In this document: in pieces, positions 1-64,000 of the stretch | Position numbering within the stretch: the stretch's first letter is position 1 | Layout of the letters: the number at the start of each line of letters is the position of its first letter | Assembly: GCF_000186865.1 (NCBI RefSeq) | Contig: NW_008705562.1 | Span: forward strand, 865,737 to 929,736 | Source of the DNA: Aureococcus anophagefferens | Lineage: Eukaryota > Sar > Pelagophyceae > Pelagomonadales > Pelagomonadaceae | DNA: 64,000 nucleotides | Reading direction: 5' to 3' | Notes under the pieces: generated by a model | Told to the model about the DNA's origin: nothing | The model's database searches: none | What the model saw: only the letters and a program-made list of their open reading frames with translations | Program-made: the position numbers and the translations under genes

Positions 1-1
1 G

Positions 2-3000
2 GACTCGGAGCGCGCGGCGTCCTGCGCGGCCTTCGACGCCGCGCGGGGCGAGGCCGTGGCGACGGCCGACGAGGTCGCGGCGCTGCGCCGCGCGGCCGTC
101 GAGACGTCCCTGAAGGCCGACGCGGTCCTCGCGCGCGCGGACGAGCTGCGGGCCCAGGTCGACGCGGCCCACGCCGAGGCGCGGCGCGCGTCCGCCGCGC
201 GCGCGACGAGCGAGGCCGAGGCCGCGGCCGCGCGGCGCCGGACCGGCGACCTCGAGGCCGCGGCGGCCGGCGCGGCGGCGACGATCGCCGCGCTGGAGAG
301 CGACGTCGCCGCGGCGCGCGCCGGCGGCGCCGCCGAGGCCGGGGCGTTGCGCGCGACGCTGGAGGCGCTGCGGGGCGAGCTCGCGGCGTCGGAGGACGCG
401 CGGGACGCGCTCGACGCGGCCGTCGGCGACAACCAGGCGGCCGCGGCGTCGCGGGCCGACGAGCTCGCGGCGCTCGCGGCGGCCCGCGACGCCGCCGAGG
501 CGCGCGCCGACGCCGCGGCGCGCGACGTCGCGTTGAAGGGCGACGTCGAGGCCGCGGCGCTCCGCGAGGCCGCCGCGGCCACGGGCCGGGACCTCGAGCG
601 CGCCGAGGCCGCGCTCGACGACGCGCGCGGCGCCCGGGAGGCGCTCGCGGCGCAGCTCGAGGCGGCCAACGTCGAGAAGGGCCGCCTGGCGCGCGACCTC
701 GAGGCCGCGGCCGCGAAGGCGCGCGCGGACGCCGAGGCGTTGACGCGCGACCGCGACGGCGACGTCGAGGCGGCGCGCATCCGCGCCGCGGGCGCCGAGG
801 CGGCGCTCGCGGCGTCCGAGGCGGCCCTGGCGGCGTCGGAGAGCGGCCTGGCGGCGTCGGAGGCGTCGCGCGACGCGCTCAAGGACGCGCTCGACCGCGA
901 CAAGCGGCGCCTATTGGACGAGCTCGCGGGACACGCGGCGGCGACGGAGGCGGACGTGCTCGCGCTCGAGGCCAAGGTCTCCGCCGCCGAGGCGGCGGCG
1001 GGCGAGGCGCGGCGGGAGCTCGCGGCCGAGGTCGCCAAGGGCGCCGCGTCGGCGACGGAGGCCGCCGCGCTCGAGGCCGCCGTCGACGACCTCCGGGGCC
1101 GGCTCGCGGCCGCGGCGGCCGGCGGCGACGCGGCGGCCCGGGACCTCGAGGCCAAGCTCGAGGCGGCGCTGGCGGCGCGCGACGCCGCGGAGGCGCGGCG
1201 CTGCGCGGACGCGGCCGCCGCGGCCGCGGCGCTCGCGCGCTCCGAGGCGGACGTGGCGGCGCTCGAGGCCGCGCTCGACGGCTCGAAGCGCGCGCGCGAC
1301 GACGTCGCCGCGGCTTTGGAGGCGACGCTCGCGCGCGCGGCGGCGCTGGAGGCGACGGTGTCGGCGACGTCCGAGGACGCCGCGCGGCGCGTCGCCGCGG
1401 CCGAGGCCGACCGCGACGCGGCCGCCGGGGCGCTCGACGCGCAGGCCGCGGAGAGCTTGGAGGCCGCGGCGCGCCTCGAGGCCGAGGTCCTCGACCGCGC
1501 GCGCGACGCCGACGTGCTGCGCGTCGCCGTGGACGCGGCGTGCGCCGACGCGGCCTGGGCCGAGGCCGCGCGGAAGCGGAGCGTCGCGCGCGCCGAGGCC
1601 GCGGAGCGCGCGGTCGCCGCGGGGTCCGCCTTTGCGATGGGCCTCGAGGAGGAGCTCGCGGCGCTCCAGGGCAACGCCTACGCGGCGACGGCGCGCCTCG
1701 AGAGCGCCGCGGCGGCCGACGGCGACCGCGCCGCGGCGCTCGCGTCCGAGAACGGCGAGCTCCGGAAGAAGGAGGCGTCCGTGGCCATGCGCATCGCGGC
1801 CCTCGAGGCGTCCAACGCCGAGGCGCTCGAGGCGCTCAAGGCCGCGGAGCTCGAGAAGGCGCGGTGCGAGATCGACGCGAAGCGCGCGGCCGCGCGCGCG
1901 GCCGCGGACGGCGACGCCGCGGAGCAGCTCGAGGCCGCGCTCGGCGAGTCGCGGGCCGCGCTCCAGGCCGCGCGCGGCGAGCTCGACGCGGCGCTGGGCG
2001 ACCACGCGAAGCTCCAGGCCGAGGCCGCGGCCGCGCGGCGCGACGACGCCGCGGAGCTCGAGCTCGTCGCGGCCGCGCGCGCGGCCGCGGACGAGGCGCT
2101 CGCCGCGGCGCGCGGCGAGGCCGCGCGGCTCGCCGCGGCCCTCGACGCGGCGTCGCGCGACGCCGACGACGCGCGGGCCGGCGCGCGCGAGCTCCAGGCC
2201 GAGGTCGCGTCGACGGGCGAGGCGGCCGCGCGCAAGGTCGCGGGCGCGAAGCGCGAGGCCGCGGCGCTCTCCGAGGAGGTCCGGGCGCTGCGCGAGGAGC
2301 GCGAGCGGCTGGTGGCCGTCCTCGAGGACGCGCGGGCCGCCGCCGCCGACGAGGCGGACGCGCTGCGGCGCCGCGCGGACGCCGCGGCCGCGGCGCGCGA
2401 CGCGTCCGCGTCCGCGGCCGCCAAGGCCGCCGAGGACGCGGAGCGGCTGAAGGAGGCGCTGTCGCGGCGCGAGGCCGAGGCCGCGCTGGAGCGCGAGGCG
2501 TCCGAGGGCGCCCAGCTGCGGCTCCGCAAGGACGCGGACCGGCTGCGGGACGACCTCGAGCGCCTCGCCGCGGAGAAGGCGCTCCTCCTCGAGACGTCGG
2601 AGGCGGAGCGGCGGTCCCACGCCGCCGCGGCGTCCGCGCTCCGGGCCGACGTCGCGCGCGCCGCCTCGGCGGCGTCGTCGCGCGCGAGCGACGGCTCCGA
2701 GGCCCTCGAGACGGAGGCGGAGCTGCTCCGGGCCGCGCTGGACACGGTCCGCGCGGAGCACGACGCGCTCCGCGTCGACGGCGAGCTGCTCTCCGAGGCG
2801 CTCGCGACGGTCAAGGCCGAGAACGCGGCGCTGCGGCGCGCGGCGAGCCCGCGGACGCTCGCGGTGTCCGAGACCGCGGGCGACGCGGCGGGCGACGCGT
2901 CGGCGTCGCCGCCGCCCGCGCGCTTCGCGCCGGCGGCGGCGCCGCCGTCGCCCGGCGGCCGCGCGGTCGTCGACGCCGTGCGCGCCGCGGCGGAGACCTG

Positions 3001-4135
3001 CGACCGGCGGCACCGCGCGCAGATGGACGCCGCGGCCGACGCCGTCGCGGCCGCACTCACGGACGAGTACGAGAAGCGCGAGTCGCTCGCGGCGACGGCG
3101 AAGCGCTACCGCGCGGAGCGCGACGCGGCGCTCGCGGAGCGCGACGCCGAGGCGCGGCGCGCCGACGCCGTCACGGAGTCCGCGGAGGACGCGCTCGAGA
3201 GCGTCGGCAAGGAGCGCGACGACGCGCTCGCGCGGCTCCTCGACCTCGGCCGCGGCGGCGACGCGGCGTCGCCGCCGCGCGACCGGTCCGCGGAGATCGC
3301 CCAGCTCGAGGCGGAGCGCGACGCGGCCGACGCGGCGCTCGAGGCGACGCTCGCGACGTTCCGGGCCCAGGCCGCGCTCGGCGAGGACCAGCTCAAGGCG
3401 CTCGAGCGCGACAAGGCGAACGCGCTCCGCGAGATCGCCCGCTGCCGCGACGTGCGCGACGCGACGCGCTGCGCCGAGGCCGAGGCGCGCGCCGCGCGCC
3501 TCGACGCGTCGCGCGCCGAGGCGCTCCAGGCCGCCGCGGAGCGCAAGCTCGCGCTCGAGGTCGAGACGGACAAATTCCACAAGGACATCGAGCGCCTCAC
3601 GCGCGCGCACGCGGCGGAGAAGCGCGGCCTCACGCCCCGGCGGAGCCCCGGGAAGAAGGGCGACGAGAACGGCCGCGTCGCGGACCTCGAGGCTTTGGTC
3701 GCGCGCGAGCGCGCGCGCTGCGACCGCCTCGAGCGGTCCGCGTCGGACATGCTCGGCCAGCTCGCCAAGGCCGAGCGCGACCGCGCGCAGCTCGCCAAGG
3801 ACAAGCACGCCCTCGAGGTCAAGGCGGCGTCCGCGCCCGCGCGGCCCGGCGCGCAGTCCGCGCGCAAGGCGCGGCCGTCGGACGTGTTCCGCCCCGCGGC
3901 GATCTTCGTCGACGGCGAGAACGACGCCCGGGCCTCGTCGAAGAAGCCCGTCTTCCCCAAGGCCCACCGCGACGAGTCCAAGGCGCTGCGGTCCCAGAAC
4001 GCCGAGCTCCGGTCGCAGCGCGACGCGCTCGCCGACGACGTCTCCCACCTCAAGTCCGAGCTCGCGCGCACGCGCCTCGTGCTCCACGGCATGGAGTACT
4101 ACACGGGCACGCACACCAAGACGACGACGCTCTAG
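2..4135 (+). CDS. Long coiled-coil protein, 5' end outside the window
   Basis: The frame is open from base 2 to the TAG at 4133-4135, so the N-terminus lies off the left edge; about 1,377 residues are visible. Nearly all of it is Ala/Arg/Asp/Glu sequence with regular hydrophobic spacing, as expected for one very long coiled coil. A Pro/Ala/Ser linker interrupts it near visible residues 955-985 and a basic RRSPGKK patch lies near 1213. The last 90 residues are less repetitive (AIFVDGEN; end GMEYYTG). I recognise no domain. Golgins, centrosomal or basal-body scaffolds and SMC-like proteins have this look, but nothing selects among them. The opposite strand is also open because of the base composition; the coiled-coil pattern and natural stop favour the plus strand. 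Confidence 0.75.
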   Translation, partial: DSERAASCAAFDAARGEAVATADEVAALRRAAVETSLKADAVLARADELRAQVDAAHAEARRASAARATSEAEAAAARRRTGDLEAAAAGAAATIAALESDVAAARAGGAAEAGALRATLEALRGELAASEDARDALDAAVGDNQAAAASRADELAALAAARDAAEARADAAARDVALKGDVEAAALREAAAATGRDLERAEAALDDARGAREALAAQLEAANVEKGRLARDLEAAAAKARADAEALTRDRDGDVEAARIRAAGAEAALAASEAALAASESGLAASEASRDALKDALDRDKRRLLDELAGHAAATEADVLALEAKVSAAEAAAGEARRELAAEVAKGAASATEAAALEAAVDDLRGRLAAAAAGGDAAARDLEAKLEAALAARDAAEARRCADAAAAAAALARSEADVAALEAALDGSKRARDDVAAALEATLARAAALEATVSATSEDAARRVAAAEADRDAAAGALDAQAAESLEAAARLEAEVLDRARDADVLRVAVDAACADAAWAEAARKRSVARAEAAERAVAAGSAFAMGLEEELAALQGNAYAATARLESAAAADGDRAAALASENGELRKKEASVAMRIAALEASNAEALEALKAAELEKARCEIDAKRAAARAAADGDAAEQLEAALGESRAALQAARGELDAALGDHAKLQAEAAAARRDDAAELELVAAARAAADEALAAARGEAARLAAALDAASRDADDARAGARELQAEVASTGEAAARKVAGAKREAAALSEEVRALREERERLVAVLEDARAAAADEADALRRRADAAAAARDASASAAAKAAEDAERLKEALSRREAEAALEREASEGAQLRLRKDADRLRDDLERLAAEKALLLETSEAERRSHAAAASALRADVARAASAASSRASDGSEALETEAELLRAALDTVRAEHDALRVDGELLSEALATVKAENAALRRAASPRTLAVSETAGDAAGDASASPPPARFAPAAAPPSPGGRAVVDAVRAAAETCDRRHRAQMDAAADAVAAALTDEYEKRESLAATAKRYRAERDAALAERDAEARRADAVTESAEDALESVGKERDDALARLLDLGRGGDAASPPRDRSAEIAQLEAERDAADAALEATLATFRAQAALGEDQLKALERDKANALREIARCRDVRDATRCAEAEARAARLDASRAEALQAAAERKLALEVETDKFHKDIERLTRAHAAEKRGLTPRRSPGKKGDENGRVADLEALVARERARCDRLERSASDMLGQLAKAERDRAQLAKDKHALEVKAASAPARPGAQSARKARPSDVFRPAAIFVDGENDARASSKKPVFPKAHRDESKALRSQNAELRSQRDALADDVSHLKSELARTRLVLHGMEYYTGTHTKTTTL

Positions 4136-4189
4136 AGCTAAGCTTCCGGCGTCTTCCGGAGCCGAGTCGGCTTGCGAGGAGTCATGCTC

Positions 4190-4591
4190 TTACAGGGGCG
4201 GGCCGTCGTCCGCGGCGTCGTCCGCGGGCGGCGGCGGGCTCGGCGGCGGCGGGCGCCGCGCCGGCTCCTCGCCGAAGTCGAGCGTCGTCGTGTAGAGCAG
4301 CCCGCAGATGCCGCTGAAGAAGAAGAAGTAGAGCGTGTCGACCCAGGCGACGCCCGTGATCCCGACGCCCGCGCCGTCGAGCGCGCCGTCGCCCGTGCCC
4401 AGCGCGAGCGCCGGCGCGGGGAACAGGGTCGCGGCGGACAACGCCGCGCGCCGCGCCTGCCGTCGAGGCGCCTGCGGCGACGGCGCGCTGTGAGGCAGAG
4501 CTGCGGGAAGTGTGGGATGCGCCTGCAGCGCGCTCTGAGGCAGCTGCAAGGCAGCGGTCGCTGCGACGAGGACGACGAGGCGCAGCATCAT
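4190..4591 (-). CDS. Small plastid-type membrane protein (unknown function)
   Basis: 133 residues from the first of two adjacent ATGs (4589-4591) to TAA at 4190-4192. The first 20 residues are a hydrophobic signal-like segment (MMLRLVVLVAATAALQ). Near residue 45 follows an Arg-rich stretch with RR before a second hydrophobic run ending ALALG, which resembles a twin-arginine thylakoid-lumen signal. A further hydrophobic segment (DTLYFFFFSGICGLLY) lies near residue 80, followed by a Pro-rich acidic tail. This bipartite layout suits a thylakoid protein of a secondary plastid. No family is recognised. It converges on the coiled-coil gene (55 bp gap) and diverges from the EF-hand gene. Confidence 0.5.
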   Translation of the reverse strand: MMLRLVVLVAATAALQLPQSALQAHPTLPAALPHSAPSPQAPRRQARRAALSAATLFPAPALALGTGDGALDGAGVGITGVAWVDTLYFFFFSGICGLLYTTTLDFGEEPARRPPPPSPPPPADDAADDGPPL

Positions 4592-4786
4592 TTTCAGCGG
4601 TCGTCGCGCAGCGGTCGCGCACGCAGCGGTCGCGCACGCAGCGTTCGCAACAGCGTCCCGGACGCGCTGCACCGGCGGCGCTTGCCACAGCCTCAAGCCT
4701 GATCAACATCTCGTCAACCCCGATGCATCTTGACTGCATCATCCCACGCGGCCCCTCCCGTCCCAGCTGCCCCCACCCCGAAGGAC

Positions 4787-5458
4787 ATGGCCGACGCCGC
4801 GGATCCCGTCGCCGAGGTGGTGGAGATGGCGGCGGAGCCGCCCGCGGCTCCGCCGCCCGCGGCCAAGAGTGACCTGCGCAAGTCCATCAGCGTAGAGTTC
4901 AACACCCAGGCCGCGAGGCTCAAGGCCCTCGTCGAGGGCAAGAAGAACTTCATCACGTCGAGCCCGCTCTTCACCAAGGGCCTGGCGTCGGCCTTCGAGG
5001 CCGTGGACCTCGACAAGAGCGGCCGCGTCGACGTCAACGAGTGCTACATCGCCATTTTACTGTTCTACTCGAAATTGGGCGCGTACGTCAAGGGTTTGCT
5101 TCCCCCGAAGCTCGACCAGATCAAGGCAATCGTCCACGACGTCGGGTCCGACGAGCACCCGGGGGAGCTGAATTTGGAGGAGTTCGAGGCCATGCTCGTC
5201 ATCCTGCTGGAGCACGTCGGCGGCCGCGTGTTGTTCCAGGTCCTGCTCGCGTTCTTCTTCACGCCCGTGTTCTCCGCCTTCTTCGCGGACGTCTACTACC
5301 GGGTCTACGTCCAGGGCAGCGCCATCGCCTTCCTCTACTCCAAGTCCATCGTGACGAACATGGTCGCCGCGGCCATCGTCTCCCTCGTCATCCCCTCGGC
5401 CCTCGACATGTACGAGAAGAAGAAGGCCGAGGCCCGCGGCAAGAACAAGGACGTGTAA
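4787..5458 (+). CDS. EF-hand membrane protein
   Basis: 223 residues from ATG 4787; the frame extends upstream only through non-ATG codons. After an Ala/Pro-rich N-terminus, a canonical EF-hand loop (DLDKSGRVDVNE) lies near residue 75. A second, weaker EF-hand-like stretch (DEHPGELNLEEF) lies near residue 125. Two hydrophobic segments follow: VLFQVLLAFFFTPVFSAFF near 145 and a second near 190 (MVAAAIVSLVIPSAL), then a Lys-rich tail. This suggests a calcium-sensing membrane protein with its EF-hands in the cytosol. Ligand, partner and compartment cannot be told. Shared upstream region with the minus-strand gene at 4190-4591. Confidence 0.7.
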   Translation: MADAADPVAEVVEMAAEPPAAPPPAAKSDLRKSISVEFNTQAARLKALVEGKKNFITSSPLFTKGLASAFEAVDLDKSGRVDVNECYIAILLFYSKLGAYVKGLLPPKLDQIKAIVHDVGSDEHPGELNLEEFEAMLVILLEHVGGRVLFQVLLAFFFTPVFSAFFADVYYRVYVQGSAIAFLYSKSIVTNMVAAAIVSLVIPSALDMYEKKKAEARGKNKDV

Positions 5459-5667
5459 GTGTGCCCGGGTTGGGGTGCGCTGGAGGGGGGCGGCGGACCG
5501 CGTGCCTTCGACGGCGCGTGAGGCTGCCCGAGCGCTAGCGCCTCGAGATCACGCGTCGGCACCCATGTTGCATGCCTTGTTGCAGTTTTGGGGTGGAGTT
5601 GCCACACAGCAGGAAAAGCCAGGCCGAGAGGGTGCCCATCGGAGAGGCGTCCCCCGAAGCCGGCGCC

Positions 5668-6597
5668 ATGGACACGCTCCAGGCCATGTTCGGGGAGAAC
5701 TGGGACGCGGCGACGCTCCAGGCCGTGCTCGCGTCCAAGGGCGGCGACGTCGAGGCCGCCGTCGACGCCGTGCTCGCCGCCGGGACGCCCGAGGCCTGGC
5801 ACGCGGCGGCGGCGGCGCCCCCGCCGCCCCCCGCGGCGCCCTCGCTGCCGCCGCCCGCCGCCGCGTCGCCGGCCGGGGGCGCCCTCGCGCCCGGCGCCGT
5901 GTCCGTCGTCGTGCCCGAGGGCTCGCGCGGCGGCTCGACGCTGTCCATGTCGGCGCACGGGCGCCAGTTCATGGTCCAGGTCCCGCCGGGCCTCGTGCCC
6001 GGCCAGCGCTTCGTCGCGACGATCCCCCAGCCCCGCGCCGCCCCGCCGGCGGCGCCGCTGCCCGTCGACGCGGCGGCCGCGGCGGCCGCGGAGGCCGATG
6101 CGCTGCCGAAGCGGGGCACGCCCGTCCAGCTGCCCGACGACTTCCTCCGCCTCCCCGACGACTTCCGCCCGGCCTCGTCGGGCACGGACGCCATGGACCA
6201 GCAGCTGGCCCTCATGATGCAGCAGCAGCAGTACGCGGAGCCCGGCGCCGCGCCGCGGGGCCGCGGCTTCCTCGGCCGCCCCCGGCCCGCGGCCTCCGGC
6301 GCCGCCGCGACGAGCGCGGGGCCCGCCGCGTCCCAGGGCGGCACGTCGTCCATCTTCAACCGCATGTCCGCCGCCGCGTCCTCCGCCGCCGCCTCCGCGG
6401 GCCGCGCGGGCGCGGCCATCAAGTCCAAGCTCAAGTCGCGGGACGCGGTCCACATCGAGCCCTTCGAGCAGCAGTACGGCCGCCTCGACATCGGCGACGA
6501 GCTCGACGACGGCAACCCCCTCCACCACGAGGCCGCCACGCCGCCGGGGCAGAACGGCGGCAGCCCGAACCGGGGGCAGGACGAGCTCGAGCTCTGA
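5668..6597 (+). CDS. UBA/CUE-domain protein with low-complexity body
   Basis: 309 residues if the ATG at 5668 is used; an in-frame ATG at 5572 would add 32 residues that look like translated leader. Directly after the Met comes a UBA/CUE-like three-helix sequence (MDTLQAMFGENW...GGDVEAAVDAVL), a ubiquitin-binding fold. After a Pro/Ala linker, residues about 90-120 carry VPPGLVPGQRF, a V.VP.G..PGQ motif that I associate with many stramenopile proteins. The C-terminal half is Ala/Ser-rich with a QQQQ run and an acidic end. Likely a ubiquitin-pathway adaptor; substrate unknown. The TGA stop is followed by no meaningful reading frame, so it is an ordinary stop. Confidence 0.65.
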   Translation: MDTLQAMFGENWDAATLQAVLASKGGDVEAAVDAVLAAGTPEAWHAAAAAPPPPPAAPSLPPPAAASPAGGALAPGAVSVVVPEGSRGGSTLSMSAHGRQFMVQVPPGLVPGQRFVATIPQPRAAPPAAPLPVDAAAAAAAEADALPKRGTPVQLPDDFLRLPDDFRPASSGTDAMDQQLALMMQQQQYAEPGAAPRGRGFLGRPRPAASGAAATSAGPAASQGGTSSIFNRMSAAASSAAASAGRAGAAIKSKLKSRDAVHIEPFEQQYGRLDIGDELDDGNPLHHEAATPPGQNGGSPNRGQDELEL

Positions 6598-6697
6598 CGG
6601 CGCGGCGGCCCGCTCTTTGGCGCGCTCCCGCGCGCGCGCGTCCCCGGGGGCGCGGGCGGCGCGGAAGCGCGTATATCTTACTCATACCTCTGCTGTT

Positions 6698-7834
6698 TTA
6701 GTCGTACGTCTCTTCACAGTCGGAGTCTTCGTGGCAGAGTATCTTTCCGCAGCGCATGTGGATCCTCCCGTATGGCACGTTTCGGTTGAGATATCTTCCG
6801 TATGGAAAGCCTGGACTGAAGGACGGAAAGTCAGCAGTTGAGCGCCAGAAATCGAAGATGAGGCAGAAGACCTCTTTGGGCAGCGGCGTCGGAGCCTCGG
6901 CTTCAGCCTCCGCGGCGGACGACGAGAAGAGGCGCTCGAGAATCGCCGGCGGCGCGGGTGCGAGTGCGCGCGCGTCGGACTGGGCATCCTCAAGACTCCG
7001 CGCATTCAGCACCCGTTCCTGTAAGGCACTGATGCTGAGCACCGTCTCCGGTGGCTTCGCGCGGTCCTGCGCGCAGAGGGCGCGGAGGACGATGAGGCGC
7101 GAGAGGAGGCGTCTTCGCGGGACGACGTAGCTATCGGTGTAAAAAGATGACCAGCCGCCACATTCGCGTACGTGGACGAGTAGATAGGCCGCGGCCTCCC
7201 GCAATCCTCGCCAATTCCGCATGCTTTGTTTCCAGGCTTTGTCCTCGTCGTCGTCCGCGTCGTCGGACTCGTAGTCGCCCTCATAGTGACGTTCTCCTGC
7301 AGCGAGGGCTTCGGGGGTACGACCGTTGGAGTCACGGGCATCGAACGTCGCGCCACGGCTGAGCAGCAACCGAATCATGTCCCCGTGACCGTTGAACGCC
7401 GCCTGATGGAGCGGGGTTCGGCTGTGAAGACCGTTTCCCCCTGAGCTCGGCGCGTCGACGTCCGCGCCTCCGTCGAGAAGGAGCTTGGCCACGTCGTAGA
7501 AGCCGCGGAACGCGGCGCGGTGGAGGGGCGCGAGCCCGTCTTCGCCGTGGCGGAGGTTCGGGTCCGCGCCGCGGGCCAGGAGCAGGCGCACGACGTCGTC
7601 GCGATCGCCGAACGTCGCGTAATAAAGGAGCGCCCCCCCGCGCGGTCGTTTCTTGCCTTTAGGGACCGGACGTCCAGGAGGCCAATTAATAATGCGCGTA
7701 TTCACGTCTCCACCAGAGTCGAAGTATGCGTTCAGCGCCGCGAAATCGCCGTACTGCGCAGCGAGACACAGCTCTGTTGTGAGGGGGAGACGTTGCTGTT
7801 TATGGTTGATGGGCGCCATGTCGATCGGCGCCAT
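6698..7834 (-). CDS. Ankyrin-repeat protein
   Basis: 378 residues from ATG 7832-7834 (a second ATG follows five codons on, in a MAPID/MAPIN micro-repeat) to TAA 6698-6700. Residues about 20-160 hold four ankyrin repeats with typical cores (LLLARGADPNLR, APLHRAAFRGFYDVAKLLLDGGADVDA, TPLHQAAFNGHGDMIRLLL). An acidic spacer (DDADDDED) follows. The C-terminal 180 residues hold no known domain but include SFSPGFPYGRYL and a Cys-containing end. Codon use is less GC-extreme than its neighbours. Probably a protein-binding scaffold. It diverges from the GT92 gene (136 bp between starts). Confidence 0.75.
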   Translation of the reverse strand: MAPIDMAPINHKQQRLPLTTELCLAAQYGDFAALNAYFDSGGDVNTRIINWPPGRPVPKGKKRPRGGALLYYATFGDRDDVVRLLLARGADPNLRHGEDGLAPLHRAAFRGFYDVAKLLLDGGADVDAPSSGGNGLHSRTPLHQAAFNGHGDMIRLLLSRGATFDARDSNGRTPEALAAGERHYEGDYESDDADDDEDKAWKQSMRNWRGLREAAAYLLVHVRECGGWSSFYTDSYVVPRRRLLSRLIVLRALCAQDRAKPPETVLSISALQERVLNARSLEDAQSDARALAPAPPAILERLFSSSAAEAEAEAPTPLPKEVFCLIFDFWRSTADFPSFSPGFPYGRYLNRNVPYGRIHMRCGKILCHEDSDCEETYD

Positions 7835-7970
7835 GTCGGTGTGATGACGGCGCAAAGATAATCAGTATTAAGACGAGTTCGCGCGGAGCTGACAGATTTT
7901 GGTGCTCGCCACCGGTGGCGCTCGCGATGCTCAAAACTTCACCAACGAGTAGTTGAACCCCAGCAGCCCG

Positions 7971-9652
7971 ATGGCAACGATGGTTCGAAGACGCATCGCG
8001 TGCGCGCTGCTGCTGCACCTCCTCGGCTGCAGCGCGGCCGAGGACCTCGGCGTCGGCCTGCCGCAGCAGTGGCTGCGGTCGAGCGGCCCCATCGCGCGCC
8101 ATCGGCCCGGCGGCTCCGCCTCATTCACGGTCGTCGACGCCCACGCGTCGGAGGACACGCTCTTCATCCAGGGCGTGACGACGCGCTTCAACACGCAGCA
8201 GCAGTACAAGAAGCGGAGCGTCGCCGACTGGTTCGCCTGCGACTTCGCCTCCGGCGCGGCGAACGCGACCGTCGCGGCGACGAAGGCGTCGCTGAACCCC
8301 GCGCACCTCGCGGACGCGACGACGTGCGCGCTAATCGAGTGCCCGCTGCCGGCGCCCTGCTTCGACGGCACCGTGACGCTCCGCGTCTCGGGCCCGGCGG
8401 CGGCGGTCATCCCGGGCATCCGCGTGACGCCGTCCGCGGCCTGCGGCGCGCCTCCCACCCCGTCGGGTTCGGGCGACCTCGCGTACTGCCTCGCGCCCGT
8501 CTTCGGCACGAACTTGAACGCGGCACTCCTCATCGAGTGGCTCGAGTACCACGTGGCCCTCGGCTTCGACCGCATCCACTTCTACAACATGATGGGCGAC
8601 CGGGCGGCGCCGGACACGCGGGCGGTGCTCGCGCGCTACGTCGCGCGCGGCTACGTCGTCAACCACGACTGGTCCATGGCGGCGAACCCGGGCCCGCTCT
8701 GGGCGAACCCGAAAGCCGAGCGCCAGGCCGTCGTCATGTCCGCCGGGGCCGCGTCCTTTTCGTTTTTTCTCGGCGGGAACGTGGCGCGTCCGGGGCGCGC
8801 GAGCTCCTTCGGCCGGAGACGCGGCTTCCGTCTCTATCTAGGTACGCGCAGTCCGTCGCGCTCTACGACTGCTACCTCCGGGAGCACACGAGCAACCCCG
8901 GCGCGTCGGCGGCGTCGGCGCGGGCCCACGGGCCGAGTGACTGGGTCTGGTACGGCGACGTCGACGAGGTCGCGGTCGTGCCGCTTGTCGAGGCGCGAAA
9001 GAAGCAGAACCTCAAGGCGCTCATGGCCGAGCTCCCGGCGAAGACCAAGTACATCATCCACAACAGCCTCATCACCATGTTCGAGAAGGCGCAGGCGCCG
9101 CGGATGGCGCCCGCGCCGCTGCTCCTGTCCGTCGTCCGCGAGCGCGCGACGAAGTCCGCGCCGGGCCCGCCCATGCGGGCGCACACGAAGTGGTGCGCGC
9201 GGTCCCGGGGCTTCGGGAGCCTCCACCCGCTCTTCCTGAGCGTGCACTGCCCCATCGCGGACCTCGGCGCGCCGGCGACGGCCGGGCCCAAGGGCTGGCC
9301 CTTCCTCGGCGACGCGCGCATCCGCGTCGAGCACTTCTTCCACAACCACTACATGAACAACCCGCCGCGCAAGGCGGAGATGAAGAAGGGCGCGAAGATC
9401 ATGCGCGACATCAAGTTCCGCGACGAGGCGCCGGACAAGATCCTCAACGGCTTCGCCGTCGACGCGGCCGCGCGCGGCCTCGCGGGCCTCGGCCCGGCGC
9501 TCACGCGCGTCTACGACTGCTGGCGGGACCGGCTCCACCGCGAGCAGTTCGCCGCCGGCGCCAGGCTCCACAACTTCCTCTTCCTCGTCGACGGCCAGAG
9601 CGCCTGCGCCAACAGCACGCGGCCGCCGCCGTGGCGCCGGGGCGTGGGCTAA
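7971..9652 (+). CDS. GT92-type (DUF23) glycosyltransferase, secretory
   Basis: Two exons: 7971-8737 and 8842-9652, 525 residues; the 104-nt intron (GTCCGC...CTATCTAG) is inferred because the reading frame changes there. The N-terminus is a signal peptide or membrane anchor (MVRRRIACALLLHLLGC). The catalytic region has family 92 hallmarks: NAALLIEWLEYHVALGF, DRIHFYN, then across the splice YAQSVALYDCYLR (family pattern YGQ..A..DC), WVWYGDVDEV (metal-binding DxD-type site) and the later HFFHNHY. Members transfer galactose or related sugars to glycans in the Golgi. Acceptor unknown. The splice restores MYAQSVALYDC. Confidence 0.8.
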
Positions 9653-9853
9653 CGATGCACGGAAAGGTCGCCACCGAAGGTTTTGGGAGACGCCCTTGGA
9701 AAGATCAATCAGCAGCCCCGATTCTGCTGTCAACACACTTTGTAGCAACAGGCGACGAGGAGCCTGCTCTCCGGGGCACGAGTTGGCTTGGACAAGGCCG
9801 AGAGCGACGAGACGCGCAGGCCCGCCGTGTCGCCGACGACACACCCGACGAGC

Positions 9854-10567
9854 ATGCGGCGCGTGTCCGTGGGCACGCTCCTGGGCCGTCGCGAGGAGGA
9901 CGCGTGGGCCCGCGAACAGCCGACGGAACGGCTCGCGCTGGAGCCGCTGGGGCAGCTCCCGCGGGTCTCGGCGGGGCAGCCCAAGGCGCCCGTGCAGCGG
10001 TCGGTCCGACTGCCCGGCACGCCCATCGACGCGGGACGCGGCGCGCCGCTCCGCGACCGCGGCGACTTCCCCGACGCCGGCGGCGACGTCCCCGACGCCG
10101 GCGGCGACGTCCCCGGCCGCTCGCCGAAGGCCCCGCCGCGCGTGTCGACGGATTTCCCGGCCGCCGACGGCGCGCCGCCCGCGCCGACCCTGCTCGACTG
10201 CTCGCCGCTGCCGAGGCTCGACGGCCACGACGCGCTCGACACGGCGCTGGACGAGTTCGAGGAGATCCTGGGCCACGTGCGGCGCGGCAACGACAAGCTC
10301 AAGAAGACCGCGGCGAAGGCGCGGCGCAAGTCGCTGAACCTCGAGTCGCGCACGAGCGACGCGCTGCCCGACGCCTTCGGGTCCCGGAGCGCGGGCAGCC
10401 TCGGCGAGCTCCCGTCCGTGAAGAAGCTGCGCCGCGAGCGCCGCAAGCCCGCGCCGGTCCTGTCGTCCCTCCACGAGCTCGAGCGCGAGCGGGCCGCGTT
10501 CGAGGAGTCGACCGCGGAGCTCGAGAAGCTCGTCGGCGCCGCGCAGACCGTCCTGCTCGCGAGCTAA
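9854..10567 (+). CDS. Hypothetical Pro/Ala-rich protein with C-terminal coiled coil
   Basis: 237 residues from ATG 9854 (MRRVSVGTLLG); the frame upstream has only non-ATG starts. Basic and Pro-rich at the start, with a short internal tandem repeat (DAGGDVP twice, near residues 75-90). Residues 125-150 (DTALDEFEEILGHVRRGND) and the last 40 (ELERERAAFEESTAELEKL) look helical. No domain recognised; a cytoskeletal or kinase-substrate adaptor is possible, given several RRxS sites. Its stop lies 11 bp from the stop of the convergent pseudouridine synthase gene. Confidence 0.55.
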   Translation: MRRVSVGTLLGRREEDAWAREQPTERLALEPLGQLPRVSAGQPKAPVQRSVRLPGTPIDAGRGAPLRDRGDFPDAGGDVPDAGGDVPGRSPKAPPRVSTDFPAADGAPPAPTLLDCSPLPRLDGHDALDTALDEFEEILGHVRRGNDKLKKTAAKARRKSLNLESRTSDALPDAFGSRSAGSLGELPSVKKLRRERRKPAPVLSSLHELERERAAFEESTAELEKLVGAAQTVLLAS

Positions 10568-10578
10568 AACTGTGTCTG

Positions 10579-11640
10579 TTACGACTCGAGTCGCCGCTCG
10601 AGGTCCGCGAAGACGGCCGCGAGGTCGCCGGCGGCGAGGTCCGGCGCCGCGTCGGGCACGGGGATGGGCCGCGGCGGCCCGCGCTTCTCGCGGAGGCCCA
10701 CGAGGCCGAGGCAGTCGTCGACCTCGGCGGCCGTCAGCGGCCGCGCGGCGCCCGGCGGCAGGTCCGCGAGGTCGAGGGGCCCCAGCCGCTCGCGGTGGAG
10801 CGCGGCGACCGTGAGCCCCGCGCGCGCCGCGAGGCGCCGGATCTGGTGGTGGCGGCCCTCGGCGATGGTCACGCGGACGGTCGCCTCCGCGCCGCGCCGG
10901 GCGACGACGTCGACGGCCGCGGGCTTCGTGAACACCGTCTCCCGCGAGTGCTTCGTGACGTCCTCGAGGGGCTCGGCGAGGGAGAGGAGCTGGGCCTCGT
11001 CGGCGACGCCGGCGACGTCCAACACGTAGGTCTTCGACACGCCCTTGTCGGGCCGCGGCCGCAACAAACGGGTCGACAGCGCGCCGTCGTCCGTGAAGAG
11101 CAGCAGCCCCGACGTCTCCTTGTCGAGGCGCCCCACGGGCGACACGTGCGGGAAGCCCGCGGGTAAACAATCAAAAACCGTCGGCAGGAACGCGCGCCGC
11201 CGGAAGGCGCGCCACCGCGACGTTTCGGCCGCGTGGTCGCGGTACGCCCTCGTCGACGCGTCGTCGCGCTGCGTGACGACGCCCAGGGGCTTGTGCAGCA
11301 GGAAGTAGTAGTGGCGCGCCTTGCACTTCTTGCCCACGGACCTGGCGTCGCCCGCGTGCCAGGGCCGCGCGCAGCGGCCGTCGCGCGCGCCGGCGCTGAA
11401 CTTGCGGATCTTCAGCGACGGCCACCGCGTGAGCTCCGACAGCAGCCTCGAGGTCTCGGCCGACGGGTAGGGCACGAGCGCCCGGACGACGCGCGGGTCG
11501 CACATCAATTCGCGCGGGTGCGCTGCGGCGAGCTCGCGCCAGCGCCGCCAGCGCCTCCGGCGGTGGTGGCAGTAGACGAGCAGGGCCGTCGCGGCCGCCG
11601 TCGCGATTGTGGCGATGGCGGTTTTGTGTTGTGGGTGCAT
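10579..11640 (-). CDS. RsuA/RluB-type pseudouridine synthase, membrane-anchored N-terminus
   Basis: 353 residues from ATG 11638-11640, chosen because the open frame further upstream runs into the divergent GTPase gene. Catalytic signature GRLDKETSGLLLF near residues 170-182, where the Asp of GRLD is the nucleophile. The C-terminal family motif HHQIRRLAARAGLTVAALHR lies near 265. HYYFLLHKPLGVVTQ near 110 is the usual opening of the catalytic fold. The first 25 residues are hydrophobic (TAIATIATAAATALLVY) and then very basic, suggesting an organelle-targeting or anchor segment. It should isomerise a uridine in rRNA, probably organellar. No clear S4 domain is visible, unlike bacterial RsuA. Confidence 0.8.
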   Translation of the reverse strand: MHPQHKTAIATIATAAATALLVYCHHRRRRWRRWRELAAAHPRELMCDPRVVRALVPYPSAETSRLLSELTRWPSLKIRKFSAGARDGRCARPWHAGDARSVGKKCKARHYYFLLHKPLGVVTQRDDASTRAYRDHAAETSRWRAFRRRAFLPTVFDCLPAGFPHVSPVGRLDKETSGLLLFTDDGALSTRLLRPRPDKGVSKTYVLDVAGVADEAQLLSLAEPLEDVTKHSRETVFTKPAAVDVVARRGAEATVRVTIAEGRHHQIRRLAARAGLTVAALHRERLGPLDLADLPPGAARPLTAAEVDDCLGLVGLREKRGPPRPIPVPDAAPDLAAGDLAAVFADLERRLES

Positions 11641-11839
11641 CGATGCGTCACTGGGCGAGTTCGTAAGGCGATTTGCGCTTGTTTTGACGGGCTCTACGAC
11701 GCGCATCGTCGAGCTCTCCGAGACGGCATCATCGCGAAGCCAGCGACGTATCTGCGACGTTGAGTTTTGGCGGAGAACGTTGCTCGTCGACGCGGAGCGC
11801 GCGCCGACACCGTCCCCGTCCGCTCCCCACACGCCCACG

Positions 11840-13942
11840 ATGAGCACCTCCTGGCTCTCCATGAAGAAGGACGACCTCCGGGTCAACCCGAAAGCCACGA
11901 AGTTCCTGTCGTCGCTCGGCGACCAGCCGCTGCACCTCGTGAGCGTCTTCGGCGCCGCGCGCCAGGGCAAGTCGTTCCTCATGAACGCGCTGAGCGGCAT
12001 GGACGGCGTCTTCAAGGTGTCGAACGCGCTCGAGCCGTGCACGCAGGGCATCGACGTGTCGACGTCGACGCTGTCGCTCGAGAAGTTCCGCGCCGTCGGC
12101 GGCGGCGGCGCGCCCGCGGCGGGCGGCGGCCTCCTGAGCTGGCTGCCGGGCTGGGGCCCCGCGGCGCCGCCGGAGGCGGCGTCCGGGGGCGACGACCTCG
12201 TGGGCTTCTGCGACGCCGAGGGCCAGGGCGACCGCGACGTCCGCTACGACGCGCGCCTCGTCTGCCCCGCGCTCCTCGCGTCGCGCTGCGTCATCTTCAA
12301 CTGGAAGGACTCGCTCCAGAAGGACCGCATCCTGAACCAGCTCGGCGTCATGGTCCGCGCCGCCGAGGGCGTCGCGGACTCGGGCTCGGGCCCCGTCTTC
12401 GGCCACCTCCACGTCGTCTTCCGCGACTGGACGTTCGAGGACGACGACGCGGCCAAGGTCAAGGCGTCGATCTTCGGCCTCGAGGCCGGCGGGAAGCGCG
12501 GCGCCGCGTCGCCGGATGCCGTGCAGCGCGACGAGATCCGCCGGGCGCTCGAGAAGGCCTTTGCGTCCGTCGACGTCCACCTCTTCCCGCCGCCCGTCGA
12601 CAACATCTCGCAGCTCGTCAAGAAGGGCGGCGTGCGCAGGGACGAGCTCGCGCCGGCCTTCGTGGACCGCCTCGATGGATTACGCTCCGCGATCGTGCGC
12701 CAGCTGGCGTGCCGGTCGGACACGGCGCTCCTCCGCGCGGACGCGCCGGCGTCGGCGCGGCGCCTCGGCGCCGTCGTGCCCGAGCTCGCCGCGGCGCTCA
12801 ACGCGGATGACTGTGTGCTGCCGCGGAGCGCCTACGCGGCCATCGTCGACGCGGAAGTTTCTGCGCTCGCGGAGTCGCTCGAGGCCGACGGCCTCGCGGC
12901 GGTGGACGCGTTCGATGACGCGCCCTTCTTCGCCGGGAGCAGCCCGGACTTTGTCGGGCTCCGCGGCGCGCTCGACGCCATCGTCGACGACGCCGTGCGC
13001 ACGCTCGCGGCCAAGGTCGCGTCGGAGAAGGCGCTGTCGCCCGCGACGCGGGAGTCGCTCGCGCCCCGGCTCCGGGCCGCGCTCGGTCGCGCCGCGGACG
13101 CCGCCGCGGAGCGGTCGCGCTCCGCGCGGGCCGCGCGCGCGGAGGCGGCCGCGGCGGGCACGCGCGCCGACGCGCTCGAGGGCTTCCTCGCCGTCGCGGC
13201 GTCGGCCTTCGACGAGGTCCTCGGCGGCGCGCGCGCGGGCGCGTCCGACGCGGAGCTGCGCGTGGCGCTCGACGCGGAGCTCGGCGCGGCCGCGTCCGCG
13301 GCCATGCGCGCCTACGTGCGCGCCGACGAGCGCGCGCGCCTCTTCGCGCGCGACGCCGCCGCGGCGCGGCGCGAGGCGGACCTGCGCCTCGACGCGCTCC
13401 GGGGCAAGTGCGACGCGGCCGTCGCGCGCGCGAACGCGGACGCGGACCGCCGCCTCGAGGCCCGCGCGGCGGAGCTGCGCCGCCTCGCGGCCGTCGAGGA
13501 GGCAAAGCGACGAGCCGCCGAGGAGCGGCGGGCCGAGGCCGAGGCCGCCGCGCGGGCCGAGGCCGAGGCCGCCGCGCGGGCCAAGGCCGCCGCGGACGCC
13601 AAGGCCCGGGCCGCCGCCGAGGCCAAGGCCAAGGCCGCCGCCGAGAAAAAGGCCGCCGAGGCCCGCGCCGCCGCGGACGCGAAAGCCGCCAAGGCCAAGG
13701 CCGCCGCCGAGGCCAAGGCCGCCAAGGCGCAGGCCGCCGCGGACGCGAAGGCCGCCGCGGACGCCGAGGCCGCCGCCAAGGCCGCCAAGCCCAAGGCGCC
13801 GGCGAAGCGCAAGAGCGTGAGCTCCTCGGCGAAGAAGTCGTCGAAGAAGCCCAAGATGACCCGCGACGAGGCCCAGGCGGCCGCGCGTCAGGCCATGGCC
13901 GAGCGCGCGGAGCAGCGCATCAACGCGAACCGCGCCAAGTAG
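11840..13942 (+). CDS. GB1/RHD3-type dynamin-like GTPase with Ala/Lys-rich tail
   Basis: 700 residues from ATG 11840. The G domain fills the first 300 residues: P-loop GAARQGKSF near 38-46 and switch/G3 motif DAEGQGD near 124-130, as in guanylate-binding proteins and atlastins. A helical middle follows. The last 250 residues are a long charged helix turning into imperfect AxAKA(A) repeats near 570-660, ending in a basic SSAKKSSKKPK region. I see no transmembrane pair, so it resembles GBPs more than atlastins. Likely acts on membranes or as a vesicle scaffold. It diverges from the pseudouridine synthase across about 199 bp. Confidence 0.8.
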   Translation: MSTSWLSMKKDDLRVNPKATKFLSSLGDQPLHLVSVFGAARQGKSFLMNALSGMDGVFKVSNALEPCTQGIDVSTSTLSLEKFRAVGGGGAPAAGGGLLSWLPGWGPAAPPEAASGGDDLVGFCDAEGQGDRDVRYDARLVCPALLASRCVIFNWKDSLQKDRILNQLGVMVRAAEGVADSGSGPVFGHLHVVFRDWTFEDDDAAKVKASIFGLEAGGKRGAASPDAVQRDEIRRALEKAFASVDVHLFPPPVDNISQLVKKGGVRRDELAPAFVDRLDGLRSAIVRQLACRSDTALLRADAPASARRLGAVVPELAAALNADDCVLPRSAYAAIVDAEVSALAESLEADGLAAVDAFDDAPFFAGSSPDFVGLRGALDAIVDDAVRTLAAKVASEKALSPATRESLAPRLRAALGRAADAAAERSRSARAARAEAAAAGTRADALEGFLAVAASAFDEVLGGARAGASDAELRVALDAELGAAASAAMRAYVRADERARLFARDAAAARREADLRLDALRGKCDAAVARANADADRRLEARAAELRRLAAVEEAKRRAAEERRAEAEAAARAEAEAAARAKAAADAKARAAAEAKAKAAAEKKAAEARAAADAKAAKAKAAAEAKAAKAQAAADAKAAADAEAAAKAAKPKAPAKRKSVSSSAKKSSKKPKMTRDEAQAAARQAMAERAEQRINANRAK

Positions 13943-14059
13943 GCGCGCCGAGCGCCGCAAGCATACGCAGCCCACCGGCCGTCGCCGCGACGGCCGGGCC
14001 GGTGCGCGAACGAGCATCGTAAGATCCGGAACCGATCGGTAGAGGTGCAAGTTGTACTC

Positions 14060-15414
14060 ATGTTGAGGCCCTCGAAAAGGCCCAAAATGCCAAAAATGCC
14101 GGAGGCGCCGGAGCCCTCGATCACCCAAGGTATAGACCGGCAGGCGAGGGAGGCCGCCGTCGAATCCACCATGGTAGTCGAGGCCCGCCAGACGCCCCAG
14201 CACCGGACCCCGCCCCAGCCGAAGCAGAAGAAGAAGAAGCCGAGCAAGATCGCCATGGTGCGCATGGGCTACGAGCAATTGGTGTGCACCGTCGTGCGGC
14301 CGCCGCGCGTGTCCTACGGCGTCGAGGACCTGGGCATGCCCTGCAAGCGCGTCAACGGTGCGTTCGTGGAGCGCGTGGACTTCGAGGTGGCCAACGACCG
14401 AGGGGAGACGCTGCGGTGCTCGCGGTGGGCGCCGAACCCGGCGACGCGGCGCCACATCCTCTACCTGCACAGCAACTCGAGCTGCCGCCTCGCCGTCGTG
14501 CGGAGCCCGCTGCTCGCGACGGCGGCGTCCCTGGGCGCGACGCTCGTGGCCTTCGACTTCGCGGGCTGCGGCATCAGCGACGGCGACGTCGTCACGCTCG
14601 GCATCCACGAGCGCGCGGACGTCGCGAAGCTCATCGCGACGATCAAGGCGCGGGACCCGGCGGCCCAGATCGTGCTCTGGGGCCGGTCCATGGGCGCGGC
14701 GTCGGCGCTCCTGTACTGCGAGGCCTACGACGACCCCGCGGTGTCCGCGCTCGTCCTCGACAGCCCGTTCCTGTCAGGGCCGCAAAAGGGTGATTCAACG
14801 TCGCTTCAACTTGAGTGTTCCGCGCGCGCGCGTTCCGGAAAAAGCATCCACGCTTCGAGAGCGCTCCGAGGGATGATCGCTCGTCCAAAAATCAGCCGAA
14901 ACGAGTGGAAAACGACCGAGCTAGGAGCCTCCAAAGTTGGAAATTTCGCACCCTCTTCCTGCCCAGGTTCCTCAGCCTCAAGACGCTCGCGGACGACGTC
15001 GTCAAGCGCGTGGCCCCGAAGGCGCCGCGCTGCGGCGTGGCGTGCTTGCTGTGCTGCCTGAAGCGGAGCGTCAAGTCGCGCACGGGCGGCGTCGACGTCA
15101 TGAAGGTGTCCTGCGAGCCCGCGGCGAGGAAGGCGACGCGGCCCGCGCTCTTCGTGTCGGGCGTCCGCGACGTGCTCGCGCCGCCGAAGACGCACGGCGA
15201 GCCGCTGGAGCGGGCCTACGCGGCGCCGTCGAAGCTGCTCACCTTCGACGGCGAGCACAACTCGCCGCGGCCCCGGTGGATCTACGAGGAGACGCGCGCG
15301 TTCCTGCTCGCGGCCTTCGCGCCGGACCTGGAGCCCCTGCGCCGCGCGCTCGAGGACGCCCCGGCGCCCGCGGGCGCCGACGCGCCCCTCGTGACCAAGG
15401 CGACGACGATCTAG
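14060..15414 (+). CDS. Alpha/beta hydrolase (ABHD17/Bem46-like), split by an introner
   Basis: Exons 14060-14766 and 14967-15414, 384 residues. The nucleophile elbow GRSMGAASA lies near residue 215, the strand-loop FDFAGCGISDGD near 170, and EHN (candidate catalytic His) near 333. The oxyanion region reads YLHSNSSC rather than the common HGNA. The intron of exactly 200 nt is a family A introner: the frame before it runs to LDSPF and the frame after it begins LSLKTLAD, and splicing at the duplicated GTTCCT joins them as DSPFLSLKT with nothing lost. The N-terminus has a Lys-run after a Pro/Gln-rich stretch and no clear signal peptide. Serine hydrolase, substrate unknown. Confidence 0.8.
14767..14774 (+). 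other. Upstream target-site duplication / donor of introner A1
   Basis: GTTCCTGT here matches GTTCCTCA at 14967-14974 at six of eight positions. The intron begins at this copy's GT, so this copy is intronic and free to drift while the downstream copy is exonic. Confidence 0.75.
14775..14966 (+). mobile_element. Introner family A, copy 1 (192 bp)
   Basis: Starts CAGGGCCGCAAAAG and ends CTTCCTGCCCAG, an imperfect inverted terminal repeat of about 14 bp. The interior is shared, about nine bases in ten by eye, with the copies at 43878-44069 (same strand) and 59529-59720 (reverse complement). The terminal CAG is the 3' splice site of the host intron. It encodes no protein, so it is a non-autonomous element. 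Established knowledge: introners with terminal inverted repeats have been described in Aureococcus and Micromonas as DNA transposons that create introns. Confidence 0.9.
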
Positions 15415-15472
15415 GGGTCCTCTAACAGAAATTTTCAGACGTCCTTCCGGCCGGGCGAATTGATATGGTTCC

Positions 15473-18400
15473 TTAGGCGTCCTTGGCGTCCTCGACGTCC
15501 GCGACGGGGTGGACGAGGCCGAGCTCGGACGCGGGGCCGCGCCGGTACGGCTGGACCTCGGCCAGCCCGCCCTCCCGGGGCGCGACGACCTTGACGCGGC
15601 CCGCGATCGAAGAGCGGTTGCCCATGGCCGGCGCGGAGCCGAACTGGCGGCCGCCGCCGGACACCATGGACCGCTTCGCGACGCCCGTCGCGTGGCGCGG
15701 GAACTGGGACGGCCGCTGGAAGCCCGTGCCCTGGCGCGTGCCCGCGCGGGACCGCGGCGTCCGCTGTTCGGGCTCGGCGTCGTAGGCGCCGTCCTCGTCG
15801 ATGCGCGACCGCTGCATGACGGAGAGCCGCGTCGTCCGGCGCCGGCTCAGCGTCTGCCGGTGGTCCTCCAGGGGCGCCTCGCGGAGCGCCTCGGTCTTGG
15901 CGCGCTCCGCCGTCTCCACGGACTTGTGGAGCTTCTCCAGGAGGTCGTTGAGCTTCGCGTACTCGTCGCGGCCGATGGTCACGGAAGACCCGTCCGCGGA
16001 CTCGACGACGGCCCCGGCCGCCGCGGCCGCGGGCGACGCGTCGCTCACCGCGGCGTCGGACGCCGCCGCCGGCGCGCCCTTGGAAAAGACGGGCGGCGCG
16101 ATGTTCGTCAACGTTTTCCTCAAGTCCCGGAGGCTCGCGATGTCGCTCCGCTTGAACTTCGTGTCGCCGCCGTCGTCGCCGTCGTCGTCGCTCAGGTCCA
16201 GGATGTCCTCTGCATCTAAATCCCGGTTCACGTTCTCCCACCAGGTCTGTATCGTCTGCGCGGCGCTCATCTTCTCCTCGAACATGACCAGACCCTGCGA
16301 CGACGGCGCGTCCTTCGAAGCGCCCTGGGACTTGGTGTACTGCCGGGCCAGGAAGACGGAGATGGCGGCCTTGACGCGCTTGCGGCGCATCTGCACGGCG
16401 CGGGCGCAGCGCACGGCGAGCTTCGGGAACTCGCGGACGGCGTGCTCCATGTTCTCGAAGCCGAGCGCGAAGAGCTCGGAGTAGGCCTCGGACCGCGCGG
16501 ACGTGTAGTGCGCCTGGCCGAGCATCGTGTTCTCGCCGAAGTAGTCGCCCTGCAGCTTCAACACCTCGATGGAGATGGTGCCGTGGCTCGTCGCCTCGTA
16601 GTCGCAGAGCGCGAGGCGCCACGCCTCCTCGACCTCCTTGGGCACGGCGTCGCGGACGCCGCCGACGGGCGGGCCCGCCGCGCCGCCCGCGTACATGTTG
16701 TACATGGACCGGTTCCGCCGCTTCGGCCGCAGGCCGCCCGCGGGGAACAGCGCGCCGAAGTCGTCGCTCGCCTTGTCCTTGTGCGGCGACCCGATCGTGA
16801 TGCGCGCCATGGACTGCGGCAGCGACAGGTGCACGCAGCCACGGTCGAGCACGTACATGGTCGAGCCGTGCGTGTCCGCCGTGAAGAGGAGCTGCGTCGG
16901 CAGCGCGATGAAGGACCGCAGGTTCTGGACGATCGTCAGAATCGCGAAGGGCTCCAGACCGCGAAAGAGCGGGATCGTCTTCACCTTCTGGTGCTTGAGC
17001 GCGAGCTCGAGCTTGATCTGGAGCAGCACGGGCAGCTTCGTCAGGTCGATGCTGTCGTCGTCGTCGTGGTTCGCGTTCAGCAGGAAGGAGTAGTAGTTGA
17101 CGATCTCGTTCTGCACCTGGCGGCCGATGTTCCGCCGCGACATGTAGGACCGGATCTTGTCGAGGGCCTGCGTGCGCTGGATGCCCTTGGCGTCCAACGC
17201 CGCGACGGCGGACGACATGGCGCCGATGACGGAGGCGAACATGAGCAGGCCCCAGACGATGGCGACGATGGTTAAAGCGACCTGCGTGTTCGAGTCGGGG
17301 TTGATGTCGCCGCCGATGCCCGTCGTCACCTGGATGGCCCAGTACATGGCGATGGTGTACTGGGTCTGCAGGTTCTTCTGCTTGACGCCCGCGTAGGGCG
17401 CCCAGTCGTCGAGGCAGGCGGAGCTGCCCGCCTTGTACGAGTGGTCCGCCTCGAGGCCGTAGTCGCGCACCGGGTCGCACAAACCCTCCATGCACGCGAC
17501 CTTCCAGTAGATGCACGCGATGAGGTGCCAGGCGCAGATGAGGATCATGCACAACCGCAGCAGATGGATGAGCCCCGGGTTCAACAGCAGCAAGAAGCGG
17601 CTGTAGATGCGCGCGAGCCGCGCGACGCGGAGGAGTTTCGAGTAGCGCAAGAACGAGATCCACTGCACCGCCGCGTTCTTCTCGCCGTCCCTTTCCGCGA
17701 AGAAGGAGAAGGGCACGGACGCGCAGGCGTCGGCGCAGAACCAGCCCATGACGTACTTGTACGCGATGACCCGCTGGTTCGTGACGAGCTTGCCGTCGCG
17801 GTTGTAGAACGCGGTCCGGAAGTTGATGAACAGATCCGCGATGAAGGCCAGGTCGCTCAAATTCTCCAGCCGCAGCCAGCCGTTGCGCTGCCAGGTGAAG
17901 TCCGACTTGTTCGTCGTGCGGAACGCGTACCTTAACGGCGCCACGGCGACGAACGCGATGACGAAGCACGCGACGATGACGTCCCAGACGAGGTGCGCCG
18001 TCGAATCCTCGGCAATCAGACACTGGGTCCACAGGCCCCGCCCCTTCTTCGACGCCGACGCGTCCTGGCGGCCATGGCCGACCCATTCCGACTCGTGGTC
18101 GTCGTCGGGCCGCGCGAGCCGCGTCGAGAGGAAGCGATCGAGCACGCCGTCGCGGTCCTTGAACGCGCGGCTCCGCACGTCCTCGACGGAGCCCTTGCGC
18201 ATCATGTAGTGGAGGCCGCCGAGGCCCTTGGTCCGCCCCTCGCCGAGCTCCTTCTCGTAGAACCGGCGGGACGACGGGCTCGCGATCTGCGACACGCGCG
18301 GCGCCATCTTCTTGCGCCCGATGCCCACGCGCCGCGGGATGGCGAAGGCGACCGTGCCCCGCGCGCGGCTCGCGAAGTCGCGGATGCCCCCGGCGGACCT

Positions 18401-18553
18401 GCGGACGCCCGCGCCGCCCTCGGGGTTCGACACGCTCCGCTTCCGGCCGGACGGCGACAGCGGGGAGTCGTCCTTGCTCGAGTCCTTGCCCTCGTCCTGG
18501 ACCTTGTAGCTGCTCCGCGTGTCGTCGCTGGACGCGCGCCGCCACGGCGCCAT
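15473..18553 (-). CDS. EAG/CNG-type voltage-gated channel with cyclic-nucleotide-binding domain
   Basis: 1,026 residues from ATG 18551-18553. An Arg/Ser-rich cytosolic N-terminus of about 190 residues is followed by six membrane segments (about 190-470). The S4-like segment RYSKLLRVARLARIYSRF lies near 300. Pore helix and filter WAIQVTTGIGGDI lie near 402-415. Then come a C-linker and a cyclic-nucleotide-binding fold (about 545-740) split by an inserted Gly/Arg-rich loop near 620-650. An IQ-like AAQTIQTWWENV lies near 785 and a helical ETAERAKTEALRE segment near 875. The filter reads TTGIGGD instead of the usual T.GYG or T.GFG, so K+ selectivity is doubtful. Plasma-membrane ion channel; ligand unknown. 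Confidence 0.85.
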   Translation of the reverse strand: MAPWRRASSDDTRSSYKVQDEGKDSSKDDSPLSPSGRKRSVSNPEGGAGVRRSAGGIRDFASRARGTVAFAIPRRVGIGRKKMAPRVSQIASPSSRRFYEKELGEGRTKGLGGLHYMMRKGSVEDVRSRAFKDRDGVLDRFLSTRLARPDDDHESEWVGHGRQDASASKKGRGLWTQCLIAEDSTAHLVWDVIVACFVIAFVAVAPLRYAFRTTNKSDFTWQRNGWLRLENLSDLAFIADLFINFRTAFYNRDGKLVTNQRVIAYKYVMGWFCADACASVPFSFFAERDGEKNAAVQWISFLRYSKLLRVARLARIYSRFLLLLNPGLIHLLRLCMILICAWHLIACIYWKVACMEGLCDPVRDYGLEADHSYKAGSSACLDDWAPYAGVKQKNLQTQYTIAMYWAIQVTTGIGGDINPDSNTQVALTIVAIVWGLLMFASVIGAMSSAVAALDAKGIQRTQALDKIRSYMSRRNIGRQVQNEIVNYYSFLLNANHDDDDSIDLTKLPVLLQIKLELALKHQKVKTIPLFRGLEPFAILTIVQNLRSFIALPTQLLFTADTHGSTMYVLDRGCVHLSLPQSMARITIGSPHKDKASDDFGALFPAGGLRPKRRNRSMYNMYAGGAAGPPVGGVRDAVPKEVEEAWRLALCDYEATSHGTISIEVLKLQGDYFGENTMLGQAHYTSARSEAYSELFALGFENMEHAVREFPKLAVRCARAVQMRRKRVKAAISVFLARQYTKSQGASKDAPSSQGLVMFEEKMSAAQTIQTWWENVNRDLDAEDILDLSDDDGDDGGDTKFKRSDIASLRDLRKTLTNIAPPVFSKGAPAAASDAAVSDASPAAAAAGAVVESADGSSVTIGRDEYAKLNDLLEKLHKSVETAERAKTEALREAPLEDHRQTLSRRRTTRLSVMQRSRIDEDGAYDAEPEQRTPRSRAGTRQGTGFQRPSQFPRHATGVAKRSMVSGGGRQFGSAPAMGNRSSIAGRVKVVAPREGGLAEVQPYRRGPASELGLVHPVADVEDAKDA

Positions 18554-18869
18554 CGCGTCGACGGGTGCCCGAGCGAGGTCTCCGGAGCCGTCGAGAGCCC
18601 GCGGCGCGTCCGGTCGGACCGAGGCCGGCGAGGCGCGGCGCGAGCGCGAAGCCGCGCGATCGGAGGACGCGGCGCGCGCGGACCGCGCGACCGAGGTCCG
18701 GGTCGCGACCGGCGGCCCGCCGACGGCGGCCGAGGAGCCCGGGCAAACGCTGAGGAGCTTCCTGCCCAGGCGCGCTGAGACACCGAAGGCGAAGATATAA
18801 AGTTGAAATTGAATCTAGGTTCAACGATGACATCAAGGCTGCCCTCACGGGTGGAACCCGCCTCGAACG
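18554..18869. promoter_or_regulatory. Divergent promoter region, with TATA-like box on plus strand
   Basis: 316 bp between the starts of the channel (minus) and the SET gene (plus). The channel side is GC-rich. The SET side turns AT-rich: GATATAAAG at 18794-18802 is a TATA-like box 68 bp upstream of the SET ATG and is followed by AGTTGAAATTGAAT. No other element recognised. Confidence 0.4.
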
Positions 18870-20055
18870 ATGAGTGCTGTCCTCGCGGCCGCCGCGCCCG
18901 TCGTCTTGCCAGCAACAACGCCGACGCATGGACCCACCGCGCCCTTCGACCTACCGCGGACGACGCCGCCCGGCTGGTCGTCGCCGGAGCTCGAACGCCT
19001 CTTCGCCGAGAAGCCGCCGGTCTTCGTCTCGCCGGCCCTGGGCCTCGAATCGGGCCTCGTCGCCGTCGGTGGCGGCCGCGGCTACGTCGCCGCAAAGGCG
19101 GCGCCCGCGGGCGCCCTGCTTCTCGTCGAGCAGCCCCTCCTCGCGCCGCCGGCCGACGGCGGCGATCCCGTCGACGCGCTGCAGGCGCTCTGCGGCCGCG
19201 ACGACGGCGCGCGGCGGTGCGTCGCGCGGCTCCACCCCCGGTCCAACACCAACGGCGACGAGCGCGCGCGGCTCGCCAAGGTCTGGCGCTGCAACGGCTT
19301 CGAGAGCGGCATCTACGCCTACCGGTCCCTCTTCAACGACGCCGCCGACCCGAACTGCGTCCACTTCGCGTCCGACGACGGCACGGCGGAGATCTGGACC
19401 GCGCGGCCCGTGCGCGCGGGCGAGCCCCTGACCCTCGACTACGCCGGCGGCTCCGGCGCGCGGGGCCTCGTGGCGCGCGCTCACGGCCTCGAGCCGGAGC
19501 CGCTCGACGACCTCGACGAGAAGATATCGCGGGCGATCCCGCTCCTCGAGGCCAAGCAGGCCGCCCTCGAGCAGCGGCGCGCCAAGGATCTCGCCAAGGG
19601 CCCCGCGGCGAACGACGTCGCCGGCGCGCGGCACCGGCGCCTCGCGGCGGAATTACTGGAACGGGCGCGCTTCGTCGCCGACCGGGCGCGGTCGACGCGG
19701 AACCGGCGCCTCGAGGTCCGCGCGCTCGCCGTCGCCGGCGACGTCCACGCCCTGGCGAGCGTACGCGTCGCGGCTCCGGGGCGACGCGCTCCACTTCGCC
19801 GCGCGGCGCCTCGACCGGCTCCCCGCGGACCACCCGGACGTCGCCGCCGCCGCGGGCGACGCGTCGGACGCGCTGGCGGGCCTCGCGGCGCTCGGCGCGC
19901 CCGTCGGCTGCGTCGCCGCGAGCCTCCGGGGCACGTCGCTCCGCCCGAGCGCGACGCCGGCCGACGGCCTCCTCGGCCTCGCGCTCGCGCTCCGGCGCCG
20001 CGCGGACCGCAGCGCCGCGCTCTACGACTCGGCCCGCTGGCTCGCGCCGCACTAA
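18870..20055 (+). CDS. SET-domain protein, reading frame broken near 19760
   Basis: From ATG 18870 the first frame gives about 297 residues with a SET domain: N-terminal ESGLVAVGGGRGYVAA near 50, FNDAADPNCVHF near 155 (in place of the usual NHSC.PN) and GEPLTLDYAGG near 185 (usual GE.LT.DY). It lacks an obvious MYND finger. After about 19760 this frame becomes Arg/Pro nonsense. The +1 frame continues sensibly (YASRLRGDALHF...) to TAA 20053-20055, giving a helical tail of about 97 residues. Either a small indel or assembly error, or a short intron ending in the GAG at 19757-19759 (for example 19708-19759, GC-AG, 52 nt). Substrate (histone or other) unknown. Confidence 0.65.
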
Positions 20056-20060
20056 CACCT

Positions 20061-20609
20061 TTAGCCCCCTTGGAGGACGCCGGCGGCCCAGGCGCCGAAC
20101 TCCTGGTTCTCCATGTCCACCCGCGCCGCGAGCTTGTCGACGACGAGCCGCCAGATGTCCAATTTCACCTGGGGCTCGCTGCCGTCGATCATGCCCATGG
20201 CCTGCGCGTAGAGCGGCGCGAGCTTCGCCCGCGTCACCGCGTCGGCGGGATCCGTGCACGCGTGCGCCGTCGGCCGCAGCACGTCGTCGTCGTCGCCCAT
20301 GTCGAAGTCGATTTTGAGGTCCATGAAGCACTCGAGCAGGCCGACGTACATGGCGTCGTAGGCGTCGGCGCCGTAGGCCGCCTCGAGCCGCGCCGCCGAC
20401 TCCGGCATGGCCGCGCCGTCGGCGAGGTTGCCCGCGAGGCCGTCGAGCAGGCCCCGCACGCGCTCGCGCAGCTCGGCGGTCGCCGCGGCCGACGCGCGGA
20501 GCGCGACGAATCGAGGTGCAGCGCGCTGCGGCGCGACGAGCGCGCGCGCGCCGGCGGCGAGCAGCGCGACGGCGAGCAGCTGCGCAGCAAGGCTGAAAGG
20601 CGCGGCCAT
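20061..20609 (-). CDS. Plastid-targeted hypothetical protein
   Basis: 182 residues from ATG 20607-20609. A clean signal peptide (LAAQLLAVALLAAGARA) is followed by LVAPQRAAPRF, a typical ASAFAP-like transit sequence of secondary plastids. The mature part is acidic and helical (about 45-180), with DFDMGDDDD in the middle and no Cys cluster or known domain. Its stop is 5 bp from that of the convergent SET gene. Probably stromal; function unknown. Confidence 0.65.
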   Translation of the reverse strand: MAAPFSLAAQLLAVALLAAGARALVAPQRAAPRFVALRASAAATAELRERVRGLLDGLAGNLADGAAMPESAARLEAAYGADAYDAMYVGLLECFMDLKIDFDMGDDDDVLRPTAHACTDPADAVTRAKLAPLYAQAMGMIDGSEPQVKLDIWRLVVDKLAARVDMENQEFGAWAAGVLQGG

Positions 20610-20734
20610 ATCGATGCGCGGAGATATTCAACTTGAAGTGCAAGGTTGGCACAAGGAACGCCCTTCGTATGAAGCGGCGCTCTGCGGAACGAGCTGCCCT
20701 TCGTCTGCCCGCGCGGCGCTCTACGGGCCGCGTG
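20610..20734. promoter_or_regulatory. Divergent promoter with palindromic TTCAACTTGAA
   Basis: 125 bp separate the starts of the plastid protein (minus) and the secreted esterase (plus). The 11-bp near-perfect palindrome TTCAACTTGAA sits at 20627-20637. A similar TTCAAGTTGAA occurs at 32887-32897, 36 bp before another start codon. Role inferred only. Confidence 0.3.
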
Positions 20735-21886
20735 ATGGCCCCTGGCCGGTGGCTTGCCCTCCTGTGCGCGGCGCCGGCGGCGGCGCAGGTGGCCTGGAGG
20801 CAGCCCACCTTCGACGTGGCCGTGAATCGGAGCGTCGCCTACGCCGAGACGGCCTGGAATTGCACGCCGGACGACGCGAGCCTGCCGCGGAACCTGTCGG
20901 ACGCGAGCTCCTGCCGGGTCGACGGCGGCGGCAAGTGGGGCCGCGTGACGCTGGACCTCTACGCGCCCGCGCCGCGACCGGGCGGGCCGCGGCCGCCGGC
21001 GGCCGGGCGGCCCGCGGTCGTGCTCATGCACGGCGGGTCCTACGTGAACGGCGACAGCGCGTCAGACAACATGGCCTTTACGGCGCGGTGGTACGCGGCG
21101 CGCGGTTTCGTCGCCGCGAGCCTCGACTACCGCCCGCGCGGCGCCTACGGCCTCGTCCCCGCGGGCGACTTCAAATACGCGCCCGAGTTCGCGACGCACG
21201 ACGTCAACGGCACGACGGAGCGCTACGGCTTCCTGCCCGCCTTCGACCTCATGTACCCGGCGATACGCGACGCCAAGGCCGCGGTGCGCTGGCTCAAGGC
21301 GCACGCGGGGCTCCTCGGCGTCGCGCCGGATTTCGTCGTCGCCTACGGCTCGTCCGCGGGCGCCTGCAGCGCCGTCGCGCTCGGCTCGAGCCTCGGGCCG
21401 GGCGCGCCCGAGGACTACCGCGACGAGCTGCGGGGCGTCGACCCGACGCTCGGCCACTTGGACACGCCGTCGGACGTCGCGGCCGTCGTGAGCCACTGGG
21501 GCGGCCTCTACGCCCTCGAGGTCCTCGAGCAGGCGACGAACGTGTCGCGCGTGACCGCGGCCTTTTCGCCCGTCGTCGCCTTCCACGGGTCCGAGGACTA
21601 CGCCATCAGCCCTTTGAACGAGCCGAAGCTCTGCGACCGCCTCGCCCCTCTCGGCGTGCCCTGCGAGGCGACGACGCTCCGGGGCTACGGCCACGACCCG
21701 ACCTTTTCCTGCGCGTGTTGCAATTCGGACTGCTCCGACACGGGCGTCGTCAACTGCACGGGGCGGCCCGTCCGCGAGCCCGGCGGCGGCTGCGAGGTCG
21801 TCGTCGACGCGTCGACGAACGCGACCATGGACGACGCCACGCTCCGCTTCCTCGCCGCGCACGCGGGCCTCGAACTACGAGGCTAG
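20735..21886 (+). CDS. Secreted alpha/beta hydrolase (esterase/lipase type)
   Basis: 383 residues from ATG 20735, chosen because it starts a signal peptide (MAPGRWLALLCAAPAAAQ); an in-frame ATG at 20669 lies upstream. HGGSYVNGD near residue 93 is the oxyanion-hole HGG motif of carboxylesterases. YGSSAGACSA near 210 is the nucleophile elbow. EDYAISP near 290 and GHDPTF near 318 offer the acid and histidine. Several N-glycosylation sequons and a Cys-rich C-terminal stretch (CACCNSDCSDT) support an exported, disulphide-bonded enzyme. Substrate unknown; dienelactone-hydrolase or acetyl-esterase-like activity is possible. Confidence 0.8.
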   Translation: MAPGRWLALLCAAPAAAQVAWRQPTFDVAVNRSVAYAETAWNCTPDDASLPRNLSDASSCRVDGGGKWGRVTLDLYAPAPRPGGPRPPAAGRPAVVLMHGGSYVNGDSASDNMAFTARWYAARGFVAASLDYRPRGAYGLVPAGDFKYAPEFATHDVNGTTERYGFLPAFDLMYPAIRDAKAAVRWLKAHAGLLGVAPDFVVAYGSSAGACSAVALGSSLGPGAPEDYRDELRGVDPTLGHLDTPSDVAAVVSHWGGLYALEVLEQATNVSRVTAAFSPVVAFHGSEDYAISPLNEPKLCDRLAPLGVPCEATTLRGYGHDPTFSCACCNSDCSDTGVVNCTGRPVREPGGGCEVVVDASTNATMDDATLRFLAAHAGLELRG

Positions 21887-21918
21887 GCGCCGGATCTAGC
21901 AGATCCACGATGTCACCT

Positions 21919-23814
21919 TTAGTCCCCGCGGTGCATGGTGTAGCCCGGCGGGAGGCCCGACCGGTTGGCGTCGGGGACGAGGAAGAGGGAGAGAATGCGC
22001 CGCGTGCCGCGCGTCACCGCGACGCCGCCGTGCGTGATCGCGCCCGGGAAGCAGAACACGGACCCCGCCGGCCCGTTGAGCACGTTCCCCGCCGCGGCGA
22101 CGTGCAGGCCGCCGCCGTCGTAGTCGCCGGCGTCGTTGAGCGCCAGCGACACGGAGACCGCCGACTCGTCGACGTGGTCCCGCATCTCCGCGAAGCATCG
22201 CTCCGCGTCGTAGCGGACGAAGAAGCAGTCGAGCACGCGCGCCGGCGCCCCCGCGAAGGTCCCCGGGAACAGGAGCGTCGCCCGCGCCGCGAGCGACGCG
22301 ACGAGCGCGCGGACGTAGCCCCGCGCGGGCTCCGGCAGGTCCGTCGCGGGGACGTCGTAGACCGCGTGGTCCGTCGCGCCCGCGCGGCGCCGCTCGAGCC
22401 AGGCGGCCGTCGCCGCCGCCTCCACGGCGTCGCCGAGGCGGCGGCACGCGCCCGCGTCGGCGACGGCGCCCCGGTAGACGGCGAGCGCGTCGCCGCCGTA
22501 GTCCGGCGACCGATCCGGCGCGACGTCGCCTTCGCCCAGGGCCGCGGCGACGGCAAAGGGCCCGAGGGCGACGCGGTCCGCCGTCTGCTCGGCGAAGAGC
22601 GCGAAGGTCGCGCCGCGGTGGGCCAGCGCGAAGTTGCCGGGGCAGCGCGCGGCGCCCTCGGCGAAGAGCCGCAGGCACTCCGCGCACTCGCCGCGGTCGA
22701 GCTGCTGCTTCGCCAGGGCCCGCCAGGCGGCGGCGTGCGCGTCCGCCGTCGCCGCGACGCGGTCCCGCAGCTCCGCGACGCGCGCCGCGGCCGCCGCGTC
22801 CTTGAGCTCGACGAGCCTCGCGTCGACTTTGGCGTCGCCGACGCCGCGCGCCGCGACGCGCTTGAGCAGGTCGAAGGAGCACAGACTCGGCGTCTTGGCG
22901 AGGTAGCGCGCGGGCGTCGCGCCCTCGGCGTCCCGCAGGGCCGCGACGTCCGGCGCCGCGTCGAGCAATGCTAATACTGCTCCTGGCTCCGCGCGCTCGT
23001 TCCAGCACAGGTAGTGCAGGGGCGCCATGCCCTCGTCGTCGACCGCGGCCGCGGCGCCGGGCCCCGCGGCGACGAGGGCGCGCACGAGCGCGGCGGACGC
23101 GCCCGGCCGCCGGCAGAGGTAGTGGAGCGGCGTCCAGCCGTCCTCGTCGACCGCCTCGATGGCGGATGGGATGCTCTTGCAATGCGCGAGGAACCTGCGG
23201 AGCATCTCCGGCGTCGTCGCCGCGTTGGCGCAGAGATAATGGAGGGGACCGGCGCCGGCGTCGTCGACCTCGTCTATGGAGCTCGGCGTGAAATTCAGGA
23301 CCACCTCGAGCGCGTCCAGCGACGCGGCCTCGTTCTCGCAGAACGTCCGCAGGGGCGTCGCGCCGGCGACGAACGCGCCCTTCGGCGCGCGCGTGCAGAG
23401 CGCTTTGAAATATTCCGGAGAGCGGAACTCCTCGAGCGCCGCCGCCGTCGCGCAGCGCGCCGCGCAGAGCACGTGGAGCGCCGACCCGCAGCGGTCCTCC
23501 ACGAGCTCCGGGCCGCACCAGGCGAGCACGACCTCGAGCATCGCGACGCTCACGGCCCCGTTGCGGCAGAGCAGGTCCAGGGGCGACGTCGCGCAGCGAT
23601 CCCGCGCCAGCGCGAGGTCCCGGGGCCCGCAGGGCAGCACGGCCTCGAGGGCCGCCGCGGTGACGGCCTCGTTCTCGCAGAGGCAGTGCAAAGCGGTGAG
23701 GCCGACGGAGTTGTGGAGCGGCAGCCCCTGCTCCGCGGCCACGGCCGCTTTCAGGAGCTGCGTGTCGAGCGTCGGGCCGCGGCAGAGGCCCATCAACGCG
23801 CGCGGCGCGCCCAT
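21919..23814 (-). CDS. Ankyrin-repeat / 2OG-Fe(II) prolyl 4-hydroxylase-type fusion
   Basis: 631 residues from ATG 23812-23814. Residues about 15-320 hold seven or more degenerate ankyrin-like repeats with a recurring LHYLC or LH.LC core (ALHCLCENEA, PLHYLCWNERA). A helical linker follows. The C-terminal 180 residues form a P4Hc-type oxygenase: FVRYDAERCFAEMRDHVDES supplies HxD, then DYDGGGLHV, then ITHGGVAVTRGTRRIL supplies the distal His and the Arg that binds 2-oxoglutarate. The catalytic triad is therefore intact. Likely a protein hydroxylase that picks substrates through its repeats. It converges on the esterase gene (32 bp gap). Confidence 0.8.
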   Translation of the reverse strand: MGAPRALMGLCRGPTLDTQLLKAAVAAEQGLPLHNSVGLTALHCLCENEAVTAAALEAVLPCGPRDLALARDRCATSPLDLLCRNGAVSVAMLEVVLAWCGPELVEDRCGSALHVLCAARCATAAALEEFRSPEYFKALCTRAPKGAFVAGATPLRTFCENEAASLDALEVVLNFTPSSIDEVDDAGAGPLHYLCANAATTPEMLRRFLAHCKSIPSAIEAVDEDGWTPLHYLCRRPGASAALVRALVAAGPGAAAAVDDEGMAPLHYLCWNERAEPGAVLALLDAAPDVAALRDAEGATPARYLAKTPSLCSFDLLKRVAARGVGDAKVDARLVELKDAAAAARVAELRDRVAATADAHAAAWRALAKQQLDRGECAECLRLFAEGAARCPGNFALAHRGATFALFAEQTADRVALGPFAVAAALGEGDVAPDRSPDYGGDALAVYRGAVADAGACRRLGDAVEAAATAAWLERRRAGATDHAVYDVPATDLPEPARGYVRALVASLAARATLLFPGTFAGAPARVLDCFFVRYDAERCFAEMRDHVDESAVSVSLALNDAGDYDGGGLHVAAAGNVLNGPAGSVFCFPGAITHGGVAVTRGTRRILSLFLVPDANRSGLPPGYTMHRGD

Positions 23815-23969
23815 GATGGGTGGCCTACTACACGTCAACCGGGCTGCTCCTTCACAGAAACTTTGGCTCGAGCAAGCATGGGAGGCTCTAATTGTGCGAG
23901 CGCCTCGTACTCGTGCGCTGCAGCGTAGCGGTGTATTTGTGTGCTACAGCGTAGCGCGCAACAGTGTCG
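23815..23969. promoter_or_regulatory. Divergent promoter with a 10-bp direct repeat
   Basis: 155 bp between the ankyrin-hydroxylase and kinase starts. CAGCGTAGCG occurs at 23921-23930 and again at 23947-23956, spaced 26 bp, in a locally AT-richer stretch. Possible paired factor-binding sites. Confidence 0.3.
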
Positions 23970-25055
23970 ATGGCGCGGCCGACGCCGCAGAGCCTCGCGG
24001 CGCTGCTCAGGCTCAGCGCGCTGCCGGCCGTCGAGGCCTGCGCCGCGACGCACGCCGAGCTCGTCGCGCGCCTGTCGTCGCAGGTGGAGCTCTGCGACGC
24101 GCTCGTCGGCGACGGCGAGCGGCGCGGCGCGCCGCTTTCGGCATTAAAAACACTCCAAGGCCTGCACCGCGGCGTGCTCCGCGACCTCGGCGCCATCGCG
24201 CCGCTCGTGGGCGCCGAGGCGAAGCTCGAGCTCGCGCACCGGGAGCTCATGCGCGCGGAGTCGCGCCACGCGCTGACGCTCACGTCCGTCGTCGACGTGC
24301 TCAGCGAGGCGGCCTGCGGGCCTAGCGCGCTCGGCGCGCTCGAGGCCGTCGCGCGGCAGCACGTCGGCGCGGCGTTGCTGCTCCGGCACCACCTGGCCTC
24401 GCACGCGGCGCACCTCGAGAACCTGCCGTCCGCGCGGCGCGGCGCCGCCGGTCCGAGCGACGAGGTCGGCGCGATCCACGCGGCGCTGCCCGTCGCCGAC
24501 AGCGTGCGCGACGCCGCGCGCGAGGTCGAGCTCCTCGCGGACAGCGCCGCGGTCAAGGCCGGCGTCGCCGTGCCGACCGTCGAGCTCGCGGGCGACCTCG
24601 ACGCGGCGGCGACCGCGCCGCCGCACCACGTGGGGCAGATCTTGATGGAGCTGCTGAAGAACGCGTTTCGGGCGACTTTGGAGGGGCCCTCCCCGACGGC
24701 GCCCGTGCGCGTGCACATTTCATCGAGGGACTGCGGCGTCGAGGTCGCGGTGAAAGACAGCGGCGCCGGCGTGGCCGGCGGGTCGGCCGCGTTCGCCGAC
24801 CTCGCCCGGTTCCGCGCGGGGCGGCGATGGAACCGCGTCGACGAGCAGACGTCCTACGCGGCCGTGCCGGACCCGCTCCACGGCATCGGCGTCGGCCTCC
24901 CCGTCGCGACGTTCCACGCGGCGCACTTCGAGGGCAACGCGCTCCTGCTGACCTGCGGCGAGGAGACCGTCGCGACGCTCGCCCTCGGCGGCGACGCGGC
25001 GCGCCTCGAGCGGCTCCCGGACACGGCGGCCGCGCTCCAGAACCTTCTTAGTTAG
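23970..25055 (+). CDS. Mitochondrial PDK/BCKDK-type protein kinase
   Basis: 361 residues from ATG 23970. An all-helical N-terminal half (about 1-190) matches the regulatory bundle of the family. The GHKL ATPase follows: N-box ILMELLKNAFRA near 223-234 (PDK-like, with E and N), G1 box DSGAG near 262, and G2 region GIGVGLPVATFHAAHFEG near 305 (family pattern GYGLP). These enzymes phosphorylate the E1 subunit of pyruvate or branched-chain 2-oxoacid dehydrogenase and switch it off in the mitochondrial matrix. Which complex it serves is not decidable. Its TAG overlaps the stop of the convergent glycosylase gene. Confidence 0.85.
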   Translation: MARPTPQSLAALLRLSALPAVEACAATHAELVARLSSQVELCDALVGDGERRGAPLSALKTLQGLHRGVLRDLGAIAPLVGAEAKLELAHRELMRAESRHALTLTSVVDVLSEAACGPSALGALEAVARQHVGAALLLRHHLASHAAHLENLPSARRGAAGPSDEVGAIHAALPVADSVRDAAREVELLADSAAVKAGVAVPTVELAGDLDAAATAPPHHVGQILMELLKNAFRATLEGPSPTAPVRVHISSRDCGVEVAVKDSGAGVAGGSAAFADLARFRAGRRWNRVDEQTSYAAVPDPLHGIGVGLPVATFHAAHFEGNALLLTCGEETVATLALGGDAARLERLPDTAAALQNLLS

Positions 25056-25963
25056 TCCTCCTCGGGCCGGAAGTCCGTCGGGGCGCTGCCGAAGGGCGGC
25101 GCCTTCTGGACGGCGAGCTCGTCGCGGAAGCAGACCTCGAACCAGTGCTTGCGCTTGTAGGGGTAGATCGCCGCGGGCCGCGCGGCGTACTCGTCGTCGA
25201 AGGCCGCCTGCTTGGCCTTGGACCAGGTCTGGCGCGGGTTCGACGCGGGCGACACGCTCTCCATGACGCAGAGCTCGACGCCGTCGCCGTCGACGGGCAG
25301 CTTTGGGAAGACGCCCCGGGAGACGGCGTCGTCGCGGCAGCGGAACGCGCCAGGTTCCGCGAGCCACGCGCCGTTGCCCTTCCTGAAGATCTTCGCCGAG
25401 CCCGCGCCCGTGGAGAAGCAGATGCGCCGGATGCTCGGCGTCGCGGCGAGCAGGCCCCGCACGTCCGCGTACGTCGCGTCGCGGATCGCGCCGTCGAGCG
25501 AGCCTTTCCGGTTCGACGCCGCGACGGCGTCCCAGAGCGCGTAGCCCGCGCCCGTGAGCCGCGCGACGGCCTCGTCGTAGTCGACGGCTTCGTCGTGGAG
25601 CAAGTGCGGCCGGATGAAGTCCACGGCCTCCGCGCGGCCGTCGATGTGGAAGCCCCGCCGGAAGCCCAAAGCGTCGCCGACGATGTGCCAGAACGCGTTC
25701 GCGTTCGTCATGAAGTACTTGCCCTCGCGCAGCGAGTTGTCGCTCGGCTGCGTGCCGAGGAGCAGCGTGTGCGGCGCCACGGTGGCCGACAGCAGCGGGC
25801 CGAAGCTGCCCTTGGCGGGGCCGGAGAAGTGGGGGCTCGTCGTCGCCCGCTTCTTCGTCGGGGTCGCATTTGGTGCGGCGGCGGTCCGGCGTCGTTTCAC
25901 GGGCGTCGACGACATGAGCGCGACGGCGCGGATCGTCAGCAGGCTTGAAAAGGCGCTTCGCAT
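25052..25963 (-). CDS. Uracil-DNA-glycosylase superfamily protein (deoxyinosine/HDG type)
   Basis: 303 residues from ATG 25961-25963. LLLGTQPSDNSLREGKYF near 66-83 with NANAFWHIVGDALG just after matches the LLG..PS..S.....Y...N.FW opening of the hypoxanthine-DNA glycosylase branch. RRICFSTGAGSAKIFRK near 185 and LCVMESVSPASNPR near 245 (S/P/S-rich closing loop) complete the fold. A basic N-terminus (KRRRTAAAP...TKKR) looks like a nuclear signal. It should excise deaminated bases in base-excision repair. Its TAA (25052-25054) overlaps the kinase stop, so the two genes share four bases. Confidence 0.75.
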   Translation of the reverse strand: MRSAFSSLLTIRAVALMSSTPVKRRRTAAAPNATPTKKRATTSPHFSGPAKGSFGPLLSATVAPHTLLLGTQPSDNSLREGKYFMTNANAFWHIVGDALGFRRGFHIDGRAEAVDFIRPHLLHDEAVDYDEAVARLTGAGYALWDAVAASNRKGSLDGAIRDATYADVRGLLAATPSIRRICFSTGAGSAKIFRKGNGAWLAEPGAFRCRDDAVSRGVFPKLPVDGDGVELCVMESVSPASNPRQTWSKAKQAAFDDEYAARPAAIYPYKRKHWFEVCFRDELAVQKAPPFGSAPTDFRPEED

Positions 25964-26606
25964 GCGCGACTCGCAGCAGCGCGCGCCGCCTCGGAGAGCT
26001 TGTGATCAGGGGGGGGTTTGCTCCGCCAGTGGCGCCCCGGCCGACCCCTCTAGCGCAGCGACGCGGTACTCGAAAGTCACGATCTTGAGCGCGAACGAAC
26101 CTTCATAGTACCGTCGACTAGGAAACCAAGGGGCATGTCCAACGCCATCGATGGTGGCGAGATCGGCTGTGCCGGATTTGTCCGTAGGAGCGCGGTGGAC
26201 GAACGAGGCCCGTAGGGTGGATTTTGGACCGACACCGAAACTGCGTCTCCGGCACTCACCAACCGTCCAGGGCGACGCCAGGGGTCATGGGGCGTCGCCC
26301 CGACCACAAAAAGCGACCGTTCTGCACCTATACGCAGCGCATGGCTGGCGCGTATACGCGCGTATTCGTACGTAGGCGGTCCTTTTTCGAGGATATTGTG
26401 CCGAGATCGTCGAGTTAGAAAGAGCTTGCTTCACGCGAGCGTAGCCACCGGACCTCTCCCGGCGCATGCAAAAAAGCGTGACTTTAGACGCCGCCGTCGC
26501 GCGACGCTGCCGACGTTGCCGGAGCAACCCCCCCCATTGTGATCCGCTTGTGGCGCTTCGGCGAAGGTCGGCCGCAATAAGCAACGTTGCCCCTTGCAGT
26601 GAGCGA
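25964..26606. other. Intergenic region, 643 bp, no gene recognised
   Basis: One of the longest gene-free stretches here, visibly less GC-rich than its surroundings. It contains GCGCGTATACGCGCGTATTCGTACG-type alternating purine/pyrimidine sequence near 26350 and two runs of G or C (seven to eight). Short open frames have no protein-like composition. It separates two divergent genes, so promoters are expected at both ends. Confidence 0.5.
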
Positions 26607-27443
26607 ATGCGCTGCGCCCTCACGCTCTCCGTCGCCGCGAGGAGCGCCGCGAGGGTCGCCGCGATGGCCTACAGCGGCGGCGCGACGAAGCACCACGACC
26701 TCCACGGCTTCCTGCGGAGTCCGACGCCGGCGACCGACGAGGCGGCGCTCGTCGTGCTCAACAGCGCGTCCTTCGGCGCCGGGCTGCTCGAGAAGCTCTG
26801 GGCCGCGTCGACCTACCGCGTCTGCGCCGACGGCGGCGCGAACCGACTCTTCGACCTGCTCGGGCCGTCCTTCGTGCCCGACGCGATCGTCGGCGACCTC
26901 GACAGCGCGCGCGGCGACGTGCTCGAGGCGTACGCGGCCGGCGGCGCGGCCGTCGCGCGCGTCGAGGACCAGGACGCCAACGACCTGTCCAAGGCCCTCG
27001 ACGCCGTGGCCGAGCGCTGGCGCGGCGGCCGCCGCGGCGCCGCGGTCGTCCGCGTCGTCGGCGCGTTCGGCGGGCGCTTCGACCAGGAGATGGCCGCCTT
27101 CGACGCGCTCCACAAGTTCGCCGCGCGGGACCGCGACGCGTCCATGGCGCTCTACTCCGACGAGAACGCGGCGACGCTGCTCGCGCCGGGCCCGAGCCAC
27201 GAGATTGTGGTCCGCCACGACGCCGAGGGCCCGCACTGCGGCCTCGTCCCCCTCGGCGCGCCCTGCGAGTGGGTCACGACGGCGGGCCTCCAGTGGAACC
27301 TCGACGGCGGCGCCCTCGCCTTCGGCGACCTCGTCTCCACGTCGAACCTCGTCCCGCGCGACGGCGGCCGCGGCGAGAGCGTCGTCTCCGTCGCCTGCGC
27401 CGCGCCCCTCGTCTGGACCATCGCGCGGCGCGGAGACTCATAA
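26607..27443 (+). CDS. TPK: Thiamine pyrophosphokinase
   Basis: 278 residues from ATG 26607 (an in-frame ATG at 26466 would add 47 residues; the next is 26664). Family motifs in order: LVVLNSASFGAGLLEKLW, YRVCADGGANRLFDL near 71, PDAIVGDLDSARGD near 90 (catalytic Asp pair), DQDANDLSKAL near 121, VGAFGGRFDQEMA near 152, and the C-terminal WNLDGGALAFGDLVSTSN near 231 (substrate-binding W....L..G...STSN). It makes thiamine diphosphate from thiamine and ATP. The first 20 residues are basic and Ala-rich and could target an organelle. Converges on thioredoxin (60 bp gap). Confidence 0.9.
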   Translation: MRCALTLSVAARSAARVAAMAYSGGATKHHDLHGFLRSPTPATDEAALVVLNSASFGAGLLEKLWAASTYRVCADGGANRLFDLLGPSFVPDAIVGDLDSARGDVLEAYAAGGAAVARVEDQDANDLSKALDAVAERWRGGRRGAAVVRVVGAFGGRFDQEMAAFDALHKFAARDRDASMALYSDENAATLLAPGPSHEIVVRHDAEGPHCGLVPLGAPCEWVTTAGLQWNLDGGALAFGDLVSTSNLVPRDGGRGESVVSVACAAPLVWTIARRGDS

Positions 27444-27503
27444 CAGACCCCGGGGACGATCCGTGGCACGTATCCCGGGGGGGAGCCTTAGCGCCCCGCT
27501 CCG

Positions 27504-27959
27504 CTAGAAGATGTCGTTCTTCGGCGGCGGGCAGCCATTGAGCTCGAGCTGCCTGCGCAGCTCGGGCTCGTTGGCGCCCTGGAAGCGCGCGACCTCCTTG
27601 CCGTCCTTGAGGAGGAGGAAGGTCGGCAGCGCCTGGACGCCGAAGTGCGCCGACGCGTCGGGCACCTCGTCGACGTCGACCTTGACGAAGAGCGCCTCCG
27701 GCACGTCCTCGGCGAGCTTGGCGAAGACGGGCGCGATCTTCTGGCAGGGCCCGCACCACGTCGCGCTGAAGTCGATGACCACGAGCTTGCCCGCCGTCTC
27801 GCTCAGCAACTTGAGCTCCTCGAAGGACGTCGGATGCGCCACGGCGTCGCCGGCGCCGCCGCGCGCTACGTTGTGTATGGCGCGCAGCGCGAGGGGACTC
27901 GGGCGCGCAGTCGCGCCGGCGATGCAGAGGAGGAGCGCAGCGGCGGCGCGCGACAACAT
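27504..27959 (-). CDS. Thioredoxin with signal-like presequence
   Basis: 151 residues from ATG 27957-27959. Active site ATWCGPCQKIAP near 73-84, followed by VDVDEVPDAS and the cis-Pro loop ALPTFLLLKDG near 118. The N-terminus (MLSRAAAALLLCIAGATARPS) is a signal peptide followed by a basic Ala/Ser-rich stretch, so plastid or secretory-pathway delivery is likely. The intact WCGPC predicts normal disulphide reductase activity. It diverges from the UNC93-like transporter; 101 bp between starts. Confidence 0.9.
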   Translation of the reverse strand: MLSRAAAALLLCIAGATARPSPLALRAIHNVARGGAGDAVAHPTSFEELKLLSETAGKLVVIDFSATWCGPCQKIAPVFAKLAEDVPEALFVKVDVDEVPDASAHFGVQALPTFLLLKDGKEVARFQGANEPELRRQLELNGCPPPKNDIF

Positions 27960-28060
27960 CGCGACGGAGCTGGTTGCAGGCAATGCTCTGAGATCGCCAC
28001 GAGGTCGGCGAAGCCAAAGGTTACCACTCGTTGATGTGCACTGTCTGAAACTTGTGAGCG

Positions 28061-29413
28061 ATGGGCGACGCAGCCCCGTCCGAGGCGGCGCCCGCTGCAC
28101 TGGAGTCGTCCGATGCAGAGGCGACGCCGCCAGTCGATGCGCCCTTGCCAGCCGAGGCGACGCCGCTCGCCGACGAGAAGAAGGTCGACGGTCTCCCGCC
28201 GCCGCCGTCGCTCCGCATCTTCTCGGGCTGCTTCGTTGCGCTCTTCACGGCCTTCCTCGTGCTCCAGCAGTTCCTCACGTCCGTGCTGGGCACGACGGGC
28301 TTCTGGGTGCTGGTGGCCATCTACGGCGCCTTCTTCGCGGGCACGCTCGTCTCGCCATCGGTGTGCCGGCGCCTGGGGCTCAAGGCGTCCATGGTCGCGT
28401 CCGCGGCCGCCTACGCGACGCTCCACGTCGTCGTCGCCGCGGCCGCCGACGGCCGCGCGCCCGGCGCGTGCGCGGTCGCCGCCGGCGGCGCCTGCGGCGT
28501 CGGCGCCGCTGTGCTGTGGACGGCGCAGGGCGCCTACTGCGCGGCCGTCGAGCGCCGCGACGGCTTCGCGGTCGAGCGGTGCCAGTCCTACTTCTGGGGC
28601 CGCTTCTCGACGGCGGGCTGCTTCGGCTTCGGCGCGGCCCTGCTCCTCATCGGCGTCGCGGGCCTCGGCGCCGTCGCCGTGCTGTGGGCCGCGGCGCTCG
28701 CGTCCTGGGCCGCCGTCGCCGTCTTCGCGGCGGCGCTCCCGCCGCTGGCGGCATCGGACGACGCCGCGGACGACGTCGCGCTCGGCGAGAAGCTCGCGCG
28801 GACGCTGGCGCTCTTCTCGCGGCGCGACGTCCAGCTCAAGGCCGCGAGCTTCGTCCACCTCGGCGCGCAGGAGGGGCTCTACTGGGGCTGCGTCACCGCG
28901 CGCATGAGCCCGGCGCTCATCGCGACGTCCTTCGTTGTCCACGGCGCGCTCTCCGCGTCCTGCTGCGTGGCGACGGGCTGGGACTGGCGCGGCGCGGCCG
29001 CGGAGGCCAAGGCGCTCGCCCTCGCGGGCGTGTCCGTGGCGGGTTTGGCCGCGACGGCCGCGGGCCTCGCGCGAGACGAAAGCGAGAGCTCCGCGGCGAG
29101 CGCCGGCGGGCTCCTCCTGCTCGTCGGGACCGCGTGCTTCGGCCTCAGCGACTTCCCGGCGCACTCGCTCCTGCGGGGCTCCGTCGGCCGCGCCTTCCAC
29201 GGGTCGCCACTCCTCGAGGCGTCCATGGCGAACGTCATCTTCTGCCTCACCGTCGGCAACATCGCGTTCTTCGTCGCGGGGCCCCTCGTGGACCCCGTCC
29301 GCCAGGCGCTCGCCGTCCTCGCGCTCGGGCTCCTCTCCGCCGGTGGCCTCGTCGTCTCCATGGCGCGCGCGCCGCCGCCCGCCGCCGCCGTCGCCCTGCC
29401 GCTCCACAAGTAA
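28061..29413 (+). CDS. UNC93-like / major-facilitator membrane protein
   Basis: 450 residues from ATG 28061. An acidic Ala/Pro-rich N-terminus of about 50 residues is followed by about eleven or twelve hydrophobic segments spaced as in the major facilitator fold. The first four (FSGCFVALFTAFLVLQQFL, GTTGFWVLVAIYGAFFAGTL with SPSVCRRLGLK, SMVASAAAYATLHVVVAA, VGAAVLWTAQGAY) match UNC93 proteins, including the LWTAQG motif. The central cytosolic loop is acidic. UNC93 relatives act in trafficking or ion transport; cargo here is unknown. Stop lies 3 bp from the convergent UbiB stop. Confidence 0.8.
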   Translation: MGDAAPSEAAPAALESSDAEATPPVDAPLPAEATPLADEKKVDGLPPPPSLRIFSGCFVALFTAFLVLQQFLTSVLGTTGFWVLVAIYGAFFAGTLVSPSVCRRLGLKASMVASAAAYATLHVVVAAAADGRAPGACAVAAGGACGVGAAVLWTAQGAYCAAVERRDGFAVERCQSYFWGRFSTAGCFGFGAALLLIGVAGLGAVAVLWAAALASWAAVAVFAAALPPLAASDDAADDVALGEKLARTLALFSRRDVQLKAASFVHLGAQEGLYWGCVTARMSPALIATSFVVHGALSASCCVATGWDWRGAAAEAKALALAGVSVAGLAATAAGLARDESESSAASAGGLLLLVGTACFGLSDFPAHSLLRGSVGRAFHGSPLLEASMANVIFCLTVGNIAFFVAGPLVDPVRQALAVLALGLLSAGGLVVSMARAPPPAAAVALPLHK

Positions 29414-29416
29414 GGC

Positions 29417-31001
29417 CTACTTCGCCCGGAGCGCCTCCTCGGCGTAGGGCCGCCAGATGTCGGCGACCTTGAAGGACATGTCGAGGTGCTTCGCGAGCCC
29501 CCCGAGGAGGAAGCGGACGCGGCTCGCCATGATCCAGTCCTCGGGGACGGCCTTCACGGGGTCGGCCTTGTTGAGCTGCTCGAGGTGGAACTGGGGGTTC
29601 AACGGCCCCTCGTAGTCGACGTTGAACCACAGGTTCGCCCACTCGAAGATGAGGTCCTCGCGCATGTCGCGCGTCGCGAAGCCCGCGCGCGTGAAGACGT
29701 CGACGACGCGCGCCTCGTCGCCCGCGGCGAGCGCGACGACGAGCTCGCAGAGCAGGAGCCGCCGCGGCTCGCTCAGGCGCGTCGTCTGGCCGTAGTCGAT
29801 GAGCCCGATCCTCCGCGGGTCGTCGCCGAGCACGAGCAGGTTCCCGGGATGCGGGTCGCCGTTAAACACGCCGTCGAGCAAGATCTCCTGGCCGTGGTAG
29901 GCGAGCAGCGCGCGCACCGTGCGCCGGAGCCGCCCCCGCAGCGCGACCTTGGCCCAGGGGTTGTACCAGGGAATGGCGCCGAAGCGCTTCTTGCCCCACT
30001 CCGCGAGCTTGACGCCGTCCGGGAGGTAGGCCATGGTCACGACTTTTCGTGAAGAGAGTTCTGGAAGCGGCTCGGGCACCTCGACGTCGACGTCGTCGAC
30101 GCGCGGCCGCGATCGTAAATTGGCGCGGACCTCGCCGAGCGCGTCCGCTTCGTTGCCTACCAAGCATGACGGTGACGATTTCTCATTGTTTTCCCGCCCC
30201 AAATCTCTCGAAAATCGTCACGGCCACGGGACCCTGCTCGTCGCGGAAGTCGAACTCCGACAGAAACCGCCGCGAGATCTCCGCCATCACCGGCGACCAC
30301 TCCGGCTGGAGGAGCCGGAGGAAGATGCGCACCGTCGCCAGGTCCTTGCGGTAGAGCCGCTCCGCCTCGGGATATTGGACCTTGACGCAGACGTCGCGGC
30401 CGTCGACGCGCGACCGGTGGACCTGGCCAGTCGCCGCCGCGCCGATCTGTGCGTCGACGAACCCCGCCGTGAGCCCCGCGGCCTTGGCCGCCCCGAGCTC
30501 CCGCCGGATCGCCCGCCGCGCGACGGCGCCGCCGCGGCCGGGCACGTCGTCTTGTAAAGCGCTGAGCTTCTCGACCCACGCGCGCGGGATGACGTCGGGC
30601 CGCGAGCTCAGGACCTGGCCGATCTTCACGTAGGCGCCGCGCATGTGCAGGATCGCCGCGAGGATGTCCTCGGCGGCGCGCTCGTGGAGCGCCTCGAGCG
30701 CCGCCGCCGCCTCGTCCTCGTCGAGCGCGCCGCAGCGCCGGAGCCAGCCCACGCGCCGGTACCTCAGCCAGATGGGCATCGCGCGGACCCAGAAGCCCGC
30801 GGACCGCGCGACGCCCTGGAGCTGGCTCGCCGCGAGCGCGGCGCCGACGGCGATGGTCGCGCGCCGCCGGTTCTTGCGCGATGCCAGGAAGCCGCTCGCC
30901 GCGCGCAGTGGTGGGATGCGCCGCCGCGGGCCGCGCGGCGGCGGCACCATGGCCGACGCGCACGCCAGCAGCCAGGCCAGCACCGCAATGGACCGGACCA
31001 T
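29417..31001 (-). CDS. ABC1/UbiB-family atypical kinase, plastid-targeted, split by family B intron
   Basis: Exons 31001-30245 and 30156-29417, 498 residues. Signal peptide MVRSIAVLAWLLACASA then a basic transit-like stretch. Family motifs: YVKIGQVLSSRPD (KxGQ) near 125, TGQVHRSRV and VCVKVQYP (ATP-binding Lys) near 190-210, FNGDPHPGN (catalytic) and LIDYGQ (metal-binding) in exon 2. The donor is placed at the GC of 30244-30243: this gives EFDFRNEADALGEVRANL, with the same EA-to-N spacing as bacterial UbiB, while the GT 12 nt downstream would insert four residues. Relatives regulate quinone metabolism and sit at plastoglobules or mitochondria. Confidence 0.85.
30157..30236 (-). mobile_element. 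Introner family B, copy 1 (80 bp) in the UbiB gene
   Basis: On the minus strand it starts CAGGGTCCCGTGGCCG and ends GTCATGCTTGGTAG. The inner arms GTGACGATTT and AAATCGTCAC are inverted repeats. It shares both ends with 37754-37803 and its first 30 bases with 59205-59276. Flanks GCGACGAG (30244-30237) and GCAACGAA (30156-30149) match at six of eight positions, a probable target-site duplication whose GC acts as donor. Confidence 0.75.
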
Positions 31002-31175
31002 GGGTGCACGCGGGCCGCCGCAACCGCGAGCACTGCGAGCTGTGCGTGCGCGACGACGACACAATTCTCATGCAAGGCCAGAAGAGCTGCCCCTCGACTG
31101 CCCGGGCAATGTTCGCTGAACCTTGACGGCAATGCTGCCCCAAAGGGAAGCGGGTGCCGGGGCTGCCCTTCGAAG

Positions 31176-32815
31176 ATGGCCGAGCCCCCGGGCGCGGGAG
31201 GGGGGCAGGTCATGAGCGTGCTCGAGGAGGAGCTGGGGCTGAGCAACGGGGACCCCGGGCTCTACGTCTTCGACAAGAAGACGCTGGAGGCCGCCATCAA
31301 GAAGGGCATGCGCATGTCCGTGCTGGCCGACGACGGCCTGGCCGTCGAGGAGGCGGCGCTGGAGGAGAGCTGCCGGGCCCTCCAGAGCGACCTGTGGAAG
31401 GTGGACCTCGCCTGGCGGGAGCAGGCCGACGCGCCGGCGCACGCGCCGCCCGCCGGGGGCGGCGCGTCCGCGCGATTCCAGCGGAAGCTCGCGACGCGGG
31501 AACCCCGCGTCGGAGCCGCCCCCCCGACACCGCCGAAAAGAAACGCGCCGTTTTTCGTAGGCCCGACGCGCCGAAGCGGCGCACCGTGAGCTGCCCCCCG
31601 CGCGCCCTCGAGGCGACGTCGCCCGTCGTCTTCTACGACGAGGACTCCCTGGCGGACGACGCGCTCGACGCGGTCACGACGGCCATCGTCGACGTGCTCA
31701 TGATGGAGGCCCAGGTCGAGTTCGAGGACGTGTCCTGGGACCCGCCGACGCCCCAGCAGCGCGCCAAGACGGAAGCTTTGGAGCGCAAGGTCGCGGCCGC
31801 GCGCGCAGAGCTCGAGCGCGCGCAGAAGCTGCTGGCCCGGAGCCCGCCGCCGCGGCCGAAGCGGCCGAGCTCGCGGAAGCGGCGCTCCGGCAGCGCCGCG
31901 CCGCGGTCGAGCGGGGCCACGCCGCCGCGGAGCCGCTCCGACGAAGGCGCCGCGTCCGCGCCGCGCGTGCTCTTCGTCGAGCCGCCGAGCGCGCACTTCG
32001 AGGCCGAGGACGCGGTCCAGGAGGCCTGCGACGTCGACGTCGACCTGCCCGTCGACGAGAGCGACCGCGAGGACAGCGGCTACGTGCCGCGGACGCCGCC
32101 GCGGGGCCCGGCGCTCGCCGAGGGCCTCGACGACCACGCGCGGACGCCCTTCGCGCTGTCGCCCGAGGCCTACGACGGCTGGATGGACGACAAGCGGTCC
32201 TCGAAGCTCATCAACTTCGAGCTCGAGGTCCCGCCGCCGCGGCCCATCGAGTTCGCCATCGAGACCGACAGCGACGACGACGGCGACGGCGGCGGCGCGG
32301 CCGCGCGCGCGACGGGCGCCGCGCCGGCGGCCGCGCACGTCGACCTCGACGAGTCCGGGTCCGCGTCGTCGCACCAGACCGCGGAGCCGCCGTCGCCCGC
32401 GGACCCCGGGGTCGACGCGGCGCCCGCCGCCGCCGACGAGCCCGCGGCGGCGCCCGCGGCGCCGGCGCCGCCGACGCAGCACCACATCGTCTTCGCCGTG
32501 GAGGAGGACGAGGCCGACGACTGGGCCGACCTCGACGGCGGCGACGCCGACGGCGACGACGCGCGCGACGCGCCCGGTCTGCTCCCGCCGGGCGGCGCGC
32601 GGGCGGCGCCCGGCGCCGACGACGCCGACGACGCGCCGGGCGAGACCGTCGACGCCGACGGCGTCCGCCACGTGCGCCTCGTCGACATCGCCGACGGCGG
32701 CGTCGGCAAGGACGGCGGCGACGACGTCGACGAGCCCCGGTCCCTCTGGAACCTCGTCGTGTGCAACTTCGACGCGAGCGACGCGGGCGCCGACGACCAC
32801 GTCGTCACTCGCTGA
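31176..32815 (+). CDS. Acidic low-complexity protein, unknown function
   Basis: Exons 31176-31495 and 31561-32815, 524 residues. The 65-nt intron (GC-AG, ending TTTTTCGTAG) is inferred from the change of frame and joins as LATPDAPKRR. The first 90 residues are helical and regular (LEEELGLSNGDPGLYVFDKKTLEAAIKKGM), followed by VVFYDEDSLADDALDAVTTAIVDVL and a coiled coil near 165-190. Then comes a long Asp/Ala/Pro-rich region with repeated acidic blocks. DDWADLDGG and RSLWNLVVCNFD near the end look conserved-like. No domain recognised. Head-to-head with UbiB (174 bp between starts). Confidence 0.6.
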
Positions 32816-32932
32816 CGCGGCCCGCGCGCGGCCTCCCCCGCCCCCTTGTTTTAGCAGCTTGCCGGAAGTCGGCATTCAAGTCCTCATTCAAGTTGAACAG
32901 CAAATTGCCGACCGGCCACAACTCGCTGAACG

Positions 32933-33676
32933 ATGGCAGCTCGATTCGTCCGCCTCGGCCGGCGCTTCCTGTCGACGCCGGCGGTGCCCGACTTCGCCGC
33001 GCCGACGTCCCTGAGCGCGGCGCAGGCCCTGAGCAGCTCGCGCATCACGCTCGACTTCGTGCGCCACGGCGTGTCCGGGCGGCGCCTCGACGCCATCGCG
33101 ACGGAAACGGCGCCGGTGCAGGAGCGGTGGACGAAGGCGCTCCAGGTGCTCGTCGCCGCCCAGGCCCACTGCGCGTCGGCCTTCGGCTACCCGGCGACGT
33201 CCGAGGGCGTCATGCAGTACCGCGCGCACCTGGGGCAGGCCGCGGCGTCGTCCGGCGCGGACGCGCTCGCGGAGCTCAAGGCGCTGGATTCCGACGTCTG
33301 GGCCGAGCTGCTCCTGCGGGGCTTCGCGCTGGCGCCGCGGCCCCTCGACGCGGAGAAGGCGCGCGACTTCGCGGGCCGCGTCGCGGCGGCGGCGGCGTCG
33401 GCGTCGGGCGCGCTCGGCGACGAGCTCAGCGCGAAGCTCGCGGCCATCCCGAGCGACGCGCCGGACCGGACGAACGCCGTGCTCGCCGTCGTCCAGCGGG
33501 CCATGGCCGACGTCCAGATGGACCTCAGCGGGGCCCTGGGCTACGACGGCGACGACGGCTACGTCCAGCTCCAGGCCGCGCTCGTGGACCACATGTCGGA
33601 CCCCGTCGTCGCCCACGCGACGTCCGCCGCGACCCACGCCCTCTGCGCGCGCGCGGGCATCGCGGCGCCCCAGTAG
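32933..33676 (+). CDS. Mitochondrial-type helical protein, unknown
   Basis: 247 residues from ATG 32933. The N-terminus MAARFVRLGRRFLST is a textbook mitochondrial presequence (basic, hydroxylated, no acids). The rest is Ala-rich and helical without Cys clusters or known motifs, with ITLDFVRHGVSGRRLD near 42 and DLSGALGYDGDDGYVQLQ near 200. The region just upstream carries TTCAAGTTGAA. Function unknown; it could be a respiratory-chain accessory subunit, but nothing proves it. Stop lies 7 bp from the convergent oxidase stop. Confidence 0.6.
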   Translation: MAARFVRLGRRFLSTPAVPDFAAPTSLSAAQALSSSRITLDFVRHGVSGRRLDAIATETAPVQERWTKALQVLVAAQAHCASAFGYPATSEGVMQYRAHLGQAAASSGADALAELKALDSDVWAELLLRGFALAPRPLDAEKARDFAGRVAAAAASASGALGDELSAKLAAIPSDAPDRTNAVLAVVQRAMADVQMDLSGALGYDGDDGYVQLQAALVDHMSDPVVAHATSAATHALCARAGIAAPQ

Positions 33677-33683
33677 GGTAAGC

Positions 33684-35063
33684 TTACGCACCGAAGCGCC
33701 GCGCGACGGCCACGGCCGCGTGGCGCGCGGACAACGCCGCGGCCTCGACGCCCGGCGGCCGCGGCGAGCAGAAGTCGCCGGCGTAGTAGAGCCCCGAGGC
33801 GCCGCCGTCGCAGAAGTCGTCGGCGCCGTAGGTCGCCTTCGCGCCGAAGTTGCCGGCGAAGTCCTCCAGCGGCGCGGCGTCGTAGGCCGTCCCCGCGACG
33901 TCGCGCGCGTGTTTTCCCGCCCCCGCGTCGTCGCGGCCCGCCGCGGCCGCCGGCGCCGGGAACGCGGACCCCCAGCGCTGCGCCGTGAGGTAGGCCGCCT
34001 TCGGCAGCGCCGCGGAGCCCAGCGAGTTCGCGGCCGCGATTTCGAACGCTTCGAGCAAGGCCGCCGCGGGCTCCCGGAGGTACGACGGGTCCTGGGGGAT
34101 GAACAGGCCCGTCGTCGCGTCGCGCATGGGCACGCGCGCGACCTCGTCGGCGGCCCAGCGCGGCGTCGACACGAGCGTCCACGTCTCGTGCTCGAGCGTC
34201 TCCAGGCCGGGCTTCGACGACGTCTTCGCCGCGAACCAGAGGCCGCCGGTCCCGTCGAAGGTGCAGGCGTCGACGTCGAGGGTCGTTTTCGTCTCAAAGG
34301 CCACCAGCGCCGTGAAGAGGCAGACGCGCACGCGGTCCGCGACGCGCTTCGCAGCGGTTTCCACGAACTCCGCGGGCAGCCCCGCCGACGCGCGGTGCCA
34401 GCCGTCCATGGCCGCCGACGCGTCCGTGACGACGACGGCGTCGAAGGCCCCCAGCGACTCGGCCGCGCGCACCGCCTCGACGGCCCGCGAGTCGAGCTTC
34501 GCGTCGTGGATCGCCGCGTCTCCTCCGACGCCCCGGAGCGTCCACCGCGGCCCCGACCGCTCGACGCCGCCGACGCGGACGCCCGACCGCACGACGAGTG
34601 TGTCGCCGCGCTCCGCGACGAGCTGGGCCATGGCCCCGGACGTGAGCGCGTGGAAGCCGCCGACGCCGCAGTAGACCGGTCTTGCATCCGGTCCGCCGAC
34701 GCCGAAGAAGTCGGGCCCGAGCGCCGCGGTCTTCGGCGCCCACGCCGCGGCGACGCCGCGGTCCAGCCAGTCCTGTAAGATCGTTTCCCGAAACTCGGCG
34801 TCGTCGCCGCGGAAGAACTGCGCGCCGTGGTCCCACGCGAAGTAGCTCTCGCCTGAATGGTCGGGCGCGGCGACTTTGCCGGTAGCTTTGACGACGCGCC
34901 GGTGCGACGCGCGGCCGCCGAGGCCCCGGCCCTGGTCGAAGAGCGTTATTTGTGCGTTCGGGAGCAGTTGCGAGAGCTGCGATGCGGCGACGGTGCCCGT
35001 GATGCCGCCGCCGACGATGGCGATGTGCGGTGTCGCTGTGTTTGCAGCGTCAAAAGTTGCCAT
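33684..35063 (-). CDS. Renalase-like FAD-dependent oxidoreductase
   Basis: 459 residues from ATG 35061-35063; the same frame stays open upstream only because of base composition. The dinucleotide-binding fold starts near residue 15: IAIVGGGITGTVAASQL, then ITLFDQGRGLGGRASHRR near 40 (E/D plus GGR motif of renalase and amine oxidases). DHGAQFF near 77 is the usual next strand motif. The C-terminal FAD closure GLYYAGDFCSPRPPGVEAAALSARHAA lies near 425. Probably oxidises a nicotinamide-like or amine substrate. No targeting signal is obvious. Diverges from THOC3. Confidence 0.8.
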   Translation of the reverse strand: MATFDAANTATPHIAIVGGGITGTVAASQLSQLLPNAQITLFDQGRGLGGRASHRRVVKATGKVAAPDHSGESYFAWDHGAQFFRGDDAEFRETILQDWLDRGVAAAWAPKTAALGPDFFGVGGPDARPVYCGVGGFHALTSGAMAQLVAERGDTLVVRSGVRVGGVERSGPRWTLRGVGGDAAIHDAKLDSRAVEAVRAAESLGAFDAVVVTDASAAMDGWHRASAGLPAEFVETAAKRVADRVRVCLFTALVAFETKTTLDVDACTFDGTGGLWFAAKTSSKPGLETLEHETWTLVSTPRWAADEVARVPMRDATTGLFIPQDPSYLREPAAALLEAFEIAAANSLGSAALPKAAYLTAQRWGSAFPAPAAAAGRDDAGAGKHARDVAGTAYDAAPLEDFAGNFGAKATYGADDFCDGGASGLYYAGDFCSPRPPGVEAAALSARHAAVAVARRFGA

Positions 35064-35240
35064 CTTTGTTGTTTTGCAAGTCTTTGAGTTATTCGTGTTC
35101 TGATGGTGTTCTTGTGCAACGCCGACGCGCTGGCGACCGCGTTGCTGCAGGCTGACGACGACGACGACTGCCGCTGCCACAGAGGTGGTCAAAGGTCGGA
35201 GCTGCCGTCGCCGAGCAGCGATCCGCCACTCGCGCCGTCC

Positions 35241-35295
35241 GCGAGCACCGCGCGAGCACCGCGCGAGCACCGCGCGAGCACCGCGCGAGCACCGC
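35241..35295 (+). repeat. Five perfect 11-bp tandem repeats
   Basis: The unit GCGAGCACCGC is repeated five times without mismatch, ending 11 bp before the THOC3 start codon. It would lie in the 5' untranslated region. In the upstream frame it also reads in protein, but no ATG leads into it. Confidence 0.9.
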
Positions 35296-35306
35296 GACCC
35301 GCAGCG

Positions 35307-36773
35307 ATGAGCGCCATGGAGGTCGACGACGCCGCGGCGGCGCCCGCGCCGGCCATGGACGTCGACGAGCCCGCCGCGGCGCCCGCGGCGGCGGCGCCCG
35401 CCGCGGCGCCGCTGCCGGCGTACCAGCAGAACATGAGAGACCGGCCCAAGGGCGAGGACAACGACAACCCGAAGGCCGTCGCGGCGCGCGCGGAGCTCGA
35501 GCGGCGGCAGCGCGCGCTCTGGAGCCCCGAGCTCGCGGCGGCCGTCGACGCGGGCCGCCCGCCGTACCCGGAGCCCATCCCCTGCGAGCCGCTGCCCGAG
35601 GGCGACTACCGGAGCGACCCGAACTACATCTTCGCCGCGGAGCCGCCGATCATCGAGGGCCCGCCGAAGAAGACGCGCCGCGCGCTGCCGGACTTCAAGA
35701 ACGCGACGACGACGACGCTGACCGGCCACGGCCGCAACGTCAACTCGCTCGAGTGGAACGCGACGGGCGCGCTCCTCGCCTCCGGCTCCGACGACAAGAC
35801 GGCGCGCGTCTGGGCGGGCGAGGACGGCTACAAGTGCGCGCACAAGCTCGAGCAGCACGGCGACTCCGTCGTCCAGCTCTGCTGGGACCCGACGACGCCG
35901 ACGTCGCTCGCGACGCTCGCCGCGGACAAGGCCGTGCGGCTCTGGGATTTGCGCGAATCGACGCGGTGCGTCGCAAGCGTCAAAACGAACCACGAGTACA
36001 TCAACATCGCGTGGTCGCTCTGCGGCCAGCACATCGCCGTGGGCTCCTCCGTGGGCTCCGGGTCCAAGGACGCGGACGTCAAGGACTACGTGTCCATCAT
36101 CGACGCTAGGACCCACGCCGTCGTCAAGCGCCTCAAGTTCGCCTACGAGGTCAACGAGTTCGTCTGGGCGCCCGACGCGCGGACGTTATTGCTGACGACG
36201 GAGAAGGGCCGCGTCGAGGTCGTGCGGCCCCTGGGCCCCGAGGCCGACCCCGCGGAGGTCTTCAAGGTCGGCCCCACGCCGCAGGACGTCGACGACCACC
36301 CGGAAATCGAGAAGCCCGAGAAGCCGCGCCACCCGGCGAACATCTGGACCATGCACGCGCACACGGACGACTGCTACTGCGTCGCTTTGGACGCCGACAG
36401 CACGCCGCCGAAGCTCGCCGTGGGCTCCAAGGACTCCATCGTCTCGCTCTGGGATTTGGAGGAGATGATCTCCGTGCGCACGATCCTCCGCCACACGACG
36501 CCCGTCCGCTGCCTCTCGTTCTCGGCCCACGGCCAGCTCGTCGCGTCGTCGGCCTACGACCCGGGCATCGACATCGCCGACGCGGAGACCGCCGAGCTCG
36601 TCCACACCATCGACGCGCAGCACGCCATGAACTCCCTCGCCTGGCACCCGACGAAGCCCGTCCTCGCCTACGCCATCGACGCCAAGTCCGCCAAGGACGA
36701 GCGCTCCCGCTCCCGCGGCGACGACGCGACGCCCTACGTCCGCCTCCTCTCCTGCCCGGAGAAGGCGTCGTAA
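35307..36773 (+). CDS. THOC3: THO complex subunit 3 (TEX1), WD40 protein
   Basis: 488 residues from ATG 35307. An Ala/Pro/acidic N-terminus of about 130 residues precedes a WD40 propeller: TLTGHGRNVNSLEWNATG, LASGSDDKTARVW, GDSVVQLCWDPT, DKAVRLWDLRES, YEVNEFVWAPDA, DDCYCVALDADS, LAVGSKDSIVSLWDLEEM and AMNSLAWHPTKPVLAYAID. The order and wording of these blocks follow THOC3/TEX1 of animals and plants closely, including IDIADAETAELVH. It should act in the nuclear THO/TREX complex that couples transcription to mRNA export. Stop is 5 bp from the convergent RING-Sel1 stop. Confidence 0.88.
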   Translation: MSAMEVDDAAAAPAPAMDVDEPAAAPAAAAPAAAPLPAYQQNMRDRPKGEDNDNPKAVAARAELERRQRALWSPELAAAVDAGRPPYPEPIPCEPLPEGDYRSDPNYIFAAEPPIIEGPPKKTRRALPDFKNATTTTLTGHGRNVNSLEWNATGALLASGSDDKTARVWAGEDGYKCAHKLEQHGDSVVQLCWDPTTPTSLATLAADKAVRLWDLRESTRCVASVKTNHEYINIAWSLCGQHIAVGSSVGSGSKDADVKDYVSIIDARTHAVVKRLKFAYEVNEFVWAPDARTLLLTTEKGRVEVVRPLGPEADPAEVFKVGPTPQDVDDHPEIEKPEKPRHPANIWTMHAHTDDCYCVALDADSTPPKLAVGSKDSIVSLWDLEEMISVRTILRHTTPVRCLSFSAHGQLVASSAYDPGIDIADAETAELVHTIDAQHAMNSLAWHPTKPVLAYAIDAKSAKDERSRSRGDDATPYVRLLSCPEKAS

Positions 36774-36778
36774 GGTGC

Positions 36779-38105
36779 TTAGGACGAATCATCATCGGAG
36801 TCGGAATCCGACTCCGACTCCGACTCCGACTCGGCGTGACGCAGGGCCTCAACGGCCGCGTCCATGTCGCCGCCGACGGCGAGAAGATACTTTCGCGCCG
36901 CGGCACGCACGAGCTTCCGCTCGATCTTGGGGATACTGGCGATGGCCTCCTCGTTGCCTTGGGAGGCCGCGCGCTCGTACCAGCGCTTCGCTTCCTCGAG
37001 GTCGACGTCGACGCCCAATCCATCCGCGTACAGATCGCCGAGGTTGCACTCGGCGAAATCGTCGCCTTGTGCCGCTGCAAGCTCGTACAAGCGCTTGGCT
37101 TCGTCGAAATCTACTTCCACGCCGTTCCCCTCTTGATACAAGAAGCCAAGGTTGTTTTGGGCATGAGGGTCACCTTTCGCGGCCGCGCGAGCGTACCAGC
37201 GTCTAGCTTCCTCGAAGTCGACGTCGACGCCGCGTCCAACATCATCGTAACATAAGCCGAGGGCAACCTCCGAATCGGTATCGCCCTTCTCTGCTGCGCG
37301 CGCGTACCAGCGTTTGGCTTCCTCCAAGTCGACGTCCACGCCTGTTCCCTCCTCGTAACAAGTGGCAAGATTGTACTCAGCCTCCGTCAGCCCTTGCGCA
37401 GCAGCGAGTTTGTAGAAGTGCACGGCCTCCACCGCGTTATGCTCTCCCTCTTTAACAAGCAGCAGTGCAACATTCTGCTGCGCGTTTGCTTCGCCCAGCT
37501 CCGCGGCCGTTCGATAGAGCTGCATCGCCTTTCGAATGTCCTTCCTGACGCCGTCTCCATCCTCGTACATGGTCCCGAGTTCCAAAATCGCGTCCGAATC
37601 CCCGAGCCCCGCAGCGCGCTTGAGGTACGTCGCGGCCATCCTCAGGTCTTTTGAAAGGCCTAGATCACCGTCGCGATATTGATAAGCCAATTGCGTGATC
37701 GCTTCCGGCACGGCGCGATCCACGTGCCCACGAATCATAGACAGCAGCTGCGCCTACCAAGCATGACGGTGATGATTTAAATCATCACGGCCACAGGACG
37801 CTGCTCAGCGCGTCGTCCCGCGGAAACGGTGCCCGACAGAGCGGGCACGGCGCGCGCTGGTCATCATCGTGAATCTTTTCGTCGCATGTTTCGCAGATCA
37901 TGCGACAGCAGCAATAATAAAAACAGCTGGTACCGTTCACGTCCCAGGGCTCCCAGCATATCGGACAAGCTGACCCGTAGCGCTCCGAGAGAGGCTTTCG
38001 CTCTTCAGGAGCGGGCGGCTCATCACCCTTCGTTTTCTTGGCCTCGGGACCCTGGAGCTTCAGCCCCTGACGCGTGCGCTTCGAGATAGCCCCCGAAGTA
38101 GCCAT
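36779..38105 (-). CDS. RING-type finger plus Sel1-repeat protein, with family B intron
   Basis: Exons 38105-37812 and 37753-36779, 422 residues. RING: CPICWEPWD near 47, then YYCCCRMICETC and CPLCRAPFP near 88. From about 120 to 400 run roughly seven Sel1 repeats of 36 residues (AEYNLATCYEEGTGVDVDLEEAKRWY-like), then a Ser/Asp tail. The 58-nt intron is read as GC-AG; with this donor the linker between RING and repeats has exactly the length seen in the neighbouring paralogue at 38256-39597, whereas a GT donor 12 nt later adds four residues. Possible E3 ligase or scaffold. Confidence 0.8.
37754..37803 (-). mobile_element. Introner family B, copy 2 (50 bp, near-palindromic)
   Basis: On the minus strand CAGCGTCCTGTGGCCG opens and GTCATGCTTGGTAG closes it, as in copy 1. 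The middle GTGATGATTT/AAATCATCAC is a perfect inverted repeat with no spacer. Flanking GCGCTGAG (37811-37804) and GCGCAGCT (37753-37746) agree at five of eight positions. It supplies nearly the whole intron. Confidence 0.75.
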
Positions 38106-38255
38106 CAAAATCGTCGCGCGCCGCGCTGCCTCCTCGTCCGACCCGCCTCCTCGAGCTTATTCGCCAAACCAGCTGTGGCAGAGGCAATTTTTGGCTACGA
38201 GAATCCAAGGCCGAGCTGCGGTGCCAGGACGAGTTTTTGTAAGTATTTTGACGAA
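38106..38255. promoter_or_regulatory. Divergent promoter of two RING-Sel1 paralogues
   Basis: 150 bp between the ATG of the minus-strand gene (38103-38105) and the plus-strand gene (38256). No TATA-like box or repeat stands out. Both transcripts must start inside this stretch or inside each other's leader. Confidence 0.35.
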
Positions 38256-39597
38256 ATGTTCGACGTCTCCAAGGCTCTCAACTGGGCGAGACGGCGCTTC
38301 GCGAAAAAGTCGATTCGATTCGCCAAGGTCAAGGTGGAAGAAAACCCCTGCTCCCGGTGCTCGCAACCGGCGACGCTCTGCTGCCGTGCGTGCGAGTCCT
38401 TCTTCTGCCAACATCATAAAAAGTCCATCTGCGCCCGAACCTCCGCCTCGTGCGCGCAGCTGGCGGTACTGAAGAATCTCGCGCGGGCCGCGGTTTCGCG
38501 AGCGCTCGTCGAAAGCCGAGGCGAATCCTCGCGCGCCGCGAGCCTCGAGATGAATCTCGCGCGGGCCGCGGCGTCGCGCGCGCTCGTCGAAAGCCGCGGC
38601 GAATCCTCGCGCTTCGTCGCGAGCCTCGAGATGCTCGCCGACTCCGGCAGCGAGGACGAGGACGACGCCTGTCCCGTCTGCCTCGAAACGCTGTCGCCGC
38701 GCGCGAAGGCGAAGCGGTACTTCTACTGCTGCTCGACGTTCGTCTGCGGCGAGTGCGCGAAGCAGCTGCGACGCGCGTCGTATCCGGACGCCGTATCCTG
38801 TCCGCTCTGCCGCTCCGCCGCGCCGTCCGACGACGCGTCGCGGCTCGCGCTGTTGGAGAAGAACGTGGCCCGCGGCGACGTGCGCAGGCGGCGTCTTCTT
38901 CGCAATTCCCTCTCGCGAAACCGTCGCTATTCTTTGAAATTCGCTCTCGCGAAACCGTCGCGCGCGCGCAGGCGGCGGCGCTCGCGCGCGTCGGCCAGGC
39001 CTACCACGCCGGCCGCTACGGCGTCGGCGAGAACGCGGCCGCCGCCGCGTTCTTCTACGCGGCCGCCGGCGACTACGCCCCGGCCCTCGTGAACCTGGGC
39101 CACGCGTACCGCAAGGGCCACGGCGTGCCCCGCGACGCGGCGCGATCGGCGCGGCTCTTCGCGAAGGCCGCCGCGTTGTCGAACCACCCGTCGGCGCTCA
39201 ACGGGCTCGGCTACTGCGTCAGCGACGGCCGCGGCTGCGCGCGGGACGCGGCCCTCGCGGCCCGGCTGTTTCGGCGCGCCGCGGACCAGGGCGACGCGGA
39301 CGCGCAGTGCAACCTCGGTGTCGCTCGCCTACGAACCTATGACCTACGCGCTCTCGCAGGTACAACCTCGGCGTCCTCCACGAGGAGGGCGACGGCGTCG
39401 ACGTCGACATGGCGAGCGCCCTCCACCTCTGGTCGCTCGCCGCGGCCCAGGGCCACCTCCTCGCGCTCGAGGCGCTCGCCGCGGAGTCGTCGCGCGGCCG
39501 CTCGCCCCTCGAGCGGCACTCGTCCCCGCTGCAGACGTTCCGCCGCAGGCTGCTCCCGCCGCGCGTCATCCGCCGCGCGCGGTCGGCGACGCTCTAA
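38256..39597 (+). CDS. MYND-like/RING finger plus Sel1-repeat protein, three exons
   Basis: Exons 38256-38879, 38972-39306 and 39360-39597, 398 residues. A first Cys/His cluster (CSRCSQPATLCCRACESFFCQHH) near 29-51 resembles MYND or B-box fingers. A tandem duplication of about 26 residues follows (ARAA.SRALVESRGESSR twice). RING: CPVCLETLS near 136, then FYCCSTFVCGEC and CPLCRSAAP near 180. Sel1 repeats occupy the rest. Introns of 92 and 53 nt were placed from frame changes; they join as ARGDAAALARVG and DAQYNLGVLHEEG, both natural for the family. Paralogue of the divergent gene at 36779-38105. Confidence 0.8.
38475..38633 (+). repeat. In-frame tandem duplication, 78/81 bp
   Basis: Two adjacent copies (38475-38552 and 38553-38633) differ at a few positions and by one codon. 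They encode the duplicated NLARAA.SRALVESRGESSR block between the two zinc fingers. Confidence 0.8.
38880..38971 (+). other. Intron 1 of the RING-Sel1 gene, with internal repeats
   Basis: Begins GTGCGCAGGCGGCG; GCGCAGGCGGCG recurs across the 3' border at 38966-38977. Inside, CTCTCGCGAAACCGTCGC occurs twice in direct order (near 38910 and 38944). The intron is thus built of duplicated pieces. Confidence 0.65.
39307..39359 (+). other. Intron 2 of the RING-Sel1 gene, bordered by a 16-bp duplication
   Basis: 53 nt, GT-AG. Its first 16 bases GTGCAACCTCGGTGTC match the first 16 bases of the next exon at 14 positions, so the donor lies at the start of one copy and the next exon at the start of the other. 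Confidence 0.7.
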
Positions 39598-39598
39598 C

Positions 39599-42172
39599 TT
39601 AGAGCGCCGGGTAGCGCGGGCACCAGTAGGTCGCGGCGTCGCTTTCGACGATCGCGACGTCGAGCTCCGCGGCGTCGACGCCGGCCGCGGTCGCCGTGAC
39701 CGTCGCCGCCGCCGCGGCCCCGCCGGTGGCCTCGAAGACCCCGAGGAGGAGGCCGTGGAACGCGGGGCGCGACGCGCTCTTGTCCGCGGTGTGCTCCGAC
39801 GGGTCGCCGTTGCCGCCGCCGATGAAGCGGAGGGCCGCCGACGACGCGAGCGTCACGTTCGCGTCCGCGGTCGGTACGACGCGGCCCTCGGCGTCGACGA
39901 CCTCCACTTGGACGAGGGCGACGCCGCAGTCGGCGTCGACGCCGCCGGCGCCGACGCCGTCCTTGAAGGAGAGGCGCAGCGCGGCCGCGGGGCCCGTCGT
40001 TTCCACGGCGTCCGAGGCGACCGTCGCGTTCTGTGCGTCGCGGACGACGACGGCGACGGCGCCCGGCGCGTAGTCGACGGTCCACTGCACGTGCCCCAGC
40101 GCGGGCACGAGCTTCGCGCCCTGGGAGACGCCGTTGACCGTGAGCTCCGCGGAGTGGCCGTTCGTGAAGGCCCAGACCTCCACCGCGGAGCCGTCGCAGA
40201 GGCCTTCGCACTCCGCGAGGTGCGCCCCCTTTTCCTCGACGGCCCAGTTCCAATGCGGAAACAGATGCACCATGGGCTCCTCGGGTTTGAAGACGCTCTG
40301 ATAGTAGTAGAAGCGGTCCTTCTCGAAACCCGCGATGTCCAAAATGCCGAAATGGGAGTTGACGTTCGGCCACGAGTAGGGCGTCGGCTCGCCCTTGTAG
40401 TCGAAGCCCGTCCACGTGAAGCCGCCGCTCACGAACGGCCGCGTGAGGATGCCCTGCGCGTCCGCCTCGCCGACGCCGCCCCAGGCGTCCTCCGCGACCT
40501 CGCCCCAGGTCGGGGCCGTCGTGTCGTAGCCCGCGACGTGCGCGGCGACGGCGTCGCTCGCGTACTCGCCGCGGTCCGACACCGCCGACGAGGTCTCGCT
40601 CGAGATGAAGGGCATCGACGCGTTCTTCGCGTGCTCGGCGTCGTACGTACTCGTCGCGTAGTCGATGCCCACGACGTCGCCGGGATAGTCCGGGGGCCGC
40701 CAGGGATTGTAGTTCGCGGACACCGCGCGCCCGAACGACGGGTCGAGCTCGCGGTAGAGCGCGGCCGCGGCTTTGCCGTCGCCGAGCGTGTCGTTCGTCT
40801 CGCAGAGCTTCTCGTTGCAGATGCTCCAGATGACCACGGAGGGGTGATTCCGGTCCCGGAGCACGAGGCGCGTCTGCTCGCCCGGGTTCCCATTTCGGTG
40901 CGTTTCATCCCAAACCAACATGCCCTCGGCGTCGCACGCGTCGAGGAGCGCGGGCGTCGGCGCGTTGTGCGCCGTCCGCCACGCGTTCGCGCCCATGGAC
41001 TTGAGCTTGCGCACGCGGAACGCCTGGAGCGCGTCGGGCACGGCGACGCCGACGCCCGCAAAGTCCTGGTGGTTCGCCGCGCCCCGGATCTTGTAGGGCG
41101 CGCCGTTGAGCCAGAGCCCCGAGTCCGCTTTCCACGCGACGTCGCGCACGCCGATGGAGTGCGTCGTGACGTCGCGCGACGCGGCCGTCGCGACCTCGAC
41201 GGTGACGTCGTAGAGAAACGGCGACTCGGGGCTCCAGAGCGCCGCGCGCGCGACGGCGACGGGGGGCAGGTCCAGCGTCGTAAAGTTGGCGCCCGAGGGG
41301 CCGACGGGCGGCGTCGTCGCGCCTTTGGCGGATGCCGAGCCGACGACGCGGCCCGTCGCCGCCTCGGCGACCGTCACCGTGACCTCGAAGGGCTCGGCCG
41401 TGGGAGACGTCGACGCGACGGCGATGCGCGGCGACACGATCGCGTCCGCGACGCCGGCCTCGATCGGCCCCGCGACCGTCGACGGAAGGTACGCGCCGCC
41501 GAGCACCGAGAGGTGCGTCGCCGGCGTCAGCAGCAGGCGCGCGTGGCGATAGATGCCGCCGCCGTCGTACCACCAGCCGTCGGGTTGCGTCGCGTCGACG
41601 CGCAAGGCGAGGACCGCGCCCGCGGCGAGCGCTTCCGCGTGGTCGCCGGAGAGCGGGAACCGGAAATTCGTGTAGCCGGAGCCGTGGGTCCCGAGGAGCG
41701 ACCCGTTGAGGTAGGCCGTGGTCGACGTCTGGGCGCCGTCGAACTCGACGTGCGCGACGAGGGACCCGTCGCGGATGGCCTTCGCTTCGGCGGCGGACAC
41801 GGCGAGCGCCTTCCGGTAGAGGCCGACGCCGTAGGGCAGGTAGCCGTGCGCCATGTCGCTCTCGTTGTTGAAGGTCCCCTCGACGACGAAGTCGTGGGGC
41901 ACGTCGACGCGCCGCCAGGCGTCGTCGTCGAGGCTCGCGGCGCACCAGGCCCCCTCGGGGCAGGACGCCGGGCTGCCCTGCGCGCAGGCGTCGTCCTCGC
42001 ACAACGAGAAGCGCCAGCTCCGGTCGATAGAATAGATCTTGCGCTCGTACAGCTTCACGCCGCCCGGCATGGAGTTACCATCGCGCCGCGCCGCGGCGCT
42101 CGGCATGGAGGAACCGTCGCGCCGCGCCGCGCCGCCCAGGAGGCAGCCGAGTAGCAGCAACGCGGCCATCAT
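39599..42172 (-). CDS. Secreted glycoside hydrolase family 2 (beta-galactosidase type)
   Basis: 857 residues from the first of two adjacent ATGs at 42172. Signal peptide MMAALLLLGCLLGGAA, then a duplicated ARRDG.SMP block (residues 16-35). N-terminal sugar-binding domain with DRSWRFSL, RRVDVPHDFVVEG, GVGLYRKAL and the later DGWWYDGGGIYRHA. Catalytic barrel: IRGAANHQDFAG, NAWRTAHNAP, WDETHRNGN, VVIWSICNEK (acid/base Glu near 454) and FISSETSS (nucleophile Glu near 526). The C-terminal third holds the beta-sandwich and DUF4982-like region. Likely cleaves beta-linked galactose or related sugar outside the cell. Stop lies 1 bp from the convergent RING-Sel1 stop. Confidence 0.88.
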   Translation of the reverse strand: MMAALLLLGCLLGGAARRDGSSMPSAAARRDGNSMPGGVKLYERKIYSIDRSWRFSLCEDDACAQGSPASCPEGAWCAASLDDDAWRRVDVPHDFVVEGTFNNESDMAHGYLPYGVGLYRKALAVSAAEAKAIRDGSLVAHVEFDGAQTSTTAYLNGSLLGTHGSGYTNFRFPLSGDHAEALAAGAVLALRVDATQPDGWWYDGGGIYRHARLLLTPATHLSVLGGAYLPSTVAGPIEAGVADAIVSPRIAVASTSPTAEPFEVTVTVAEAATGRVVGSASAKGATTPPVGPSGANFTTLDLPPVAVARAALWSPESPFLYDVTVEVATAASRDVTTHSIGVRDVAWKADSGLWLNGAPYKIRGAANHQDFAGVGVAVPDALQAFRVRKLKSMGANAWRTAHNAPTPALLDACDAEGMLVWDETHRNGNPGEQTRLVLRDRNHPSVVIWSICNEKLCETNDTLGDGKAAAALYRELDPSFGRAVSANYNPWRPPDYPGDVVGIDYATSTYDAEHAKNASMPFISSETSSAVSDRGEYASDAVAAHVAGYDTTAPTWGEVAEDAWGGVGEADAQGILTRPFVSGGFTWTGFDYKGEPTPYSWPNVNSHFGILDIAGFEKDRFYYYQSVFKPEEPMVHLFPHWNWAVEEKGAHLAECEGLCDGSAVEVWAFTNGHSAELTVNGVSQGAKLVPALGHVQWTVDYAPGAVAVVVRDAQNATVASDAVETTGPAAALRLSFKDGVGAGGVDADCGVALVQVEVVDAEGRVVPTADANVTLASSAALRFIGGGNGDPSEHTADKSASRPAFHGLLLGVFEATGGAAAAATVTATAAGVDAAELDVAIVESDAATYWCPRYPAL

Positions 42173-42291
42173 TATTCTTGATGCTCTCGATTCAGAAGAC
42201 GTTCAAAAATGCAACATCGAGTGCATCATCTCCTACGGGGGCGGCGCCTTTGTCGACAGGGGAACACAGGCTTACATCACAGTCACACTCC

Positions 42292-43482
42292 TCAGAAGGA
42301 CTTCGCCGCCCCGAGGTAGTCCTCGGCGGCCGCGCTGCCGGCGACGACGACGGCGTCGGCGCCGGGCCGCACGACGATGCGCTCCGAGCGCCACCAGTCG
42401 AGGGCGCCGAAGGAGCGGCGGCCGCTGCGCGTCGTCGTGACGACGGGCGTCGCGACCTCCGCCGCGGCGGGCGCCCGCGGCGCCTTGGGCGCCTTCTTCT
42501 TCTTCGCCGCGGGCTTGCGCGTCGGCGCGGCCGTCGGCCACGGGGCCGTCGTCTTCTTCGCGGCCTTCTTGGGCTTCTTGGCCGGCGACGCGGGCGCGGC
42601 CTTCTTTTTCTTGGCCGGCGACGCGACCTTGGCCTTCTTGGGCGACGCGGCCTCCCGGGGCGCGTTCTTCCGCGGCTCCGGCGGCGCGACGCGGCGCTTC
42701 TTCGCGGGCCGGGGCCCGCGCGCCGCGGCGCTGACGAAGTCGCCGAACTCGTCGTCGCTCGGGAGGCCCGGGAAGTCGTAGTCGTCCGCCGCGGGCCGCT
42801 TCTTCGCCGGCGGCGTCGCCGCGGGCCGCTTCTTCGCCGGCGGCGTCGCCGCGGCCGGCGGCCGCGCCGGCGGCGTCGCCGCGGCCGGCGGCGTCGCCGC
42901 GGCGGGCCGCGCCGCCTTCTCGGGCGTCGCCTCCGCGGGCCGCGTCGGCGCCCGCGTCGGGGGCGGCGCCTTGGCCGCCGGCCGCTTCTTGGCCTTCTTC
43001 GCCGGCGGCGCCTTGTAGCCGGCGAGCAGGCCGCCGCCGCCGGCGGGCCGCGGCGTCCGGCCCGCGGACTTGAAGTCGCGCGCGTCGCACCGCGGCGCCG
43101 GCGCCTTGGGCGGCGTCACCTCGGCCGCCGCGCCGAGGCCCTGGAGCGCCTGCGCGCGCGGCGAGCCCTCGAGGCCGAGGACCTTGAGAACGCCGAGCGA
43201 GCCCGCCGTCACCTTCGTCGGCGCGTTCTTCGGCGGCGGCAGGGATCGGGCCGGCGGCCGCACGGAGTGCGGCACGGGGCTCATGGCGATGAGGTCCGCG
43301 AAGTCCGAGCTGATGCGGCCGCCGGGCGCCGGCGCCGCCATGAGCGCCGCCGCGGGGCCGCGCGCCGGCGGCGGCGCGCCGGCGGCGCCGGCGTGGCCCG
43401 CGGCGCGCGGCAGGGGCGACCGGATCTTCTCGATGTCGCACCGGAAGATGGCCCCGGACCGCAGCGGGTCCACGGTCGACAT
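42292..43482 (-). CDS. Putative CENP-C-like centromere protein
   Basis: 396 residues from ATG 43480-43482. Mostly Ala/Pro/Lys-rich and basic, with repeated PAKKRPAATP-type units near 200-235 resembling histone H1 tails. Near the C-terminus (about 350-370) is TRSGRRSFGALDWWRSERIVV. This resembles the CENP-C motif (RRS.R....P..YW..ER), which binds the CENP-A nucleosome through its Arg anchor and paired aromatics. The Trp-Trp, Arg-Ser-Glu-Arg and spacing fit; the internal Pro is missing. No cupin domain follows; only about 28 residues remain. The identification rests on this one motif. Alternative: a generic linker-histone-like chromatin protein. Confidence 0.5.
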   Translation of the reverse strand: MSTVDPLRSGAIFRCDIEKIRSPLPRAAGHAGAAGAPPPARGPAAALMAAPAPGGRISSDFADLIAMSPVPHSVRPPARSLPPPKNAPTKVTAGSLGVLKVLGLEGSPRAQALQGLGAAAEVTPPKAPAPRCDARDFKSAGRTPRPAGGGGLLAGYKAPPAKKAKKRPAAKAPPPTRAPTRPAEATPEKAARPAAATPPAAATPPARPPAAATPPAKKRPAATPPAKKRPAADDYDFPGLPSDDEFGDFVSAAARGPRPAKKRRVAPPEPRKNAPREAASPKKAKVASPAKKKKAAPASPAKKPKKAAKKTTAPWPTAAPTRKPAAKKKKAPKAPRAPAAAEVATPVVTTTRSGRRSFGALDWWRSERIVVRPGADAVVVAGSAAAEDYLGAAKSF

Positions 43483-43629
43483 GGTGCTCTCGCAACAGAC
43501 AAGACGCTCTCACTTGGCGCCTCGGCTTCGAGTGACTTCAACGCGAGTCAAACATCGACATCGCGTCGCCCGCGCCTGCCTACCCGAGCGCGACAGTCCC
43601 TGGCGGCGCCTCGAATCACCCTCGTCCGC

Positions 43630-44837
43630 TTAGATCTGCAGCAGCGCCGGGTCCGCGACGTTCCCCGAGCCCTCGCGCTCGACGGGCGGCGCGGCGTCGT
43701 AGGACCCGAGGAAGCGGACGAAGGCGCAGCGCTCGAGGAGCGCCTTGACGGCCGCGACGCAGGGTTCGTCGCGCAGCGTGCCCTCGAAGCCCAGGAAGAA
43801 GACGTAGGTGAAGCCCGCGCCCGTCGTCCGCCGCCGCGGCCGGCTCTCGAGCTTGAGGAGGTTGATGCCGCGGCGGCCTGGGCAGCAAAAGGGTGATTCA
43901 ACGTCGCTTCAACGTGAGTGTTCCGCGCGCGCGCGTTCCGGAAAAAGCATCCACGCTTCGAGACCGTTCCGAGAGATGATCGCTCGTCCAAAAATCAGCC
44001 GAAACGAGTGGAAAACGGCCGAGATATGAGCCTTTGAAGTTGGGAATTTCGCTCTCTTTTGCTGCCCTGGCGGCGGCCGAACTCGCCGAGGGCCTCGGCC
44101 AAGGCCCCCGGCCGGTCGATGACGGCGAAGGCGAGGGACGTCTTCGGCCGCGCGAGCGGCGGCGCCGCGTCCGTCGTCGAGAGCACGAGGAAGCGCGTGT
44201 AGTCGAGCGGGCCCTCCGTGACGACGATCTCGCCGTAGATGCGCAGGTCGTGCTGGAGGAGCAGGTCGAAGGCCTTGTTGATGCTCCCGCGCAGCGAGTT
44301 CTCGACGGCGAGGATGCCGTAGTCGACCGCGCCCGTCTCGANNNNNNNNNNNNNNNNNNNNNNNNNNNNNNNNNNNNNNNNNNNNNNNNNNNNNNNNNNN
44401 NNNNNNNNNNNNNNNNNNNNNNNNNNNNNNNNNNNNNNNNNNNNNNNNNNNNNNNNNNNNNNNNNNNNNNNNNNNNNNNNNNNNNNNNNNNNNNNNNNNN
44501 NNNNNNNNNNNNNNNNNNNNNNNNNNNNNNNNNNNNNNNNNNNNNNNNNNNNNNNNNNNNNNNNNNNNNNNNNNNNNNNNNNNNNNNNNNNNNNNNNNNN
44601 NNCCACCGTGTCGCGGAGCACCGTCGCGGCGCGGCGTCGTGGTGTCGCGGCGCGGCGCCGTGGTGTCGCGGCGCGGCGCTGTGATGGCACCGTTGCAGTC
44701 GCGGCGCGGCGCGGCGCCGTCGCGCGGAAAGCCGCGGTCGTGCCGAGGAGCAATGCGAACAGCGCGAGCGCTGGCGAGCGATGCGGTGCGATGCGTGGCG
44801 GCGACGCGCCGCGACGCGCGATCCAATTAGACTCCAT
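43630..44837 (-). CDS. Prephenate/arogenate dehydratase, plastid-targeted, with introner and assembly gap
   Basis: Exons 44837-44078 and 43877-43630; 335 codons, 87 of them hidden in the N gap, which keeps frame. N-terminus: signal peptide LALFALLLGTTA then AFRATAPRR, a classic plastid ASAFAP junction. After the gap: GAVDYGILAVENSLRGSINKAFDLL (substrate-binding ENS motif) and an ACT domain read across the introner as GALAEALGEFGRRGINLLKLESRP (GINL and ESRP are the Phe-binding motifs). It makes phenylpyruvate or L-Phe precursors in the plastid. The 200-nt introner sits inside the ACT domain; splicing at GC of the duplicated GCCGCCGC restores it exactly. Confidence 0.85.
43878..44069 (+). mobile_element. 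Introner family A, copy 2 (192 bp)
   Basis: Same orientation on the plus strand as copy 1, but the host gene is on the minus strand, so relative to the gene it is inverted. Termini CTGGGCAGCAAAAG and CTTTTGCTGCCCTG form the inverted repeat. It is flanked by a perfect 8-bp duplication GCGGCGGC (43870-43877 and 44070-44077). In gene sense its last bases CCCAG are the acceptor. Confidence 0.92.
44342..44602. other. Assembly gap (261 N)
   Basis: All bases are N. On its right side the sequence is a tandem array of about 24-bp units (GTGGTGTCGCGGCGCGGCG-like), which codes for RRAATPRRRAATP in the dehydratase. The repeat is the likely reason the assembly failed. 261 is a multiple of three, but an N run need not reflect the true length. 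Confidence 0.95.
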
Positions 44838-44928
44838 AGCTGCAATCGGCGCTGCTGCTCGACGCCTTCACTTCAGCTCGGCCTTCAAGTCCATAAAAAG
44901 CGTCGCGTGTGCGCCCGCGCGCGCCGTC

Positions 44929-46465
44929 CTAGGCGAAGAGGCGCTTGAGGCGGCGCTCGGCGATGTCCGCGACGACGGGGTCCGCGCACGCGCCGAAGCC
45001 GCAGGACTTGTCGCACCAGTTCTTCTTGGGGCAGGTCGGGCAGAAGTCGTCGGCGCAGTGGAAGTCGCCCGACGCGAGCATCGCGTCGCAGGAGACGCTG
45101 CCGCAGTCCGTGTTCGAGACCTCGTCGCAGACGTTGTAGCAGGAGCACTCCGCGACCGTCAGGTTCGAGTTGCGGCCGTAGCGGTCGTTGCTCTTCTCGA
45201 AGCACGGGCAGTCCGCGTCGTAGCAGTAGCCCTCGGGCGACTCCGGCGTGTAGATCGGGTAGATGCCCGTGCCTGCGGCGCCGCGCGTCCGCGGGCGGTG
45301 CGCGCGCCCGAAGAAGCGCCGGCGTCGCGCCGCACTTGCCGACGTCGAGGCCCTCGGTCTCGACCTCGTCGCCCTGGTAGAGGCTCTTGCACTCGTCGAC
45401 GGACTCGACGGGGCCGAAGCAGCCGACCGTGTAGGGCGCCCAGGACGTCGTGTGGTAGTGCTGCGCGGCGCGGGCGTAAGAAGGAGAAGCGGTGGTTTCG
45501 CGGACGCGGGGCGACGCGCGTAGACCGCGGCCTCGTCGACGCCGTAGGTCGCGTTCGCGGGGACGCCGTGCGTGTGGCCGTTGCACGCGTCTAAATCGTC
45601 GGGCGTGACCTGCTCCTCCGAGGTCTCGTTGTAGGACTCGTAGAGGCCGTAGATGCCGTGGCCGTCGAGCGCGATGCCGATGAGCACGCTGTGCTGCTTG
45701 AGCGAGTGGTCGTAGTCGCACGCGTTGTCGTTGTGGTAGTGGTCTGCGGGGAGCGGTTTCAGGGGGGGGCGACGATCGCGCGCGCGCACTCACAGGGGAA
45801 GGCGTGGCCGCCGCAGGAGTCGAGCATGAGCTCGTGGACGACCTTGGAGCCCGTCGCGGAGCACATGATGTCGAGCGCGGACTCGCACGTCGGCACGTCG
45901 ACGCCCGCGTAGCAGTAGCCCGTGCCGTCCGTGCCTGGGCGAGCGCGCGGGTTAAGAACACACTTCTCGGCTCGTCGACGGGAAACCGGTCGAATCGCCG
46001 CGCGGTCCGCTCGCAGGGCATCGGGTTCGGCCCGAAGCCGAAGCCCGCCTCCTCCGGGCCGTAGATGTTTACGCCGGCGAGGGTCATGCCGACGCGGCCC
46101 CGGAGCTGCGCGCCGTGGGGCCCGTCCTTGGGGTCGTACTGCGGCGCGGGGACCGTCTGGTTGACGCAGTTCGCTGAATGGTTCGCGTAGACGAGGTACT
46201 GGGGCGGGTCGCAGAGCGGGCAGTAGCCCCACTTGTCGTTGGAGCACTGGTTCGTCTGGAAGACGCCCCGGAAGATGCCGTTGTGGTACGCGCCGTCCCA
46301 AAAATGATAATTAGAGGACCCGTCCGGCGCGCAGACCTGGCCGTTGGGCACGCCGGGGCAGGTCGCGTGGGCGCTGCCGGGGTTCAGGTTGTGGCCGAGG
46401 TCCAACGTCCAGCAGGCCGACGCGACGTCCACGGCGAGCAGCGCGACGAGCGCGCGGGCGGCCAT
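44929..46465 (-). CDS. Secreted Cys-rich YHYH-domain protein, five exons
   Basis: Exons 46465-46015, 45934-45794, 45743-45520, 45460-45331 and 45272-44929 keep one frame of 429 residues. Signal peptide MAARALVALLAVDVASA. The second junction creates FPYHYHNDN, the family's name-giving motif, followed by HSVLIGIALDGHGIYG and DDLDACNGHTHG. The third gives VYHYHTTSWAPYTVGCFG, the second typical YHYH block. The C-terminus has 20 or so Cys (CPCFEKSND, CPTCPKKNWC). Introns are 80, 50, 59 and 58 nt; the first, third and fourth start with GC and the second with GTGAGT. YHYH proteins are widespread, of unknown function, probably extracellular. Confidence 0.78.
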
Positions 46466-46586
46466 GGTTCCGGATGTCACGGCCGTCGAGAGTCGGGGCA
46501 GCCTGTTTCAGAATGTCACACTTCAATAAAGCTTGCTTGAGGCGCATCAAAAAGTCGGTTGCTTGAGTGGCGCAAAAGGCTACTCG

Positions 46587-47687
46587 ATGGCTGCGGTTGC
46601 GCTCGCTCCGCCGACGTTGGCTGAGGAGGTGTCCTCTTTCAACGCGGCCGAGACGTCAGTCAACGAGGCACAAACCGCGCCGGTCGCCACGCCGCGCCAG
46701 ATCCTGCCCAAGGTCCAGTTCTCGCCCGCGCCGGCCCAGCCGGCGGCGAAGAGCGTCTCCTTCGTCGCGCCCGTGCCGCTCGTCGGCGGCGGCGCGTCGG
46801 CCTCGAAGGCGGCCCCCGTCGCCAAGGCCGTGCCCGCGTGGTCGCCCGCGCTCCCGTCCGAGGCGGCCAAGGCCATCGAGGCGTCGGCGACGGACGCGTC
46901 GCCGCGCGCGCTCAAGAAGCTCGTCGAGGAGGAGGCCGTCGTCAAGCGCAAGCCCCTGGCGGCCATCAACGGCACGAACCGCGACGCGCCGGTGAGCGCC
47001 GGCAAGAAGCGCCGCGCGAGCGCGTCGCCCGTGCGCGCCGTCGACGAGCTCCGCGGCGCGTTCGGCGCCGACGGCACGCCGCGGACGCGCGCCGTCGCGG
47101 CGGCGCGCGCGCGCGCGACGCCGCTCTACAAGCTCGCGGACACGCTCCTCGTCAACGCGGACACGGTCATCGCGACGCCGTCGATCACGCCCGCGGCCGC
47201 GCCGAGCGGCGACCTGCCGCCGTTCTCGGACACCGGCTCCGATCCCTACGACTCGGCGTCGAGCGCGGGCACGCCCCGGGCCCTGGTCTGGGACAGCCCC
47301 CACCTCGTCTGGCGCTGGGCCCGCGCGCCGGGGTCCGCGGCCGCGCCGGCGAACGCCGGCAAGAAGAAGACCGCGCGCGCGTTCGCGCTCCTCGCGCTCG
47401 CCGCGCTCGCGGTCCTCGCGACGACCGCGGCGCCGCCGACGGCGGCGCCGACCATGCCGGCGAAGGTGCTCCCCCTCGCCGCGCCGGCGCCCGTGCCCCG
47501 CGGCGCGCCCGTCCCGGCGCTCCCGGCCCCGGCGAAGGCCGCGGTCGCCGCGGCGCCCAAGGCCGGCCCGCTCCGGCGCCTCCTCGCGCCCGCGCGCAAG
47601 CTGCTCGCGCGCCTCCGCGCGGACAAGAAGCTCCAGCGGCTGCTCGCGCTCGTCGCGCTCCTCGCGCCGCTGGCCGCGATCCTCTGA
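46587..47687 (+). CDS. Hypothetical protein with basic C-terminus and tail anchor
   Basis: 366 residues from ATG 46587 (the frame opens at 46533 without ATG). Ala/Pro-rich and unstructured for 180 residues with SPxxR/K and KRKPLAAINGTN, GKKRRASASPVR (possible nuclear signal and CDK sites). A phosphorylatable middle (PPFSDTGSDPYDSAS) is followed by a hydrophobic segment near 270 (ARAFALLALAALAVLATTAA). The end is KKLQRLLALVALLAPLAAIL, a possible tail anchor. No family recognised. 129 nt of leader separate it from the divergent YHYH gene if both start as given. Confidence 0.55.
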   Translation: MAAVALAPPTLAEEVSSFNAAETSVNEAQTAPVATPRQILPKVQFSPAPAQPAAKSVSFVAPVPLVGGGASASKAAPVAKAVPAWSPALPSEAAKAIEASATDASPRALKKLVEEEAVVKRKPLAAINGTNRDAPVSAGKKRRASASPVRAVDELRGAFGADGTPRTRAVAAARARATPLYKLADTLLVNADTVIATPSITPAAAPSGDLPPFSDTGSDPYDSASSAGTPRALVWDSPHLVWRWARAPGSAAAPANAGKKKTARAFALLALAALAVLATTAAPPTAAPTMPAKVLPLAAPAPVPRGAPVPALPAPAKAAVAAAPKAGPLRRLLAPARKLLARLRADKKLQRLLALVALLAPLAAIL

Positions 47688-47915
47688 GCCCGCGCCCCTC
47701 AGGGCCTCGCGCGCGTCTCCGCGACGCCGACGCCCGCGGGTCATCGAGCCCGCCCCTCGCGCGCGTCCCGACGACGCCGACGCCTGCGGTCACCAAGCGA
47801 CCCCCACGCGCCCACGCTCTGCCTTAACCGATCTCATATGCCGCGGCGCGGCGGCGCGAGGCGCGGCGATCGCGACCCCCGGCGATGGCGAGGCCGCAGC
47901 TCGAGCTGGGGCACG

Positions 47916-49676
47916 ATGCTCCATCTGATGTGGCGGCAGCTCATATGCGCCGCGGCGCTCGCTGGAACCGCAGCCTTCACCGCGCCGTCGCGCCGCGTCG
48001 CGCGACGACAACCTCTCAAAGCGGCGGCGGACGAGACCTACGACGTCGTCGTCATCGGCAGCGGCATCGGCGGCCTGTCCTGCGCCGGGCTCCTCGCGGC
48101 GGCGGGCAAGCGCGTCTGCGTGCTCGAGTCGCACTACGAGTTCGGCGGCTGCGCGCACGAGTACGCCGTCGGCCTCGACGGCACCACGATCCCGAGCGCG
48201 CGGCTCGAGGAGCTGGGCGCGGAAGCTCCGCCGACGTTCAAGTTCGAGGCGGGCCCGTCGCTCTACAGCGGCCTGTCGCCGGACGCGTCGCCGAACCCGC
48301 TGAAGCACATCTACCAGATGGTCGGCGAGGAGCCCGAGTGGATCACCTACGACAAGTGGGGCGCTTATTTACCGGAGGCGCCCGAGGGCTACGAGCTGTC
48401 GATCGGCGCGGAGAACTTTCTAGAGATCCTCCGGCGCTACGGCGGGCCGACGGCCGTCGCGGACTGGGAAAGATTGGCGTCGACGCTGCGGCCGCTGGCC
48501 AAGGGCGTCATGGGCCTGCCGTCGACGGCCGTGCGCGGCGATTTAGGGCTGCTCGCGACGCTCGGTCTCAAGTACCCGGGGCCGCTCCTCGCCGTGCTGA
48601 AAGACTCGTCGACGATCCTCGCGCCCTTCGACATGGAGAGCCCGGACTCGCCCTTTCGCGTCGACGACCCGTTTCTCCGCAATTACCTCGACCTCATCGC
48701 CTTCCTGTTGCAGGGTTTGCCCGCCAAGGGCACGCTGACGGCCGTCATGGCCTACATGGTCGAGGACTTTTACCGCGAGGGCGCGGTCATGGACTTCCCC
48801 GTGGGCGGGTCCAAGGGCCTCATCGACGCGCTCGTGCGCGGCGTCACGAAGCGCGAGGGCTGCGACGCGCGGCGGAGCACGCGCGTGGAGAAGGTGGTGG
48901 TGGAGGGCGGCAGAGCGGTAGGGGTGGAAACGAGAAAGGGCAGGATCTTCGCGACGGAGGCCGTGGTGTCGAACGCGGACCTGAAGAACACCTTCGACCT
49001 CGTGGACCGCGGCGTCTCCGAGGCCTTCGACGAGGAGCGGGACCGGCTTTTGAAGGACGTGCCGCTGTGCAAAAGTTTCATGCATGTCCACATGGGCGTC
49101 CCGGCGCACGCGATCCCGGACGACGCGCCGCCCCAGTGGACGGTCGTCGGGCCGACCTGGGACGGCCCCATCGACGCGCCGGGGAAAGTGGTGGTGGTGT
49201 CCGTGCCGTCGAAGCTCGACCCGTCGCTCGCGCCCGAGGGCTACCACGTGATCCACGCGTACGGCGCGGGCAACGAGCCCTACGAGCCCTGGGCCGCCTT
49301 CGAGACGGCGAGCGGGCGCAACGACTCGCCGGAATATCGCGCCTTCAAGGAGCAGCGGGCCCAGCCCGTCTTCGACGCCATCGCGAAGCGCGCGCCCGCC
49401 GCGCTCGAGGCGGCCGTCGTCACGCAGATCGCGAGTCCGCTGACGCACGCGCGCTACCTCAACCGCCACCGGGGCAACTACGGGCCCGCCATCGCCGCGG
49501 GGGGCGACGTGGAGTTCCCCAAGGTGACGACGCCGCTCGAGGGCTACTTCCGCTGCGGCGACTCGACGACCGCGGGCATCGGCGTCCCGGCCGTCGCGTC
49601 GTCGGGCGCGCAGTGCGCGAACGCGCTCCTCTCCGTCTTCGCCCAGCTCGACCTCAACGCGAAGATCAAAATGTAG
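47916..49676 (+). CDS. CRTISO-like FAD oxidoreductase (carotenoid isomerase family), plastid-targeted
   Basis: 586 residues from ATG 47916 (MLHLMWRQLICAAALAGTAAFTAPSRR: signal peptide then AAFTAP transit motif); an in-frame ATG at 47838 lies 26 codons upstream. Dinucleotide fold YDVVVIGSGIGGLSCAGLLAAAGKRVCVLESHYEFGGCAHEY near 43-84. MDFPVGGSKGLIDALVRG near 320 and the C-terminal CGDSTTAGIGVPAVASSGAQCAN near 550 are characteristic of the CRTISO/phytoene-desaturase superfamily. Members isomerise poly-cis carotenoids or saturate retinol. Exact substrate not determinable; two or more CRTISO-like paralogues are common in algae. Confidence 0.83.
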   Translation: MLHLMWRQLICAAALAGTAAFTAPSRRVARRQPLKAAADETYDVVVIGSGIGGLSCAGLLAAAGKRVCVLESHYEFGGCAHEYAVGLDGTTIPSARLEELGAEAPPTFKFEAGPSLYSGLSPDASPNPLKHIYQMVGEEPEWITYDKWGAYLPEAPEGYELSIGAENFLEILRRYGGPTAVADWERLASTLRPLAKGVMGLPSTAVRGDLGLLATLGLKYPGPLLAVLKDSSTILAPFDMESPDSPFRVDDPFLRNYLDLIAFLLQGLPAKGTLTAVMAYMVEDFYREGAVMDFPVGGSKGLIDALVRGVTKREGCDARRSTRVEKVVVEGGRAVGVETRKGRIFATEAVVSNADLKNTFDLVDRGVSEAFDEERDRLLKDVPLCKSFMHVHMGVPAHAIPDDAPPQWTVVGPTWDGPIDAPGKVVVVSVPSKLDPSLAPEGYHVIHAYGAGNEPYEPWAAFETASGRNDSPEYRAFKEQRAQPVFDAIAKRAPAALEAAVVTQIASPLTHARYLNRHRGNYGPAIAAGGDVEFPKVTTPLEGYFRCGDSTTAGIGVPAVASSGAQCANALLSVFAQLDLNAKIKM

Positions 49677-49998
49677 AGGCGTTAAAGTGGATCTGGAGAG
49701 TGTGGACTGCTTGCAGTAGTTGCCGGAGGACGAGGTAGAGCAGTAGCCTCCAGGTCAGACTGGATTCCGCCAAGCAAACCTCAAGGCGGGCACTTCGACG
49801 AGGCGCGAAGTTCGAACTCAGCTGGGAGAGCCTCGCCCTGCCTCGACGTAGACTCGCGCGCGCGCCCCAGCCGCCACACGCGACCCCACGGTCCGGCGCG
49901 AAGGCCTGCGGAGAGCTCCGTCAGCCACAAGAGTTGCGACAACAGCCCATCGCGCCGCGACAGACGACGCGCACGCTGCGTCGCCGAAGCCAGGCAGC
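49677..49998. other. Intergenic, 322 bp
   Basis: No open frame of protein-like composition. An AGCTGGGAGAGC box near 49822 resembles a tRNA D-arm, but no T-arm or acceptor stem follows. Presumably holds the 3' end of the CRTISO-like gene and the promoter of DNMT5. Confidence 0.5.
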
Positions 49999-50439
49999 AT
50001 GCCGCCCAAGAAGAAGGCGTCCGTGACCAAGGCCGCGGTGCCCATCACCGCCATGTTCTCGAAGAAGCCCAAGAAGGACGCGGCGCCGTCGCCCGCGCCC
50101 GCCGCGGCCTGCGACGAGAACAAGAAGCCGTCGCCGGAGCGCGCGGCGACGCCGACGCCGACGAAGCCGCGCGTCGCGGAGCTCCAGGAGGCGCCGAACT
50201 CGCGGTCGTCGCCGCGCCTGCGCACGACGGCGCGCAAGGACTACTCCGAGGCGCCGGGCTCCGACGACGATGAGGAGGAGGAGCGGGTGCGTCGCCGGAC
50301 GCCGGACGCGCCCCTCCCGAAACCTCCCCCCCCGCGCAGGCCCCCAAGAAGCGCCCCGCGCGCGCCAAGAAGCCCGCGGCGTCGTCCGACGACGACGACT
50401 TCGTCGCGACGGGCCGCGCGAGCGACGACGACGCGTCGA

Positions 50440-50471
<32 letters not shown>

Positions 50472-53400
50472 TCGTCCGAGAGCGACGGCATCTTCGAGAC
50501 GAAGAAGAAGGCGAAGAAGCCCGCGGCGAAGCGCGCCGCGCCGCGCAAGAAGCAGGCCGTGGACCCGGCCATGGTCGTCGACAGCGACACCGTCGCGGCG
50601 CCCGTCGAGCTCTCGGCGGAGGAGAAGGAGCTCAAGTGGCCGATCAAGCCCGTGCCGCCCGCGTTCAAGCCCAAGGCGGCCCCCGCCGCCGACGACGACG
50701 ACGAGGAGGCGTCGCCGTCGACCTCGAAGAAGCGCAAGAGCAAGTCGTCGACGGGCAGCGCCTTTGACGTGATGATGAAGAGCGCGAAGACGCCCTCCCG
50801 CAAAAAGAAGGCCGGCGACGACGACGAGAAGTTCTCCGCGGACCTCGACAACGACCTGCCCGTCATCAGCCGCCCCCACGACATCTTCGCCGACATCGTG
50901 CGGCGCTTCCCCGAGATCGGCGAGCTCGCCAAGTCCATGGACCGGCCGCTCCGCGTCGCGACGATGTGCTCCGGCACGGAGGCGCCGATCCTCGCGATGG
51001 ACCTCACGTCCCAGGCCTGCGAGGCCCAGCACGGGTCGCCCTTCCCCGTGGAGCACATCTTCTCGAGCGAGGTCGAGCCCTTCAAGCAGGCTTATATTCA
51101 GCGCAACTTCGCGCCGCCGCTCCTCTTCCGCGACGTCCGCGAGCTCGGCAACAAGCGCGCGCACACGGCCTTTGGCGCGTTGGAGGACGTGCCCCAGGAC
51201 CGGGACCACTTCGACGTGCTCATCGCCGGCACGTCCTGCGTCGACTACTCGAACCTCAACGACCACAAGAAGACGCTCGACCAGGGCGGCGAATCCGGCC
51301 AGACGTTCTACGGCATGCACGAGTGGGTCCAGCGCGCGCGGCCCACGCTCGTGCTCCTCGAGAACGTCTGCGGCGCGCCCTGGGGCGGCATGATCAAGAA
51401 CTTCGCCGACATCAAGTACCACGCGCGCCACTCGCGCCTCGACACGAAGCACTTCTACCTCCCGCAGACGCGGACGCGCGGCTACCTCCTCGCCGTCGCC
51501 CACGAGCGCTGCGGGCCCGGCGTCCTCGACGCCTGGGAGGAGAAATTGGCCAAGATGCGCCGGGCGGCGTCGGCGTCCCTCGAGGCGTTCATGCTCGCGC
51601 CCGACGACCCGCGCGTCTCCGCGGCGCGCGCGGACCTGAAGCACGTGTCGCGGAACAAGAACGACGTGCCCTGGGAGAAGTGCGAGGCGCGCCACGCGCG
51701 CGTCCGCGGCGAGGAGAAGCTCGGCCAGAAGCGGCCCGTGACGAACTGGTCCCACGGCACGAACAACGCGAGCCTGCCCGACTTCGCGTGGCGCGACTGG
51801 GCGCACGCGCAGACGGAGCGCGTGCTCGACTCCATCGACATCGACTACATGCGCCTCGTGCAGAAGAAGGTCGACGCGTCCTTCAAGACGTCGGTCTGGG
51901 ACCTGTCGCAGAACGTCGACCGGTCGAACCCGACGAACTCCAAGCTCGGCATCTGCCCGTGCCTCACGCCGTCGCTCTGCGCCTACGTGACGAACCAGGG
52001 CCGGCCCGTGATTGGCGTCGAGACCCTGGCGCTCCAGGGCATCCCCATCGACGACCTGCTGTTGACGCGCGAGTCCGAGGACAACCTCACGTCGCTCTCC
52101 GGCAACGCGATGTCGACGACCGTCGTCGGCTCCGCTCTGCTGGCCGCGCTCCTCGTGCTGCCCATGGAGAGCCTGGAGAACATGGGCCTCGCGTCCGAGA
52201 CCGCGGCCAAGAAGGCGAAGACGGGCGGCCAAGAAGGCCAAGAAGACGAGGCCGCGGTCGCCGTCAAGGAGTCGGCCATGGCCGCGCCGCGCGCGCTGCC
52301 CATGGGCGCGCTCGACGACGTCGCGTCGCCCCTCTTCGAGGCCGGCACGCCCGTCACCTACGGCGCGTTGCGGCACGCGGGCATCCGGACCATGCGCCGC
52401 TGCATCTGCGAGTCGCGGAATTCCAACTCCGACGCGCGGATCCTCCGCTGCGAGAAGTCGGGCCACACCGCGTGCGAGAACTGCGCGGGCAAGCCCGAGC
52501 ACTACTTCGCGCCCGACGACACGCCCCGGTCCGAGCCCCGCGCCTTCGAGAAGGCGCTGGCCAAGGCCCTGCCGGGGTCCGTCGTCCTCGCGGGCGTCGG
52601 CCGCGCGGCGCTCGAGAAGGCCGTCGCCGGCGCGGACGGCGTCGACGACTCGATCCTCGACGCGTGGCTCGACCACGTCGCGGACCTCGACGGCACGGAG
52701 CTGCGCCAGGCCGGCGTCGCGCGCGGCGACGACTGGAAGGCGACCTTCGCGGACGCCGCGGGCAAATTCACCGCGGAGCTCCGCGTCGGCGACGGCAGCC
52801 CCGAGTGGCTCGTCTACGCGGACGCGCCGCCGGGCAAGGGCGCCCTGCGCGACGCCTTCAAGACGCCCGTGCTCCGCGGCGCGACGTCGCCGGAAGGCGG
52901 GTTACTTTCCGTCGCGTGGTCCGCGCACGGGCCCGGCGGCGCGTCTTCGAACGTCACGATCTCGCACGGCGGCGACCTCATCGACACCTTCGAGTCGACC
53001 TTCGCCATGGAGGACGGCTCCGTGGGCTCGAAGCGCCACTCCGTCATCACCGTGGAGGGCGACGCGTCCGTCGCCGGCACCTACGACGCGCTGCCCAAGT
53101 GCTCCGCGGCGCTCGGCTCGCTCCACAAGCGGCGCGGCGGCGACGTCTACTTCTTCCTCGAGTCCGAGCCCGTGGGCAAGCCCGAGAACGATGGCTACGT
53201 CTTCGCGTTGGACTGGCGCAAGCTCAAGCTCTCGGAGCAGCGCGCGTCCATCGTCGCGCGGTTGGACGTGAAGTGGAAGCCGCCCGTCGCCGGCGACGGC
53301 GTCAACTTCAAGAAGGCCGAGCTGTCGCGGTCCGTGGACGCCGTCGCGCCCGTCTGGTGCGCCCTGCCCGGCGCGTCCCTCGAGGCCGCCGCGGGCCGCG

Positions 53401-56400
53401 ACGGCGTCGTCGCCAAGGTCGAGGCGTCGCTCTCCGGCGCCGTCGACCTGTCGACGGCGTCGCCGCGCGACGCCTTGGCCGTGCTCCAGTGCGCCGTGCC
53501 CGTCGGCGACGACCTGGCGACGCTCGGCGGCGTCTGGTCGCCCAAGGCCGCGCGCGACGCCTGGGCGCCCCTCGCGGCCGCGAAATTGGGCGCGTGCGGC
53601 GTGGTAGCCACGCAAACGTCGCGCGAGATCGGCTTCGTGACGCCGCGCCTCGAGCTCCCCGGGGCGTTGGGGGCCTGGTCCTCCGCGGCCCACGTCGAGG
53701 TCTTCGCCGACGCCCTCGCGAAGACGGGCACGTGCTGCGCGGTCTGCGCGCCCACGCCGCCCACCTTGGAGTGGGCCAAGGAGGCGGGCAAGCGGTCGAC
53801 GACGTTCATCGCCGTCGAGGACCCCTACAGCGCGGGCGTCTACGAGCGCGCCCTCAAGCACCGGCCGTCGACCTTCGCCATGCAGGCGCGCCTCGACTCC
53901 AAGGGCGGGAAAGGAGAATTGCGCGTCGCGGTGAACGCGCGCGCGCTCTGCGCGCGCGCGTTCGCGTCGCTGCCCGCGCGCGTCCACGCGCGCCGCGAGG
54001 GCGACACGGTGCTCGAGTGGCGCGTCGTCCCCGGCGAGCCCACGTTCCAGCGCGAGCGCGCGCCGAACCGGCCCTTCGGCCTCACGTCGAACCGCGGCGA
54101 CGTCGAAGCCGCGCAGCCCGCGTCGTTCGTCGCGTCCGGCGCGTCGCTCCGGCCCGAGCAGCTCCGGTCCCTGACCTGGATGCTCGCCATGGAGCGCGGC
54201 GAGACCTTCATCGAGGAGGAGGTCGTCGACGACACGCTCAGCGCGCTGGGCTGGCGCGCGGAGGCGCGCGTCCGCGTGCCCACGACGGTCCGCGGCGGCG
54301 TGCTCGCGGACGCCGTCGGCTACGGCAAGACGGCCATCACGCTCGCCTTGATCGACGAGACGAAGACCGACGAGCCCCCGGCCCTGCCGGCCTACCACGT
54401 CGCCGCCGACGGGGCGCCCAAGGCCATCCCCTGCAAGGCGACGCTCATCGTGGTCCCGAAGCATTTGATGGCGCAGTGGCCGTCGGAGCTCAAGAAGTTC
54501 CTCGGCGGCGCCGCGGCGAAGAAGTACAACGTCATCACCATCGCGACCATGCTCGACCTCAAGAAGCTGACCGTCGCCAAGATGCTCGCCGCGGACATTG
54601 TGTTCGTGGCCGTTTCCGCGTTCCGCACGGACGCGTTCTACGACCATTTGGCGGAGTTCGCGGCGGTGCACAAGCTGCCCAAGAAGGGCGGCCGCCACTT
54701 CCAGGAGGTCCACGCCAAGGCCATCGCCAACGTCGAGCGCTACGTGGGCCTCCTCCAGGCCGAGGGGCCCGACGCGCTCCGGAAGGCGCGCAAGGCCGAC
54801 AAGGCGCGCGACGAGGTCACCATCGCCGTCAACACGTCGAAGAAGCAGGCCTACAAGGACGCGGCGCCCCTGCGCGGCGCCCGCGAGAAGACGGCCGCGC
54901 CCAAGAAGAAGAAGGCGGAGAAGCCCGACGAGCCCATGCCCGACGCGGCCGACGACGACGAGCCCATGGACGACGAGGACTCCGAGTCCGAGGAGGAGGA
55001 GGTCAAGAAGCCGAAGAAGGACGCGTGGAAGAAGCTCCAGGCGCCGCCGCTCCAGCTCTTCCACTTCGCGCGGAAAGTCGTCGACGAGTACACGTACCTC
55101 GAGGCGCGCGACGTGCCGACGATCCACGCGATCAAGGCGCGGTCGTCCTGGGTGCTCTCCGGCACGCCGCCCATCGACAGCTTCGACGACGTCAAGTCCA
55201 TCGCCGCCTTCCTCGGCGTCCACCTCGGCGCCGCGGACCCCGTGCAGCTCACGAAGAAGGGCACCGTCGCGCGCGCCGACGCGCACAAGGAGCTCTCGAA
55301 ATCGGAGATGTTCCACGAGTTCATGGAGAACCGGTCCGAGTCCTGGCACGCGCGGCGCCGCGACCTCGCCCAGGCCTTCGTGAACCGCTTCGTGCGCCAG
55401 AACGTCGCGGAGATCGACGAGATCCCCTTCGTCGAGCACGTCCGCAGCGTCGACCTGCCGTCCGCGGAGCGCGCGGTCTACCTCGAGCTCGAGCACCACC
55501 TGCGCGCCCTCGAGATGCAAACCTCGAAACACGCGGGCCGGGGCCGCGCGGGCTCCGCGCGGAGCGACCGCGAGGCGCGGCTCCGCGAGGCCTTGGAGGG
55601 CTCCAGCGACGCGCACGAGGCGCTGCTCAAGCGCTGCGCGTACTCGACGCTCGACGGCGGCGCCAAGGGCGCGCCGGCGACCGTCGTCGGCGCCTGCGAC
55701 TTGGTGGTGGCGCGCCGCGAGGCCGAGCTCGACGAGTGCGCGAACCAGATCCGCCGCGAGGTCGCCGCGGCGTACCGCCTCGAGGGCGAGCTCCGCCGCT
55801 GGGACGCCGCGCGGCCCATGAGCGGGCCGACGGTCAAGTCGAAGCCCTGCCTCGACGCCTTCGACAAGTTCGACTCGGCGACGGGCATGTGGTACGCCGA
55901 GGACGTCGGCGGCTCGGCCGCGGGCAAGAAGCGGAAGGCGGCCGACCGCGTCTGCGGCCACAAGCACATGCGCGAGCTCGCGGACGAGCTCGCGGGCGGC
56001 TACGGCGACGCCGAGGCGTCGGCGAAGCTCCTGGCCATCGTCGACGAGGCGAAGCAGGACGCGGCGAAGAGCCCGAACTGCTCCCTCGCGAAGCCCGCCG
56101 CGGCCGACGACTCGGACGACGACGCCTCGGACGACGACTCGGACGCGCCCAAGAAGAAGAAGAAGCCCAAGAAGAAGGCCAAGAAGAAGGTCGACGAGAA
56201 GGACCGCGCCAAGTACATCGAGGACGTGTCCTACCACCACAAGATCGACGCGCTCGTGTTCCCGGAGCCCGTCGTCGCCGGCGAGTCCGAGCCCAAGCGC
56301 GCGGAGCGCGCCGCGACGCTCAAGGAGCTCATGTGGGCGCTGCGGAACCAGGTCTACGAGCTCCGCGCGCTCAACAAGGAGTTCGTCGGCCGCATGCGGT

Positions 56401-57155
56401 CCCTCCGCTTCTTCCGCGGCATCGCGCGCGCCGCGAAGCGCAAGGGCCTCACGTGCGACGCGACGGGCGCGAAACTGGACCTCGCCAAGTTCGCGCTCCT
56501 CAGCTGCTGCGGCCACGCGGGCGACGTCGACGCGCTGAAACTCGCGGCGGCGCGCGAGGCCTGCCCCGTGCCCGGCTGCAAGGCGCCCGTGCGGCTCCAC
56601 TCCGTCGTGCCCTGCGCGGCGTTCGCCGCGGACGACGGCGCGACCGTCGCGGCGCCCCACGGCGCCAAGCTCGCCCAGATCGTCGACCTCGTCAAGTCCC
56701 TGCCGGGCGACGAGCGCGTCCTCGTCTTCGTCCAGTTCGCGGACCTCCTCGCCAAGGTCGACGGCGTGCTCAACGACTCGGGGATCAAGACGCTCAAGAT
56801 CAAGGGCTCCGCGCACCAGATGATGAACGCCATGACGGCCTTCCAGGCCGAGACCCTCGCGAAGGACGACCCGCGCGTCCTCCTCCTCGAGCTCCACAAC
56901 GAGTCCGCGTCCGGCGCGAACCTCACGACCGCGAACCACGCGATCTTCGTCCACCCGCTCCACGTCGACAAGCTCCAGACCTACATGGCCTGCGAGACCC
57001 AGGCCATCGGCCGCGTGCGCCGCTACGGCCAGAAGCGCACGGTCAACCTCTACCGCTTCCTCGCGGCCGACACCGTCGACTCGCGGCTCTTCGAGTCGCG
57101 CCGCGACGAGGTCGCGGACTACGTCGCCCGCGCGAAGAAGAGCAAGGGCGCCTAG
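49999..57155 (+). CDS. DNMT5: DNMT5-type DNA methyltransferase with RING and SNF2 ATPase
   Basis: Exons 49999-50286 and 50340-57155, 2,367 residues; the 53-nt GT-AG intron joins EEEER to APKKRPARAKK. A basic and Asp-rich disordered N-terminus (about 290) precedes a C5-methyltransferase: RVATMCSGTEAP near 300 (motif I), FDVLIAGTSCVDYSNLN near 388-404 (catalytic Cys, DNMT5-style in place of PCQ), LLENVCGAPW near 432, and LSGNAMSTTVVG near 683. SNF2 half: GGVLADAVGYGKTA near 1416, VVDEYTY (Walker B), WVLSGTPP, a RING near 2133 (LLSCCGHAGD...CPVPGCKAP) and QAIGRVRRYGQ near 2317. Known members maintain CG methylation with ATP hydrolysis. Confidence 0.92.
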
Positions 57156-57232
57156 GGACCGCGGCACGACCGCCCCCCGCCGCATACTAAGATGAGGCCA
57201 AAAACACCCCTCCCTGGGACCCTGCGCACGGC

Positions 57233-58312
57233 TCAGTCGGACGCCTTCTTGACGAGCGCGATCTCCGGGCCGCCCTTGTTCGTGACCGTCGCGCACATGG
57301 GGCAGTGGGCGTCGACGGCGCCCTTGAGCATCTTGACCTGGTCCTCGGACGCGGTCGTGTAGAGCTTGACCGTGCCGCGGATCGCCTGGAAGCCCGCGCG
57401 GACGGCCGGGTCGACGCCAAGGAAGCCGCGGAGGTCGCAGTCGCCCTCGATGTCCGTCTCGATCTTGAAGAGCTGGATGCCCATGGCCGTCGCGTAGGCC
57501 TTGTAGGAGATGTCCTGGCACGTGGCGAGGGACCCGAGGAGGAGGTCGAGCGGGTTCGGCCCGAGGTTCTGGCCGCCGGGCATCGACTCGGGCTCGTCGA
57601 CGACGTAGGGCCCGTGGTGCGGCGTGTTCGGGAAGGACAGCGTCGTCTTGAGGCCCGCCTCGAGCTTCGACGACGACTTGTAGACGGCCTTGCCCGCGGA
57701 CCGGTCCGCGCCGAGCGCGGCCTGGAGGTCGCCGACGGCCTCGGCCGTGAGGTTCTCGTCTTTCGGCGCGTCGAGGCCCTCGGGGCTCGCGACGACGGTC
57801 GTGAGCGTCATGGAGCACGTGCCGACGAGGAAGTCGCACATGGGGCAGTGGCCGTCGACGGCGCCCTTGAGCATCGCGAGCTGCTCCTCCGTCGCGTCGG
57901 CGTCGATCGTGACCGTGCCGGCGATCTTCGTGAAGCCGCGCGGCGCGTCCGGGTCCACGCCGAGGAAGCCGGCGAGGTCCAGGTCGCCGCTCAGCTCGCA
58001 GGCCACGGACCGGAGCGGGATGCCCATGGCCGTCGCGTAGGCCTTGTACGCGATCTCCTGGCACGTGCCGAGCGCGCCGAGGCACAAATCCATCGGGTTC
58101 GGGCCCGCGTCCTTGCCGCCGGGCATCATCGGCGGCTCGTCGACGGGGTAGGGCCCGTGCTCGGGCGTGTTCGGGAACGACAGGCTCGTGCAGAGGCCCT
58201 CGACGAGCACGCTCTTGGCCTTGTAGCAGCACATGGCCACGGCGGGGTCCGCTTTGAAAGCCGCTTGCACGTCGCCGATGGCCTCCGCGGTCGGTTCCGC
58301 CATGCCGCCCAT
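57233..58312 (-). CDS. Tandem double OsmC-family protein
   Basis: 359 residues from ATG 58310-58312 (a second ATG follows three codons on). Two copies of the OsmC/Ohr fold in one chain: LSFPNTPEHGPYPVDEPP...GPNPMDLCLGALGTCQEIAYKAYATAMGI near 40-100 and its counterpart near 220-280. Each half keeps the helix Cys (LGALGTCQ, LGSLATCQ) and the second Cys (GHCPMCDF, AHCPMCAT). OsmC proteins are normally about 140 residues and dimerise, so this looks like a fused dimer that reduces organic peroxides through a Cys pair. No targeting signal is obvious. Confidence 0.85.
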   Translation of the reverse strand: MGGMAEPTAEAIGDVQAAFKADPAVAMCCYKAKSVLVEGLCTSLSFPNTPEHGPYPVDEPPMMPGGKDAGPNPMDLCLGALGTCQEIAYKAYATAMGIPLRSVACELSGDLDLAGFLGVDPDAPRGFTKIAGTVTIDADATEEQLAMLKGAVDGHCPMCDFLVGTCSMTLTTVVASPEGLDAPKDENLTAEAVGDLQAALGADRSAGKAVYKSSSKLEAGLKTTLSFPNTPHHGPYVVDEPESMPGGQNLGPNPLDLLLGSLATCQDISYKAYATAMGIQLFKIETDIEGDCDLRGFLGVDPAVRAGFQAIRGTVKLYTTASEDQVKMLKGAVDAHCPMCATVTNKGGPEIALVKKASD

Positions 58313-58494
58313 GGTCGTCCTTGTGTCGGTGTGGTTTTTGCGATGCGCCGCGACGTCTGCGAGCGGTGTCAAGCGCGATTGCACGTCTGGAAGTGTCGGG
58401 CGCTGCCTCTGCGATCCAGGGCCAGCCAAGACCGGGTGCTGAAGCTTGTGGAGAAGTGGTTTGCACCCACATTGCAGGCGACTTGCAGGCGACG

Positions 58495-58533
58495 ATGGCA
58501 GCTCTAAAACCAGCGCTGCGACGGGCTAGCTAG
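58495..58533 (+). other. Possible upstream ORF before the selenoprotein gene
   Basis: ATG 58495 opens 12 codons and ends at TAG 58531-58533, inside the first 51-bp repeat and 68 bp upstream of the main ATG. If it lies in the transcript it could restrain translation. Transcription start unknown. Confidence 0.3.
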
Positions 58534-58601
58534 CACCGACGCCGCAACCGAGCTCTAAAACCAGCGCTGCGACGCGCTAGCTAGCACCAACGCCGCAAGC
58601 G
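58500..58601 (+). repeat. 51-bp tandem repeat, two copies, abutting the start codon
   Basis: 58500-58550 and 58551-58601 differ at three positions. Each contains AGCTCTAAAACCAGCGCTGC and GCTAGCTAGCACC. The second copy ends exactly at the base before the ATG of the selenoprotein gene. A smaller TTGCAGGCGAC direct repeat lies just upstream near 58472-58492. Confidence 0.9.
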
Positions 58602-60594
58602 ATGGCCGACGACCTCGCCGCGGAGAACGCGCGCCTGCGCGCGCGGCTCGCGGCGCTCGAGGGGCCGAGCATCGCGTCGAGCATCGTCGAGCTCGTCGGC
58701 AACACGCCGCTCCTGCGCCTCGACGCCGCGTCCGCCGAGTGCGGCGAGGTCCTCGGCAAGCTCGAGTTCCTCAACCCCGGCGGCTCCGTCAAGGACCGCG
58801 CGGCGCTCGAGATCGTCCTCGCGGCCGAGCGCGACGGTTCGCTGCGGCCCGGCGCGACGCTCGTCGACGCGACGTCCGGCAACACGGGCGTCGCGCTCGC
58901 CATGGTCGCCGCCGCGCGCGGCTACGGCTGCGTCGTCGTCATGCCGCGGCTGGGCCCCAACGTCGAGCGCTACGCGCTGATCAAGGCCTACGGCGGCGCC
59001 GTGCTCCTCTCCGAGGTCGCCGACGGCACCGAGGGCATGCTCGCGCTCGCGGAGCGCGCCTGCGCCGCCATCGACGGCGCCTTCTTCTGCGGCCAGTTCG
59101 CGAACCCGGCGAACGAGCGGAGCCACTACGCGGCCACGGGTCCGGAGATCTGGCGCCAGTGCGGCGGGCGGCTCGACGCCGTCGTCGTCGGCGCGGGCGC
59201 GGGCCGGCGTCCCGTATCCGCGACGATGTTCGAGAGATGTTGACCGATGAAATATTGTTACCGACGCGTGTGTTAGGCACGGGCGGCACGGCGGCCGGCG
59301 TCGGCCGCGCGCTCCGCGAGGCCGCGGCGGCCGCGGGCGCCGCGCCGCCGCCGGAGATAATCGTCGTCGAGCCCGAGCTGTCGCGGGTGCTCAGCGGCGG
59401 CCAGCACCATAACGGCCACGGCGTCACGGGCATCGGCGCGGGCGTCCCGCTCGCGTTCGTCGCCGCCGCGGGCGAGGCCGCGCCAAGCAAGTTCGTGCCG
59501 GACGCCTACGAGGCCGCGGCGCTCGGCGCAGGGCAGCAAAAGAGAGCGAAATTCCCAACTTCAAAGGCTCCTTTCTCGGCCGATTTCCACTCGTTTCGGC
59601 TGACTTTTGGACGAGCGATCATCTTTCGGAGCGCTCTCGAAGCGTGGATGCTTTTTTCGGATCGCGCGCGCGCGGAACACTCACGTCGAAGGGAAGTTGA
59701 ATCTCTCTTTTGCTGCCCAGGCTCGGCGACGCGCTCGACGCCGCGCGGGACCTCGGCCTGACCGCGGGCGTGCTCGCGGGGCCGAGCTCGGGCGCGGCGC
59801 TCTGCGTCGCGCGGCGCGTCGCGCGGCGGCTCGGCCCGAAGAGCCGCGTCGTCGTCGTGCTGCCGTCGGCGGGCGAGCGCTACCTCACGCACCCGCTCTT
59901 CGACGCCGCGCGCCGCGAGGCCGAGTCGGAGCTCCGGCGCGCCGTCGCGCCGGGCCGCTCCGACGCGGCCGCGGAGCTCGCGAAGCTCCGGCGCGAAGCG
60001 GCGCCCGCGCGGCGCGCGCCGCCGCCGCCGGCCGTCGTCGACGCGCGCGCCGCGCTCGAGGCCGACGTCGCGGCCGTCGTCGCGGGGCTCCTCGGCGTCG
60101 ACGCCGTGCCCCCGGACGCGCGGCTCGAGGACCTCGGCGCGACGTCGCTGACGGCGGCGCGCCTCCTCGGCAAGCTCGCGCAGTCCGGCGCGCTCGCAGA
60201 GGGGAGCCTGCCGGGCGCCAAGGTCGCGCTGCTCAAGGTCGCGTTGCTCGGCACCGCGCGGGACCTCGCGCGCGTGCTCCTGCGCCTCGGACCGGGCGAC
60301 GCGCCCCTCCCCGGCGCCCCGGCGCCGCCGGGCTACGCCGTCCACGTCGAGTACTGCGGCGGCTGAGACCCGCTCTTCGGCGCGCAGTTCGCCGCGCTGT
60401 CGGCGTTCCTCGCGTCGCTCTTCGAGGGCCTGCCCGTCGCCGGCGGCGAGGACGCGGGCATGACCGGCGCGTTCCGCGTCACGCTCGCGACGCCGAACGG
60501 GAGCGTCCTCCTCTCGCCCTACGGCTTCATCGACACGCCCGCGAGGCGCGCGCGCCTCGCGGCGTCCATCGCCGACCGCCTGCCCCGCCCTTAG
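58602..60594 (+). CDS. Selenoprotein: cysteine synthase + carrier domain + SelW-like domain (TGA 60364-60366 read as Sec)
   Basis: Exons 58602-59196, 59277-59520 and 59721-60594, 570 residues. Residues 1-350: PLP cysteine-synthase fold with NTPLLRL, GSVKDR (Lys64), TSGNTG (91-96), GAGTGGT restored by splicing, and GPSSGAA. Residues about 380-470: carrier-like domain with LEDLGATSLTAARL, Ser422 being the expected phosphopantetheine site. Residues about 486-570: after VHVEYCGG comes TGA, then a frame to TAG 60592-60594 that matches selenoprotein W in order: CxxU, long helix, TGAFRV, LLSPYGFIDT, terminal helix. Sec would be residue 495. A SECIS hairpin follows 13 bases after the stop. Likely a thiol/selenol redox enzyme linked to cysteine or diaminopropionate-type chemistry; the combined role is unknown. 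Confidence 0.85.
59205..59276 (+). mobile_element. Introner family B, copy 3 (72 bp)
   Basis: CGGCGTCCCGTATCCGCGAC, then GATGTTCGAGAGATGT, parallels copy 1 (30157-30236) at about 28 of the first 33 bases after GTCC. Its end ACCGACGCGTGTGTTAG is only loosely similar. Flanks GCGCGGGC (59197-59204) and GCACGGGC (59277-59284) match seven of eight. Using the GC of the first flank as donor restores the conserved VGAGTGGT loop of cysteine synthase. Confidence 0.7.
59529..59720 (-). mobile_element. Introner family A, copy 3 (192 bp)
   Basis: Reverse complement of copies 1 and 2 on the plus strand, inside a plus-strand gene. Termini CAGGGCAGCAAAAG and CTTTTGCTGCCCAG. It is flanked by a perfect 8-bp duplication GCTCGGCG (59521-59528 and 59721-59728). 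Splicing from the first GC to the final CAG removes exactly 200 nt and rejoins AAALGDALDAA without change. Confidence 0.93.
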
Positions 60595-60606
60595 CGGGGC
60601 ACCGCC

Positions 60607-60672
60607 GGGCCGCCCATGACCGGCGCGTCGCCGCCTCCTCCCCGGGAGAGGCGGCGCGCCGCGAACCGGCCC
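60607..60672 (+). promoter_or_regulatory. SECIS element (selenocysteine insertion hairpin)
   Basis: Helix I pairs GGGCCG (60607-60612) with CGGCCC (60667-60672). The non-Watson-Crick core is TGAC (60617-60620) opposite CGAA (60662-60665), giving the tandem G.A/A.G pairs that define eukaryotic SECIS. Helix II pairs 60621-60625 with 60657-60661 and 60629-60637 with 60648-60656, with a three-base bulge CGT. The apical loop CTCCCCGGGA (60638-60647) has C residues where most SECIS have AA; CC forms are known, e.g. in mammalian SelM. Helix II of 14 bp is slightly long. Confidence 0.75.
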
Positions 60673-60824
60673 CGCGGGATATTGTAGAAGGCAGACGATG
60701 TCCGAGAGCGCGGCGCGTGCGGCACCGTCAGATGATCTTCGGCCGGCGGCGAGTTCGGAGAAGCATTCCAACACACAATCACCGCTGCGCTCGTCGTCGT
60801 GCAGCGCCAGCAGCTCACCGCAAC

Positions 60825-61970
60825 ATGCTTCTCATCCGCAATGCACAACTCCTACGCCGCCAGCACCTCTCGCTTGCAACGCGCGCAATGAGAACAAGCG
60901 CGCGCGCCGCGACGCCGACGGTTGGCCGGCACCACTCGCTTGCAACGCGCGCGGCTAGCAGCGCGCGCGCCGCGACGCCGATGATCGGCGACTGGATGCT
61001 GTCGACGCCCATCGCCACCGATGCAGTGCGCCCGGCCAGCACGCGCGCCGCGACGCCGCTCATCGGCGACTTCTTGCTGTCGACGCCGATGGCGATCGAC
61101 GCGCCGGCGGCGACGCCGTCGCTCCAGGACCCGACGCCGCCGGCCGCGGCGGCCGCGTCGTCCGCGCCGTTCGCGGAGACGACGGTCGCGGACCACGCGT
61201 GGCGGCAGACGAACCACATCTGGAGCGAGGAGGAGCTCGGCCGCGTGACGGCGACGTCGCACGCGCCCGTCACCGCGTCCGACTACGCCACGAAGGGCTT
61301 CATGAACGTGCTCTACCACGGCTTCAACTTCATCACGGGCTACGACCACGCGGACCCGTCGCCGAGCTCCGTCGCGTGGCGCCTCATCATCCTCGAGTCG
61401 TTCGCGGGCGTGCCCGGCTTCGTCGCCGCGGGCTTCCGCCACTTCTACTCGCTCCGCGAGCTGAAGCGCGACCACGGCGCCATCTTCACGTTCCTCGAGG
61501 AGGCGGAGAACGAGCGCATGCACCTGCTCGTCTGCATGAAGATGTTCGAGGCGTCGCCCGCGACGCGGGCGCTCGTCGTCGCCGCGCAGTTCACGATGAC
61601 GCCGCTCCTCTGCGCGACGTACGCGGCGAGCCCGCGCGCGATGCACCGCTTCGTGGGCTACCTCGAGGAGACGGCGGTCATGACCTACGCGAACCTCGTC
61701 GAGAAGGCGGCGACGCCAGGCACGCGGCTGCACGGTGCCTGGGCCGGCCTCGACGCGCCGGACATCGCCAAGTCCTACTGGAAGCTCGACGACGACGCGA
61801 GCTGGGCCGAGTGCCTCCGCCACATGCTCGCCGACGAGTCCCACCACCGCGACGTGAACCACGCGTTCGCCGAGCTCCCGCGCGACGCGGAGAACCCGTT
61901 CATCGGGGACCACATGCGCGACTTCGACAAGGCGGCGACGGCCCACGCCGCCGCGAAGCGCCGCGAGTAA
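60825..61970 (+). CDS. AOX: Alternative oxidase (AOX), mitochondrial
   Basis: 381 residues from ATG 60825. The N-terminus (LLRRQHLSLATRAMRTSARAATP) is an Arg/Ser/Ala-rich mitochondrial presequence extended by three imperfect (S/T)RAATP..G repeats up to about residue 100. Di-iron ligands are intact: RLIILESFAGVPG near 186 (first Glu), FLEEAENERMHLL near 222 (E..H pair), GYLEETAVMTYANL near 283 and LADESHHRDVNH near 335. It transfers electrons from ubiquinol to oxygen at the inner membrane without pumping protons. The conserved regulatory Cys of plant AOX is not seen, as is usual in protists. Confidence 0.93.
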   Translation: MLLIRNAQLLRRQHLSLATRAMRTSARAATPTVGRHHSLATRAASSARAATPMIGDWMLSTPIATDAVRPASTRAATPLIGDFLLSTPMAIDAPAATPSLQDPTPPAAAAASSAPFAETTVADHAWRQTNHIWSEEELGRVTATSHAPVTASDYATKGFMNVLYHGFNFITGYDHADPSPSSVAWRLIILESFAGVPGFVAAGFRHFYSLRELKRDHGAIFTFLEEAENERMHLLVCMKMFEASPATRALVVAAQFTMTPLLCATYAASPRAMHRFVGYLEETAVMTYANLVEKAATPGTRLHGAWAGLDAPDIAKSYWKLDDDASWAECLRHMLADESHHRDVNHAFAELPRDAENPFIGDHMRDFDKAATAHAAAKRRE

Positions 61971-62336
61971 GCGCCCTCTCCCCCGGACGGTCGGACGGTC
62001 GGAGGTGAGGCGAAGTGTGAGGCGTGAGGTGGGCCGGAGAGCATCATTTTCCCTCAACGGGCGGAGGCGAGCCCGGAGAAGAAATGAATCATTTATGTTG
62101 CCTGATATATAACCGGTTTCGTCTAGCTTTCGTCTGGGCTAGCGCGTCCCTGCTTTTTGCGCGCCGGGTCCCGCGGCACCTCCGAGCGGCGCCGGCGCCC
62201 GCGTCGGTCCGGTCCCGGGGCGGGTCGCGCGCGAGGCGGCCCGGCCGCTCCGCCCCGCCGAGGCGCCCCCCCCCGCGCCCCGTCGCCTGCGCGGCTCCAC
62301 AGCGACCTTCGGCGTCGGCCGCGGTCCCCGGGCGCC

Positions 62337-63728
62337 ATGGGGAATGGCGTCATGTCGCGCATCCGCGCCCTCAGCGGGCAAAAGGAGACGATCGAGGACG
62401 TCGGGGAGCTCCCGCCGCAGCTCACGCAGCGCGCGTCGTCCGGGAACATGCGGCGGCTGTCGTTCTACCAGAAGAAGACGATCACCGACGACAACATGGA
62501 CGCGCTCCTCGGCGAGGACAACCCCCTGAGCAAGCTCGGCTGGTACGACTTCCTCGTCCACACGGAGCTCTGCACGATGAACTACGACGGCCTCGGCGTC
62601 GACGACGACATGAAGCTCAACCACATGATCCGCATGATGGAGAACCTCCGCGTGCCCCAGACGTTGAAGAAGCCCGCGGGCGAGATTTTACCCTTCGTCT
62701 ACGACATCAAGATGGTCATGCGGGACAACTCGTACCACAACTTCACGCACGTCACGGACGTGACGCAGTACATGTACACGCTGCTCCTCGCGACGCACGT
62801 CGCGGAGCGGCTCCGGCCCGTGGAGCTCGCCGCGGCCTACATCGCCGCGGTCTGCCACGATTTGGACCACCCGGGCCTGTCGAACACGTACCAGAACAAC
62901 GAGAACACGGAGCTAAGCAAGCGCTACAACAAGGAGAGCCCGCTCGAGAACCACCACCTCAGCGTCTTCGGGCGGCTCTGCGAGAAGCACGAGCTGTTGG
63001 CGAACCTGCCGACGGAGGAGGAGAAGACGCGCTTCGTCGACATCGTGCACCACATGATCCTCGCCACGGACATGGCGAAGCACGGGCTGCTCATGAAGAA
63101 GATCAAGGAGAAGCTCAACATCGACGGCTGGCACCCGCTCAAGTCCGAGGAGGGCATCAACCTCATCCTCCAGATCGGCCTCAAGTGCGCGGACATCTCC
63201 AACCAGGCGCGGCCCTGGAAGGTCGCGAACCGCTGGAACGAGGCCGTCTACAAGGAGTTCTACCACGAGGGCGACCTCGACCGCGCCGCGGGCCGCAACG
63301 TCGCGCCCCTCTTCGACCGGCGCTCGAACATGATCCCCACGTCCACCGTGGGCTTCATCGGCTACGTCGTCGCGCCCCTCTACGAGATCTACGTCGCCAT
63401 CATGAAGCGCTGCGCGATGATGGACGAGCAGGTCGACGCGCAGGCCGTCGAGGAGTGCCTCGTCTTCCTCCAGAAGAACAAGGAGCGCTACCAGCTCCAG
63501 GCCGACGGCCAGTACGTCGACCAGGACGAGGAGGAGGAGGAGCTCCAGAACTTCGCCGTGGACCTGCGCACCAAGATCAAGTCCAAGGAGGAGGAGGAGG
63601 AGGAGAAGACCAAGTCCAAGTACCCGGGCATCAACGGCCTCCAGCAGCAGGACACGATCCGCATCCTCATGAACAAAATCAAGCAGCATTCCAAGCACCC
63701 CCCGGAGCCGAAATTCCAGCCCGAGTGA
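62337..63728 (+). CDS. Class I 3',5'-cyclic-nucleotide phosphodiesterase
   Basis: 463 residues from ATG 62337; the frame is open 60 codons further upstream but that part is GC-rich low complexity without ATG. Catalytic HD domain: SYHNFTHVTDV near 131 (YHN..H), VCHDLDHPGLSN near 172 (HD..H...N, metal ligands), IVHHMILATDM near 238, and GLKCADISNQARPW near 281 (last metal-binding Asp and substrate region). The purine-selective Gln region is not assigned. A coiled, Glu-rich stretch (EEEEEELQ, KEEEEEEK) ends the chain. It hydrolyses cAMP and/or cGMP; no GAF or membrane segment, so probably soluble. Confidence 0.88.
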   Translation: MGNGVMSRIRALSGQKETIEDVGELPPQLTQRASSGNMRRLSFYQKKTITDDNMDALLGEDNPLSKLGWYDFLVHTELCTMNYDGLGVDDDMKLNHMIRMMENLRVPQTLKKPAGEILPFVYDIKMVMRDNSYHNFTHVTDVTQYMYTLLLATHVAERLRPVELAAAYIAAVCHDLDHPGLSNTYQNNENTELSKRYNKESPLENHHLSVFGRLCEKHELLANLPTEEEKTRFVDIVHHMILATDMAKHGLLMKKIKEKLNIDGWHPLKSEEGINLILQIGLKCADISNQARPWKVANRWNEAVYKEFYHEGDLDRAAGRNVAPLFDRRSNMIPTSTVGFIGYVVAPLYEIYVAIMKRCAMMDEQVDAQAVEECLVFLQKNKERYQLQADGQYVDQDEEEEELQNFAVDLRTKIKSKEEEEEEKTKSKYPGINGLQQQDTIRILMNKIKQHSKHPPEPKFQPE

Positions 63729-63914
63729 GCGCGGCCGCGCCGCGCCGCGCCGCGGCCGCGCGCCGCCCGCCGCGACCCGCCCTTCTCGCCCGACCTAGGA
63801 ACATCTCAAGCCTCACCCGCCGACGGGGGCGGGCGCCGGCGCCCGTGCGACGGCATAGGGCGCGCGGCCGCGCGGCGCCGAGGACGCCGTCCGCCTGCGT
63901 TGCCAACTTCAATA

Positions 63915-64000
63915 ATGCGCGTCGGCATTGCGGCAAGCGAGTTTTTGGACGAGCTCGCACCGGTGGACCGCGCTCGCGCCGCCGGTCCCCGCGGGCGCGC
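63915..64000 (+). CDS. Possible start of a gene running off the right edge
   Basis: ATG 63915 is preceded by CAACTTCAATA, a leader like those before other genes here, and stays open for 28 codons to the window end (MRVGIAASEFLDELAPVDRA...). The length is too short to assign anything. Bases 63729-63914 are non-coding, GC-rich, with no signal recognised. Confidence 0.3.
   Translation, partial: MRVGIAASEFLDELAPVDRARAAGPRGR

Follow-up and report, generated by a model that had tools for sequence, protein, structure and literature searches.

Aureococcus anophagefferens is a selenium-rich alga, credited in the available part of one survey (PMC7539508) with 82 selenoprotein genes of 33 families and in the available part of another report (PMC5917014) with 59. 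Some algal selenoproteins are fusions: the accessible text of PMC7539508 names SELENOM-pVHL in Aureococcus, and SELENOM-ShKT and GST-MSRA in Emiliania, and that of PMC2398784 names fusions with other partners. The gene described here resembles the fusions of PMC7539508 in joining a selenoprotein domain to another domain, but its partners are different: the accessible text of that survey names no fusion that involves SelW, a cysteine synthase or a carrier. Literature searches that covered selenoproteins of Aureococcus, fusions of SelW and fusions of cysteine synthase with a carrier gave no paper with this architecture; Gobler et al. 2013 may count the gene as SelW. Selenoproteins as such are known, and so are SelW-type domains and fused selenoproteins; the present combination appears to be new.

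The gene lies in a window of 64,000 nucleotides (the whole stretch of A. anophagefferens DNA that was analysed). It is best read as a nuclear gene for a three-domain selenoprotein, consisting of a pyridoxal phosphate (PLP)-dependent cysteine synthase, a phosphopantetheine carrier and a SelW-like CxxU domain in that order, whose in-frame UGA would be decoded as selenocysteine (Sec) by eukaryotic recoding with a SECIS element in the 3' untranslated region (3'UTR). From sequence, conservation and structure prediction taken together, the probability of this reading is put at about 0.95.

Gene structure and reading frame

The gene is on the forward strand, and its two introns, both with GC-AG ends, were placed from restored motifs and from relatives. 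Exon 1 (58602..59196, 3' end putative) encodes the N-terminal part of the PLP domain, exon 2 (59277..59520) the middle of that domain, and exon 3 (59721..60594) the end of it together with the carrier domain, the Sec codon, the SelW-like domain and the TAG stop. Putative intron 1 (59197..59276) restores the motif GAGTGGT when it is removed. Putative intron 2 (59521..59720) appears to derive from a repeated transposon-like (introner-type) element, of which at least 40 copies with 93-100% identity are present in the genome (40 scored of 2007 first-look candidates). It has near-perfect terminal inverted repeats (GGGCAGCAAAAGAGAG) and an apparent 8-bp target duplication (GCTCGGCG). Introners of Aureococcus have already been published, according to the accessible text of PMC9860276.

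When the exons are joined, a protein of 570 residues is predicted, with the TGA as residue 495. The TGA (60364-60366) immediately follows VHVEYCGG, with the Cys of the CxxU motif at 60355-60357, and is itself followed by 75 sense codons (60367-60591) and TAG (60592-60594), just as an earlier note on this DNA had placed them. The chance of an open run of 75 codons at this base composition is about 0.49; with so high a GC content the open frame by itself is weak evidence, and the reading depends on further findings. The earlier note held that random GC-rich sequence would not produce such an extension, which needs correcting as regards the open frame. The features that exceed chance are the conservation on both sides of the TGA, the coding GC pattern, the profile and fold matches and the SECIS-like hairpin. 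The GC content by codon position is 0.879/0.593/0.986 before the TGA in exon 3 and 0.720/0.587/0.987 after it, compared with 0.697/0.788/0.879 in the 99 bases past the TAG; the pattern is still of coding type past the TGA.

These figures bear on a rival reading, in which the TGA is an ordinary stop and the frame beyond it either belongs to a small gene of its own or is what remains of a SelW-like one. An open run that is expected about half the time is compatible with it, as are profile scores below the curated cut-offs (see below), but the coding GC pattern, the conservation of the extension as protein in relatives and the SECIS-like hairpin downstream all count against it, as does the predicted fold, which includes the strand with YC ahead of the TGA. 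The first Met of the extension, moreover, comes only at MTGAFRV. An ordinary stop is considered extremely improbable.

Several observations were made on the neighbouring genes. On the minus strand, 57233-58429 holds a divergently oriented gene whose product has two OsmC domains (both stretches matching PF02566); it possibly shares a promoter region with the fusion gene. A unit of about 51 bp is present in two near-identical copies, noted by eye, at 58501-58602, abutting the start codon. Further upstream, a frame of 2198 residues (50559-57155) has DNA cytosine methyltransferase and SNF2 domains and is presumably DNMT5-like. The downstream neighbour (about 61260-61970) is an alternative-oxidase-type protein (PF01786, from the domains of deposited protein P0001), which the deposited models P0001 and P0008 fuse to the cysteine synthase by running into the next genes of the window.

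Synthase and carrier domains

The PLP fold matches PALP with 153.6 bits in exon 1 (58602-59204; cut-off 35), where cysKM also matches with E=3.9e-56, and with 23.7 bits in exon 2 (model positions 166-226). The PLP region of the window was scanned against cysK and cysM exon by exon; the equivalog scores are those of a metagenomic relative, P0004, which matches TIGR01136 and TIGR01139 with E near 1e-80 (cysKM 5.4e-81) as well as many solved cysteine synthases, while falling below the curated equivalog cut-offs (cysK 271.7 against 350.95; cysM 212 against 394.2). Cysteate synthase and SbnA are weaker PLP profile matches. The domain thus shares its PLP fold, best profiles and matching solved structures with the O-acetylserine sulfhydrylases CysK and CysM, but differs from them in these sub-cut-off scores and in the carrier and SelW-like domains added behind the synthase.

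The carrier domain (60040..60310) matches PF00550 with 26.5 bits (cut-off 20.8) and includes a DxGxxS motif, here DLGATSL, with a candidate attachment Ser at 60145-60147, as expected of a putative phosphopantetheine carrier. Its best sequence and fold matches include carriers of nonribosomal peptide synthetases (NRPS) and polyketide synthases (PKS), from which it differs in its position, with a cysteine synthase ahead of it and a SelW-like domain behind. A profile scan of the fusion gene found no adenylation or condensation domain.

The SelW-like domain

The extension, together with the strand ahead of the TGA, forms a domain (60337..60591) with the order of features that the earlier note had described (V.V.YCG.U, a helix, TGAF.V, S.YGFIDT and a final helix), and its predicted secondary structure is b-a-b-b-b-a. 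The CxxU of VHVEYCGGU follows the first strand (model residues 4-9), and the strand with YC ahead of the TGA is part of the same predicted fold as the extension. The earlier note had suggested comparing the extension with the Rdx/SelW family profile. TIGR02174 (SelT/SelW/SelH) matches with 29.4 bits and E=7.4e-7, below its curated cut-off of 34.2, and Pfam Rdx (PF10262) with 16.4 bits and E=0.011, below its cut-off of 22.6. Since both scores are below the cut-offs, the domain is named SelW-like and no curated SelW/Rdx membership is assigned.

The fold comparison speaks more plainly for kinship with SelW than the profile scores do. The AlphaFold2 model of the domain (pLDDT 85.4) is nearest to SelW structures by Foldseek and by VIA, mouse SelW (2NPB; E=5.7e-4, TM 0.70) being the only structure that Foldseek matches at E<=0.001, and the model has a thioredoxin-like b-a-b-b-b-a fold nearest to SelW. 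A phmmer search of the extension against PDB sequences stayed at noise level, with SelW 2NPB ranked fourth (E=0.6), and a profile of the extension (A3) had no match among PDB sequences. Three SelW proteins of the same genome align poorly with the extension (hhalign probability 42%, E=2.6e-4). The domain resembles SelW/Rdx (PF10262; TIGR02174) in the CxxU after the first strand and in the predicted fold, but differs in its sub-cut-off scores, in its place at the C-terminus of a 570-residue enzyme and in its LSPYGFxDT..RR signature.

The same genome holds further loci with a TGA inside an Rdx domain. A further SelW gene, read by eye, is on the minus strand of locus L006 (1740-1790), with YCGG-TGA-GYK in a separate exon; it too has a SECIS-like hairpin, and an intron hid it from the six-frame search.

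Conservation across the TGA

The relatives are known from protein sequence, the TGA not being readable in their DNA, and they show that the coding sequence is conserved both before and after the in-frame UGA of the window. The best 8000 candidates from a search with residues 330-570 were scored, giving nine proteins, of which six (P0002-P0007) terminate exactly at YCGG, one (P0009) terminates elsewhere, and two (P0001 and P0008) skip the YCGG-TGA motif and continue into the extension. The latter two are deposited A. anophagefferens proteins (JL721_10951 and JL722_12739, respectively) that match the window nearly letter for letter over long stretches, as judged by eye; P0008 is 98% identical over residues 498-557. 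Gene models therefore either stop at the TGA, as the earlier note had predicted, or omit the CxxU.

A search with the extension found 20 proteins at E<=10. Nine of them begin at the third codon past the TGA position, and another eight at the eleventh codon. In an alignment of 20 sequences, 29 columns are invariant. A profile search with the extension among metagenome proteins yielded 48 rows, 45 of them at E<=1e-3. Unrelated sequence after the TGA in related species, which would have spoken against the selenoprotein reading, is thus not what the relatives have. P0005 and P0025 come from contigs that agree in source and length (1793), as do P0003 and P0051 (3533); from this agreement, both halves of the gene probably lie on one contig in these relatives. 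Homologues of the fusion with Cys in the place of Sec, which the earlier note had suggested seeking, were not seen either among the best 8000 candidates or in the 48-row profile search. DNA of the relatives was found neither in genome contigs nor in plasmids; among the viral contigs searched the extension was absent, and one (L035) has a synthase 35% identical. Three more distant short open reading frames (P0053, P0055 and P0057; E of 3.4e-4, 0.086 and 0.23) keep SGNFxV and LSPYGFVDTxxRR with no Met before the likely CxxU, and are perhaps other Sec-containing members of the domain family.

The models P0001 and P0008 imply another reading, that an intron removes the TGA and the fusion protein is made without CxxU. 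There are 15 in-frame GT..AG pairs of at least 40 nt that span the TGA in the window, and metagenomic P0010 and P0029 are also without the motif. However, the conserved V.V.YCGG strand and the active-site loop would be lost from such a protein, six of the nine relatives among the best 8000 candidates reach YCGG, and the stretch of the window that corresponds to the junction HVE/LFG of P0001 measures only 21 nt, too little for an intron. Compared with the window at 60364-60375, P0010 is 92% identical past LFGAQF and has FCFLPR in place of YCGGUDP, which reads as though the end of an intron had been translated; in another strain the Sec codon may be followed directly by an intron, in which case the motif would be kept. 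Removal of the TGA by an intron is accordingly judged highly unlikely. Read-through by another tRNA was set aside as not needed.

Candidate SECIS element and selenocysteine machinery

A good candidate for the SECIS element of the predicted selenoprotein gene, absent from the earlier note, was found at 60602..60677 in the follow-up analysis. Folding of 60592-60700 gives a long hairpin in which AUGAC (60616-60620) faces CGAAC, with CGA at 60662-60664, in an internal loop between two helices, forming a UGAC/CGAA core. Its fold energy by itself is unremarkable (z -1.41). At twelve other loci of this genome a match to Rdx, GPx, MsrA or Sep15/SelM contains a TGA, and each of the 12 has a hairpin with the pattern [AG]TGAC...CGA, 11 at <= -0.75 kcal/mol per nt and L003 at -0.48. 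The hairpin directly follows the traced stop in nine of them; that of L012 is further on, apparently in a later exon, that of L029 is before the traced stop, and in L016 the tracing ended at its intron. An AA motif is usual in SECIS apical loops; among these hairpins (L003-L033) the [AG]TGAC...CGA is shared and the AA motif is not in all. The nearest comparison to the hairpin of the window is the element of L032 (ATGACCGGCGCG...CGCGCCGCGA). An alignment of the hairpins with MAFFT found no common register.

A descriptor, written after the hairpin of the window and the comparison loci had been inspected, matches all 12 of these loci and the window at 60616-60664 (-33.7 kcal/mol), 21 nt past the TAG; at <= -0.75 kcal/mol per nt it is matched by one in 5000 shuffled UTRs. 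On both strands of the 64-kb window there are 21 loose matches, only that at 60616-60664 being at <= -0.75 kcal/mol per nt; a second (61245-61293, -0.51) appears at the level of L003, and the descriptor therefore separates cleanly at the stricter level alone. In 132,772 nt from twenty other loci, searched on both strands, there are four matches at <= -0.48, of which two are at <= -0.75, in L006 (the SelW locus with YCGG-TGA) and L013 (the same element as that of L016), both within selenoprotein genes. L004 has an extra match (1192-1236, -0.75 per nt) upstream of its SelW match, either the element of another gene or chance. Rfam found no SECIS in the window or its 3' region, nor did Rfam SECIS_1 in the whole genome; SECIS_1 is judged insensitive here, because it missed the 12 comparison loci as well. 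A weak Rfam row for a Brucella sRNA (E=0.35) was dismissed as chance.

The genome (49 Mb, 86 contigs) encodes machinery for selenocysteine. Its tRNA-Sec scores 73.9 bits (cut-off 47, which five of 14 control genomes also exceed), and ARAGORN likewise reports a tRNA-SeC. A selB-like segment (189.4 bits, below the cut-off of 242.25, and matched in all 14 control genomes too) is only suggestive of eEFSec.

Possible function of the fusion protein

Five cysteine synthases have been reported to convert GSSH to GS-cysteine and thiosulfate to sulfo-cysteine, both of which give cysteine on two-electron reduction (PMC13188885). It is plausible that the CxxU domain acts as a reductant on the same chain and that the phosphopantetheine arm carries sulfane sulfur or the adduct. 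In the scheme that we tentatively propose, every step of which is inferred, the synthase would join O-acetylserine and a sulfane-sulfur donor (persulfide or thiosulfate) into a cysteine mixed disulfide or S-sulfocysteine, and the carrier arm would shuttle donor or adduct between the synthase and SelW-like sites. The C-terminal selenol and the resolving Cys of the CxxU would reduce the adduct and free cysteine, and would be re-reduced by glutathione or thioredoxin. When selenium is scarce, translation would end at the UGA, and the product would consist of synthase and carrier but lack the reductase. A more specific version, which we regard as speculative and rather improbable, is a single-chain selenium-dependent cysteine factory, in which the sulfane sulfur would be held in persulfide form on the phosphopantetheine thiol, its addition to the aminoacrylate by the PLP domain would give carrier-S-S-cysteine, and the selenol would reduce this product, freeing cysteine and regenerating the arm.

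Two other workings are real rivals to the proposed scheme, each rather unlikely in itself. In one, the selenoprotein fusion makes or modifies another carrier-held beta-substituted alanine of a natural-product-like kind, and the SelW-like domain reduces a disulfide of the product; the NRPS/PKS carriers among the best carrier matches agree with this, and the PLP family includes such synthases (the weaker matches cysteate synthase and SbnA), but in profiles and in solved structures alike the PLP domain matches cysteine synthases best, and the gene itself has no adenylation domain. In the other, the SelW-like domain serves as a redox switch, through which oxidative or selenium status would control the synthase, and stays outside the chemistry of that enzyme. 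SelW-type CxxU domains are thiol oxidoreductases and UGA decoding depends on selenium supply, which agrees with such a switch; the intervening carrier domain, however, would be left with no role. The selenoprotein reading is very probably the best explanation of the locus overall, the proposed synthase-carrier-reductase working being less likely than not.

Implications for annotation and sulfur metabolism

The gene would add to the known selenoproteins an architecture of PLP enzyme, carrier and CxxU domain that gene finders break: six protein models from metagenomes stop at YCGG, and the motif is dropped from the two that were deposited for Aureococcus. A working SECIS pattern has also been gained for a GC-rich genome in which Rfam SECIS_1 finds none. 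If the single-chain cysteine factory is true, the fusion protein would turn oxidised sulfur into cysteine by a route that depends on selenium and is common to marine relatives of Aureococcus.
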